Assembly (NCBI GenBank): GCA_023249225.1 | Contig: JAHFDA010000022.1 | Location: forward strand, 1 to 40,445 | DNA from: a bacterium | GTDB lineage: Bacteria > Margulisbacteria > Marinamargulisbacteria > JAHFDA01 | Length of the DNA: 40,445 nt | Reading direction: 5' to 3' | In this document: piece by piece, positions 1 to 40,445 of the stretch | Layout: every line of letters begins with the position of its first letter | Numbering within the stretch: the stretch's first letter is position 1 | Position numbers and translations under genes: made by a program | The notes under the pieces: generated by a model | Database searches by the model: none | Told to the model about the DNA's origin: nothing | What the model saw: only the letters and a program-made list of their open reading frames with translations

Positions 1-1
1 A

Positions 2-46
2 GAAGGCCTGCGAATACTGACCGAGACGGTTACGGCTCCGATTTAA
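2..46 (+). CDS. Possible C-terminal tail of a gene entering from the left
   Basis: Frame 2 is open from the window edge and reads EGLRILTETVTAPI before a TAA at 44-46. Base composition here is ordinary for the window and changes abruptly to AT-rich DNA just after the stop, which fits the end of a gene. Fourteen residues cannot identify a family, and the open frame could be chance. Confidence 0.25.
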   Translation, partial: EGLRILTETVTAPI

Positions 47-145
47 TAGAATTAAATAAACATTAATTAAATATATCCGGATAAAAATGTTTAATTATTT
101 AAAATACATTGTAATATTTGTATGTGAATAAAATTATTCGAAATA
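47..145. other. AT-rich junction segment
   Basis: About 100 bases composed almost entirely of A and T, with several ATTAA/TTAAT runs. It contrasts sharply with the GC-rich DNA on both sides and ends exactly where the truncated DUF4143 reading frame begins. It contains an in-frame TGA at 125-127 for the downstream frame. It could be a promoter region or a recombination scar; no clear -35/-10 pair stands out. Confidence 0.5.
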
Positions 146-625
146 TTGGAGGATACCCTGCTTGGTTTTCGCGTGCCGCCCTGGGTGCGCTCCAAGGATC
201 GCCGCATGATCGAGACCGAAAAGTTTTATTTGTTTGATGTGGGTCTGGCCAACTTTTTGTGCGGCCGTCGGCCCTGTTCCGGCACGCCGGAGTTTGGCAA
301 GGCCTTTGAGCACTACATTTTAATGGAGCTGCGCGCTTACCGGGCCTACCGCCAGCCAGATCTGGAAATCACCTTTTGGCGCACCAGCACCGGCCAGGAA
401 GTGGATTTTATTCTGGGCGATAAGTTGCTGGCCATCGAAGTCAAGTCCAGCGAGCGGGTGACCGACAATCAACTCAAGCACCTAAAGGCCTTAATGGCCG
501 ATGGCCCGGTCAAAAAATCTCTGGTGGTATGTTGTGAACGTGCGCCGCGCAGCTACGGGGCCATTGAAATACTGCCCTGGAAGGTGTTTTTGGAGCGCCT
601 ATGGGCGGGGGAGCTTGGAATTTAG
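146..625 (+). pseudogene. C-terminal remnant of an AAA ATPase with DUF4143 domain
   Basis: The 159-residue frame matches only the C-terminal DUF4143 part of the AAA_14/DUF4143 ATPase family. It has the KFYLFDVGLANFL strand (about residues 26-38), the FEHYILMEL helix and a nuclease-like EVDFIL...AIEVKSS motif (about 85-102). The P-loop ATPase half of about 250 residues that intact relatives carry is missing: upstream is AT-rich DNA with an in-frame stop, and the frame opens only with a TTG at 146. Two intact family members lie at 9995-11374 and 22603-23904, for comparison. The remnant is most likely non-functional, created by deletion or insertion at about position 145. Confidence 0.75.
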
Positions 626-731
626 GGGCAACCGTACAACATAAAACGTCAAAATTCGTCAAAAAATTGCCTGAAATTAATTCCGATTCTTATCGATCAA
701 CCTTAAAAGACCAATTCTAAAGGAGTTATTT

Positions 732-1391
732 ATGATCAACATGCTTTTCCGTAGAGCTTCATTGGCGCAGGAACCCGTGGCTGCCGTTGAAGCCGCTCCC
801 AGGATTGAAGTATCCGGGACGGCGCTGGAATTGATAAACAGAATTGGTGAAGTGCGGCAGATTGCATTACCTGGCCGACAAAAAGTCAGCATCACTGTAC
901 TCAAGGCCCGTGAACTAATGGCGTATCTCGGAGTAGACAGCCTTACGCCTGTTTACCAGAAGGCTGGCTTAAGGGTGCAGTTTAATGCGGCCAAAATGAT
1001 CAACAGATCCGGCATGTTGGTTAATCAGGACAGGCCGATGACAGAAGCAATTCTTGACGCCGTTGTGGCCAAAGCCAAAGAACAAGGTTTGACGAAGGCC
1101 GATGCGCTGGGCATGTTAAACCTGAAAGCTTCTCGAACAGCGTATGAAAAACTGTACGCGGAAAACTTTCACAGTAACTTTGGTATTTTCTGGTTTTGGA
1201 CTGCGGAAAAGTTTTTGGGGCACTATGAGGAGAGTCGATATCCTAAAGCAGCAGTTGTAAAGTCATATGATATTGATAGAAGTCGTGATAGCCGCTTTTG
1301 TCTGCGTCGCGTTGGCATCGACGATTGGTACGACGACGCTCCTGTTAATCGTGGCTACGGTGGGGGCGTTGTCTTTGGCTTGCCCGATTAG
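732..1391 (+). CDS. Hypothetical protein, 219 aa
   Basis: No family recognised. The start ATG has a strong Shine-Dalgarno, AAAGGAG, at 718-724. The protein is soluble in character with no signal peptide. It has a conserved-looking central block (residues about 30-160) rich in alternating hydrophobic and charged residues, and an aromatic stretch FGIFWFWTAEKF around 150-161. The C-terminal tail is rich in Asp, Arg, Gly and Tyr. The gene stands alone between the broken DUF4143 gene and the RAYT/repeat region. Its upstream region shares the 12-mer aaaacgtcaaaa (643-654) with the region upstream of the gene at 2587. Codon use is ordinary for the window to the end of the frame, so I regard the whole frame as real. 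Confidence 0.65.
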   Translation: MINMLFRRASLAQEPVAAVEAAPRIEVSGTALELINRIGEVRQIALPGRQKVSITVLKARELMAYLGVDSLTPVYQKAGLRVQFNAAKMINRSGMLVNQDRPMTEAILDAVVAKAKEQGLTKADALGMLNLKASRTAYEKLYAENFHSNFGIFWFWTAEKFLGHYEESRYPKAAVVKSYDIDRSRDSRFCLRRVGIDDWYDDAPVNRGYGGGVVFGLPD

Positions 1392-1450
1392 ACTCAATTT
1401 AGTTCTTGGCGCTTGAAATCTTGGATCCTTGGCCCAGCTGAGAAATATTT

Positions 1451-1788
1451 GCCCTGAAGGGGTCAAACATTTGTAGCCCAGGGCATCGCCCTGGGAAACT
1501 GGGCAACGTGGGTAACGTAGGCCGCGTATGCGTCATGATATTTCCAGCCCTGAAAGGGCGGAACACGTTTGACGGCGCGATGTTGTTGCGCCCCTACAGG
1601 GCTTGAATTGCGTGGGTGTGCCGTTGGTACCCGGGGCGATGCCCCGGGCTGATAATATTTCGCGCCTTCAGCGCTCGAATGATTCGAACATTCCGTTTAC
1701 GTGGCCCTGAAGGGGCCAAACATTTGTAGCCCAGGGCATCGCCCTGGGAATCGGTATGGTGCAAATGTTAAAGCCCTGTAAGGGCGAA
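1451..1788. repeat. REP-like palindromic repeat cluster downstream of the RAYT gene
   Basis: Three repeat types occur here and recur on the other side of the transposase. Unit A (1451-1496 and 1703-1749) joins a small stem, ccctgaaggg, to a perfect 8-bp stem cccagggc/gccctggg with an ATC loop. Unit B (1586-1610) contains gcgcccctacagggc. Unit C (1627-1680) has a stem cccggggc/gccccggg followed by tttcgcgccttcagcgct. Shorter stems of the same type, agccctgaaagggcg (about 1546-1560) and agccctgtaagggcg (about 1771-1785), lie between them. No protein is encoded from 1417 to 1802. Confidence 0.85.
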
Positions 1789-1802
1789 ATAAAAACCCAT
1801 CG

Positions 1803-2249
1803 CTAATCCCACAAATATTTTTCGTCATAAGCGATGCCAAACTCATCTAACAAAGTCCGAAGCTCATCTTGAAAATCAATCGTGCGGTGATGTGCTTCCT
1901 GATTTTGAATGTAACGCACAACGTCCTTCATATTGGATTCACTCACCGAAAATGCCCCGTATCCGTTCTGCCAGGAAAAGTGTTCGGCTCCTTTTGTTTT
2001 CATCCATTTAGATGAACTCTTTTTGACTTCTTCAACGACCTCACTCAAGGATTTGGTGCGGGCAAGTTGAAATAAAATATGAACGTGATCGGCCATACCG
2101 CCGACCTGGAGAGTTGGACAATTCTGGGTATTCAAGATTCCAGCCAGGTAGGCATGAAGTTCCGGTAGGATTGGCTCGGCAATGAGCGGTTGACGCAGCT
2201 TGGTGCTGAACACCAGATGGACATAAATTTTTGCCAACGATTGCGCCAT
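1803..2249 (-). CDS. REP-associated tyrosine transposase (IS200-like Y1 HUH family)
   Basis: The 148-residue protein has the compact Y1 transposase layout: an N-terminal KIYVHLVFSTK strand, the HUH metal-binding motif as DHVHILF (about residues 54-60), and the late helix with QNGYGAFSVSES, whose Tyr is the likely nucleophile. Such enzymes nick and rejoin single-stranded DNA at short hairpins. The lack of an accessory TnpB, and the palindromic repeats on both flanks in place of IS ends, mark it as a single-copy domesticated RAYT that acts on REP sequences. ATG start at 2249; unit B of the repeats begins only a few bases upstream of it. Confidence 0.88.
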   Translation of the reverse strand: MAQSLAKIYVHLVFSTKLRQPLIAEPILPELHAYLAGILNTQNCPTLQVGGMADHVHILFQLARTKSLSEVVEEVKKSSSKWMKTKGAEHFSWQNGYGAFSVSESNMKDVVRYIQNQEAHHRTIDFQDELRTLLDEFGIAYDEKYLWD

Positions 2250-2254
2250 AAATT

Positions 2255-2441
2255 TGTTGCGCCCCTACAGGGCTGGAAAACATGATGATACCGCAATCCC
2301 AGGGTGGTACCCTGGGCTGACAATGTTTCGCGCCTTCAGCGCTTGAATTGTTCGGGTATTCTGTTCAATCCCAAGCGATCATCTGGTTATCCGGGGCCCT
2401 GAAGGGGCCAAACATTCATAGCCTAGGGCATCGCCCTGGGA
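2255..2441. repeat. REP-like palindromic repeat cluster upstream of the RAYT gene
   Basis: Second half of the repeat array: unit B copy (2255-2278), unit C copy (2297-2350, with a diverged but still base-paired stem cccagggt/accctggg, which shows compensatory change), and unit A copy (2395-2441). The units are in the same orientation as the copies beyond the transposase, so the transposase sits inside a directly repeated B-C-A block. Confidence 0.82.
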
Positions 2442-2497
2442 ATAGATGTGCGTTGTTTAACGGTTGTTTGATCAAAACGTCAAAACCCTGCAATTTT

Positions 2498-2515
2498 TAT
2501 CGATAATTATCGATA
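2498..2515. promoter_or_regulatory. 18-bp perfect palindrome upstream of the 2587 gene
   Basis: tatcgataattatcgata is a perfect inverted repeat with no spacer, 71 bases before the GTG start at 2587. Together with the nearby aaaacgtcaaaa (2474-2485) it looks like an operator. No regulator can be assigned from sequence alone. Confidence 0.45.
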
Positions 2516-2521
2516 GGAGAT

Positions 2522-2590
2522 ATGCCCAGACAAGCCCTGAATGACATAGTCTTTAGGATGCCTGCAACCATTGATTGGAGTTTTAAGTGA
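2522..2590 (+). CDS. Possible 22-aa leader ORF overlapping the next gene
   Basis: ATG at 2522 preceded by taggagat, 22 codons, ending in a TGA that overlaps the GTG start of the next gene as GTGA. This layout would allow translational coupling. The Shine-Dalgarno sits very close to the ATG (two bases), which weakens the case, and the peptide resembles nothing I know. Confidence 0.2.
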   Translation: MPRQALNDIVFRMPATIDWSFK

Positions 2591-3828
2591 AGCACAAACA
2601 ACTGGCCGAGCAGCTCGAGTACAATTTTAGTTGCCGTAGAACCTTGCATTTTTCTCAAGCTGATTTTTTATTGAGTTTGTCAGAGTTTATTCAAAATCCG
2701 CTTCATGGCCGGGCGTTGGCCGGGCATATCCAAAACCCGCCAGTGCTGGCCAATGCCATCGATTCTCTTTTGCGTTATACAGACTTTGATGCGCACAAAC
2801 ACGCGATTGCCATTTTGTTTTTTGCTGCGCCGCAGTCGGAACGGGTGCTGGGTGAGCTACTGCGCGGGCAGGATGCGGCGGGTCTGGAAAAAATTGCCCA
2901 TTGGGTGGAGTTTATGATCTCCGAGCCAGACTCGCACTTTTTTGGTGCTTTCATGGACATTTGGGAGCGTTTTTGCGCCTTGCCGGGAGTCCACGTTTTG
3001 GCGGCTCACCTGGCCAAACATCCCGCGCTTAAAGAGGCTTACCCGCTTAAGATTCCGCAGCCGGAATGGGATGCATCCATTACACAGGAATTACTTGCGG
3101 CGCATGTGACCGAACCCCTGATGCAGGATATTGACCGTTTAAATAAAGATACATTTTTATGGTACCGGGCGCGCAATTTGGCGCTTTTGGCTAGCCTGAC
3201 GATGGTAACCATTGCTGGATTTTCAACCGGTGGACACATGGGTATGGGGTTATTTGCGGGCGGGGGTTTGCTTACAGGTGTAGAGTTAATTTTGGGAGTG
3301 TGGATGGGTGGAGATCCATATTTTTTTCAGAGCTCCCGGGTTCAAAGCCATTACTTCGAAACCAGATTGCAGAAGTCACAATTTCCTAAAATAATTTCAC
3401 GCTTAATGGCTGACCAGGCGATACCGCTTGCTGTCCTGGCACGCAATGTGGTTCAAATGCTATGGGAGGCAAGACAGCAGATGGTGTCTCTGGACGATGT
3501 TCAACTCTATGCCCTTGATCAATCAGATTTAGCGAACAAGTTTCGGAATGAATTTTCGACCGAACGTCAAAAAAAATTTGGAGTTGTCATCGGCTATGCC
3601 ATGCAGCTCATTAATATTGTCAGCGTGCAGCGTAGCCCGCTCGAAGCCGTTTTGTTTGCCAAGGCCCTGCTCAAAGAGATTAATATATTGAGCGGACATG
3701 TCTTGCCAGAGCTTGCAGTTCCGCTTGCGTTGCCGGAGGTACTCCCTGCGGATAAAAGCGGTGTGGTTGCCGCAGATCCCGCAGTCGCTGTTTTAGCGAG
3801 GGCAGTGCCCAAGAAAGCGACGCAGTAA
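2587..3828 (+). CDS. Hypothetical protein with central membrane segments, 413 aa
   Basis: No family recognised. GTG start with ttggag seven bases upstream. Residues 1-190 look like a helical soluble domain, possibly of HEAT-like character. Residues about 195-240 form two closely spaced hydrophobic segments (LALLASLTMVTIAGF, then the glycine-rich MGLFAGGGLLTGVELILG). Residues 245-360 are soluble and helical again, and the last 45 are Pro/Ala/Val-rich and probably disordered. It is likely an inner-membrane protein with cytoplasmic domains. Seven bases separate it from the aminotransferase gene downstream, so the two may be co-transcribed. Confidence 0.7.
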   Translation: MKHKQLAEQLEYNFSCRRTLHFSQADFLLSLSEFIQNPLHGRALAGHIQNPPVLANAIDSLLRYTDFDAHKHAIAILFFAAPQSERVLGELLRGQDAAGLEKIAHWVEFMISEPDSHFFGAFMDIWERFCALPGVHVLAAHLAKHPALKEAYPLKIPQPEWDASITQELLAAHVTEPLMQDIDRLNKDTFLWYRARNLALLASLTMVTIAGFSTGGHMGMGLFAGGGLLTGVELILGVWMGGDPYFFQSSRVQSHYFETRLQKSQFPKIISRLMADQAIPLAVLARNVVQMLWEARQQMVSLDDVQLYALDQSDLANKFRNEFSTERQKKFGVVIGYAMQLINIVSVQRSPLEAVLFAKALLKEINILSGHVLPELAVPLALPEVLPADKSGVVAADPAVAVLARAVPKKATQ

Positions 3829-3835
3829 GATCGAT

Positions 3836-5527
3836 ATGCTGAACCACAAACATCTGGCGCTGGCGCCGCATTCCCTTGCCGAATCCCACAGCCGCCGTCG
3901 CCTGGTGCGCGAATCGTTGTTCGCCAACGATTCCGCTTACCCGGGTCCCTTTGGCGAGCAGCCCTTTTTGTACTTTGATGGTACGGCCACGGGCAGCCCC
4001 AGCCGCATTATTTATGAAGCCAGCCGACATCTTGTGCAGCATCGCCATGGCAACTCGCATGGCAAGAGCGCGGGCGGCTTGTCGGCGCTGGAACTTTTTC
4101 ATGGATCCTTTCATGCCATCCGCACAATCATTGGCGCAAGCGAACAGGATTTGCTGTGGTTGACCGGCAGCGGGGCCACGGGCGCGGTGCATAAGTTTCT
4201 CGAACTGCTGGGCGCCAAACACCACTCGCGCGCGGCCGAAGTTTACGGCTGGAATCGCGCGGATCTTTCGCTTTCCAAACGACCGCTGTTTATCACCAGC
4301 CTTAAGGAACACCACAGCAACGACCTGCCTTTTGCCGAAAGCGTGGGCGAACTGCGTTACGTGGGTTTCTGTGAGCCCACGAACGACATTGATCTCGATG
4401 AACTCGAAATGCTCCTCAAGGCGGCGCAGGCCGAAGGACGGCCTTACGTGGTCGTATCCATTCAGGGCGCAAGCAATGTCGACGGTTCGCAAAACGATAT
4501 GTCCGCGATTGCGCGATTGGCGCATCGCTACGGCGCTTACGTGGGTTTCGACCTTGCGACGCATGGCTCGCACCGGCCCATCCAGGCCCGGCCCGGAGAC
4601 GATTCCGAAACCTGGCCGGATTTTTTGTTTTATTCGTCCCACAAACTGGTGGGTATGGGACTCGACGGTAATCCGGGCATGCTTTACGTTTCGGAACGGC
4701 TCTTGCGCGGGCTGGATGCCATGATCGGAGAGATTCCTGTGGAGGTTGGCGGGGACACGGTGATTTATACCAGCGCGGTGCCGGGCAAGCGCGTGGGTTA
4801 TATTTCCGACAAGCACTACTGGATCGGCGGCTCCGACAATATTGGCGGAGCGGTGCGGGCGGCCTTGGGACTGATCCTCCGGGAATGGGTGGGTTGGGAG
4901 GCCATCGAAGCGCAGGAGCGCAAGCTTGGCGACACCATGCTGCATGCCTTCGAGGGTTTCTACGATTCCGACCCGCCCATTGGCTTGCTGGGAAGTTTCG
5001 GACGCGAGCGTTTGCCGGTATTTTCCTTTACGACCGGTGGCGTGCGTTATACCCCGGAGCGCGTAATCAAACGCTGGAATTATTTGGATCACCGTTTGGC
5101 CAGTCTGTGGTTGCAACAGCATTTTGGACTGCAATTACGCGAAGGTTGCGCCTGCGCGGGCAAATATGGCGCTCGGCTTTTGGGAATTCCGCTGCCGGTG
5201 ATGGAAAAAATCATCGCGGACATCCAATCGGGCAACGAGCGCAGCCGACCCGGCTGGGTGCGCGCCACCGTGGACTGGACGCACGAGCCTTGGGATGTTG
5301 CCGATCTTATTGGCAAGCTCGACGAAATGCGCCGCTCGGTGTGGGCCATTAAGTGCCAATATCGCCAGCAACCCGATGGTAGTTTCGCCTTGCGCCGTCC
5401 CGGCCAAAGCTGGTGGAGCCGCTTTGACGAGCCCTACGATGCTGAAGTTTCCGCCGCCTGGAACCGCAATCATCGTACGGAGGTTCAAGGGTTCTTAAAC
5501 TTTGCGCGCGGATTCTTTGGAATTTAA
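3836..5527 (+). CDS. PLP-dependent class V aminotransferase / cysteine desulfurase-like protein
   Basis: Fold-type I PLP enzyme of the aminotransferase class V family. Landmarks: YFDGTATGSPS (46-56), the phosphate-binding GSGATGAVHKF (111-121), EHHSN (158-162), VGFDLATHGS with the Asp that contacts the pyridine nitrogen (D239), and the Schiff-base lysine in YSSHK (K270). Residues 435-451 (REGCACAGKYGARLLGI) place cysteines C438 and C440 where desulfurase relatives hold their catalytic Cys, so sulfur transfer from cysteine is possible, though not proven. At 563 aa it is about 150 residues longer than SufS, with an added C-terminal region rich in Trp and Arg. Its TAA overlaps the stop codon of the convergent MFS gene. 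Substrate unknown. Confidence 0.87.
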   Translation: MLNHKHLALAPHSLAESHSRRRLVRESLFANDSAYPGPFGEQPFLYFDGTATGSPSRIIYEASRHLVQHRHGNSHGKSAGGLSALELFHGSFHAIRTIIGASEQDLLWLTGSGATGAVHKFLELLGAKHHSRAAEVYGWNRADLSLSKRPLFITSLKEHHSNDLPFAESVGELRYVGFCEPTNDIDLDELEMLLKAAQAEGRPYVVVSIQGASNVDGSQNDMSAIARLAHRYGAYVGFDLATHGSHRPIQARPGDDSETWPDFLFYSSHKLVGMGLDGNPGMLYVSERLLRGLDAMIGEIPVEVGGDTVIYTSAVPGKRVGYISDKHYWIGGSDNIGGAVRAALGLILREWVGWEAIEAQERKLGDTMLHAFEGFYDSDPPIGLLGSFGRERLPVFSFTTGGVRYTPERVIKRWNYLDHRLASLWLQQHFGLQLREGCACAGKYGARLLGIPLPVMEKIIADIQSGNERSRPGWVRATVDWTHEPWDVADLIGKLDEMRRSVWAIKCQYRQQPDGSFALRRPGQSWWSRFDEPYDAEVSAAWNRNHRTEVQGFLNFARGFFGI

Positions 5528-6669
5528 TTGCTAACGAGCGTTCCCCATGCCACCATCACCAGCGCCGCCGCCGTTAAAAACGGCGCACCGATGCCGAGAT
5601 GGTCAAAGCACAGGCCGCCGATCATGGGGCCGAGGATCCGGGCAAGGGCAGAGGCAGACTGACCGGCGCCAAGCGTGCCACCCTGCACGTCCGAAGTGGC
5701 CGAACGGCTAAGCAGGCTCATGATCGACGGCTGATTCAAAGCGTTGCCCACGGCCATAAAACAGGTGACCGCAACAAGCTGCGAAATGGACAGGACTTGC
5801 GACATCAGTGCCAGAGCCGCGCTTAAAGAAAACATGCCAATCATCAGCAAGCGCCGTTCGCCAAAACGTTTGCTCAAGGGCCCGATGGCTGTGCCCTGAA
5901 TGAGACCGACAATAATGCCGATGAGCGTAAAAATGTAACCCACCTGCGTCACGGTCATATCCAGACGTTTTTTGGCAAAGAGCGAAAACGTGGCTTCGAC
6001 CTGCGAAAAAGCCAGCGTCATCATAAAGAACAAAAAGATATACAGGGCAGTTTCGCGATGGCCAATGGTTTTGACAAAGGTTGCCCAGCGGCCCAGACGC
6101 TGCTGGCCACGTTTTTCGGGCGGAAGTGTTTCGGGCAAAATAAAAATCGCCATTAAAAAGTTGATCAGGCACAACAGGGCGGCAAAATAACCGGGCAGGG
6201 AGTAGCTGAATTTTCCGAGCAAACCACCGATGGCCGGGCCGATGGTAAAACCGATTCCAAATGCCGCGCCCACCATACCCATGCCCTTGGCGCGGTTTTC
6301 GGGTGTGGTCACGTCGGCCATGCAGGCCTGGGCCACGCTGATGTTGGCGCCAGACAGGCCGCTGATGGCGCGGCTTAGCAGCAAGAGCGGCAGGGTCTTG
6401 GCCCAGCCGAACAGCGTGTAACCAATGATGTTGAGCGATATCGTGGCCAGCATTACCGGACGTCGCCCGATGCGGTCGCTTAGCCGGCCGATGAGTGGCG
6501 CAAAGATAAACTGCATGAGCGAATAAATGGAAATCAGCAGCCCCACCTGAAAGCCGCTGGCGCCCATGTGCAGGGCGTAAAAAGGCAAAAGCGGAATGAC
6601 GATGCCAAATCCGATCAGGTCCATGCAGACGGTGAGAAAAACAACGGATTGGGGGGAACGTTTAGACAT
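5524..6669 (-). CDS. MFS drug:proton antiporter, DHA1/TetA-like
   Basis: Twelve hydrophobic segments, with the family signature in loop 2-3, GRLSDRIGRRPVML (motif A), and a second-half equivalent near IGPLSKRFGERRLL. The N-terminal block DLIGFGIVIPLLPFY and the GFTIGPAIGG stretch (motif C-like) match the TetA/DHA1 12-helix exporters, so proton-driven export of a small amphipathic compound from the cytoplasm is likely. The open frame extends to a TTG at 6708, but I chose the ATG at 6669 (MSKRSPQS), which gives 381 aa and the usual N-terminus length. Its TAA shares bases with the stop of the aminotransferase gene, so the two transcripts must overlap at their 3' ends. No regulator gene is adjacent. 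Confidence 0.85.
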   Translation of the reverse strand: MSKRSPQSVVFLTVCMDLIGFGIVIPLLPFYALHMGASGFQVGLLISIYSLMQFIFAPLIGRLSDRIGRRPVMLATISLNIIGYTLFGWAKTLPLLLLSRAISGLSGANISVAQACMADVTTPENRAKGMGMVGAAFGIGFTIGPAIGGLLGKFSYSLPGYFAALLCLINFLMAIFILPETLPPEKRGQQRLGRWATFVKTIGHRETALYIFLFFMMTLAFSQVEATFSLFAKKRLDMTVTQVGYIFTLIGIIVGLIQGTAIGPLSKRFGERRLLMIGMFSLSAALALMSQVLSISQLVAVTCFMAVGNALNQPSIMSLLSRSATSDVQGGTLGAGQSASALARILGPMIGGLCFDHLGIGAPFLTAAALVMVAWGTLVSN

Positions 6670-6715
6670 GGGGTGATTCAAAGTATACAAGTCTGTGTGG
6701 TGAAACAACTATTTT

Positions 6716-6955
6716 ATGTTTGATACAATTGTCACGAAAATGAAGGGGAGTTTATATCAACTGGCGAAACAATATATTGACCTAATCGAAAAGATTGAGG
6801 AAACCAGTGATCCCCAAAAATTGCACTCACTGGAAGAAAAACGAGTTGATTTGCATTGGATGTTTATAGACGCACTCAAGCAACAGGGTATTAAATTTAA
6901 AGATAGGGAACATGCTACGCGCATTGCCCTTAGGATCGTCAAAGGAGAATTATGA
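6716..6955 (+). CDS. Small helical protein, paralogue of the next gene (79 aa)
   Basis: No known family. The C-terminal half MFIDALKQQGIKFKDREHATRIALRIVKG aligns without gaps to the next gene's MLMDVLRKEGIEFSDRFDAMRIAFELVAKG, apart from one inserted residue near the end, and both contain an earlier Y-x-DL segment. They are therefore tandem paralogues. It is predicted all-helical and soluble, and divergently oriented from the MFS gene. Its stop overlaps the next start as ATGA. Confidence 0.68.
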   Translation: MFDTIVTKMKGSLYQLAKQYIDLIEKIEETSDPQKLHSLEEKRVDLHWMFIDALKQQGIKFKDREHATRIALRIVKGEL

Positions 6956-7224
6956 CGGTAGTTGAAATCGCCCGAATTTATACCGATCTCGTTAATCTCG
7001 ACCGTAAAATTCCCGACAACGAGTACATTGCAAAAGACGAGGTTGGTGCTCTCAGAGCGACGTATCATCAAATGCTGATGGATGTATTAAGGAAAGAGGG
7101 TATAGAATTTTCTGATCGTTTTGATGCCATGCGCATAGCTTTTGAGCTTGTTGCAAAGGGAACATCAACCCCGGTGTCCACAATCCCTGTTCCATCTGTA
7201 TCCGTTGGGAAAATCGGATCTTGA
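6952..7224 (+). CDS. Small helical protein, paralogue of the preceding gene (90 aa)
   Basis: ATG overlaps the preceding stop (ATGA) and has its own AAAGGAG seven to eight bases upstream. The core (residues 10-72) matches the preceding protein. The last 18 residues are a Thr/Ser/Pro/Val tail that the paralogue lacks. The stop overlaps the TTG start of the four-repeat membrane protein, so three genes are translationally linked. No function can be assigned. Confidence 0.7.
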   Translation: MTVVEIARIYTDLVNLDRKIPDNEYIAKDEVGALRATYHQMLMDVLRKEGIEFSDRFDAMRIAFELVAKGTSTPVSTIPVPSVSVGKIGS

Positions 7225-7988
7225 GCTTGCGAAATTCAGCGGTAGAACAAAGTCTAAGCAAAGTTCCCGAGGTCACGCTGTTTTTCTGGATCCTCAAGAT
7301 TGCGGCCACCACGCTGGGCGAAACGGGCGGCGATGCGGTGTCGATGTCGATGAAACTGGGCTACCTTGCCGCCACGGGGATATTTGCGGCGCTTTTCATA
7401 CTTGCCGTGCTTGCGCAGATGGCCGCGAAACGGTTTCATCCCTTCCGATATTGGACGACGATTATCGCCACCACGACCGTCGGCACCACGCTGGCCGACT
7501 TTGCCGATCGTTCCCTCGGCATTGGCTACACCGGGGGCACAACGCTTTTGTTCGCACTACTCATTGCCTCGCTGGCCCTGTGGTATCGCACGATGGGGTC
7601 GGTGTCGGTGGAGACTGTCAATTCGCCCCGAGTCGAAATGTTCTACTGGGGGACGATTATGTTCTCCCAGACCCTGGGCACCGCGCTGGGGGACTGGACG
7701 GCCGATACCGCCGGGCTGGGCTACAGCGGCGGCGCCTTAGTATTTGCCATACTGCTTGCCTTGGTTGTTGCGGCCTATTACTGGACGAAGATTTCACGCA
7801 TCCTGTTGTTCTGGACGGCTTTCGTGCTTACGCGTCCCCTGGGTGCCGTGCTTGGCGATTTTCTTGACAAGCCGATCAGCGCAGGTGGCCTGGCGCTGAA
7901 CCGTTTTTCGGCATCGGCCGCGCTGCTGTGTTTTATTGCCGCCGGCATGATGTTGTTTCCGCAAAAAGCGGCTAGCAAAAGTCATTGA
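7221..7988 (+). CDS. Polytopic membrane protein with four internal repeats (COG4705-like)
   Basis: The sequence contains four copies of a unit of about 55 residues: a helix ending in a conserved T-x-LG-x-x-x-GD motif, then LGY-x-GG-like turns and a second hydrophobic helix. Copies: ATTLGETGGDAVS (28-40), TTVGTTLADFAD (85-96), QTLGTALGDWTA (about 151-162) and RPLGAVLGDFLD (about 205-216). Copies 2 and 3 are followed by LGIGYTGG and LGYSGG. That predicts eight transmembrane helices with acidic residues in the helix ends. It resembles the uncharacterised membrane-anchored proteins grouped as COG4705. Start is a TTG overlapping the upstream stop; no ATG lies near the N-terminus of the conserved region. 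Confidence 0.75.
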   Translation: MSLRNSAVEQSLSKVPEVTLFFWILKIAATTLGETGGDAVSMSMKLGYLAATGIFAALFILAVLAQMAAKRFHPFRYWTTIIATTTVGTTLADFADRSLGIGYTGGTTLLFALLIASLALWYRTMGSVSVETVNSPRVEMFYWGTIMFSQTLGTALGDWTADTAGLGYSGGALVFAILLALVVAAYYWTKISRILLFWTAFVLTRPLGAVLGDFLDKPISAGGLALNRFSASAALLCFIAAGMMLFPQKAASKSH

Positions 7989-8179
7989 CCCGATCCATCT
8001 GCGCAATGGGCAGCCTGCTGCTTCCATCATATGAATAAAACGGGCTAGTACCTCGACCGCATGAATTTGTTACTATTTTCTGGTGAAACGCTGTGTGCGG
8101 CTCGGTACAGGCCGTGATTTGTTATTTAAAATTCAATCGGTCACGGCACTAGAATAATCTTTAAGAGGGGGTAAATAAA

Positions 8180-8578
8180 ATGAAAAAAAGAATCATGGCC
8201 GTGTTGGCATATATGCTTCCAACATTTCCGTTGGGATTTTTCTGGCATCTGACGATATTTGCCGAGTATTACAAGTCTCTCCATGTATACAGGGAAAATA
8301 TCATCATCCCTTTTGGCATCACTTCCATGCTTATTCAGGGCGTTATTTGGTCCGTCGTTTATGAGCGCCTTTTTGCGGGCGAGCCCATTCTCAAGGGCGC
8401 CGTTAAATTTGCGTCGCTCGCCTGCCCATTGGCATGGAGTTTTATGGTGCTGGCAGTCAGCGCAAAACATCAAATGTCTTCGGTTAGTGGATTTTTGACC
8501 ATTGAGACGGCTTTTATACTTATCCATTATGCGATCGTTAGTCCGCTTATTGCGGCCGTATATGCGCGTAAAAGCTGA
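8180..8578 (+). CDS. Small integral membrane protein, four predicted helices (132 aa)
   Basis: ATG with a good Shine-Dalgarno (AGAGGGGG, 8164-8171). Hydrophobic segments at about 5-28, 44-62, 72-94 and 102-127 and a KKR start suggest a four-helix inner-membrane protein with the N-terminus inside. The TFPLGFFWHLTIF block is distinctive, but I cannot name the family with confidence. It overlaps the following TfoX-N gene by 17 bases, so the pair is probably co-expressed. Confidence 0.68.
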   Translation: MKKRIMAVLAYMLPTFPLGFFWHLTIFAEYYKSLHVYRENIIIPFGITSMLIQGVIWSVVYERLFAGEPILKGAVKFASLACPLAWSFMVLAVSAKHQMSSVSGFLTIETAFILIHYAIVSPLIAAVYARKS

Positions 8579-8921
8579 CAAGACGTTGCGGCTGACTGCC
8601 TTACTCAAACAATCTACATCGGGAAGATTTAAGGGCGTCAAACTGAAATGTAAACACTTCTTTGGGGGCGCCGCAGTTTACGCCGATGGAAGAATTTGCA
8701 TGTCGCTAAGTACCGCAGGCTTTGGGATAAAACTGCCGGAAAAATTGCGAAGCGCCTTAGTGAGTGACCATGGCGCAAAACCGCTGCGCTATTTCCCCAA
8801 AGGCCCAATCAAGAGAGATTACGTGGTTCTGCCAAAAGCGATGTTGAAAAATAAGAAGGCGCTGCGGCGTTGGGTGAAAGTGAGCATTGAATATGTGCTT
8901 TCGTTGTCCGTGCGAGCTTGA
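8562..8921 (+). CDS. TfoX N-terminal domain family protein (119 aa)
   Basis: The segment FFGGAAVYADGRICMSLSTAG, then FGIKLPE, LRSAL, GAKPLRYFPKGPIKRDYVVLP and the final KKALRRWVKVSIEYVLS follow the TfoX_N pattern: a beta-sheet with a glycine-aromatic turn, the y-x-x-LP strand and a C-terminal helix. Full TfoX/Sxy also has a helix-hairpin-helix C-domain, absent here, so this is a stand-alone domain and should not be assumed to control competence. The frame opens earlier (8502), but the ATG at 8562 (MRVKADKT) fits the domain length. Confidence 0.7.
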   Translation: MRVKADKTLRLTALLKQSTSGRFKGVKLKCKHFFGGAAVYADGRICMSLSTAGFGIKLPEKLRSALVSDHGAKPLRYFPKGPIKRDYVVLPKAMLKNKKALRRWVKVSIEYVLSLSVRA

Positions 8922-8930
8922 GAGGGTAAA

Positions 8931-9008
8931 ATGCCAGAGAATACGTTGTTCAAGTGGATCGCGATTACATGTGGACGATTAGGCTTGACGTGGGCCACTA
9001 ACAAATAG
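8931..9008 (+). CDS. Possible 25-aa ORF between the TfoX-N and mrr genes
   Basis: ATG preceded by GAGAGGG with normal spacing; reads MPENTLFKWIAITCGRLG and ends TAG 11 bases before the mrr ATG. The good ribosome site and position favour a leader or coupling peptide, but a gene stump cannot be excluded. Confidence 0.3.
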   Translation: MPENTLFKWIAITCGRLGLTWATNK

Positions 9009-9019
9009 AAGAACCATAC

Positions 9020-9931
9020 ATGACGATACCCGATTACCAGTCAATTATGCTTCCCTTGCTTCGTTTTGCTGCTGACGGAAACGAACAATCCATTCGGGGG
9101 GCAATCGAGGGCCTGTCTGAACAGTTTGGGCTTACAGACGCCGAAAAGAATGAGTTGCTGCCGAGCGGACAGCAACCACGATTTGACAACCGGGTTGCTT
9201 GGGCGCGGTCTTATATGAGCAAGGGCGCTCTGTTGAAGTCCACACGGCGGGGATACTTCCGCATTACCCAACGTGGCCGGGAAGTTCTGTCCGAGAATCC
9301 ATCGGAAATCAACGTAAAATTCTTGGAACAGTTCCCCGAGTTCGTGGAGTTTAGAGCAAAACACCGAGAACGGGAAAAAATCACAGAATCTGCCGAAACA
9401 GAAACACTTCAAACACCAGGTGAACTTCTGGAAACGGCATATCAGAAACTGCGCGAAGATCTCTCTACGGAGCTTTTAAAAATCGTAACGGAATGCTCCC
9501 CATCTTTCTTTGAGCGCCTCGTCATCGATGTTCTCGTGAAAATGGGTTATGGTGGCTCTCGCAAGGAAGCTGGAAAAGCTGTTGGACGTAGCGGCGACGA
9601 GGGTATTGATGGCATCATTAATGAAGATCGCCTTGGTCTCGATGTTATCTACGTTCAAGCCAAGCGGTGGCAAGCTACGATTGGACGCCCTGAAATCCAA
9701 AAGTTTGCGGGTGCCCTGCAAGGACACCGTGCGAAGAAGGGAATCTTTATCACCACTTCTGACTTCAGCCACGAAGCTGAGGAGTATGTGGCAAAAATTG
9801 ATTCTAAAATTGTGTTCATAGATGGTGAGCAACTGGCTCAACTAATGATTGATCACAATGTTGGAGTTACCCCGGTTACATCATACGAAACTAAAAAAAT
9901 CGACAGTGATTATTTTTATGAAGAAGGCTGA
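9020..9931 (+). CDS. mrr: Mrr-type restriction endonuclease (type IV)
   Basis: 303 aa, close to the E. coli Mrr length. Residues 1-115 form the N-terminal winged-helix DNA-binding domain. Residues 155-290 are the Mrr catalytic domain with the PD-(D/E)XK-like core: FFERLVIDVLVKMGY (E165), SGDEGIDG with catalytic D197, and the QAK triplet in VIYVQAKRW (Q213-K215), followed by GRPEIQKFAGAL and KKGIFITTSDFS. Mrr enzymes cut methylated foreign DNA without a cognate methylase, and no methylase gene is nearby, consistent with type IV behaviour. The catalytic residues appear intact. The gene is convergent with the AAA/DUF4143 gene. Confidence 0.92.
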   Translation: MTIPDYQSIMLPLLRFAADGNEQSIRGAIEGLSEQFGLTDAEKNELLPSGQQPRFDNRVAWARSYMSKGALLKSTRRGYFRITQRGREVLSENPSEINVKFLEQFPEFVEFRAKHREREKITESAETETLQTPGELLETAYQKLREDLSTELLKIVTECSPSFFERLVIDVLVKMGYGGSRKEAGKAVGRSGDEGIDGIINEDRLGLDVIYVQAKRWQATIGRPEIQKFAGALQGHRAKKGIFITTSDFSHEAEEYVAKIDSKIVFIDGEQLAQLMIDHNVGVTPVTSYETKKIDSDYFYEEG

Positions 9932-9994
9932 ATCTGAAGAATTGCACGACAGGCACCGGCTTGGTGTCCACAACTTACCAACCAGCTGAAGCAA

Positions 9995-11374
9995 TTACCT
10001 CGTACCAATAAATTCCTCGATCAGCTTTCGATGGTGCAGTAAATAAAAGGGCAGGTTGAGGAGCTTGTATTTTATTTTATTGCGTTCGGGCAGTACCCGC
10101 ACTTCGTGGTCTTCGACCGATAAAGGTTGGGCAGAAACTTTAATGGCGTGGTCGAGGCGGTAGGTTTTTAAAAATTGATGCAGGCTTTTTAATGATCCTT
10201 TGGGGCCTGATTTTACTTCGAGGGGTACAATTTGGTTTTTAACCTGCACCAGAAAATCAACTTCGGCCTGATTGGATTTGGCCTCGGTGGTCCAATAGTA
10301 CAAATGACTGGCTTGGTGAGCCGGGGCGTTTGCCAGCAATTCCTGGCCGACAAATTGCTCGGCCAAAGCGCCCTGATTCACTTGCGAGAGCTGCTTGGTA
10401 AAGACCAATTCGGCCTGAAGTTGTCCAATGCATTGGGCCAGGCCGATGTCTAAAAAAAGCGCCTTGGCGTGTTTGGCGCTGGCCAGGGCAGACAAGGGCA
10501 AACCAGTGCCAGAGCTGGCCTGTACCAGCTGAACCACCTGGGCCATGGCTAAAAGTTGCAAGGCCTTTGACAGATCGCGCGATTTTTCATTCGGGTCTAT
10601 TTTGGAATAAGTAATTTTTTGGCCAATGCTCCGGGCACAGTAATCAAAAACCTTGTGCATGCGTGTCCAGTGCATTTGGCGTGCATACTTGGCAAAGTCG
10701 CTGCGAAACGTATCGATCAGCGTATTTTGATATTGTTCGCAGGCGTTAAGCTGACCATGCTCCGCAAAAGTTGCCACTACCTCGGGCATGCCACCGACCA
10801 GGCAATATTGTTTAACCAGCGCCATGGCGTGCTCATGAATGGTTTCGGAAAGCGGGTTGGCCAACGAAACATGCTCGAGATGCGTGCGCAGCGCGGCCTG
10901 GCCGACCGCGCTCAAAAACTCGCAAAACGATAAGGGGTAGAGGTACACCGATGCGATACGCCCCACCGGAAAGGCAATGGCTGCCTGGGTCAAGCCAATT
11001 TCCAGCAGTGAGCCCGCAGCAATCACATGCAGGTCGGGCAGGTCCTCATAAAAATAACGTAAAGCGGTAATGGCTTTGGGACAGGCCTGAATTTCATCAA
11101 AAAACAGCAGGGTGTTTTCCGCCGTAATGGGTGGATTTTTACCCAGCAAACTAATTTCGTTGATGATGCGCCTGGGATCCAGATCCGCCTCAAACAGGGC
11201 GCAGGCGGCCGGCTGTTTTTCAAAATTCACAGTAACCACATTTTTAAAGTGTTGCTTGCCAAAAGTCTGGATGAGATGGGTTTTGCCAACCTGGCGGGCT
11301 CCGCGAAACAAGAGTGGCTTATGCCTGGCCGTTTTCTGCCAGTCGCCTAAGTGTTTAAGGGCATCGCGCTGCAT
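9995..11374 (-). CDS. AAA family ATPase with DUF4143 domain
   Basis: N-terminal P-loop domain: Walker A GARQVGKTH (25-33), Walker B LLFFDEIQ with D93/E94, and a sensor-like VIAAGSLLE. The C-terminal DUF4143 part includes KALFLDIGLAQCI and a nuclease-like AEVDFLV...PLEVKSG motif. This family is widespread and sporadic; its cellular role is not established, although many members behave like mobile or defence-associated genes. The frame extends to a TTG at 11404 that falls inside a repeat, so I take the ATG at 11374 (MQRDALKHL), preceded by AAGG; 459 aa. Direct repeats upstream suggest autoregulation. Confidence 0.88.
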   Translation of the reverse strand: MQRDALKHLGDWQKTARHKPLLFRGARQVGKTHLIQTFGKQHFKNVVTVNFEKQPAACALFEADLDPRRIINEISLLGKNPPITAENTLLFFDEIQACPKAITALRYFYEDLPDLHVIAAGSLLEIGLTQAAIAFPVGRIASVYLYPLSFCEFLSAVGQAALRTHLEHVSLANPLSETIHEHAMALVKQYCLVGGMPEVVATFAEHGQLNACEQYQNTLIDTFRSDFAKYARQMHWTRMHKVFDYCARSIGQKITYSKIDPNEKSRDLSKALQLLAMAQVVQLVQASSGTGLPLSALASAKHAKALFLDIGLAQCIGQLQAELVFTKQLSQVNQGALAEQFVGQELLANAPAHQASHLYYWTTEAKSNQAEVDFLVQVKNQIVPLEVKSGPKGSLKSLHQFLKTYRLDHAIKVSAQPLSVEDHEVRVLPERNKIKYKLLNLPFYLLHHRKLIEEFIGTR

Positions 11375-11402
11375 ATATAACCTTATTGTATCAAAACTGG
11401 TC

Positions 11403-11459
11403 AAAACAATGGGTTGTTTAGACCAATTATTGGCTAAAACAATGGGTTGTTTAGACCAA
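11403..11459. repeat. Two perfect 24-bp direct repeats upstream of the AAA/DUF4143 gene
   Basis: Copies at 11403-11426 and 11436-11459, each beginning aaaacaatgggttgtttaga, with a start-to-start distance of 33 bp (about three helical turns). The spacer contributes an imperfect dyad, ccaattattgg. The position between the divergent AAA/DUF4143 and DoxX-like genes suggests a regulator-binding site. Confidence 0.75.
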
Positions 11460-11492
11460 AACCATCCTTCCTAATGTGCAAGTCAGCTAGGC

Positions 11493-11498
11493 TATAAT
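11493..11498 (+). promoter_or_regulatory. Likely -10 element for the DoxX-like operon
   Basis: Perfect TATAAT, 19 bases before the ATG at 11517, with GGAGGAA between them. The -35 region is poor. A similar context, gctataat, appears before the HepT gene at 15463. Confidence 0.5.
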
Positions 11499-11516
11499 CG
11501 CTGCGGAGGAACAATC

Positions 11517-11909
11517 ATGAGCTCTGAAAAAAAAGCCAAATGGATCAAGACGGCTAAATGGATTTATTGGACGGTAACCATCTTGTTCTTGGCGCCACTC
11601 ATGATGTCAGGGGTGACCTTTCTCATGGGCATGCAGGCCAACGTGGATGGCATCGTCACGCATCTGGGTTATCCCATGTACATTCTAAAAATTCTGGGGA
11701 TTGCCAAGATTCTCGGCGGCATGGCCATCTTGTATGGGCGCTTTCGGACCCTCAAGGAATGGGCTTATGCGGGATATGCGTTCAACATGATTGGAGCATC
11801 CGCCTCGCATGCGTTTTGTCACGACAGCTTTGGCGATATCATTGTGCCAGTCATTCTGCTGGGCATGATTTTGCTTTCTCATCGGCAGTGGAAGACGGGC
11901 TGGATGTAA
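11517..11909 (+). CDS. DoxX-like four-helix membrane protein
   Basis: 130 aa with four hydrophobic helices. The pattern LAPLMMSGVTFLMG, then GYPMYILKILGIAKILGGMAIL, LKEWAYAGYAFNMIGASASHA and a final VPVILLGMILL corresponds to the DoxX_2 family (PF13564 type). Members sit in the inner membrane and some affect redox stress, but no reaction is established. Shine-Dalgarno GGAGGAA at 11503-11509. It is 11 bases upstream of the DJ-1/PfpI gene, with which it probably forms an operon. Confidence 0.82.
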   Translation: MSSEKKAKWIKTAKWIYWTVTILFLAPLMMSGVTFLMGMQANVDGIVTHLGYPMYILKILGIAKILGGMAILYGRFRTLKEWAYAGYAFNMIGASASHAFCHDSFGDIIVPVILLGMILLSHRQWKTGWM

Positions 11910-11920
11910 GGTTATTCCAA

Positions 11921-12661
11921 ATGCTCATTCGCATTGCCATGGTCATTAGTACCGTAGGATATCACTGGGAAGAAGTCTACGGTGCGTACGATGAGTTTCG
12001 CCAGGCTGGTTGCGAAATGGCTTTCTTTACCGTCGACGGTAAAGAACCCAAAGCCGATCCATGGAGTCTTAAAATCACGGGGCCGTTTTCTGGGGCGGGT
12101 TTTGGGATCAGCCGGTCGATGGTGCCGGAGACGCCGCTGGGTCAGGAAATCCAGACCAAGTTTGCATCCGTCAAAGCGGTTTCTGAACTTAACGCCGACC
12201 AGATTGATGCGTTGTATTTGCCGGGCGGGCACGGCTGCCTGTTTGACGTGAACAGGAATCCGCAACTGCACGAGGTTATCGGGCGCTTGTATCGCGGCGG
12301 CAAGGCGCTGTCGGGCGTGTGTCACGCCACCTCCACCTTTGCATTTGTGCGTGAAAACGGACGCTCCATTGTGGAAGGCAAAAAACTCACCGGATTTCCG
12401 GAGATCGTCGATCGCGTGATTCCGTTGCTGGGACTGGTCGACCAAACCTTTCTGCCCATCCCGTTTTCTAACGACGCCGCCCTGCAGGAATCTGGTGCGG
12501 ATCTCAAATGGTTTCATCAGCTTCGCGCGCTGCTCGACGCGCGTTATTGTCGTGTGGATTGGCCGTTTGTTACGGGCATGGGGCCAAAGGCGGCGCGGCC
12601 GGTGGCACGATTGGTGATGCACAGTATTCATATGCGACGGAAGACTTTGGACCATGTCTAA
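11921..12661 (+). CDS. DJ-1/PfpI family protein (class I glutamine amidotransferase-like)
   Basis: 246 aa. Flavodoxin-like fold with the nucleophile elbow SGVCHATSTF (C134), the upstream PGGHGCLFD (101-109) and a conserved Glu near residue 17 (HWEEVYGAYDEF). The layout resembles Hsp31/YhbO-type members, which act as glyoxalases, deglycases or chaperones. The frame opens well upstream within the DoxX gene, but the ATG at 11921 (MLIRIAMVIS) is the natural start of the first beta-strand, with AAGG upstream. It lies in an operon with the DoxX-like gene and the unknown gene at 12681, which suggests a stress-response role. Confidence 0.85.
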   Translation: MLIRIAMVISTVGYHWEEVYGAYDEFRQAGCEMAFFTVDGKEPKADPWSLKITGPFSGAGFGISRSMVPETPLGQEIQTKFASVKAVSELNADQIDALYLPGGHGCLFDVNRNPQLHEVIGRLYRGGKALSGVCHATSTFAFVRENGRSIVEGKKLTGFPEIVDRVIPLLGLVDQTFLPIPFSNDAALQESGADLKWFHQLRALLDARYCRVDWPFVTGMGPKAARPVARLVMHSIHMRRKTLDHV

Positions 12662-12680
12662 TAAGGAAAGGAATTAACCA

Positions 12681-13745
12681 ATGCTGTTTAACCGTTTGGT
12701 GGCGGAACGCAATGAATGGATCGCAGGCATTAAGGCGACTCCTGCACAAGATCGGCAGAGTGCTTTGCGGGACCTTATTCAAAGCCAGGTTTTGGCCGTG
12801 TTGTCCGGTATGGCAAAAAGGCGCGGAGCGGAGCTTTCTTTTGTGCCCCAGGATGCGCACCAGATATTTTTAGCGGATATGAAAACGGCCAGCGCCGACA
12901 TTGCAAAGTTGACGCAATTGTCCAAAGACGTTTGGGAAAAGCAGGGTACGCCGCTCCGTTACCTTGCGTGGAAATGTGCCGGCGGCCTTGCGCCCATGTA
13001 CCGCTGGGCCGGCGAGGAAATAAGCGCCGGAATCGAAATGTCCAATGCCGATCTCGAAACAAAAATCGCCGATGGGGTATACACAGGCGGCCAGGCCCGA
13101 TTCACTGCCGGAAAAAATATCATCGAACTGATACCCGAACACGCCCGGCTGCACTCCGACGAAGGCATACTGTTCAAACCGGTCTGGGATGCCAACGGAA
13201 GTCTCTTGGCCATTCGGGTCTACAACCAAATTCACCGCAATACGTTAAGGGTAGATACCGTTTCTTGCCAGGACATCTTGAAACAGGCCTCAACCTTATT
13301 AAACGAGGCACCCCAGGCAGTGGCGATGGGCGCAAATGTTTCTGCCGCCGATCAGGAACCCGCAGAAATCATTGCCAAATTTAACATGCTCTTTGGCGCG
13401 TACTATATCAATCTAAGCATCATGGATGTTCCCTGTGAACCCAAGGGCACCTTGTATTTTAAGTTTGCCATGGACCCACACGTTTTGGGTGATGTCGCCA
13501 AATCCATGCCGGGATTTTTTGTAACGATTGCAACCAGCGGCGGGGGTGTTTCGATCCACAATCTGCCAGAGGGAAAGCAAACTTTTGGGCAGGGGAGCTG
13601 GTTTAATATCGACAGCACCTGCAAGTTTACCGGGGATCCCTATGGCGACCCTGGCGCCCTGGCCATTGTACCGGCGCGGGTGGGTGGAAAAAATTTGGAA
13701 TTAGAATTTGTAACCCAATTTATTCTGGACGGAATTTTAGCCTAG
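12681..13745 (+). CDS. Hypothetical protein, 354 aa
   Basis: No family recognised. ATG with AAGGAAAGGAA upstream, 19 bases after the DJ-1 gene, so it is likely the third gene of that operon. It has no signal peptide or clear membrane helix. The N-terminal 60 residues are helical and basic, the rest is mixed alpha/beta. Cysteines are few (residues about 99, 194 and 255). A glycine-rich turn, VTIATSGGGVSIHNLPEG, lies near 280-297. It may be cytosolic and lineage-specific. Confidence 0.68.
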   Translation: MLFNRLVAERNEWIAGIKATPAQDRQSALRDLIQSQVLAVLSGMAKRRGAELSFVPQDAHQIFLADMKTASADIAKLTQLSKDVWEKQGTPLRYLAWKCAGGLAPMYRWAGEEISAGIEMSNADLETKIADGVYTGGQARFTAGKNIIELIPEHARLHSDEGILFKPVWDANGSLLAIRVYNQIHRNTLRVDTVSCQDILKQASTLLNEAPQAVAMGANVSAADQEPAEIIAKFNMLFGAYYINLSIMDVPCEPKGTLYFKFAMDPHVLGDVAKSMPGFFVTIATSGGGVSIHNLPEGKQTFGQGSWFNIDSTCKFTGDPYGDPGALAIVPARVGGKNLELEFVTQFILDGILA

Positions 13746-13807
13746 CCGAAGCAATGAAAAATAACACAGCCGTGGAACTTAACCCGCACTATTCATACTT
13801 TACTCGT

Positions 13808-13828
13808 AGCCCGCTAAATGCGCGGGCT
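13808..13828. terminator. Perfect 7-bp hairpin after the DoxX/DJ-1 operon
   Basis: agcccgc (13808-13814) pairs with gcgggct (13822-13828) across a 7-base loop, 63 bases after the stop at 13745. There is no T tract, so it would be a Rho-dependent or transcript-stabilising hairpin at best. The apparent ATG at 13818 lies inside its loop, which argues against that ATG as a start. Confidence 0.35.
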
Positions 13829-13904
13829 GCGTGAAGTAAAGGATGCTTCGAAAGTATGCATGATTCACGATATGCGGGTTCCCGTGTGTAATAGTCCGCT
13901 TCAT

Positions 13905-14747
13905 ATGCGTGGAATAATCCGGGTTAAGATCTGCGCCTATCCTCCCGAACGGCCTTTTCGTTTTTCCAAATCCAAAACACAGTTGTTACTTGACGTCTGG
14001 GGACAGCAGCCTGAAACTCGCCGGGCCAAGCTTGGCCGTGTGATTCGGGTATTGCAAAACATCTCGGATTTCCAGTTGGTCAGGCAGCGTTTGCAAATGA
14101 TGGCGGATCATGGGGTAACGCCGGAACCACCACCCTTGCCCAAAATTTATGCTGGCGGCCTGATCATGCTGTTTGGCGTCATTATCCCCGACAACCGGCT
14201 TTACTGCGCTTCGGTGGGTATCAAGGGGCTGAATTTTTACTTTCATCTTTTGCTTCGATTCATTCAGGAACCCGCCAGCCTCATGGATCCCATCGGTTTG
14301 TTTTTGCCAGACTTGTTTGTGTTGGCGCATCATCTGCTGCAAGATACCCACCGTGAAATCCGCTATGACCTTGAGCTGACACGTATGTTTGGTCCGCAGT
14401 ATTTGACCTGGCTGCGTATTTACCTTGAGACCATTATCCATGGCAAGCATGTTGAACGGGACATGTACCTGGCCTGTTATCAGGATGCAGACTATCCGGA
14501 GAAACTGCTTGAGCACATCGATGCATACATTGCCGACGGAGAAGCTGCCCCGCTGTGGCCACGGCAAGGTACGCGGTCTTACATCAATTCGCGCGGAGAG
14601 GACATGGGCGAACGTACCCGGACGATCCCGGAACTTTTCAAATGGTGCGGGAGTCTGCCCGATTCAAGGTGGGCGCTTTTAAGGTATACCCTTGGTGAGA
14701 TTCGATTTATGCGCCGCGCAAACCAGAATCCCGCAATCCGTATCTGA
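13905..14747 (+). CDS. Hypothetical protein, about 280 aa
   Basis: No family recognised. The frame is open from an ATG at 13818, but that codon lies in a hairpin loop and the first 29 codons look non-coding, so I prefer the ATG at 13905 (MRGIIRVK). ATG 13860 is also possible, and none has a convincing Shine-Dalgarno. The protein is alpha-rich. Residues about 65-110 and 120-160 contain hydrophobic helices (YAGGLIMLFGVII, FYFHLLLRFI), and the segment PDLFVLAHHLLQDTHREIRYDLE carries a His-His pair. It may be peripheral or membrane-associated. Confidence 0.6.
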   Translation: MRGIIRVKICAYPPERPFRFSKSKTQLLLDVWGQQPETRRAKLGRVIRVLQNISDFQLVRQRLQMMADHGVTPEPPPLPKIYAGGLIMLFGVIIPDNRLYCASVGIKGLNFYFHLLLRFIQEPASLMDPIGLFLPDLFVLAHHLLQDTHREIRYDLELTRMFGPQYLTWLRIYLETIIHGKHVERDMYLACYQDADYPEKLLEHIDAYIADGEAAPLWPRQGTRSYINSRGEDMGERTRTIPELFKWCGSLPDSRWALLRYTLGEIRFMRRANQNPAIRI

Positions 14748-14855
14748 CGCGATTTTGTACAGACAATCCAGCACAAAATTTGAATGTTTTAGCATGCCTT
14801 GTATTAGGGAAGAATTTCTTGGTAGCCAAAATTCATAGAATATAAGGGAGAAGCC

Positions 14856-15269
14856 ATGAATAAAAAATATTTTGCAGTTATGATTTTAGGGATTGCGGCA
14901 ATGACATTAGGGGCTGTAAGTAGTGGCAATGCTGCGGGGCTTTCAAAGACAGCCAGTAGCGTAACCTCGGTTAAAGTTATAACAACCCGGGCTTATCTTA
15001 AGAACAATTTGGCTACATTCAGTAGCGCGGTAGACACCTTTGGTCGCGGCGATTGTTGTGATAGTGATGGTCGTATAACTGCCGGGGGTTCGAGCTTGAT
15101 AAGTTTTATGGGAGACTATGTTGATAAGGCAGTGACAGCGGGCATTTTAACGGCTGCTCAAGCAGACTCCTTTAAGAGTGCTTTGAGTAATTGTACGATC
15201 ACGGCAGGCGAGTCTTCACTTATCAGTTGGACGGTAGAAACCATTAAAACGGCAGTGTCCAAATATTAA
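14856..15269 (+). CDS. Small exported protein with a duplicated ITAGxSSLIS motif
   Basis: 137 aa. A clear Sec signal peptide: MNKKYF, a hydrophobic core and likely cleavage after SGNAA (about residue 27), giving a mature periplasmic or secreted protein of about 110 residues. ITAGGSSLIS (74-83) is repeated as ITAGESSLIS (115-124), each followed by a helix ending in KAV/TAV. The segment GDCCDSDGRI is rich in Asp and resembles a partial EF-hand or dockerin loop without matching it exactly; the three cysteines (67, 68, 113) could form disulfides. Shine-Dalgarno AAGGGAGAAG precedes the ATG. Function unknown. Confidence 0.7.
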   Translation: MNKKYFAVMILGIAAMTLGAVSSGNAAGLSKTASSVTSVKVITTRAYLKNNLATFSSAVDTFGRGDCCDSDGRITAGGSSLISFMGDYVDKAVTAGILTAAQADSFKSALSNCTITAGESSLISWTVETIKTAVSKY

Positions 15270-15279
15270 CCTTCAAGAA

Positions 15280-15325
15280 TGAAGCATGAAGGTGAAGGCG
15301 GTCGCTGTTTTCCCTTCATGCTTCA
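15280..15325 (+). terminator. Hairpin terminator after the small exported protein
   Basis: tgaagcatgaagg (15280-15292) pairs perfectly with ccttcatgcttca (15313-15325) over a 20-base loop, ten bases after the stop at 15269. A pyrimidine-rich tail follows, rather than a pure T tract. A related gaagcatgaag sequence occurs at 17112, next to the second copy of the tRNA-derived repeat. Confidence 0.55.
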
Positions 15326-15339
15326 GTCTTCATCTTCAA

Positions 15340-15396
15340 TTTTCTATGGTGGACCTGATCGGGATCGAAAGACGCTGCGCTTGGTTCGATCCAAGG
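15340..15396. repeat. tRNA-Ala-derived repeat, left copy (att-like)
   Basis: Bases 15340-15369 are identical to 17242-17271, which is the 3' end of the tRNA-Ala gene plus seven bases beyond it (ttttctatggtggacctg and onward). Bases 15345-15396 are identical over 52 bp to 17181-17232. Inside, ggatcgaa and ttcgatcc form an inverted repeat, so the T-arm sequence appears in both orientations. A tRNA 3'-end duplication is the usual footprint of site-specific integration. Confidence 0.85.
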
Positions 15397-15462
15397 GAGT
15401 TTCAATAGAGGTAGCGGGATGCCAAGTGTGCAATTTTTAAGGCTAGTATGAACAATCCGGGC

Positions 15463-15468
15463 TATAAT
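15463..15468 (+). promoter_or_regulatory. -10 element of the HepT/MntA operon (possibly leaderless)
   Basis: Perfect TATAAT ending 10 bases before the ATG at 15479. A start about seven bases downstream of the -10 would leave a leader of only a few bases and no Shine-Dalgarno, so the mRNA may be leaderless. The -35 region is weak. Confidence 0.45.
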
Positions 15469-15478
15469 TTATGCCAAC

Positions 15479-15886
15479 ATGGTCGACGATATCCGCTGGC
15501 AGCAACGGTTTTCAAATTATAAAAAAGCCTTGATGCAGCTGGCCCAGGCGGTTGAACTAAGCCAAAAGCGTCCGCTTTCAAACCTGGAAGAGCAGGGGCT
15601 TATTCAGGGGTTTGAATATACTTACGAGCTGGCCTGCAATACGCTTAAGGACTACCTGGAGTCCTTGGGCAATACCGGCATCAGGGGCCCCAAGGATGCC
15701 ATTCAACTGGCTTTTAACCGGGGGCTTGTTCGTGATGGAGAAGCCTGGATGGACATGTTTGCCAACCGGAATAAAACCTCACATACCTACGATGAAAAAA
15801 CGGCTGATTCCGTGTCGGCCGCCATTATTGGCAAATTCTACGGTCTCTTTGTTGAATTGCAGAATCAGCTGGAAGCCCTGCTCTAG
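15479..15886 (+). CDS. hepT: HepT-like HEPN toxin, HI0074 family
   Basis: 135 aa, all-helical. It matches the nucleotidyltransferase substrate-binding/HEPN family, with EYTYELACNTLKDYL (46-60), GPKDAIQLAFNRGL (70-83) and the catalytic signature RNKTSHTY (97-104), an exact RX4HXY motif. In studied HepT/MntA systems this motif is the RNase active site, and the Tyr is AMPylated by the partner antitoxin. Twelve bases separate it from the mntA gene. Possible leaderless expression from the TATAAT at 15463. It lies within the tRNA-repeat-bounded segment, consistent with an island-stabilising role. Confidence 0.88.
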   Translation: MVDDIRWQQRFSNYKKALMQLAQAVELSQKRPLSNLEEQGLIQGFEYTYELACNTLKDYLESLGNTGIRGPKDAIQLAFNRGLVRDGEAWMDMFANRNKTSHTYDEKTADSVSAAIIGKFYGLFVELQNQLEALL

Positions 15887-15898
15887 AATTTTGCGCCC

Positions 15899-16216
15899 AT
15901 GCCCTTCGGACTAAAAGATGAAATCGTCGCCAGGATTCATTCTGTTTTTTCGAAATTTCCGGAAATAGAAAAAGCCCTCGTTTATGGATCGCGGGCAAAG
16001 GGGAATTTTAAAAGTGGTTCGGACATTGATCTGACGCTGCTTGGCGCCAACATCGATTTGAAAACGTTAAATCGCATTGAACTGGCCATAGACGAATTAA
16101 TGCTGCCCTGGACTTTTGACATTTCAATTTTCAATCATCTCGATAATCCAGATTTAATCGACCACATCAAGCGGGTGGGGGAGGTGTTTTATGATGCAAA
16201 GCAACTCAAGGCTTAA
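15899..16216 (+). CDS. mntA: MntA-like minimal nucleotidyltransferase antitoxin
   Basis: 105 aa, with the nucleotidyltransferase motif GSRAKGNFKSGSDID: G30-S31, ten residues, then D42 and D44, an exact GSX10DXD. A third acidic residue follows in WTFDISIF. Such proteins neutralise HepT by transferring AMP to its active-site Tyr. The start ATG is 12 bases after the hepT stop. The last 11 bases overlap the 3' end of the convergent amidohydrolase gene. Confidence 0.88.
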   Translation: MPFGLKDEIVARIHSVFSKFPEIEKALVYGSRAKGNFKSGSDIDLTLLGANIDLKTLNRIELAIDELMLPWTFDISIFNHLDNPDLIDHIKRVGEVFYDAKQLKA

Positions 16217-17117
16217 TTTCAATCAATTTTTCCGCATTACGGAAGGCAATTTTTTCAGCCACCGGTAGCGGCAGTTGTCCTAACACGTTCCGATCATAAG
16301 CGACCAGTTCATCCAAATAACCGATCCGGTCAGGCACCCACAAGTCAAAGCCAAGCAAGAAGCGGTCAGGGAACTCAATCAACAGAGCCTTCCACTCGGG
16401 CAAGATGCGTTCGTCATCGTTGCTTAGGGAAAGTTGTTTTTTAGGGTTGTCGCGTAGGATGGGATTGCGGCACGACAGATCAGCGTATAAATTCGGATAC
16501 TTGCGCATGGCCGCAGCCACCAGAGATGCGGGCGCGTCACCGCAGTGAGCCCAGATGATGGTGCTGGAGGGGCTTTGCGCCAGGGCCCGATAAAGTTCAT
16601 CCACATACTCGTGTTCAAAGTGGATGTTTACCGGCACATGATATTTGGCGGCCAGTTGATATATTTTGAGCGCAATCGGGCCATCGGCCGGGTGCCGGGT
16701 TTCGGGTAGTCCTTTTTTAATAAGGGGGGCGTGCCGGAGTGACATTTCTCCAATACCAAACATATGCCCTGTTTTTAACTGGGTCTCAATTTGCGCCAGG
16801 GTGTCTTCAGTGAGCAAGAGTTGATGGGTTTCATGGTCCATCGGGATGTTGACAAACGGAAAGACAAACGCAGGATTGCGGGCTTGTTCCGCCAGAGTCA
16901 ACTGTTCCTGACCAAAAAGAAAAGCGCCCTTGATCCCGGCCCGGCGTTCGGCATCCATCAAATTGGCCTGCGAAGCGCCATCATCGTCTGGAGCCCCGTA
17001 ACCGGAACGATGGCCCATCGGATTCGTCATCCCAGCGCCCATGGGTTTTACATGCGCATGGGCATCAAACAAGGGACCCGTGTAAGACTGGCCAAAGGCT
17101 ATCAGAGGCAGAAGCAT
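16206..17117 (-). CDS. Exported metal-dependent amidohydrolase (amidohydrolase_2 type)
   Basis: A TIM-barrel hydrolase: FDAHAH (HxH metal ligands, residues 20-22), PVNIHFEHE, TIIWAHCGDAP, NLYADLSCRN and RFLLGFDLWVPD, in the order typical of the amidohydrolase-related/COG2159 group. Substrate unknown. From the ATG at 17117 the protein is 303 aa and begins MLLPLIAFGQ, a short hydrophobic export signal. The open frame continues upstream through the repeat and tRNA DNA. Its translation there (KKPQPKRRLF...FTFIFIF) would complete a classical signal peptide, but no ATG, GTG or TTG starts it. The true start is therefore uncertain, and the 5' end may have been altered by the repeat insertion. Confidence 0.78.
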   Translation of the reverse strand: MLLPLIAFGQSYTGPLFDAHAHVKPMGAGMTNPMGHRSGYGAPDDDGASQANLMDAERRAGIKGAFLFGQEQLTLAEQARNPAFVFPFVNIPMDHETHQLLLTEDTLAQIETQLKTGHMFGIGEMSLRHAPLIKKGLPETRHPADGPIALKIYQLAAKYHVPVNIHFEHEYVDELYRALAQSPSSTIIWAHCGDAPASLVAAAMRKYPNLYADLSCRNPILRDNPKKQLSLSNDDERILPEWKALLIEFPDRFLLGFDLWVPDRIGYLDELVAYDRNVLGQLPLPVAEKIAFRNAEKLIEIKP

Positions 17118-17149
17118 GAAGATAAAGATGAAGGTGAAGTGTGAAGGAG

Positions 17150-17170
17150 AAAAAAGCCTGCGCTTGGGCT
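17150..17170 (-). terminator. Weak intrinsic terminator downstream of tRNA-Ala
   Basis: On the minus strand, AGCC and GGCT (17155-17158 with 17167-17170) form a short stem followed by six T residues, a plausible end for the tRNA transcript. The stem is only 4 bp. Confidence 0.35.
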
Positions 17171-17180
17171 GCGGTTTTTT

Positions 17181-17232
17181 TATGGTGGACCTGATCGGGA
17201 TCGAAAGACGCTGCGCTTGGTTCGATCCAAGG
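17181..17232. repeat. tRNA-Ala-derived repeat, right copy
   Basis: 52 bp identical to 15345-15396. It starts with the 25-base tRNA 3'-end segment (tatggtggacctgatcgg and onward) and ends with an inverted T-arm (ggttcgatcc). It lies 16 bases from the genuine tRNA 3' end, so this side carries two tRNA-like ends in tandem. Confidence 0.85.
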
Positions 17233-17248
17233 AAGCTGCAGTTTTCTA

Positions 17249-17324
<76 letters not shown>

Positions 17325-17355
17325 CGTGAACACGGTTACTATAGTATCAAATGCT

Positions 17356-19311
17356 TTATTCATAGCGCAGCGCTTCAATGGGTTTAAGACGAGAGGCTTT
17401 GAGCGCCGGCCACAGACCAAAAACCAGACCCACTGTGGCTGAAAAACCAAAAGCCAACAGCACCGAACTGACCGAAACCAGCACCGTCCAACCGCTCATC
17501 GCCGCCATGGTGCTGCTGGCACCCCAGCCCAGCAAGATTCCGCACGTTCCGCCGCAGATACTGATAACCAGCGATTCCACCAAAAATTGAAACAAGATGT
17601 CCACGCGTTGTGCGCCCAGCGCCTTGCGCAGGCCAATCTCGCGCGTGCGTTCGGTGACCGACACCAGCAAAATATTCATGATGCCGATACCGCCGATCAA
17701 TAGTGAAATTGCGGAGATGCCTGACAATAAAAGAGACATGGTGCGACTGGTCTGGTTCAGTGCCGACTGAATCTCGGCCATGTTGCGGATCTGAAAACTG
17801 TCTTCGTCGCTGCTTGGCAGACGGTGACGGCGCCGGACCAGGTTTTCTAATTCAGCCTGGACTTGCGCCATGAGCGTGGCATCGGCAACTTCGACATCGA
17901 TGCTGTCAACATAGGTCTTTCCAAGCAGGCGGTACATGGCGGTGCTGATCGGGATCAGGATGACATCATCCTGGTCACGCCAGGTACTGGCACCTTTTTC
18001 GGGCAGTACACCAATCACCTGAAAACTGACCTTGTTAATTTTGATCAGTTCACCCATGGGGTTGTGGTCGTTAAACAGTTCGCGTACCACGCTCACCCCC
18101 AAAACGGCCACGCGCGCGCGCGACTGTACTTCGGCTTCGGTAAAAAATCGGCCAAAGCGCGGAACCGAAGCACGCATGGGTGCAAAGGCAGTGCCCACGC
18201 CCTGGACACTGGTGTTCCAGTTTTTATTTCCGTAAATGGCCTGACCCCGGCCCGAAACACTGGGCGCGGCGCGGCGCACGCCGGGCACTTGGGTGGCGAT
18301 GGCCTGGGCATCGTCGATGGTAAAACGGGTGACCGAGCCAGCTTCTAAGGCCACGCCCATCGTACGTTGCGAACCGGGACGCAGCACCAAAAGGTTAGAA
18401 CCCATCGAAGCCAGCTGCTGCTCGATAGACTTTTTTGCGCCGCTGCCCAAAGCCAGCATGGCAATGACGGCCGCAACACCAATGAGCACCCCAAGCATCG
18501 ACAGACCACTGCGCACCTTGTTGGCCAGCAGGGCCTTGGCAGCCTGTGCGGTGTAGGCCAGGGCCATTTTAAATGCAGAACGCGCTTGCGGTGTCTGACG
18601 CTGCGATGGCGCTTTTGCAGCGCTGCGTGGAAGCACAGACGAAGCCCTTGTTTCGTCACGTTCAATCTTTCCGTCACGCATGTGAATGATGCGCCGGGCA
18701 TAGTGCGCAATTTCAGATTCATGCGTTACCAGCACCACGGTCATGCCTTCGGCATTCAGGGCGCTGAACAGACCCATAATTTCTTTTTCGCTGGCCGAAT
18801 CTAAATTGCCGGTGGGTTCGTCTGCCAGAATCAAAAGCGGATGGTTGACCAGGGCACGGGCAATGGCCACCCGCTGTTGTTGTCCGCCCGAAAGTTGATT
18901 GGGTTTGTGTCCGGCCCGATTCGTGAGGCCCACCTGTGCCAACAGTTGCTCGGGCCAGTCTGCTGCTTCGTGGCTGGGGTGATAGAGCAGCGGCAGGCCC
19001 ACATTGGCCCGGGCGCTGGTGCGTGGCAGCAGGTTAAATTGCTGAAACACAAAACCAATGCTGCGGCTGCGCAAGAGGGCCAAGGCTTCTTCTGACAAGC
19101 GGTCAATGTGTTGCCCGTGTAGGTTGTACTGGCCTCTATTGGGTGTATCTAGCAAACCAATCACATGCATCAGTGTCGATTTGCCCGACCCCGAAGGCCC
19201 CATGATGGCCACAAACTCGCCAGCGGCGATATGCAGCGATACGCCGTTTAAGGCATGCACATCCACATCGCCCATGCGATAGGTTTTGCGGATGTCTTTA
19301 AGTTCAATCAT
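17356..19311 (-). CDS. macB: MacB-type ABC transporter, fused ATPase and permease
   Basis: 651 aa, the normal MacB length. Residues 1-225 are the nucleotide-binding domain: Walker A GPSGSGKS (38-45), Q-loop FVFQQFNLL, signature LSGGQQQR (140-147) and Walker [14 protein letters not shown]. One transmembrane helix follows near 265-290 ([19 protein letters not shown]), then a periplasmic core (about 295-515), and three C-terminal FtsX helices with the [14 protein letters not shown] coupling motif. MacB works by mechanotransmission, driving substrate from the periplasm through TolC with MacA; substrates include macrolides, peptides and toxins. It starts eight bases after macA and is the last gene of the operon. 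Confidence 0.92.
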
Positions 19312-19319
19312 GACTGCGC

Positions 19320-20267
19320 TTAACGGTTACGGCGGCGTTGGGGTATCAGGGGATTGCCGCCGCCCGGGCGTGAGGAATCAAAGTCAAACTTAGGGGTTAA
19401 TACCGTGTCATTTTCGGCCAACCCGGACAACACTTCAATGTACTGACCATCATCGAGACCGGTCTGGATGGATTGCCAACGCGCCTTGGCTCCATCGGCA
19501 AGCAAGACACCGTTGCGATTTTTGCGCTGCTGTAAGACCGTCAGGGGCAAACGCAATACAGCCGGGTGTTCGGCAATCACAAAACGCACATTCGTGCTCA
19601 TGCCGCTGCGCATGAAGGCCGGAATTTCCTTGGGCAAGATATCAATCTGGTAGATGGTCACGTTATTGATGGTTTCGGCCTCGTAGGCGATATGCGCCAC
19701 CGTTCCGGCAATGACATTCTGTGGAAAAGCGTCCAGGACAATTTCGGCTTTTTGACCAAGGGTAATTTTTCCGAGATCGGTTTCATCGACCTGGGCTTTG
19801 ACGATTAAACGGTTTGACATCACAAAGGCCGCGTCCTGGGCGGTCAGGGTTTGGCCGGGTTCAACGTTGCGGGCAATCAAAAGGCCAGCAATGGGAGCAA
19901 TGATCGAAGATGGTTTATACAGGTTTTCCCAGTAGGCCAGGTTGGCTGCGCCCTTGCTGCGGGCAGCGTCAATAAGGGCCGCTCTTTCGGTGGAACTCAT
20001 CCAGGCCAGAATTTGGCCTTTTTTAACGTGGTCGCCTTCGTGCACCAGGACATCTTCGATGCGTCCGGCAATGGGTGGCTTAATTTCGAGGCGGTTTTCA
20101 GGTTTCACAAGGCCGGTTGAAAGCACGCTGGCGCGAATGTTTCCGCGAGTGACGCTGTGACGATCGTATTCGGACTGGTCTTTTTTACTGGCCAGATGCA
20201 CAAAAACCACGGCGCAGATGCCGCTTAATAATGCCAGCAGCCCGAAGGCAATCATCCACTTTTTCAT
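19320..20267 (-). CDS. macA: MacA-like periplasmic adaptor (HlyD/RND membrane-fusion family)
   Basis: 315 aa. An N-terminal membrane anchor (MKKWMIAFGLLALLSGICAVVFV), a lipoyl/barrel-sandwich half-motif IKPPIAGRIEDVLVHEGDHVKKGQ, the second half IIAPIAGLLIARNVEPGQTL, then beta-barrel and membrane-proximal domains. Between the two lipoyl halves only about 35 residues are present, whereas MacA of E. coli carries a long alpha-helical hairpin there that reaches TolC. The hairpin is nearly absent, so docking to TolC must differ. The start ATG overlaps the upstream tolC-like stop (ATGA). Named by its operon with macB. Confidence 0.85.
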   Translation of the reverse strand: MKKWMIAFGLLALLSGICAVVFVHLASKKDQSEYDRHSVTRGNIRASVLSTGLVKPENRLEIKPPIAGRIEDVLVHEGDHVKKGQILAWMSSTERAALIDAARSKGAANLAYWENLYKPSSIIAPIAGLLIARNVEPGQTLTAQDAAFVMSNRLIVKAQVDETDLGKITLGQKAEIVLDAFPQNVIAGTVAHIAYEAETINNVTIYQIDILPKEIPAFMRSGMSTNVRFVIAEHPAVLRLPLTVLQQRKNRNGVLLADGAKARWQSIQTGLDDGQYIEVLSGLAENDTVLTPKFDFDSSRPGGGNPLIPQRRRNR

Positions 20268-21514
20268 TGCAATACTCCCAATCCTTGAATTTGCTCCCAG
20301 GCGGCTGCGGCCAAGGCGGCGTCACGCTGCCGGGTGAGCATGGTTTTCTGCTGTTGGATCAGGTCATTTTCTATGACATCCCAGTTTTCAAACGAAAGCA
20401 GGCCGGTGGTGTACTGGCTGCTGGCAATTTCTGATCGGGTTTCGGCAGCTGCTAAAAAAGCCTGCTGCACGGCTACGGTTTCGGCAGCGTTCTGAAAAGC
20501 GACAAATTGATCCTCTAGTTTATAGACCAGAGTATGTAACAGATGAGTCAGTTCAAAACGGGCTTCATCTACCGCAGCCTGGGCTTCGGTTTGACCGAGT
20601 TCATTGCGCGGATCGAAATAAACCGGCAACGAAAAACTGATGGCGGCAGACCAATTGGGGTTCGCCAGCGACAGGTCACTGCCGCTACGGCTGACAGAAC
20701 TTTTGGCGCTGATTCCGGGCTGATAAGCGTGTTGGGCCAGGATGAGATCGGCCTGTGCTGTTTTGATTTGATTTAAAGCCGCATGAAAATCTGGCAGATG
20801 CACGGCAAGCATTTCGTAGCTGGGTGTGGCGGGGGGTAGTTTTATTTCCAGGCTGCCGGTGACAAAATACTCTGTTAAAGGCGCTCCGCCCAGGGCGACT
20901 GACAGATGCCTGCGCGCGACAGCCAGCGCCCGATAGGTCTGCAAGACATCGATATTGGCTTGCTGCTGCGCAGCCTGATTGCGCAGCAAGGACCCCTTGT
21001 GTTCGCGTCCGGCTTCGTAGCGCAGTGCCACCAGTTCTAGATTGGCGTTTCTGCGCAGCGCAATTTTTTGAGTCAGATCAATGGCATCCTGCTGATAAAG
21101 CATTTCGATAAAGGCTTTGTGCAGTTCAAGACTTAAGTTGGTTTTAAGCGTTTGGGCGGCATTTTGCTCATCGTCCAAATCTGCGCCAGCCTGATCGACC
21201 TGCGCCTGATCACTGTCGGTGCTGAATAATTTTTTTTGCAAGGCAGCGCTTAGGCTGTTACTGCCACCATTGGCGCTGGTACCGGTACCGCTTTGGGTAT
21301 AACTGGCATCGAGCGATAGGGTCGGAAAGTAATAATTGTAGCTATCTTGCGCCCTGGCCTGGGCTTGTTGCAGGCGCGCCAGTTCGGCTTGCAGCTGGGG
21401 ATGCTGGTTTTGGGCTCTGGCCACGCAGTCATCCCAGGTTAACACCAGTGTTTCAGCCCAAACGGGGCTGGCGATCAGTTGCAGACACAAGAGTATTTTG
21501 CAGATCCGGAACAT
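20264..21514 (-). CDS. TolC-like outer-membrane efflux channel protein
   Basis: 416 aa. A signal peptide (MFRICKILLCLQLIASPVWA, cleavage near residue 20) is followed by two outer-membrane efflux repeats. Each has a long coiled-coil helix pair (ARLQQAQARAQDSYNYYFPTL; AQAAVDEARFELTHLLHTLVYKL) and beta-strand segments. ALRYEAGREHKGSLLR is the usual turn of the first repeat, and SQYTTGLLSFENWDV that of the second. It forms the outer-membrane tunnel for the MacAB pump. First gene of the tolC-macA-macB operon; the 4-base overlap with macA indicates translational coupling. Confidence 0.9.
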   Translation of the reverse strand: MFRICKILLCLQLIASPVWAETLVLTWDDCVARAQNQHPQLQAELARLQQAQARAQDSYNYYFPTLSLDASYTQSGTGTSANGGSNSLSAALQKKLFSTDSDQAQVDQAGADLDDEQNAAQTLKTNLSLELHKAFIEMLYQQDAIDLTQKIALRRNANLELVALRYEAGREHKGSLLRNQAAQQQANIDVLQTYRALAVARRHLSVALGGAPLTEYFVTGSLEIKLPPATPSYEMLAVHLPDFHAALNQIKTAQADLILAQHAYQPGISAKSSVSRSGSDLSLANPNWSAAISFSLPVYFDPRNELGQTEAQAAVDEARFELTHLLHTLVYKLEDQFVAFQNAAETVAVQQAFLAAAETRSEIASSQYTTGLLSFENWDVIENDLIQQQKTMLTRQRDAALAAAAWEQIQGLGVLQ

Positions 21515-21539
21515 GGAATGCTTTCTTATAGTAGACCTT

Positions 21540-22547
21540 TTACAGCGTTAATAAGTTTAAGGCGTCAAAAAATTCAGTTGTACTCGGATAAGGCGCATCA
21601 AACGCATCTACGTTGGCTTTTTTGCGCGCAATGATTTCTTCGACCGTTCGGCCCAAAAATCCGCTTGGACGCAGCATGAAAAACGGTATTGGATAGCTGC
21701 CCATTTCCACATGATGGATGCCTTCGGTCATCGTGTGGCGCAAGGCATCCACACAGCATATGGCGTCCGCACCTTTAGGCACGTGGATGTAAACGCCCAA
21801 GCGTGAAGCGGCCGGAATGGCAAAACCCGGATGACGGTTTTGAGTACCCACCGGCAGCACGCCGATGTGCCCAGGTTCTATCGGCTCTCCAAAATATTCA
21901 TGCGCCCAACCCGTATAGCCCGTGGGGGTATACAACATCAGGCCATCGCAAAGGGGTAGTTTGAGCATGGCTCCAAACTGCGGATGCGCCGCTTCCATAT
22001 ATAACACGATGTTCAGGCTGCGGCGCTGGCTGCGAAAAAAAATTTCGTTGATGGCGGTCAGCGGATGACGCATTGGATACGCATCACCCAGTGAAAAAAT
22101 CGTGTTGTTCCAGATGTCGATGCTACGCTGCTTCAGTCCGGTGACCATGGCAATGCGGGCCAGCGGGACCAGATCGTAGTTGCCGTTCAGAATTTTTTGC
22201 AGGGTGACTTCCAAATCCGTCAGCGCCATTTCCGAAATAGCGCCCACGTGGCCGGTGTTAAATCCAACGTAAGCCGCCAGTTCCGTCTGTACATGGCGAT
22301 GCAAGCCCAATACGCCGCCGTCACCGCTTAAGGCGATGTTAAAACGGCTGCCGGGGGAGTTTTCAAGTAAGGTGGTTCCGTTGTTTGCCAAAAGTTTCCG
22401 AATGCGATTCACCGGATCATTTAGATCCGGGCGTTTGGTCAGGCCGGGGTAGAACAAACCCACGCTACCCCCGAGTGCCGAGCTGATCTTTTGGCGGATG
22501 AGGGTTTCTGGCGGGGCGGCGAGGTGTTTATGGTTTTGTGTAGGCAT
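21540..22547 (-). CDS. Divergent NAD kinase-family (NAD/diacylglycerol kinase-like) protein
   Basis: 335 aa from the ATG at 22547 (MPTQNHKHL); the open frame extends into the upstream gene. Several ordered motifs match NAD kinase: FNIALSGDGGVLGLHR (69-84) for the GGDG block, FNTGHVGAIS (96-105) for G-x-N-x-G-x-LGF, TAINEIFFRS (164-173) for the ALNE/D strand, and CDGLMLYTPTGYTGWA (200-215) for the DG-x-x-x-STPTGSTA substrate loop. Differences: the first Gly of GGDG is Ser, and STPTGSTA is YTPTGYTG, so specificity may have changed. NAD kinase makes NADP from NAD and ATP or polyphosphate. Other NAD genes lie at 32114 and 38210-40445. Confidence 0.72.
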   Translation of the reverse strand: MPTQNHKHLAAPPETLIRQKISSALGGSVGLFYPGLTKRPDLNDPVNRIRKLLANNGTTLLENSPGSRFNIALSGDGGVLGLHRHVQTELAAYVGFNTGHVGAISEMALTDLEVTLQKILNGNYDLVPLARIAMVTGLKQRSIDIWNNTIFSLGDAYPMRHPLTAINEIFFRSQRRSLNIVLYMEAAHPQFGAMLKLPLCDGLMLYTPTGYTGWAHEYFGEPIEPGHIGVLPVGTQNRHPGFAIPAASRLGVYIHVPKGADAICCVDALRHTMTEGIHHVEMGSYPIPFFMLRPSGFLGRTVEEIIARKKANVDAFDAPYPSTTEFFDALNLLTL

Positions 22548-22602
22548 GGATGTATAACCGCAAAAGTATGTCGTAGGGTCGGGGGAAAGGTTGCGGGCGA
22601 TT

Positions 22603-23904
22603 TTACGTTTCCTTAAACCCATCCGATAACCACTGAAACAGTGGACGTACCCGAATTTGGTGCGGGCCCAGCACAAAATCGTCGTATTCAGCTTCGGTGA
22701 GAATCCACCCCTGTTTTAAACGGAGTTCCGTCATGGCTTGCGTAAGCGCCTTGAGCTCTCGCTCCCGAACGGACGGATCCTTGAGGGATGTGCAGACTTG
22801 CATGGGAATCAGGCGCTTTTTGAAATCCACCACAATAAAATCGAGTTCCAACCGTTGACGTGTCAAATAGTAATAGACCGGCAGGCCCCACTGTTTGAGC
22901 GCCAAAAACGCCACGTTTTCCAGTAAATATCCCCTTTGGTCGCTGGTTGAAAATCCGACTGCCCGCAGCAAGGCGGGGCAAATGCCGTATATCTTTTTGG
23001 GATTAATGGTCTGTTGCTTGAGCGATGAAGAATAGTGGTTGATCACAAAAAGCACATAAGCGTTTTCCAAATAGCCGACATACTTGGTGACCGTATTGAC
23101 GCTGCCCAAATGAAAATACTGTTTGAGCTTGTTAAAAGACAAAGGCCGCCCGATGTGGCTTAGCAGGTAAAGCGCCAGTTCGCGGAACGTTTTCATATTG
23201 TCAATTTGAAAACGCTGGGCAATATCCCGGTACAAAACGTCCTCGTAAACGCCGGTCAGAAGATCGGGATCTTGAGACAGCAAATAACCCGGCATGCCGC
23301 CCTCATTAAAGTAACCGTTAAAGTAGCGCAGCAACTTGCCGCGCTGGGCAGTCACCAGCGGATCCAAATGCGGATCCCTGGGATGTTTCAAGGCCATATA
23401 TTCCGCAAACGAAAACGGATACAACACCACGTCCACATGCCGCCCCGTCAGTTTGCTGCCCAGCTCATGGCTAAGCATGCGGGCGTTGGAACCGGTGACC
23501 ACCAGGGCATAGCCATCATCATGCAGGCGCCGCACAAACATTTCCCATCCGGGCACATTTTGAATTTCATCAAACAGGGCCGTGCGCAGGTCGCCGTACA
23601 GCTCGATTAAAATTTCCAGCAGCAGGTTAAAGTCATGCGCGGTAAATTCGGCCAAACGCTCATCTTCGAAACTGAAATAATGCACCTTGTCCCAGCCCAG
23701 GGTCAGGGCATACTGGCGCAGCAGCGTTGATTTGCCGCAACGCCGGATGCCGGTCACCACCACCACCTGGCCGGTTTTAACTTTTTGAACAACCTTGTCT
23801 AACAGTTGTCTGCGCACACCTTGAGATTGCGAGACTACTCTGGTTCTTTGTTCCAGTACCAGGCTCTTGAGGGCCTGGCGGGTGATTCTGTTATGCTCAT
23901 TCAT
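22603..23904 (-). CDS. AAA family ATPase with DUF4143 domain, second intact copy
   Basis: 433 aa. P-loop GIRRCGKST (52-60), Walker B TALFDEIQ (D112/E113), sensor VVTGSNARML, then a winged-helix-like FNKLKQYFHLGSVNTVTKYVGYL and a C-terminal DUF4143 region with a nuclease-like RLELDFIVVD motif. It is only distantly similar to the copy at 9995 and belongs to another subgroup, GIRRCGKST versus GARQVGKTH. ATG at 23904 directly abuts a palindrome (23905-23934) that probably controls it. The stop is 55 bases upstream of the NAD kinase-like ATG, so the two may be co-transcribed. Biological role of the family unsettled. Confidence 0.88.
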   Translation of the reverse strand: MNEHNRITRQALKSLVLEQRTRVVSQSQGVRRQLLDKVVQKVKTGQVVVVTGIRRCGKSTLLRQYALTLGWDKVHYFSFEDERLAEFTAHDFNLLLEILIELYGDLRTALFDEIQNVPGWEMFVRRLHDDGYALVVTGSNARMLSHELGSKLTGRHVDVVLYPFSFAEYMALKHPRDPHLDPLVTAQRGKLLRYFNGYFNEGGMPGYLLSQDPDLLTGVYEDVLYRDIAQRFQIDNMKTFRELALYLLSHIGRPLSFNKLKQYFHLGSVNTVTKYVGYLENAYVLFVINHYSSSLKQQTINPKKIYGICPALLRAVGFSTSDQRGYLLENVAFLALKQWGLPVYYYLTRQRLELDFIVVDFKKRLIPMQVCTSLKDPSVRERELKALTQAMTELRLKQGWILTEAEYDDFVLGPHQIRVRPLFQWLSDGFKET

Positions 23905-23934
23905 AGTGAAATACTAATACATGTAGTTTTCACT
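23905..23934. promoter_or_regulatory. Operator-like palindrome abutting the AAA/DUF4143 start
   Basis: agtgaaa and tttcact form perfect outer arms and acta/tagt continue the symmetry inward, giving about 11 paired bases per arm around a short centre. It ends at the base preceding the start codon, so a bound protein would block expression. Its sequence is unrelated to the 24-bp repeats at 11403. Confidence 0.6.
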
Positions 23935-23997
23935 GTAAATGAAAACTTTAAACATGGGTTATTGGCCTGACAGCATGTACTCTTCAGGAAGAACCGC

Positions 23998-24210
23998 CTT
24001 GCAACAGCTTCCGGGTAAAGATGCCGGCACCGACATCCACTCAGCCCTACCGTTGTTTGTAATCCCAGTGGCAGGGCCACTGGGAGCTGGACAGAGGGCA
24101 TTCCACTTCTAAGCCAGGCAAGGCCTGGAGGCTTCAGAACACGCAAGCCCCTGGCCTGCATGCTTAGAAAAAAAAGCGCACGTGTCCAGCTCGCATGCGG
24201 CCCCTGCCGC
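23998..24210. ncRNA. Structured non-coding region, possible RNA
   Basis: This stretch has no credible gene but dense base-pairing potential. cccagtggc/gccactggg (24064-24084) is a perfect 9-bp hairpin with a 3-base loop. aagccaggc... pairs with ...gcctgg(a)ggctt (24111-24134). gcggc/gccgc lies at 24197-24210. gagctggaca (24084-24093) pairs perfectly with tgtccagctc (24183-24192), which would enclose the second hairpin in a larger fold. Composition is GC-rich next to AT-rich DNA. It could be a small RNA on either strand or an eroded repeat element. It matches none of tmRNA, RNase P or SRP RNA by eye. Confidence 0.4.
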
Positions 24211-24270
24211 TGTGCCTGGTATGTGGCAAAGCTAGATAGTTCCTAAACGGACTATATACAAGCCCTTTAA

Positions 24271-24531
24271 CTAATCGTCATCGTTATCAGGGAAAACCCA
24301 ATAGTTTTCTGGATCTCCCGGATACAAATCTGGCCGATTGACCCAATCCTCTGCAGAAGCTGGCAGAGGACCATAGGTTTTTGGGGCAGGCTTTATCATG
24401 GTTTTTTCTGTGTTGGGGTTACATATTTCCTCAAACCACTCCTCATCAAACACACCCCATTGCAAACACTCGGCAGACAACGCAATCTCTTTATCTCGTT
24501 CGGCCACCAATTTTTTATACATATTTACCAT
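24271..24531 (-). CDS. Small acidic hypothetical protein (86 aa)
   Basis: No family recognised. Starts MVNMYKKLVAERDKEIA at the ATG 24531, with AGGAG ten bases upstream; a TTG at 24537 is also possible. The N-terminal third is a charged helix. The rest is Trp-, Pro- and Glu-rich with no regular pattern, and the C-terminus is DPENYWVFPDNDDD. It stands alone between the structured region and the AT-rich segment upstream of the histidine kinase. Translation is likely given the clear ribosome site. Confidence 0.55.
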   Translation of the reverse strand: MVNMYKKLVAERDKEIALSAECLQWGVFDEEWFEEICNPNTEKTMIKPAPKTYGPLPASAEDWVNRPDLYPGDPENYWVFPDNDDD

Positions 24532-24704
24532 GTTCAATCAGCTCCTTTTTATGATCTAAACAGACGGCTTGCAAACAAGATGCCACAGTAAAGTTAACCT
24601 TTGGGTTAACCCACGTCTGGAGTTTGGAAACGGCAGAGCAATAAAGCCCACAACATCTAAAATATCAAAAATACTAACTATTAAATAAAATCGATGAATT
24701 AACA

Positions 24705-24836
24705 ATGTTGTTAATTCTTTTATACAGGGCTTTGATTACGGAATCTTTTTCAGATAGGAACGCGTTGTTTGTGATTGTGAGCGTCGAAGACGGAAAGTCC
24801 AAGCTGCTGGGCAATCTGAGCGGGATCCAGGTCTGA
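24705..24836 (+). CDS. Possible 43-aa ORF immediately upstream of the histidine kinase
   Basis: ATG at 24705 in AT-rich DNA, ending with a TGA one base before the kinase ATG. It reads MLLILLYRALITESFSDRN and later DGKSKLLGNLSGIQV. The last 26 codons have gene-like composition. It could be a coupled small peptide or the tail of a deleted gene that once headed the operon. No clear Shine-Dalgarno. Confidence 0.3.
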   Translation: MLLILLYRALITESFSDRNALFVIVSVEDGKSKLLGNLSGIQV

Positions 24837-24837
24837 C

Positions 24838-26838
24838 ATGAAATTTCTGCTTGGCATCATTGTTGCTGTTCAACTGGGCATGGCCTTGGTCACCGGCCTG
24901 CGAGCTCCATATATGCGTTCGACGCATATCGTATTTGCCGCCCTGTGCGCCGGCATGGCCCTGTGGGCGGGGGGTATTTTGAGTTTGCTTTTTTTGCCGG
25001 GGGAATCGGCCCGGCTTCTGGCCCTCAAGTTTGTCTACAGCGGTGCGGTACTCATGCCGCCGGTACTCCTGCACTTTGTGTGGGTTTTTCCGGACGCGTT
25101 GTATCCGCGCCTGCGCCGGGTTCCGCTACTGGGTTACATTCCGACAGCGCTGCTTCTGGGGCTGAATTGGACGCGCGGATTCGCATCGGCCGTATCCAAT
25201 GACTATGTGCTGCGCTATACCTCCGCTTACAAGTACTTTGGAATCTTTGCGGCCCTGTGTTTTGTAATGGCCCTGGCCATTTTATTCCTGCGCGGCCTGC
25301 ATCGGACCCAGCGCGCCAACCCCCGCTTCCGCTATGTCATGACGGGCCTGCTTTTGACCTTTGCCGCCGCACTGGTTTCCAATCTGTTTCTCCCGCGCCT
25401 GTTGGGGCACAGCCGACATAGCTTTTGGGGGCCGGTGTGGACGCTGTTTTTTATTGTTCCGGCTTTTGTCGCCATCGTGCGCGACAATCTTTTCAGCGCC
25501 CTTTACCTCACCCGCAAGGCCGCGCAGTGGGCTTATCCCGTGGGTATCATGGCCGCAGCGCTCGGAGGGGTACATGTTGCCGGGCTCGGACGTTTTTGGG
25601 AACAAGCGCTCGTGTTGGCGGCAGGCGCCTTGTTTGCCCGCTTCACGCAAGGGTTGATCACTGGTTTTCTGGATCGGCGGGTTTTTGTCAAAATCCGCGA
25701 AGAAAAAACCCATTTGGAATATATGCTGGCGCAGCTTGATCAGTGCATGTTTCCGCGCGTGTTCCTCACCATCCTCAAAAAATCTCTAAGCGCCTACGCG
25801 CCCGGGCATTACGTCGATTATTTTGTCAGCCGCGAATACGCTTACTGGTTGTACGAGCAGCCTCACGCGGGTCCTTGTTTCGAAGACGTGGCTGGACAGC
25901 TTTCCATGCTGTACCTGCACGTGCTGCCGCTCGAAGATCGCGGCCGTATTGTGGCGGCGCTGTGTTTTTTGCCCCGCGATGCGGAGGCGCACATGGAGGC
26001 CGAAAAATGGCTGTGGCTCCAGGCGCGCGCCGGAGCGCTGGCGCAGAGTATCCTCCGTATTGCCCGGCAGGAAATGCAAAAGGAACTCGACCGCAAACTG
26101 GCGCATAACGAAAAACTCATCACCCTGGGACAGCTTTCGAGCAGCCTCCTGCACGAGATAAAAAATCCGCTCACGGGCATTGCGCTCAATGCGGAACTCA
26201 TCGAAGAAACCCTGTCCGATGGACGGTCCCAGACGCCAGTGGAACTTTTAAACCACGCGCGCACCATTCAAAGCACCGTGGCGCTCTTGCGCGACAAGCT
26301 GGATACGGCGGTTTCGTTCAGCCGCAAGGATCGCTGCGGCGACGAGCTTTTTGACACTGCTCCCGTGGTCGACAACATGCTGCGCCTGATTGAACGCCAG
26401 GCGCAAAAACAAGGTGTGCGCGTGGTTGCCCAACATGCAGCTGCGGCCCCCATGTTGCGATGGCAAGCCAACAAGCTGGCGCAGGTTCTGCTCAATTTGT
26501 GTCTGAACGCCATCGAAGCCATGCCGGGCGGCGGTGAGTTGCGCGTCGAAGAATCGTCCAGTTTCGAAAATGGCCGGTACTGCTACCGTCTGACGGTGCG
26601 TGATACAGGTATGGGTTTAACCGAAGAGCAGCGCCAAAGCATGTTCGAACCCTTTGTCACCTTTAAGGCCCAGGGTACGGGCCTGGGCCTTGCGGTCGTC
26701 AAACAACTGGTAGACGAGCGGCAGGGCTGCATCGACGTACGTTCACAACTGCGTCAGGGAACGGAGTTTGTGCTTACGCTTCCGTTTGAAATCGTTGCAC
26801 AACAACAGGTGCTCGTCACAGCGCCAGAAAAGGAGTAA
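24838..26838 (+). CDS. Membrane-bound sensor histidine kinase
   Basis: 666 aa. Residues 1-275 contain seven to nine hydrophobic helices, resembling the N-terminal 7TM sensor modules of PrsK-type kinases. Residues about 290-410 form a GAF-like cytoplasmic region. Then comes the dimerisation domain with the phospho-acceptor in LLHEIKNPL (H439), the N-box NLCLNAIEAM (553-562), G1 DTGMGL (589-594) and G2 GTGLGLAVV (613-621). It should sense a membrane or envelope signal and phosphorylate the adjacent NtrC-type regulator, whose gene starts four bases after its stop. The absence of a strong Shine-Dalgarno is notable. Ligand unknown. Confidence 0.88.
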   Translation: MKFLLGIIVAVQLGMALVTGLRAPYMRSTHIVFAALCAGMALWAGGILSLLFLPGESARLLALKFVYSGAVLMPPVLLHFVWVFPDALYPRLRRVPLLGYIPTALLLGLNWTRGFASAVSNDYVLRYTSAYKYFGIFAALCFVMALAILFLRGLHRTQRANPRFRYVMTGLLLTFAAALVSNLFLPRLLGHSRHSFWGPVWTLFFIVPAFVAIVRDNLFSALYLTRKAAQWAYPVGIMAAALGGVHVAGLGRFWEQALVLAAGALFARFTQGLITGFLDRRVFVKIREEKTHLEYMLAQLDQCMFPRVFLTILKKSLSAYAPGHYVDYFVSREYAYWLYEQPHAGPCFEDVAGQLSMLYLHVLPLEDRGRIVAALCFLPRDAEAHMEAEKWLWLQARAGALAQSILRIARQEMQKELDRKLAHNEKLITLGQLSSSLLHEIKNPLTGIALNAELIEETLSDGRSQTPVELLNHARTIQSTVALLRDKLDTAVSFSRKDRCGDELFDTAPVVDNMLRLIERQAQKQGVRVVAQHAAAAPMLRWQANKLAQVLLNLCLNAIEAMPGGGELRVEESSSFENGRYCYRLTVRDTGMGLTEEQRQSMFEPFVTFKAQGTGLGLAVVKQLVDERQGCIDVRSQLRQGTEFVLTLPFEIVAQQQVLVTAPEKE

Positions 26839-26842
26839 TGAC

Positions 26843-28384
26843 ATGACACACTCGGTTCTCATCGTCGACGACGAAGCGGCCATCCGCGAAGCGCTGGAGG
26901 CGGGCTTAAAGCGCCGGAATATGCGGCCCGACACGGCGGCATCGCTCGCCGAAGCGCGTGCCCGGCTTGAACGGCACGTCTATCAACTGGTGTTGCTCGA
27001 TTACTCGCTGGGGGATGGCACGGGCCTCGAACTGCTGGCGGAAATCCGGCGCGATACGCCGCAAACGCCGGTCATCATGATTACGGCGCACAACGATTTT
27101 TCGCTGGCCGTGGAGTGCACCAAGCAAGGCGCCTGCGATTTTGTGCCCAAGCCCTTTAGCCTGCGGGACATGTTGCCCAAAATCGAAAAGGCCATCGCTG
27201 CGGTCGAAAACGCGCAGGAGGTTTTAATGTGGCGCCGCAAAGACGAGGCGCAGGCCATGGCCATGGTGGGCCAGAGTCCCAAATTTGCCGAAGTCGTCCG
27301 GCTGATGCAACGCATTGCCGAAAGCCCCACGTCTACCGTTTTGGTACTGGGTGAATCTGGCACAGGCAAAGAAGTGGCGGCCAAATTCATCCACGACCAC
27401 TCGCCACGCAAGGACAAGCCCTTTGTGGCGCTCAACTGCAACGCGCTGCCGGCGGAACTGTTCGAATCGGAACTGTTTGGCCACGTGCAGGGCGCCTTTA
27501 CCGGCGCTGCCGGCGACAAGCCGGGGTTCTTTGAGCTTGCGGACGGCGGCACGCTTTTTCTCGACGAAATCGGCGATCTGGCAGCCGGGTTGCAGGCCAA
27601 GCTGCTGCGCGTCTTGCAGGAACGCAGTTTTTACAAGGTGGGCGGCAACAAAAAAATAAGCTGCGATGTGCGCATCGTGGCCGCCACCAACAAGGATCTG
27701 CAAAAAGAAGTCCATGCCAGCCGCTTCCGCGAAGACCTGTACTACCGCCTGAACGTGATCAGCATCGAATTGCCACCCCTGCGCGAGCGGCGTGAGGATA
27801 TTATTCCGCTGGCCCAGTTTTTTCTGGACAAGTTTAACAAGCAGTTTCACCGCAAGGTGCAGGGTTTATCCGACTCCGCCCGCGCGCTGCTGCGCAACTA
27901 CGCCTTTCCGGGCAACATTCGTGAACTGCAAAACCTGATCGAGCGCGCCGTGCTGCTTACCGATCACCCCGCGCTGCAGATATCGGACTTTGCTTCTATC
28001 GTCAAATCTGCCGCGATTGCTTTGCGACTGGCCGAGGCAGAAGTTCCCGGCGCTTCCGAATCAGAATCTTCCCGCACCCCTTCCGGGGAAATATCCGAAC
28101 TGCTTCCCAGCAGCGTGGTGGATTACAGTGCGCGTCTGGTGATGGACGACGTGCGCATGGAAGTCCAGCCGGATTCCGCCCACACCGAACTTGTGCTTGA
28201 CCGACCCTATCGCCAGGTCAAAGAACAAATGGTCGGCGACCTTGAGCGCCGTTACCTTGTGCACATGCTCCAAAAAACACAGGGTCGCGTCAGCCAGGCG
28301 GCCGAACATGCCGGCATGCTGGTGCCTGCGTTTTCGCGCCTGCTGCGCAAGCATGCAATTTCGGCCGGGGAGTATAAGGTGTAG
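26843..28384 (+). CDS. NtrC-family sigma-54-dependent response regulator
   Basis: 513 aa from the ATG at 26843 (AAGGAG upstream); the open frame begins earlier, inside the kinase gene. Receiver domain with phospho-acceptor D53 (VLLDYSLGDG) and FVPKPF. AAA+ domain with Walker A GESGTGKE (170-177), the sigma-54 contact loop GAFTGA (217-222) and Walker B TLFLDEIG. A Fis-type helix-turn-helix at the C-terminus (RVSQAAEHAGMLVPAFSRLLRKH). A linker of about 90 residues between the ATPase and the HTH is unusually long. It activates sigma-54 promoters once phosphorylated. Targets are unknown, and I saw no convincing -24/-12 element in the window. Confidence 0.92.
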   Translation: MTHSVLIVDDEAAIREALEAGLKRRNMRPDTAASLAEARARLERHVYQLVLLDYSLGDGTGLELLAEIRRDTPQTPVIMITAHNDFSLAVECTKQGACDFVPKPFSLRDMLPKIEKAIAAVENAQEVLMWRRKDEAQAMAMVGQSPKFAEVVRLMQRIAESPTSTVLVLGESGTGKEVAAKFIHDHSPRKDKPFVALNCNALPAELFESELFGHVQGAFTGAAGDKPGFFELADGGTLFLDEIGDLAAGLQAKLLRVLQERSFYKVGGNKKISCDVRIVAATNKDLQKEVHASRFREDLYYRLNVISIELPPLRERREDIIPLAQFFLDKFNKQFHRKVQGLSDSARALLRNYAFPGNIRELQNLIERAVLLTDHPALQISDFASIVKSAAIALRLAEAEVPGASESESSRTPSGEISELLPSSVVDYSARLVMDDVRMEVQPDSAHTELVLDRPYRQVKEQMVGDLERRYLVHMLQKTQGRVSQAAEHAGMLVPAFSRLLRKHAISAGEYKV

Positions 28385-28386
28385 CC

Positions 28387-29439
28387 ATGATGGCCCTGTA
28401 TTTTCGACGTCTGGCAGAGGGTGCCGTTGTCGGCCAAGTGTCCTGGCAAAACGTGATGGATCAGTATGCGGACCACTGGGGTCCGCGTGCGCTCACACGG
28501 GTGGCGCAGACATTGTTGGAAAAAGACTTGCACCTTGCGCCGCCGACGAATACCGAAGACGTCATCCATCGTTTCCGCCGTTTTGTTTTGGATTACGGCG
28601 CGGGCCAGCAAGCCCAGGTATTGCGTTTTGATAACTTGGCGCGCTTGCTATACGAGCCTGTTCAGCACCAGCACTTTATGGTCTGGTTTTTTATCGAGGC
28701 CCTCTACCTCTGGAAGCAGACGGTCGATCTTCCAAGTCACCTGATCGATCATGTGCGTATCGAGCATTTTTCGGATATGGATGCTGTTTTTGGCATTATT
28801 GGATTTGAAGCGGGCAAGCCGGTGCTGCTTGGCAATTTGGGCCTGGCCGGGGGCCGTCCGCTCGGTTGGGGACGCAGCGGCGAAAGGTTGAGCGTGCCCA
28901 CCATTTATTTTTCGTCGGCTGATTTTCATCCGGCCATACGCAGCAACCCGCAGGCCCGCAGTATTTTGCTGGGTATCCTGCATTGGCGCAGCGCGCTCTT
29001 GGGCGATAAGCAGACCTATTTCAACGTGGTGACGCGCACTTGTTCGCCGCGCGTCTTAAAGCTGTTTGAGCAGGTGGTCGCTGAAATGGGTCTGACCTCT
29101 TTTTCGCATGGCGGCACGGATCCCTCCGCCATTCCCGATACCCATCAGGTGTCGCTATCGTGGGCCATGACGCAGGCGCTGGGGCAGGACTACTATCCAG
29201 GACAGCCTTTGTTTGTGCCCAACGCCGGGTTTATGGACGTCAACTTTCATAAGGACTTGCCGCTCGATCCTGCCGTCATTGCCGAGCATCTGCGGCATTA
29301 CGGAATCACCCAGCCCGGTCAAACCCTCTTATGCGTCACCATTCCGCTCGACAACCCCAGGCTGATGCAATTTTTCCGTGCCTACGAAGCCCAAAAAATC
29401 CAACGCTGGCCGCTGCTTAACTTAAGCCAAGTGGAATGA
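28387..29439 (+). CDS. Hypothetical protein in the two-component operon (350 aa)
   Basis: Begins two bases after the regulator stop (a second ATG follows at 28390), so it is translated with the kinase and regulator. No family is recognised with confidence. The stretch SILLGILHWRSALLGDKQTYFNVVTRTCSPRVLKLFEQVVAEMG is faintly like the C-terminal half of a GNAT acyltransferase, and FVPNAGFMDVNFHKDLP follows. Aromatic residues and His are frequent, and there is no signal or membrane helix. A product acting in, or sensing, the output of the pathway is plausible from position only. Confidence 0.68.
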   Translation: MMALYFRRLAEGAVVGQVSWQNVMDQYADHWGPRALTRVAQTLLEKDLHLAPPTNTEDVIHRFRRFVLDYGAGQQAQVLRFDNLARLLYEPVQHQHFMVWFFIEALYLWKQTVDLPSHLIDHVRIEHFSDMDAVFGIIGFEAGKPVLLGNLGLAGGRPLGWGRSGERLSVPTIYFSSADFHPAIRSNPQARSILLGILHWRSALLGDKQTYFNVVTRTCSPRVLKLFEQVVAEMGLTSFSHGGTDPSAIPDTHQVSLSWAMTQALGQDYYPGQPLFVPNAGFMDVNFHKDLPLDPAVIAEHLRHYGITQPGQTLLCVTIPLDNPRLMQFFRAYEAQKIQRWPLLNLSQVE

Positions 29440-29453
29440 TCGCTAACCGGTTC

Positions 29454-29478
29454 GGGCTTAACGCAGGTGTTAAGGCCC
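29454..29478 (+). terminator. Hairpin after the two-component operon
   Basis: gggcttaac pairs with gttaaggccc with a one-base bulge around a 6-base loop, 15 bases after the stop at 29439. No T tract follows, so termination efficiency is doubtful. Confidence 0.35.
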
Positions 29479-29539
29479 GGACGGGCATGAAAAATGCAGG
29501 TCAAAGATCGATGAAGATTCAACCACAGGAGCTGAAGCT

Positions 29540-30343
29540 ATGAACCATAAAACAGTTTCTCAACCTCAAGCCACCACAGATACCGGTGCATTCCGGCAGG
29601 GTTTGTATGTGGGCCGTGGCCAAAACTACACCCATTACCGGCCCGATTATCCGCCCACGCTGTATGACTACCTTATTGCCAATGGCATCGTCCGTCCAAA
29701 CGCTGTGGTTGCAGATGTAGGCGCGGGCACTGGCATTTTTACGGAACCCCTATTGCAGCGGGGTATTCATTGCATTGCTGTGGAACCCAATCATGATTTA
29801 CAGCAGGCGGCACGGATCACTTACGCTGACTTCGTGAATCAAGGGTTATTCCGCGTCGTGGACGGCAGCTCCGACCAGACGCAGCTTGCGGATGGGTGCG
29901 TGGATGTAGTTTTTGCCGTGCAAGCCTTTCATTGGTTTGACCCGGAAAAATTCAAGACCGAGTGCCGGCGTATTTTGCGGACGGACGTTCAGCGGGTCGT
30001 TTTAATTTGGAATGACCGCGATTTTAATTTCCCGATTCGGGATGCCATTAAAGACCTTTCGCGCAAACACCAGATCCGCCGCGACCGTTTTGCGAATCGT
30101 GAGGAATCCTTGCGTGATTTTTTTGGAACGCCCGATTATCACGTGGCGCAGTTTAAGCATGCGCATCACATGGATAGGGCCGGTCTTTTGGGCTTTCTGG
30201 CCTCGATTTCGTCGCTGCCCAAGGCTGCTGATTCCGGTTTTGAGGCAATGAAAAACGATGCAGAAGCGATGTTCGCGCAGTTTGCGGTCAACGGGGTGCT
30301 GACGGTTCCGTATTTGACGCAGATGTATTGGAATTTTGAATAA
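29540..30343 (+). CDS. Class I SAM-dependent methyltransferase
   Basis: 267 aa. Rossmann methyltransferase with motif I VVADVGAGTGIFTEPL (56-71), the acidic end of beta-2 in CIAVEPN, motif II-like GSSDQTQLADGCVDVVFAVQAFHWF and motif IV-like CRRILR. The N-terminal YVGRGQNYTHYRPDYPP is typical of ubiquinone/UbiE-like small-molecule methyltransferases of the methyltransf_11 group. Shine-Dalgarno AGGAGCTGAAG before the ATG. Monocistronic; substrate cannot be inferred from neighbours. Confidence 0.85.
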   Translation: MNHKTVSQPQATTDTGAFRQGLYVGRGQNYTHYRPDYPPTLYDYLIANGIVRPNAVVADVGAGTGIFTEPLLQRGIHCIAVEPNHDLQQAARITYADFVNQGLFRVVDGSSDQTQLADGCVDVVFAVQAFHWFDPEKFKTECRRILRTDVQRVVLIWNDRDFNFPIRDAIKDLSRKHQIRRDRFANREESLRDFFGTPDYHVAQFKHAHHMDRAGLLGFLASISSLPKAADSGFEAMKNDAEAMFAQFAVNGVLTVPYLTQMYWNFE

Positions 30344-30393
30344 GCTGCCCGGGTAGCAGAGCTCGGTAAAGATGCAGGGTGGAAAAATAAGGT

Positions 30394-30813
30394 ATGATTT
30401 TAATCGAGATGCCGCCCAAAGATCTCGGTGAATTGCTCCGATACTGGCAAGGCCTGTCAGCTAAAGAATTGGCCTTTGCCAAGCGGTCGCTGCGCGGCGG
30501 AAAGTATCCTTTGCAGGCCCTGTTTCATTTGCATCTGGCTTTGGAAGCTCTGCTCAAAGCCAACATTGTTTATCGCCAGAAAGACCATGCGCCGTATTCT
30601 CATAATTTAGAATACCTTGCCGGGTTTGCGGGTTTAGAATTATCCAAGCAAAAATTAGCGTACGTGACGCAGCTGAATGCTTTTAACATTACTGGCCGGT
30701 ATCCGGAGGATCTGGAGTACATCAATAAACTGGAAGCATCTTACGTGAACAAGCTTTTTTCAGAGACCGGGGAACTAATGACATGGTTAAAAAAACAATT
30801 GAAAACAAGATAA
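30394..30813 (+). CDS. HEPN domain protein (putative toxin or partner of the MNT)
   Basis: 139 aa, helical. SLRGGKYPLQALFHLHLALEALLKANIVY followed by APYSHNLEYLAGFAGL matches the HEPN PF05168-type pattern (helix, then P-x-x-HNL). RQKDH is close to, but shorter than, the RX4-6H RNase motif, so catalytic activity is uncertain. Its 3' end overlaps the nucleotidyltransferase gene by 31 bases, a typical two-gene arrangement. Confidence 0.8.
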   Translation: MILIEMPPKDLGELLRYWQGLSAKELAFAKRSLRGGKYPLQALFHLHLALEALLKANIVYRQKDHAPYSHNLEYLAGFAGLELSKQKLAYVTQLNAFNITGRYPEDLEYINKLEASYVNKLFSETGELMTWLKKQLKTR

Positions 30814-31097
30814 AACGTTTGGCCAAGGTTTTGTCCAAACAATATCGCATTGCCGGTATCTACCTGTTTGGCTCCTATGCCCGTGGTGAGGCCGGGAAGC
30901 ACAGCGACATTGACATCTGCGTGGTATCTCCAGATTTTTCGCCCAAAACTATTGATTTGCTTGCCAACGTGCGCCGGGCGGCCAGCGCCATTGAGGTCCA
31001 ATTTGACGCCTTTATCACCACTCCGGAAAAATTTAAAAATGACCTGGTATCGCCCTTGCTGCACGAAATCCGGCAGGATGCCGTAAAAATAATTTAA
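30783..31097 (+). CDS. MNT-like nucleotidyltransferase, second HEPN/MNT pair
   Basis: 104 aa with GSYARGEAGKHSDIDICVV: G30-S31, ten residues, D42 and D44, an exact GSX10DXD nucleotidyltransferase motif. A third acidic residue is in VQFDAFI. It should AMPylate or otherwise modify its HEPN partner. ATG at 30783, inside the HEPN coding region, preceded by GGGGAA. It belongs to a different subfamily from the MntA at 15899, judging by divergent flanking sequence. Confidence 0.85.
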   Translation: MVKKTIENKIKRLAKVLSKQYRIAGIYLFGSYARGEAGKHSDIDICVVSPDFSPKTIDLLANVRRAASAIEVQFDAFITTPEKFKNDLVSPLLHEIRQDAVKII

Positions 31098-31313
31098 AAA
31101 TTCGAATTTAAACTGAGTTTTGTTTTGCCAAGCAGTGACAGATCAAGTTTCGGAAACAGCGCAATATTTTTACCCGTACGTTATTGCAGGTAAGCGGTAT
31201 CCAGCAGCCCGTGAAAGTTCAGCGCCGAGTGCAGGAATACGTAAGCGGGGTAGGATGCGTATTATATCTATAAATCAAAATGCTTCTGCCATGAAAAGTC
31301 ACGAAGATTATCC

Positions 31314-32114
31314 ATGGCAACCGTTTTTTCTCCCGTGCTCACACGCCTTTGTCAAACCCTTGGTTTGACCGACCGAAACCAAAATGCCAGCATCGATGCC
31401 ACAGGTGAGGAAGGCTATTTGCCGGTTGCCGATCTCAATCTAGACGGAAAACTTGTCGCCAGTGAAATTCGCTATTATGCCTTGCAACTGGGTACGGTGC
31501 CCCCGGCACTGCTGGCTGAAAACCCGTGGCAGCCGAAAGATGCCGAGGATATTTTTTTAAGTGTTCAAGATGCTACGGTTGAAGCTTTGGCAGCCATTGA
31601 CGAAACAAAAATCGCCAGCGACAGGCAAAAAGACCCTGTCAGTCGTCCGGCCAGACTTGTCATTGAGCAACATATGCGGGCGCTGACTCTGGCGCTAAAT
31701 GAAGCTCGCCTCATCAAAAGTTTTGGGTTGGATCTTGATTTTTTCCGGAGCGATCTTGAAGCCGTGATGGACAGCTATATGTTTCTGGCCCATCCCAGCA
31801 AGTTTGCCTGGACGGCCGACGATCGCAGATTGCTCATAGAAGCGGGTGACGCCGCCGTAAAAACAATTGTTCAATCGGGATTATTTGCGCCCGACGATTA
31901 TGCCCGGTTTAAGGTCAATGTCGATCTGGCCAATCAAACCCATCGTTTTGCCATGCAAACGCCCTTACAAGCCGGCGAAGATGTTTTTACCACCGATAAT
32001 CCGGAACTCCAGGTCGAAATAGTGCCCATGCCAGAAAATATTCATGAGATCTTGCGGCAACAAGAAGAACTTAAACGCAATCCGCCGCCGCCACCCATAC
32101 CGGATATCAAATAA
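31314..32114 (+). CDS. EF-hand-containing hypothetical protein (266 aa)
   Basis: Residues 40-51, DLNLDGKLVASE, form a textbook EF-hand loop (D1, N3, D5, G6, E12), so calcium binding is likely. An upstream segment TDRNQNASID resembles a second, degenerate loop. The rest is helical, and the last 25 residues are Pro-rich (NPPPPPIPDIK). No signal peptide is evident, so it is probably cytosolic. The stop overlaps the nadA ATG by one base (TAATG), which couples it to quinolinate synthase. No family recognised beyond the EF-hand. The 216 bases upstream contain no gene; a possible -10 (tctataaat) lies near 31268. Confidence 0.7.
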   Translation: MATVFSPVLTRLCQTLGLTDRNQNASIDATGEEGYLPVADLNLDGKLVASEIRYYALQLGTVPPALLAENPWQPKDAEDIFLSVQDATVEALAAIDETKIASDRQKDPVSRPARLVIEQHMRALTLALNEARLIKSFGLDLDFFRSDLEAVMDSYMFLAHPSKFAWTADDRRLLIEAGDAAVKTIVQSGLFAPDDYARFKVNVDLANQTHRFAMQTPLQAGEDVFTTDNPELQVEIVPMPENIHEILRQQEELKRNPPPPPIPDIK

Positions 32115-33196
32115 TGCCCATGACCTTATATAAACGCCAAGCCCTGCGTGAACTCTACGTGACCGATCACGACGAAATCCTGCGCCTGCAAGCCGAGTGG
32201 CAGTTGCATCCGCTGCGCAAGGACTGGTATACCCTGGATCGCTGCTATGAGATTTGGGATCTCATGCAAAAGATCAAGGTCTTAAAGGCCGAACGTAAGG
32301 CTGTGATCCTGGCGCATTCCTATGTGGTGTCAGAAGTGCAGGCGGTGGCCGATAAAGTTTCTGATTCTTACGCCTTAAGCCTGGAGGCCAGGGCCACCCA
32401 GGATGCCGATGTCATTTTGTTTGCGGGAGTGCATTTTATGGCCGAGACGGCCAAAATTCTCAACCCTGAAAAAACCGTGCTGATCCCAGATATGTTGGCG
32501 GGTTGTTCGCTGGCAGAATCAGCCGACGAGGATGATGTGATGGACTGGCTCGACAAATTACGTGCCCAATATGCTGACCTTGTGGTGGTCACCTACATTA
32601 ATTCTTCAGCGGCGGTCAAGGCGCAAAGTGACGTCATCATTACGTCTTCTAACGCGCGCGCAATTTTAGAAAAACTGCCCAACCGGAACATCGCCTTTTT
32701 GCCCGACAAATTTATGGGCGCTTATTTTCAGGAACGCATGCCCGAAAAAACTTTCCATTTATGGAACGGCACTTGCATGGTGCATGAGCAGATTACGCCC
32801 GAGGAATACCAGCGTATTCTGGCGCATTGGCCCAACGCCGTACTGGTGACGCATCTTGAGGCGCCACCCAAAACCACGGCCATGTCGCATTTTACGGGCA
32901 GTACCACGGCCATGCTTAAATACGCCGAAACTTTACCGCCCGGCACCACAGTGGTGCTAGGCACGGCTTGTGGCGTGCCTACCTTGTTGCGCCAGCGCCT
33001 GGCCAAGCTGGGCAAGGAGCGTGACCTTACCGTGGTGGGCGGTTGCTATACCTGTCCGCACATGGAACGTAATACCATCGAAGGCGTGTACCGCGCTTTG
33101 CTTACCATGCAGCCCGAAGTCAAAGTAGAGGCTCCCATTGCCGCGCAGGCGCTTAAAGCCATTGAGCGCATGATTGCGCTGGCAGGCGAAGTTTAG
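32114..33196 (+). CDS. nadA: Quinolinate synthase NadA
   Basis: 360 aa. It condenses iminoaspartate with dihydroxyacetone phosphate to quinolinate, the second step of de novo NAD synthesis, using a [4Fe-4S] cluster. Family motifs: VILAHSYVVSEVQAVAD (64-80), SDSYALS, ILFAGVHFMAETAKIL (101-116), PDMLAGCSLAESA with C131, LWNGTCMVHEQ with C221, FTGSTTAML (260-268) and GGCYTCPHM with C311/C314. These supply the cluster-ligating cysteines. The usual HPEC is THLEA here, so that cysteine is absent. No nadB or nadC lies in the window. The ATG overlaps the stop of the EF-hand gene; MTLYK at 32120 is an alternative start. Confidence 0.95.
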   Translation: MPMTLYKRQALRELYVTDHDEILRLQAEWQLHPLRKDWYTLDRCYEIWDLMQKIKVLKAERKAVILAHSYVVSEVQAVADKVSDSYALSLEARATQDADVILFAGVHFMAETAKILNPEKTVLIPDMLAGCSLAESADEDDVMDWLDKLRAQYADLVVVTYINSSAAVKAQSDVIITSSNARAILEKLPNRNIAFLPDKFMGAYFQERMPEKTFHLWNGTCMVHEQITPEEYQRILAHWPNAVLVTHLEAPPKTTAMSHFTGSTTAMLKYAETLPPGTTVVLGTACGVPTLLRQRLAKLGKERDLTVVGGCYTCPHMERNTIEGVYRALLTMQPEVKVEAPIAAQALKAIERMIALAGEV

Positions 33197-33240
33197 ACAT
33201 CAACCGGCTTAAATTCCTATGATATATTGACCTTGCGTCG

Positions 33241-33612
33241 ATGCTGATTTTCAAAAAAGTTGCCGAACGCCCAGGCCTATGGCGCCAGTTTTGTGATTGG
33301 GTAGGACATGTCCGTCAGGGGAACTGGATGGGTGGCGATGTACTGACAGGGTTTAGAGCTGAAGTCATGGAACCCGCTACGTTATTGGGTTGCTTGTTAG
33401 TGAAGCGGCCCGTGTCAGTGGACATGATGATCCAGCACGGTCAACCTAAACTGATCATCATCAATGTAGATGAAGACATGGTCGAAGGTTTGAAAAAAAT
33501 TCTTCAAGACATGGCAGCGCCACGCTCGGCCAGGAAGCAGCGCATTTTACGCGTCGAAGACGGGCAGTTGCTTTATCGGGGCTATGAAGTCCGTGTGGTG
33601 GCGCGGGATTGA
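33241..33612 (+). CDS. Hypothetical protein (123 aa)
   Basis: No family recognised. The centre PVSVDMMIQHGQPKLIIINVDEDMVEGLKKIL looks like a small alpha/beta domain; Cys are at about 18 and 51. The ATG at 33241 is only about 15 bases after tatgatat, so the message may have almost no leader. Its stop lies just before the start of the next gene, suggesting an operon. Confidence 0.6.
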   Translation: MLIFKKVAERPGLWRQFCDWVGHVRQGNWMGGDVLTGFRAEVMEPATLLGCLLVKRPVSVDMMIQHGQPKLIIINVDEDMVEGLKKILQDMAAPRSARKQRILRVEDGQLLYRGYEVRVVARD

Positions 33613-33617
33613 CTTTG

Positions 33618-34904
33618 ATGGTTTATAAAAGATTGGCGCTGGAGTCTGAATGGTTCCAGACCTCAACGGAACCCGAGCATTCCCGTCGGTATGTCTGGCT
33701 GGGTATGGCGCTGCTGGTGCCGGTTTTGGGTGCGATGGGAAGCATTCTTTTTGCGGTTCTAAATTCTGCTTCGGTTCCCGAAGAAGCAGCGGTGCAGCCA
33801 CAGACAGCGGCAGATCCTTACGAGCCTCAAAAAATTCAAGTTGCCCATGATCTGCTGACCCAGACGCAACAAGCCAGCACAGCAGAGCAGGCCAAGTTCA
33901 AAACCTTGTTTGAATCAGGTGTCCTACGCGATGAGCTTTATTACACCGTGTATGCGCCTTATGTTGCCGACGAAGATCGCCATTTACTGCCGGACTACAT
34001 TGATTTTTGCCGCCGCTACCGGGAGCATACCTTTATCGATTGGGGATCAAGTTATCGGGTGAATGGGCCAGATTCAACGGGAAATCAGTCTGCCACACAA
34101 TTTAATTTGGTGCTGGGGCGCTGGCTGACACTCACGGGCAAAGGGCATCGCCGATATTCGTTTGACCAGGATTTTTCGCAGTTTAAGGCGGTGGCAGACT
34201 ACTACCAACCGGAAATTCGTGAATGGCTTAATGCCATGCCCCAGGTGGCGCTCGATGATGTGGTGCTGGCTTACCGTCTGACGCAGATTCCAGAATTAAA
34301 GGAGGCTTGGCAAGACCGCGAGGGGCTGATGCACCTCATTCAAGCTTCTGCACGCAAGGGCAAGCAACGTACAGACTATGACCCGGGCGTTGTATTAATA
34401 GACGATCTTGAACAATTTCCAGACATGGATCTATTGAAGATTTTTTTGTTGCAGCAGGCGCTGATTCAAGACAATGCCTTGCGGCGGAAAATCGTAGACC
34501 TGATCACGCTCGATCAAAGCGTGCGTTATGCCGATACCGAACTGGGTGGCGCTGTGCGCATCGATCCAGAAAGTGGAAAACTGGGTTTGGTGGTTGTGGC
34601 TCCCTGGCAAAATGGACAGTCGGCACAGGACTGGTTTTATACGCCGGCGGATGCAGTGTATTACAGCAGCCAACTGACTTTTTCAGAATTTCACTTACAT
34701 GCATTTTTGACCGATGCCAGCGCTTATGCTGGACCCTCTTCGCTGGATATCAATGCGTCGGCCTATCACCAGCACTATGCGGGCACGCAGATTACAGCCC
34801 TGGCCAATGGAAAATTTAACGTACACTATTACCGTACGCCCAAGGACGATCCCGGAAGCGTCTTTGTTTACAATTTGGGGGCGTTTAGTTTGCTAGAGAA
34901 ATAG
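33618..34904 (+). CDS. Hypothetical membrane-anchored protein (428 aa)
   Basis: No family recognised. The ATG at 33618 follows a TTG (33609) that overlaps the previous stop. A single transmembrane helix (about 25-48, YVWLGMALLVPVLGAMGSILFAVL) follows a basic N-terminus, so the remaining 380 residues are probably periplasmic. That domain is Tyr- and Asp-rich and mixed alpha/beta, with SYRVNGPDSTGNQS around 145-160. It converges with the kinase gene, with five bases between the stops. Confidence 0.65.
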   Translation: MVYKRLALESEWFQTSTEPEHSRRYVWLGMALLVPVLGAMGSILFAVLNSASVPEEAAVQPQTAADPYEPQKIQVAHDLLTQTQQASTAEQAKFKTLFESGVLRDELYYTVYAPYVADEDRHLLPDYIDFCRRYREHTFIDWGSSYRVNGPDSTGNQSATQFNLVLGRWLTLTGKGHRRYSFDQDFSQFKAVADYYQPEIREWLNAMPQVALDDVVLAYRLTQIPELKEAWQDREGLMHLIQASARKGKQRTDYDPGVVLIDDLEQFPDMDLLKIFLLQQALIQDNALRRKIVDLITLDQSVRYADTELGGAVRIDPESGKLGLVVVAPWQNGQSAQDWFYTPADAVYYSSQLTFSEFHLHAFLTDASAYAGPSSLDINASAYHQHYAGTQITALANGKFNVHYYRTPKDDPGSVFVYNLGAFSLLEK

Positions 34905-34909
34905 TCGGG

Positions 34910-35752
34910 CTAATCGATGAGCGCAAGCAGCGCGCGTTTAAAAGCAAGGGCGCTTGAAAAGCGTTCCTCGGGGCGGTCATGCAGGGCCTGGGCCAAGAGT
35001 TGGTCTAGTCCGGGAACTTGTGAAACCCGGCTTGCGAGTAGCTTTTTCAGGCTTAGTGCAGTGGCATAGATGTCGTCGCATATTTCTGTAGATAAGGAGT
35101 CGATCTTCCAGTCTCGATCCGCAGATGCCATTAACGCCTGATAGCGGGCCTGTTTTTCGGGCGGCCAGAAACTGATTGTGCCTGGTTTAACACGATCAGC
35201 CTCTGTCAGCAGCGCGATTCCCTCCAAATTAAATGTGATGGCGGCGTCGAAGTCAGCCAGTTTAAGCACCCAGCCATCGGGATCCTTGCGCACCAAAATA
35301 TTTGAGGGTTTGACATCGCGATGCGCAATGCCAAGACTGTGGCAGTAGGCCAGCACCGAAAGTACCCGACCCATCAGGCGGATGATCTCTTGAGCGCGAA
35401 GCGCTGATTGTCTTAGCGTGTATAAATTTCCGTGCATGTATTCAAGCGCAATAAAACAGCGGCGATCAGAATCAAAGCTGGCATAGGTTTCTAAAACATA
35501 GCGGTGCCTAAGTTTTTCAAGCAGGGCAGCTTCGCGTCTAAAAGACTGACGCAGAGCTTCGGTTTGAAGGGCATGGGGCATGAGTACTTTAAGGGCCACC
35601 TTGCGGCGCTGTGCTCGATCAAAAGCCTCCCAAATTTGAGTATGCGTTCCCTGGTAAAGCGCCTGCCGTATCTCAAAGGCCGGTAAGGGTTGTGTACGCA
35701 CGCGGGCATCTTCACCCACTGCGCTGCGATGATATTGAAAGCTAGGTGGCAT
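34910..35752 (-). CDS. Hanks-type serine/threonine protein kinase with DFD motif
   Basis: 280 aa, almost entirely kinase domain. The glycine loop is degenerate (ALYQGTHTQIWEAF). ALKVL supplies the ATP-anchoring K55, E74 is the likely helix-C partner, IAHRDVKPSNIL gives the catalytic loop (H144-R145-D146, N151), LADFDAAI has DFD (167-169) in place of DFG, and FWPPEK (196-200) is PPE in place of APE. The catalytic Asp, Lys and Asn are present, so activity is plausible despite the changed DFG. It lacks membrane and sensor domains, so it is probably cytosolic. It is divergent from the unknown gene at 35865. Confidence 0.85.
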   Translation of the reverse strand: MPPSFQYHRSAVGEDARVRTQPLPAFEIRQALYQGTHTQIWEAFDRAQRRKVALKVLMPHALQTEALRQSFRREAALLEKLRHRYVLETYASFDSDRRCFIALEYMHGNLYTLRQSALRAQEIIRLMGRVLSVLAYCHSLGIAHRDVKPSNILVRKDPDGWVLKLADFDAAITFNLEGIALLTEADRVKPGTISFWPPEKQARYQALMASADRDWKIDSLSTEICDDIYATALSLKKLLASRVSQVPGLDQLLAQALHDRPEERFSSALAFKRALLALID

Positions 35753-35864
35753 GGTTCTTAAATATATCGTCTATGGCAGGGGCTAAATTTCCATATAATG
35801 TAAATTTTACACATCTAGATATATCAATACATAAACCTCGATTTATTTCGAATAATTTCTGATC
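35753..35864. promoter_or_regulatory. Divergent promoter region between the kinase and the 35865 gene
   Basis: 112 bases, strongly AT-rich. It contains TATAAT (35794-35799), reading toward the rightward gene, and the perfect inverted repeat tgtaaattttaca (35799-35811), a likely operator overlapping the promoter. It would allow one regulator to govern both genes. Confidence 0.5.
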
Positions 35865-37316
35865 GTGTCGCAACGCCATCTTATTGCCACATACAGTCGT
35901 TTATTGCCCGTAAAGTTAGGCTTTCAGCCGGCACAGCAAGAATTTTTACCGCGACCGGATACATTCATGATCCAAACAGATCACGGTCTGGAGCAAGGCT
36001 TTCCGGACATCACGGGTCCATCTATGCCGCCCTGGTTTCATGATTACTGGATGCCCACGCGTGGCCCGGTGGAATGGGTCAAGGCCCGGGTGACCATGCT
36101 TCCGGGCATGGAATTTTGGGCCAACCGGCACATGCGCCAGTGGCTTGAAACGCTTTTGCCTGCAGTAAGAAATTCAGCAGTGCGTGAGGTGCTGATGCAA
36201 GACAAGGCCGATGCCCTTAAATTTTTTATTGAGTCTTATCCCTTTGTCGAAGCCCCGCACCTGCAGCGGGACTATATTGCGGCCATGGGTCAGTTATCCG
36301 AAGGTTGCGCGTGGGATTACCTGGACGCGCTAAGTCTTTTTTTGGTGACGCAGATTAACCGGGCAGATGTGGACATGTCCGTCAAAGTGCAGGCTGTGTT
36401 TGCCATGCTGTGGATGGATTTTTTAACGGGTAACCTGTGGAATCGCAACATGCTCGAAGGCATTTGCGTTACAACGCTGGCAGGTAATTTAAAAATGCTT
36501 TTGCTGGATTATTTTACGGCCCGGGGCTACCTCGATAGTGACAGCGTGCCGCGTTTGAGATTGCTTTTGCAAGCGCAGCCGGGCGTGGTTTGGACAAACA
36601 GAGGCGTGGTGTTAGCCACCGAGACAGCCCTGATTCCAGCCGTGACAGCATTTAATAACTCGCAGGGGAAATACCTGATTGACGTTAAGGGCATGGTGCA
36701 AAGTCAGGAATTTCTTAACCGCTTTCCAGTGTGTCTAAGTTGCAACATCAAGGTGTCTGGCATAGCGGTTGAATGGGTGACGGTTTCTCCCAGAAAGTAC
36801 GTCAAGGACAGGTTGCTTGAGTTTTGCGACCGCTATCCCCAACTGGCCTTGGCCTATGCCGACATCAGCCCTGGCTTTGGATTTCTTTTTCGGACACAAG
36901 TCAAAGCAACCATGTTCTTAAACCAGATGGGGCACATGCATGCGCTGGCGGATGCTGCGCGGAGTGTTTTTCTAGCCCGGGGCTACACAGTGTATGGTAA
37001 GGCAGAATACCTTACCTTTAAAGATGCCTTGGGAGAGCTGGTGCAGGATTGGCTGGCCTGGGCCTCACGGGATATCGAGGTGGGCGATAATTTTTCAGCC
37101 TTGCCGCAGCCCGAGGGCATGCAACTTAAAGTGGCGTGTCAGAAGCACGTTAAGGCAGAGGAATATCTGGATCCAGACCGGCGTGAACAAGCCTTGAGCC
37201 TTACGGTTGAGCTTGAAATTTATGAAACAAAGTTGCGTTGGAATTATGTGCTCACCAGAACAGGCGAAACGGTGTTGTCGGTGGTGAAGATCCCCGGTGC
37301 GCGCGGGGCGGCCTAA
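35865..37316 (+). CDS. Hypothetical protein (483 aa)
   Basis: No family recognised. GTG start (MSQRHLIATYSRLL). No signal peptide. The centre contains a moderately hydrophobic region (MSVKVQAVFAMLWMDFLTG, then CVTTLAGNLKMLLLDYFTA) that may be buried rather than membranous. Later segments (PVCLSCNIKVSGIAVEWVTVSPRK) are beta-rich, with two cysteines. Methionine, Trp and Tyr are common. Its divergence from a protein kinase gene across a shared promoter suggests a functional link, such as kinase substrate, but that is inference. Confidence 0.68.
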   Translation: MSQRHLIATYSRLLPVKLGFQPAQQEFLPRPDTFMIQTDHGLEQGFPDITGPSMPPWFHDYWMPTRGPVEWVKARVTMLPGMEFWANRHMRQWLETLLPAVRNSAVREVLMQDKADALKFFIESYPFVEAPHLQRDYIAAMGQLSEGCAWDYLDALSLFLVTQINRADVDMSVKVQAVFAMLWMDFLTGNLWNRNMLEGICVTTLAGNLKMLLLDYFTARGYLDSDSVPRLRLLLQAQPGVVWTNRGVVLATETALIPAVTAFNNSQGKYLIDVKGMVQSQEFLNRFPVCLSCNIKVSGIAVEWVTVSPRKYVKDRLLEFCDRYPQLALAYADISPGFGFLFRTQVKATMFLNQMGHMHALADAARSVFLARGYTVYGKAEYLTFKDALGELVQDWLAWASRDIEVGDNFSALPQPEGMQLKVACQKHVKAEEYLDPDRREQALSLTVELEIYETKLRWNYVLTRTGETVLSVVKIPGARGAA

Positions 37317-37398
37317 TCTGGCTTAACAAGTTCGCTAACACATCCATCCACGATTTCCAGGTTGCGTGTGGTACGATGTAATACAAAGGAGTCTTTTC

Positions 37399-37617
37399 AT
37401 GTCTGAATCCATTAGTATTCGCTTACCCAGACAACTTCAGAAGGATCTGGAAAGCCTGACCAGAGAGGAAAAAGTATCTAAGAGTGATGTCATCCGGCAG
37501 GCAATCGAACAATACCTTTCGCTAAGAAAGTTCCGCGCGCTCCGTAAAAAAACCCTTCCGTTCGCCGAGGCCCAGGGATGGATTACCGACGACGATGTTT
37601 TTAAGGCGCTGGCCTAG
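37399..37617 (+). CDS. Ribbon-helix-helix (CopG-like) antitoxin
   Basis: 72 aa from the ATG at 37399 (AAAGGAG upstream); an earlier in-frame ATG has no ribosome site. SISIRLPRQLQKDLESLTREEKVSKSDVIRQAIEQYL is a textbook RHH fold: a beta-strand, a helix and the SKSDVIR turn. The C-terminal part (AEAQGWITDDDVFKALA) would wrap the toxin. It binds its own promoter in the usual way. The next gene starts directly after its TAG. Confidence 0.88.
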   Translation: MSESISIRLPRQLQKDLESLTREEKVSKSDVIRQAIEQYLSLRKFRALRKKTLPFAEAQGWITDDDVFKALA

Positions 37618-38019
37618 ATGAAGGTGGTTTTAGACAGCAATGTCATTATTGCCGCTTTTGCCACCCGGGGTTTTTGTCACGAAATATTTGAACTGTGCCT
37701 GCGCCAGCATCAGGTTTTTACCAGCGAATTTATTCTTAAAGAGTGCCGCCAGAAATTTCACGCCAAGCTAAAGTTGCCCGACGTCTTGTGTGACAGGCAC
37801 TTGGCCTATTTAAAAACGGTCATGGAACTTGTAAAGCCCGAATTTGTTGCCGCAGATTTTTGCCGAGACAAGGATGATCGTGCCATTTTGGGCACAGCGC
37901 TTGCCTGCCAGGCCGATGTCCTGATCAGCGGGGATAAGGATCTGTTGGATCTCAAACGGATACAGCAGGTGCACATTGTGACCCCCAGGGAGTTTTGGGA
38001 ATTGCTGTCGCGTGGGTAA
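37618..38019 (+). CDS. PIN-domain RNase toxin (TIGR00305-like)
   Basis: 133 aa. MKVVLDSNVIIAAFATRG gives the first acidic residue D6, FILKECRQKF gives E42, RDKDDRAILGTALACQADVLISGDKDLLDL supplies D87 and D106/D108. The order and spacing fit the PIN-family toxins of the COG1569/TIGR00305 group, metal-dependent RNases. ATG abuts the antitoxin stop. All active-site acids appear intact, so toxicity is expected when the antitoxin is lost. Confidence 0.9.
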   Translation: MKVVLDSNVIIAAFATRGFCHEIFELCLRQHQVFTSEFILKECRQKFHAKLKLPDVLCDRHLAYLKTVMELVKPEFVAADFCRDKDDRAILGTALACQADVLISGDKDLLDLKRIQQVHIVTPREFWELLSRG

Positions 38020-38209
38020 CGAAAAAAAATGGGTGACATCGTTTCAAGGGATTATATCTAAAATATTAACTACAGATGCCATCTAATTCTATCGAGATAT
38101 TTATGCCCGATTATTTTGAGTTATTCATGGCCCGGCTTTAACAAAAAGGTTAAATAAATCAGGCACCGAAGCTGCAGAAGTTCCAGTAGATTTGACCAGG
38201 AGGATTTGC

Positions 38210-39409
38210 ATGTTCAATAACCGTAGAATCGCCGAAGCTAAAATTCAAGGACTCACTTTTGTGCTTACCGATGAACTGGCTTCTGATCCCGCCAAACTTT
38301 CTGCGGCCATGGACGCCCACAGTGATCCTGTGCGTGCGCGTCTGGAAACCTATGCGCAGCTTGCGGATCGGCACTTCAATTCCGCCGATGGCGCGGTGCG
38401 GCAAGCGGCTGGGGAGCGTATTGGACAACTGCTGCCGGGATTCAACTTGAGTGGCGTGGAACAAAAAGACGGCGTGGCCCAAGTAAGCCGCGCGGTGTTT
38501 CCGGTGGACATCACCAACGACTTTATGATCATGCAGGGCGACATCAGCGCCGACAGCGTGTTGCAAGCCCGCCTGGGACGCCGCAAGGTGTGGGATCGTT
38601 TTCCAATTTATCATCGCAACGGCGTGGCCAATCCTTTTAACGGCCAACATGCTTTTACTCCCCGCGAGGTCATGCCGGGCGAATTTATCAGGGATTTTTG
38701 GGGCACGCTGCCCATTCCGGGCGCGCAGGCGCTTATTCCGCGGATGGCGGGTTTTATGCGTGAGGTTGCCGGCCTGGATTCGGTTCCAATTGCTTTCTTG
38801 GTAGATGCCCACGAAGTCGACGACGAGGACTATACCGTCAATTGGGAAGCCGCCGCGCTTTTTAACAACGGCCTGCCCGGGCCATGGCCTTACCACAACA
38901 TGATCGACACCGTGGGTCAGCAAATGGTGCGCGAGGTGTGGGAAGCCTGCGGACAGCGCATGGAAACCTGGACCAAGAAACTTTTTAACGGTTTTCACAC
39001 CGATTATGCCCGCATCCGTTTAAAGCACCAGATGATCAACGAAGCGCAAATTTTTGGCGTGGCCAGTGAAATTTGCGATACGGCCACCGCTTTGGGCGCG
39101 CTGGATATTATTGTGAACCACCAGCGCTGGCCGATGAGCGTGGTCATGATCTATGACCTCATGAAGGCGCTCGATCCCGTACGTTCCAAGGCTGTCATGC
39201 TTGACCTGCACAAGCGCGGCGTGTTTTTTACCACGAGCGACCCTTTGCAAGTGTGGCTGGGCGAAAGCCATCACGTGGGCAATGTTGCTCCGTCTACGCC
39301 TTACATGGCCTTAAGCAATGCGGCTAGCCTCATCCGCAGCGGCAGGAGCGTGGCCTATGCGGTCGACAGGATACTGGAGTACCGTCCAGCCGAAGAACGC
39401 GTAGGGTAG
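38210..39409 (+). CDS. pncA: Enlarged nicotinamidase (isochorismatase-like cysteine hydrolase)
   Basis: 399 aa from the ATG at 38210 with a perfect AGGAGG (38198-38203). I read it as a nicotinamidase fold in pieces. FPVDITNDF holds the catalytic Asp (D100), GTLPIPGAQALIPRM (165-179) is the usual strand-turn, FLVDAHEVDD (197-205) and GPWPYHN (224-230) resemble the D-x-H and WPxHC metal ligands, TKKL (255-258) is the catalytic Lys region, and FGVASEICDTATALGAL (282-298) holds the nucleophile C289, with IYDLMKAL and GVFFTTSD after it. It would convert nicotinamide to nicotinate. Normal PncA has about 210 residues; here there are about 90 extra N-terminal residues and an insertion of about 55 after D100. 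Three bases separate it from the phosphoribosyltransferase gene. Confidence 0.7.
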   Translation: MFNNRRIAEAKIQGLTFVLTDELASDPAKLSAAMDAHSDPVRARLETYAQLADRHFNSADGAVRQAAGERIGQLLPGFNLSGVEQKDGVAQVSRAVFPVDITNDFMIMQGDISADSVLQARLGRRKVWDRFPIYHRNGVANPFNGQHAFTPREVMPGEFIRDFWGTLPIPGAQALIPRMAGFMREVAGLDSVPIAFLVDAHEVDDEDYTVNWEAAALFNNGLPGPWPYHNMIDTVGQQMVREVWEACGQRMETWTKKLFNGFHTDYARIRLKHQMINEAQIFGVASEICDTATALGALDIIVNHQRWPMSVVMIYDLMKALDPVRSKAVMLDLHKRGVFFTTSDPLQVWLGESHHVGNVAPSTPYMALSNAASLIRSGRSVAYAVDRILEYRPAEERVG

Positions 39410-39412
39410 GCG

Positions 39413-40445
39413 ATGTTGTTCAGGCAAGTTGCGCTCGCTTTTGAAAATCAATTCTCTGCCCTCATGGGCCAGCATCTGCCGTATTCCGTCATTCAACTGT
39501 TTCCGCCGCACCTGCGCTTTTTGTATTTATCGCATAACCGCGTACTGACCACCGATACTTACAACCGCACCATGCATCTGGTATCCCGTGATTTATGGAA
39601 TGCGCCTACGGTGTATGTGCAAAGCATGCGCCGCAGCCCCTTTGGAAAAATAGTCGTGGCGGGCGTAGATACGTTGCTCGACCGCGTTTTTGGCCGCCCG
39701 ATTACCGCAGGCGAGGTGCGCGTGGCGGCTGAACTGGCCGAACGCCAGCAACAGCACTTTCCGGCCGACATGTGGCAGAGGGTGCTCGACAACGGTGGCT
39801 ATGTGCCCATCGATATCCATGCCGCGCCCGAAGGCGAAGTGCTTTTGCCGCACGAGCCCATGTTTACGATCAGCGGGCCAGACGCGCTGGTGGGCCATTT
39901 TGAGCCGACGCTGATTCCCATTTTTTATCCCTGCGCCGTGGCCACGCACATGTTTATGCACACCGAACAAGGTCTCAAGCCCTTTGCGGCGCAGGCCCCG
40001 CGCAATGTGCCGGATCCTTACATGGGTATTCTCACGGATGAGGCGGCTCATGTGGGCGGCGTTAAGAACACTTCCAACGATGCTTCCGCCGTAGCGGTCG
40101 AGGGCATCACATCGTGGGGCACGATAGCGCACCGTTATTTGTCACTCATGTTGCTTGCAGGCTTTTCTGAATACGATGCTTTTAAGCGCGTTGACGAAGA
40201 ACTGGTGGGTCCCGTTTATCTTGTCGATCTGCTCGATACTCTGGGCAGCGGTGTACCGGCGGCCATCCGCGTCATCAAAGAATCCAAAAAACCCCAGCAC
40301 ATGCACGCCATCCGCCCGGACAGCGGCGACATGGCCATCATTATTCCAGAAATTTTGCGTATGTTGGCTGCCGAAGGTCTCAACCAGGTTCGCGTGGTTA
40401 ATTCAGCCCTCTCGGGCAAGGGCAGCCTTGCGGAACGCAAGCGTG
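39413..40445 (+). CDS. pncB: Nicotinate phosphoribosyltransferase, 3' end outside window
   Basis: 344 codons are present and the frame is open at the window edge. ATG at 39413, three bases after the nicotinamidase stop. Family landmarks of NAPRTase/NAMPT enzymes: TDTYNR near 47-52, WGTIAHRYLSL (235-245), VDLLDTLGSG (271-280) and RPDSGD (301-306), the phosphate/PRPP-binding loop, followed by VRVVNSALSG. It makes nicotinate mononucleotide from nicotinate and PRPP. With the upstream nicotinamidase it forms a Preiss-Handler salvage pair. Whether the substrate is nicotinate or nicotinamide cannot be settled without the missing end, but the neighbour favours nicotinate. Confidence 0.88.
   Translation, partial: MLFRQVALAFENQFSALMGQHLPYSVIQLFPPHLRFLYLSHNRVLTTDTYNRTMHLVSRDLWNAPTVYVQSMRRSPFGKIVVAGVDTLLDRVFGRPITAGEVRVAAELAERQQQHFPADMWQRVLDNGGYVPIDIHAAPEGEVLLPHEPMFTISGPDALVGHFEPTLIPIFYPCAVATHMFMHTEQGLKPFAAQAPRNVPDPYMGILTDEAAHVGGVKNTSNDASAVAVEGITSWGTIAHRYLSLMLLAGFSEYDAFKRVDEELVGPVYLVDLLDTLGSGVPAAIRVIKESKKPQHMHAIRPDSGDMAIIIPEILRMLAAEGLNQVRVVNSALSGKGSLAERKR

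Follow-up and report, generated by a model that had tools for sequence, protein, structure and literature searches.

Does the 3′ end of a tRNA-Ala gene, repeated around a toxin–antitoxin pair, mark a small integrative island, and if so, what process would have placed the genes there? The question arises in the window, i.e., the whole stretch of 40,445 nucleotides that was analysed, which makes up one entire contig (C100) of a draft assembly (121 contigs) of a 2.83-Mb genome. The repeats are short enough for assembly, although misassembly may have occurred. The features that define the locus are the following.

17249..17324, reverse strand: intact tRNA-Ala, anticodon CGC (ARAGORN; Rfam RF00005, 62.5 bits)
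17176..17240, reverse strand: unit copy 1, tRNA-proximal (repeat family D1, own-genome BLAST, boundary analysis, fold)
17183–17205 and 17206–17220: copy of the tRNA 3′ end and 15-bp core of unit copy 1
17221–17228: inverted T-arm half-site of unit copy 1, TTCGATCC
15340..15404, reverse strand: unit copy 2, tRNA-distal (repeat analysis, own-genome BLAST, boundary analysis)
15347–15369, 15370–15384 and 15385–15392: tRNA 3′ end copy, core and inverted T-arm half-site of unit copy 2
15262..15343, no strand given: imperfect palindrome (inverted repeat I1) beyond unit copy 2

The window contains three copies of the tRNA-Ala(CGC) 3′ end, one in the tRNA proper and one in each of two composite units. 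A first-pass annotation had reported a perfect 30-bp direct repeat (15340–15369 and 17242–17271) covering the tRNA-Ala end and adjoining bases; the identity holds over the full 30 bp, and the repeat comprises the 3′ 23 nucleotides of the tRNA plus 7 bp of trailer, so that 7 bp of the tRNA's original trailer are preserved in unit copy 2. The third copy, at 17176–17240, was overlooked by this annotation. Positions 15340–15399 and 17176–17235 are 97% identical across 60 bp (repeat search and own-genome BLAST), and because copy 1 resembles copy 2 far more than the tRNA does, these two segments constitute the true bounding pair. The island is bounded by the two units, not by the tRNA, which stands 66 bp beyond the tRNA-proximal unit. 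The proposal that the repeats bound the genes as attL/attR sites would is thereby retained in part. A core found only at tRNAs, an amidohydrolase without a close counterpart and an Ala(GGC) flank that lacks the block all speak for it, but the pair consists of longer composite units beside an already duplicated tRNA end, rather than of a tRNA and its displaced fragment.

Three genes are enclosed by the units, as the first-pass annotation had described, and Pfam identifies no recombinase among them, also in agreement with that account, nor any phage or conjugation gene inside the block.

15479..15886, forward strand: HEPN-type protein of the HI0074/HepT family (NTase_sub_bind; Pfam PF08780, 147 bits; NCBIfam TIGR01987 above cut-off)
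15899..16216, forward strand: minimal nucleotidyltransferase, MNT/MntA-like (Pfam PF18765 and PF01909)
16206..17117, reverse strand: amidohydrolase (Amidohydro_2; Pfam PF04909), start at 17117

The HEPN protein carries an RX4HXY motif (RNKTSHTY, read from the sequence) and the adjoining nucleotidyltransferase a GSX10DXD motif, in keeping with the definition of a HEPN/MNT pair as an RX4-6H HEPN protein next to a minimal nucleotidyltransferase with GSX10DXD. The former is a probable RNase toxin and the latter its probable antitoxin. Gene order and motifs are those of the HepT/MntA type VII toxin–antitoxin system (PMC7641770), whereas the present pair belongs to the HI0074/HI0073 branch, and the nucleotidyltransferase scores below the cut-off of the NCBIfam MntA equivalog model. 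The amidohydrolase has a hydrophobic, signal peptide-like N-terminus, shows only weak matches and no close counterpart in 68 relatives from the phylum, and is probably a cargo gene.

Read on the tRNA strand, each unit consists of an inverted T-arm half-site (GGATCGAA), a 15-bp core (CCAAGCGCAGCGTCT) and the tRNA 3′ end from T54 (TTCGATCC...CCA). At all four unit-bearing tRNAs, Ala(CGC), Ala(GGC), Gly and Leu, boundary analysis places the start of the duplication at position −23, i.e., T54. The insert, computed from shifts and duplication lengths, amounts to 35 bp at Gly and 36 bp at Ala(CGC), the loci with an intact flank. The T-arm halves vary among the tRNAs and the core is constant. A general rule by which every inverted arm would match its own tRNA specifically was rejected: the assignment is clear for Gly only, the Ala and Leu arms match a small number of other tRNAs equally well, and for the Ala(GGC) arm the best fit is Leu(CAA). 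All five units are predicted to fold alike, with a T-arm stem, an internal loop and a GC-stem triloop hairpin. Such a common fold could indicate that selection maintains the unit as a functional structure in the RNA or DNA of the trailer, acting in processing, termination or as a T-arm antisense element, with the enclosed genes being incidental. We regard this as very improbable, given that units occur at only 4 of the 41 tRNAs in the genome, that Rfam recognizes no known RNA family in them apart from tRNA, and that neither the duplicated trailer nor the second copy 1.8 kb away is assigned a role. Adjoining unit copy 1, the segment 17151–17175 (AAAAAGCCTGCGCTTGG) is 82% similar to the unit core, and could represent either a terminator or the decayed remains of a third unit.

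The genome contains exactly five copies of the core (GAACCNAGCGNAGCGNCTTTCGA), all of them just 3′ of a tRNA: two at Ala(CGC), and one each at Ala(GGC) (C69), Gly(CCC) (C83) and Leu(CAA) (C23). The first-pass annotation had proposed a search for other copies, and had named dispersal beside unrelated genes as an observation that would contradict an island; with the core confined to tRNA ends, and GNA-loop hairpins not in general excess in approximately 250 kb of sequence from the same genome, a dispersed repeat is rejected. Across 84,980 species genomes, the core has six matches, none of them beside a tRNA, a number that chance allows. In a survey run on individually fetched tRNA loci, 7 of 41 tRNAs have their 3′ end repeated within 400 bp downstream, and none has it repeated upstream. 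The 107 tRNAs of three relatives yielded one true 3′ end duplication (Fisher p = 5e-4 relative to 7/41), two other hits having been excluded as neighbouring tRNA genes. Duplications of other kinds than the unit layout are present at tRNA-Thr(GGT) (C18:2688-2760), with a 38-bp copy of the 3′ end at an offset of 186 bp downstream and hairpins in between, and at tRNA-Pro(CGG) (C34:58310-58383), behind which units of 73 bp, each with an acceptor 3′ end and hairpins, are arrayed in tandem.

Direct repeats that begin in the T-loop, cover the 3′ end and run past it are a known mark of tRNA-targeted islands (PMC4383910), and integrase-less islands between repeats of an RNA-gene 3′ end are regarded as cis-mobilizable elements (PMC3146451). 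As in tRNA-targeted islands, the window combines an intact tRNA with a displaced 3′ fragment of equal orientation, while the integrase expected inside such an island is absent. Two 60-bp att-like units around three non-mobility genes, with no genes for integration or transfer, correspond to the description of a CIME. The repeats, the unit anatomy, the restriction to tRNAs, the fixed start base and the cargo are observed; from them we infer site-specific recombination, an enzyme that performs it and present mobility of the block. The reading that we prefer, with a probability of about one half, is that the units were produced by site-specific recombination at tRNA T-loops and probably serve as its recognition sites, and that the block is an integrase-less island, either cis-mobilizable or fossil. 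A recombinase, perhaps since lost, would join the end of an element, consisting of the inverted T-arm and the 15-bp core, to the 3′ end of the tRNA at T54, so that the 3′ end it displaces comes to lie downstream. Like events at Ala, Gly and Leu tRNAs would have left units of identical layout, and the 1.8-kb block with the HEPN/MNT pair and the amidohydrolase would have been inserted, or be excisable, by unit-by-unit recombination with the enzyme supplied in trans. The near-identity of the two 60-bp units, the tRNA-only core, the T54 start at four tRNAs, the toxin–antitoxin genes between the Ala(CGC) units and the type I restriction–modification genes behind the Ala(GGC) and Leu units support this reading. 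Against it count the lack of a phage-type integrase or serine recombinase, restriction–modification islands without a second unit, and the Gly unit, which is bare of cargo. The gene beside the Gly unit, presumably a kinase-like housekeeping gene as read by eye, is undisturbed.

The duplication at Gly also includes 19 bp of trailer, and this too weighs against recombination, since a foreign attP need not carry such a non-tRNA flank. It is one of the observations that favour the main and serious rival, replication template switching at the T-arm hairpin, to which we nevertheless give a clearly smaller chance and which we consider unlikely. By this route, the polymerase would copy the T-arm backwards and resume upstream, producing in one event the tRNA, its trailer, an inverted T-arm and a second 3′ end with trailer; the toxin–antitoxin block would have come later, unrelated to the units or by homologous recombination between them. 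Template switching predicts the duplicated trailer, the inverted T-arm and the duplicated 3′ end, and the duplications at Gly and Val indeed contain 19–26 bp of local, non-tRNA trailer. At tRNA-Val(CAC) (C16:1824-1897), 47 bp of 3′ end and trailer are duplicated in a near-match to the unit layout, and the insert begins with an inverted T-arm-like sequence and contains several hairpins. In a relative of the same class (G014), a 69-bp duplication downstream of tRNA-Ala(TGC) (C68:32221-32293), after which the contig ends, holds a perfect 17-nucleotide inverted T-arm in its insert. The general layout is thus not unique to this genome, though the core is, and the similar structures at these two loci, which have other insert sequences, speak for template switching. 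What it leaves unexplained is the 15-bp core common to Ala, Gly and Leu, as well as the T54 start at all four unit-bearing tRNAs and the near-constant insert of 35–36 bp where the flank is intact.

Further support for the recombination reading comes from the genes behind other units. The Ala(GGC) unit is directly followed by a full type I restriction–modification set (hsdM, YhcG nuclease, hsdS, a DUF4062/HATPase_c_4 protein and hsdR), then by an ORF that we take to be YgjP-like, and beyond it by housekeeping genes, presumably ppdK, dnaG and rpoD as read from the sequence. A second type I set lies behind the Leu unit (YgjP-like gene, hsdR, yhcG, hsdS and hsdM), and no second unit is found at the far end of either island. 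Two of the five N6-methylase loci in the genome are located behind units, and two other hsdM-like loci lie 4–5 kb downstream of the unit-less tRNAs Ser(GGA) (C61:15027-15986) and Arg(TCT) (C87:9038-10009). By hand estimate, the overlap of units with restriction–modification-bearing tRNAs has a chance of ~0.04, and the association is therefore suggestive only. The repeat has the look of a site at which mobile defence genes dock. A bolder, doubtful proposal is that it belongs to an undescribed cassette system on tRNA T-loops, in which a recombinase would recognize head-to-head T-arm half-sites around the core and load toxin–antitoxin and restriction genes. The site would then have the layout TCGAA-AGRCGCTNCGCTNGG-TTCGA, i.e., two half-sites around the 15-bp core, and several tRNAs would be usable because the half-sites come from each target. 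If true, such a system would load these genes behind tRNAs in a little-known phylum.

The nearest genomes compared share only the class with that of the window, and the closest comparison is with the Ala(GGC) locus on C69. Part of the palindrome beyond unit copy 2 (15287–15338) is also found behind the Ala(GGC) unit (52 bp, 88% identical), where unit and flank are present and the toxin–antitoxin block is absent. On sequence comparison, this fits insertion of the block beside a pre-existing unit, but since the Ala(GGC) locus carries restriction–modification cargo of its own, it does not qualify as a clean empty site. Another stretch of the palindrome, the 24 bp at 15274–15297, recurs directly behind tRNA-Lys(TTT) on C52, where it is followed by two small ORFs resembling a DUF4258/DUF2283 pair.

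An integrase using this site, which the first-pass annotation had suggested looking for, did not emerge from the genome-wide search. Neither a phage-type integrase nor a serine recombinase was found in the genome; its tyrosine recombinases, encoded on C80, C57 and C30, are two XerC/D-like proteins and one diverged protein, all far from any unit. The diverged protein (375 aa, C30:20140-20718) is encoded beside a metallo-beta-lactamase-like gene. The dif site of XerC/XerD has an 11-6-11 layout, to which the unit, by visual comparison, presumably bears no resemblance. If the block moves at all, it would do so in trans. Phage records, plasmid records and viral contigs contain no match to the unit, and no element with a matching att site was found in these or in the genome itself. 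The lack of a unit match in those records, together with a block devoid of phage or conjugation genes, counts against the possibility that an ordinary, larger prophage or integrative element at tRNA-Ala lost its integrase and most other genes by deletion, leaving the toxin–antitoxin pair and the amidohydrolase. Such a remnant would show accessory genes enclosed by direct repeats at the 3′ end of a tRNA, as here, and Islander-type islands frequently lose parts (PMC4383910). By itself, however, it explains neither the bare Gly unit nor the tandem arrangement of two units and a tRNA, and we consider it decidedly unlikely.

The kind of island proposed here is already known; unusual is the compound unit common to three tRNA families. 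As in Dehalococcoides ssrA islands without an integration module (PMC3146451), accessory genes lie between 3′ end repeats that occur in tandem, and a recombinase is lacking. Here, in contrast, the repeat is compound, containing an inverted T-arm and a conserved core, it is found at several different tRNAs, and no active recombinase-bearing sister island was found in this genome. Tyrosine integrase islands of the Islander type (PMC4383910) likewise duplicate the 3′ end from the T-loop region and retain an intact tRNA, but here the island integrase is absent, the inserts are as short as 35 bp, and the cargo lies between two displaced copies and not between tRNA and fragment. Acinetobacter plasmid dif modules (e.g., PMC6449649) are comparable as small toxin–antitoxin-bearing modules with short palindrome-like sites, moved by host recombinase in trans, whereas the present units are anchored on chromosomal tRNA genes. 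If confirmed, the unit would represent a new type of att site that varies with the host tRNA around a fixed core, and a route for small defence or toxin–antitoxin modules to settle beside tRNAs without a recombinase of their own. With the core beside a tRNA 3′ end as a search key, new genomes of the lineage can be screened for the missing enzyme.

Elsewhere in the window, an IS200-like REP-associated tyrosine transposase gene is encoded at 1803–2249 on the reverse strand. REP-like palindromes flank this gene within the region 1447–2450, with copies at 1447, 1700 and 2392 and at 1630 and 2298.

Follow-up and report, generated by a model that had tools for sequence, protein, structure and literature searches.

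A probable nicotinamidase, strongly diverged and enlarged, encoded beside a nicotinate phosphoribosyltransferase gene

How far can a nicotinamidase drift from its family and grow in size while its active site is kept? The locus studied here raises this question. The window, by which we mean the whole stretch of 40,445 nucleotides that was analysed, is the entire contig C100 of a 2.83 Mb genome that is 97% complete, and close to its end lies a gene for a 399-residue protein, followed by a gene for nicotinate phosphoribosyltransferase (NAPRT, PncB). In the salvage pathway, nicotinamide is converted to nicotinate, then to nicotinate mononucleotide (NaMN), which is turned into NAD by NadD and NadE. 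An earlier note had described the 399-residue protein as an enlarged, hard-to-recognise nicotinamidase coupled to NAPRT, and this description is borne out by a profile comparison, the predicted fold, the active-site residues and two relatives in the phylum. The protein is very probably a strongly diverged nicotinamidase (PncA), which would be an active metal-dependent cysteine amidohydrolase converting nicotinamide to nicotinate. Both the enzyme step and the gene pair are ordinary; what is unusual is the divergence and the enlargement of the protein.

The features of the gene pair are collected in Table 1. An alternative TTG start at 38192 would give a protein of 405 residues, but without the AGGAGG spacing of the annotated ATG. 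Of the six reading frames, the annotated one fits the codon usage best in every segment of PncA, extra segments included, although the preference is weak in the C-terminal tail (0.033). The complete ordinary nicotinamidases compared have 178-256 residues, so that the protein is indeed about double the usual size. Among the PF00857 loci of the phylum, the comparison covered L004/L005 and the genes of genomes G040 and G073, with L036, L038 and L039 left out.

Table 1. Features of the pncA-like gene and of the NAPRT gene that follows it (positions of the window; residues of the 399-residue protein).
Feature	Position	Strand	Basis
Ribosome-binding site AGGAGG of the pncA-like gene	38198..38203	+	Direct sequence reading
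Enlarged nicotinamidase (PncA-like)	38210..39409	+	ORF, ATG to stop, 399 aa; PF00857, PDB phmmer, phrog_19305, profile control
N-terminal extension, residues 1-92	38210..38485	+	Alignments A4, A6; coding by codon usage
Putative catalytic Asp D100 in VDITNDF, F105 at +5	38507..38509	+	Alignments A3, A4, A6
Insertion of ~55 aa after the catalytic Asp, ~residues 107-162 (edges +/- ~10)	38528..38695	+	Alignments
Putative metal ligands D199 and H201	38804..38812	+	Aligned with D-x-H of SpNic-type proteins; roles from PMC6271260
Lid insertion of ~15 aa, ~residues 209-223, between H201 and W226	38834..38878	+	Alignments
W226-P-Y-H229, putative stacking aromatic and metal ligand	38885..38896	+	Alignments
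Putative catalytic Lys K256, F259 at +3	38975..38977	+	Alignment
Putative catalytic Cys C289 in GVASEIC	39074..39076	+	Alignments
C-terminal extension of ~56 aa, residues 344-399 and stop	39239..39409	+	Alignments; weak coding signal
Nicotinate phosphoribosyltransferase (PncB/NAPRT), first 344 aa	39413..40445	+	TIGR01513, 2f7f, G040 homologue

Family profiles hardly recognise the protein. Against PF00857 it scores 19.1 bits (E 1.5e-3) and does not reach the curated cut-off of 27 bits; it is not filed under this family because of that score, although the cut-off is a detection threshold and not a biochemical feature. An NCBIfam profile search with the 399-residue protein returned no match. It is also the only PF00857 match in the genome that carries the window. 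In a phmmer search of the PDB, the best sequence match was the Pyrococcus horikoshii nicotinamidase (1ilw/1im5, E 4.2e-7, residues 159-338), and phrog_19305 matched with an E of 3e-7. Moreover, a profile built from eight ordinary nicotinamidases, from which the window protein was excluded, gave it a score of 36.6 bits, whereas the highest-scoring of 2000 shuffled copies reached 9.7; L028 was included in this profile, and L017 was left out since its sequence is cut short. On this sequence evidence, the resemblance to nicotinamidases is not a matter of chance. In two-sequence BLASTP comparisons the window PncA matched that of G073 with an E of 3e-8, and the match to the G040 nicotinamidase was not significant (E 0.22). 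A pattern search gave nine loci, four of which hold nicotinamidases (L017, partial; L019; L022; L023, cut at the locus end), the matches in the other five (L018, L020, L021, L024 and L025) lying in short or unrelated frames; only the four were taken into alignments A3 and A4.

The motifs expected of a nicotinamidase, from VDITNDF to FTTSD, are all present where the earlier note had placed them. The Asp-Lys-Cys triad occurs in order (D100, K256, C289), with the Cys closing the pattern G-[VL]-x-x-x-x-C, and within the Lys pair that had been remarked upon, K256 is the one that aligns with the catalytic Lys. The D-x-H ... H of the nicotinamidase metal site can be read as D199, H201 and H229, and aromatics are found at the nicotinamidase positions, five residues after the Asp, at the start of [FW]PxH and three residues after the Lys (F105, W226 and F259). 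Compared with nicotinamidases of the Streptococcus pneumoniae type (SpNic-type; L007 of phage G and L012-L014 of Bacilli), D100, K256, C289, D199, H201, W226 and H229 are kept. For SpNic itself, PMC6271260 gives the triad as D9/K103/C136, the Zn ligands as D53/H55/E64/H71 and the aromatics as F14/F68/Y106; by spacing F105 would correspond to F14 and F259 to Y106, while W226 would be the counterpart of F68. A285, four residues before C289, aligns with the oxyanion-hole position, whose role is described in PMC3025910.

The window PncA lacks the third His that the metal site usually has, and D207 or a neighbour stands there instead: MAFFT puts D207 at the fourth ligand position, with E206 and E214 near, in a lid that is longer in the window protein. 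This fourth protein ligand varies within the family, being His57 in Mycobacterium tuberculosis and Glu64 in S. pneumoniae (PMC6271260 and PMC3025910). According to PMC3025910, the His57Asp variant of the M. tuberculosis PncA has very low pyrazinamidase activity left, and in P. horikoshii and Acinetobacter baumannii the His corresponding to His57 does not bind the metal. The loss of the third His is therefore not decisive, since the latter two enzymes do not use it.

The two adjacent genes and the active-site residues are observed, and from them we infer activity, substrate and mechanism. In the most likely mechanism, modelled on that of solved nicotinamidases, D199, H201 and H229, perhaps together with D207, would coordinate a metal to which the pyridine nitrogen binds, and F105, W226 and F259 would pack against the pyridine ring. 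D100 and K256 would activate C289 for attack on the amide, with release of ammonia, and the thioester left on C289 would then be hydrolysed by water. The nicotinate so formed could be joined to PRPP by NAPRT to give nicotinate mononucleotide, from which NadD and NadE would make NAD.

A single-sequence prediction of the full-length protein reached a pLDDT of 33, and residues 88-351 modelled with a nine-row alignment a mean pLDDT of 57 and a pTM of 0.57. A Foldseek comparison of this modelled core, which had been proposed as a check, matched the isochorismatase-like fold with nicotinamidases best; the top PDB match is the S. pneumoniae nicotinamidase (E 1.5e-7), for a low-confidence model that had a nicotinamidase alignment as input. 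In VIA-align, where rows within 1 Z are considered tied, the best rows were 3hb7 (Z 16.2, rmsd 2.8, 168 residues aligned), which is named merely isochorismatase-like hydrolase, and 3o92/3o93 (Z 16.0, rmsd 3.1, 170-172 residues aligned), while non-nicotinamidase members of the fold scored Z 13-15. Because nicotinamidases made up its input alignment, the model shows compatibility with this fold and is not an independent proof of it. Among viral models, no Foldseek match reached E 0.001; the highest-ranking ones were nicotinamidases of giant viruses (E 0.015-0.017), one of them 427 residues long, and they are not counted as evidence.

The strongest independent support for the assignment is the adjacency of pncA and pncB in the phylum. 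Of 74 phylum genomes, three match TIGR01513 (NAPRT) and seven match PF00857, and in all three NAPRT-bearing genomes a PF00857-type gene adjoins the NAPRT gene. The spacing of three bases between the pncA-like stop and the NAPRT start (39413) had been read correctly in the earlier note. In G073 the order is nadE, pncA, pncB, with a pncA-pncB gap of 2 bases, and the 231-residue PncA passes the PF00857 cut-off (E 8.6e-32). In G040 the order is pncB, pncA, nadE, and the 256-residue PncA matches NF008623 (E 4.1e-38) and passes the PF00857 cut-off as well. The two clusters hold the same pathway genes as the window, and G073 also the same pncA-pncB order; their PncAs are of ordinary size, and unlike both, the pair in the window has no adjacent nadE. 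Two strong NAD synthase matches lie on other contigs of the genome (C43 and C6).

The NAPRT frame is open at the end of the contig (40445). The protein matches TIGR01513 with an E of 1.6e-30 and 106 bits, where the cut-off of 297 applies to the full length and the window holds a part only; the fuller NAPRT proteins of G040 and G073 are also under this cut-off. It further matches the solved nicotinate phosphoribosyltransferase 2f7f (E 2.3e-17) and is 41% identical to the G040 protein over 336 columns, which cover most of the N-terminal extension. With the window NAPRT as query, the G040 protein was the only relative found in the phylum. Motifs TD-x-Y, GT-x-AH and DSGD are typical of nicotinate phosphoribosyltransferase, and TDTY, GTIAH and RPDSGD are present in the window frame. 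In the organism the gene is apparently complete and only broken up between two contigs, since C27:1-381 encodes a matching C-terminal part of 126 residues, 41% identical to G040 residues 392-516. The window part aligns to the G040 protein as far as residue 351, so that a few dozen residues between the two parts are unread or too diverged to align. Around QAPRNVPDPYMG (window 39413-40444), the NAPRT segment differs from the RRAQ of 2f7f in that the first Arg alone is kept, and the equivalent segment of the G040 NAPRT (L028 8132-9688) likewise keeps the first Arg alone; as the segment is reduced in this way, the two proteins may bind substrate differently. About 1.5 kb past the NAPRT end, on the opposite (convergent) strand, contig C27 (L030) carries a gene for a NUDT9/TRPM2-type ADP-ribose pyrophosphatase (L030 1882-2697, -; 1q33, E 5e-25).

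Could the protein be something other than a working nicotinamidase? It might belong to the isochorismatase-like cysteine hydrolases but use a different amide, such as biuret, ureidoacrylate, carbamoylsarcosine or maleamate, and lie beside NAPRT by coincidence; the weak PF00857 score would fit, as would the Z scores of non-nicotinamidase fold members and the noncommittal name of 3hb7. The metal site, however, distinguishes nicotinamidases from other isochorismatase-like hydrolases, and here the D/H/H site and the WPxH lid motif are kept, the closest PDB sequence is that of a nicotinamidase, and NAPRT has a PncA-like neighbour in each of the three phylum genomes that encode it. We consider a different amide substrate unlikely. 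Very unlikely, in our judgement, is the reading that a nicotinamidase has here become a pseudo-enzyme, either decayed or regulatory, with a binding role taken on by its extra segments: the extreme divergence, the four added segments and the lost third His would agree with it, but the triad is complete, three metal ligands and three stacking aromatics are still present, the reading frame is unbroken and its codon usage native, and the genome has no second PF00857 match.

The extra segments might also be an artefact of a wrong start, a frameshift or a chimeric assembly. The gene is indeed close to the contig end, and the coding score of its tail is weak. Against this stand the single uninterrupted frame, the good ribosome-binding site ahead of the annotated start, codon usage that is frame-specific in all segments and the matching NAPRT gene end on C27, and we regard an artefact as extremely improbable.

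As the earlier note had seen, a long N-terminal extension and a large insertion after the catalytic Asp account for part of the added length, of about 92 and about 55 residues in the alignments; the BLAST match to the G073 protein extends to residue 117, inside the estimated insertion. Lid length is known to vary among PncAs, with an insertion of 13 residues in that of A. baumannii (PMC3025910). No relative of the N-terminal, post-Asp, lid or C-terminal extra parts was found in any collection searched. Most likely, these segments are additions round the mouth of the active site and at the termini, which may affect stability, lid closure or assembly; the earlier note had suggested that they may add regulation or alter the oligomer form. 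In a rather unlikely variant they would dock on NAPRT, giving a nicotinamide-to-NaMN complex in which nicotinate is passed on directly; with the NUDT9-like gene, the region could salvage the nicotinamide as well as the ADP-ribose that NAD cleavage yields. If the extra parts did form such a complex, they would offer a handle on metabolic channelling.

Relatives of the whole 399-residue protein were found in none of the genome contigs, viral contigs, plasmids or phages searched; among 36 relatives, 27 class genomes and 74 phylum genomes there was one match each, every time the window's own genome. Degenerate WPxHN patterns retrieved short SpNic-type nicotinamidases only, in one viral contig (phage G) and three genome contigs, and another pattern retrieved none. 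A viral scan with four of these nicotinamidases again returned phage G only, and viral scans with the window NAPRT alone or with the window and G040 NAPRT pair returned no relative. Among 50,697 phage records, 83 matched NAPRT, all below 60% identity; four phage NAPRT neighbourhoods were examined, of which that of phage G has an annotated isochorismatase-type gene near, two have none and one belongs to an unannotated record. No enlarged bacterial nicotinamidase with the architecture of the window PncA was found in the titles and abstract openings returned by searches of an open-access library.

Among characterised proteins, SpNic (3o90-3o94) and the Bacillus and Staphylococcus PncAs (5zn8, 6kua) share with the window PncA the triad, the Asp and two His ligands, the aromatic set and the [FW]P-x-HN lid motif, and the core fold appears alike by the model; they differ in having about 180-215 residues, without long terminal extensions or the post-Asp insertion of about 55 residues. 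The P. horikoshii enzyme is 28% identical to the window PncA over 164 residues in a structural alignment, but is a compact protein of 180 residues that lacks the added segments. The Drosophila nicotinamidase (9u8m) is also enlarged, with 357 residues, about 95 of them before the core, and scores Z 13.3 against the 88-351 model; the likeness of its extension to that of the window PncA is one of length. Bacillus phage G encodes in one stretch (gp275-gp283) an isochorismatase-type hydrolase, NAPRT, NaMN adenylyltransferase and NAD synthetase, the differences being the phage genome, a nicotinamidase-like protein of 180 residues and one gene between hydrolase and NAPRT.

Thus a nicotinamidase can fall below profile detection and about double in size with its whole active site kept. 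Profile-based annotation misses the nicotinamide salvage step here, as NCBIfam names nothing and the Pfam score stays under the cut-off; the pathway call is corrected for the window's organism, whose phylum has few genomes with NAPRT (3 of 74).

Other genes of the region may be mentioned. PADLOC recognised neither the nicotinamidase nor NAPRT, so the reading as a defence system was dropped and none is proposed. The quinolinate synthase gene nadA, of de novo NAD synthesis, precedes the salvage pair by 5 kb (window 32114-33196; PF02445, E 6.9e-96). Frames of 483 residues (window 35865-37316) and 431 residues (33609-34904) had no Pfam, NCBIfam or PADLOC match. Between them lies a gene for a short Ser/Thr protein kinase (window 34910-35752, -; PF00069, E 2e-29), which also scores with the PADLOC PD-T4-6 kinase models (E 9.4e-37), probably via the shared kinase domain. 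A ribbon-helix-helix/PIN-domain pair resembling a toxin-antitoxin system is located directly upstream of the pncA-like gene (window 37366-38019), and a further PIN-like frame was seen by eye at L030 6687-7091. Finally, an aminotransferase-like protein is encoded near NAPRT both in the window's genome (G000; L030 4276-6279, -) and in G073 (L042 4801-5979, +), directly after NAPRT in the latter, and the two are 27% identical over 346 columns (E 4e-29).
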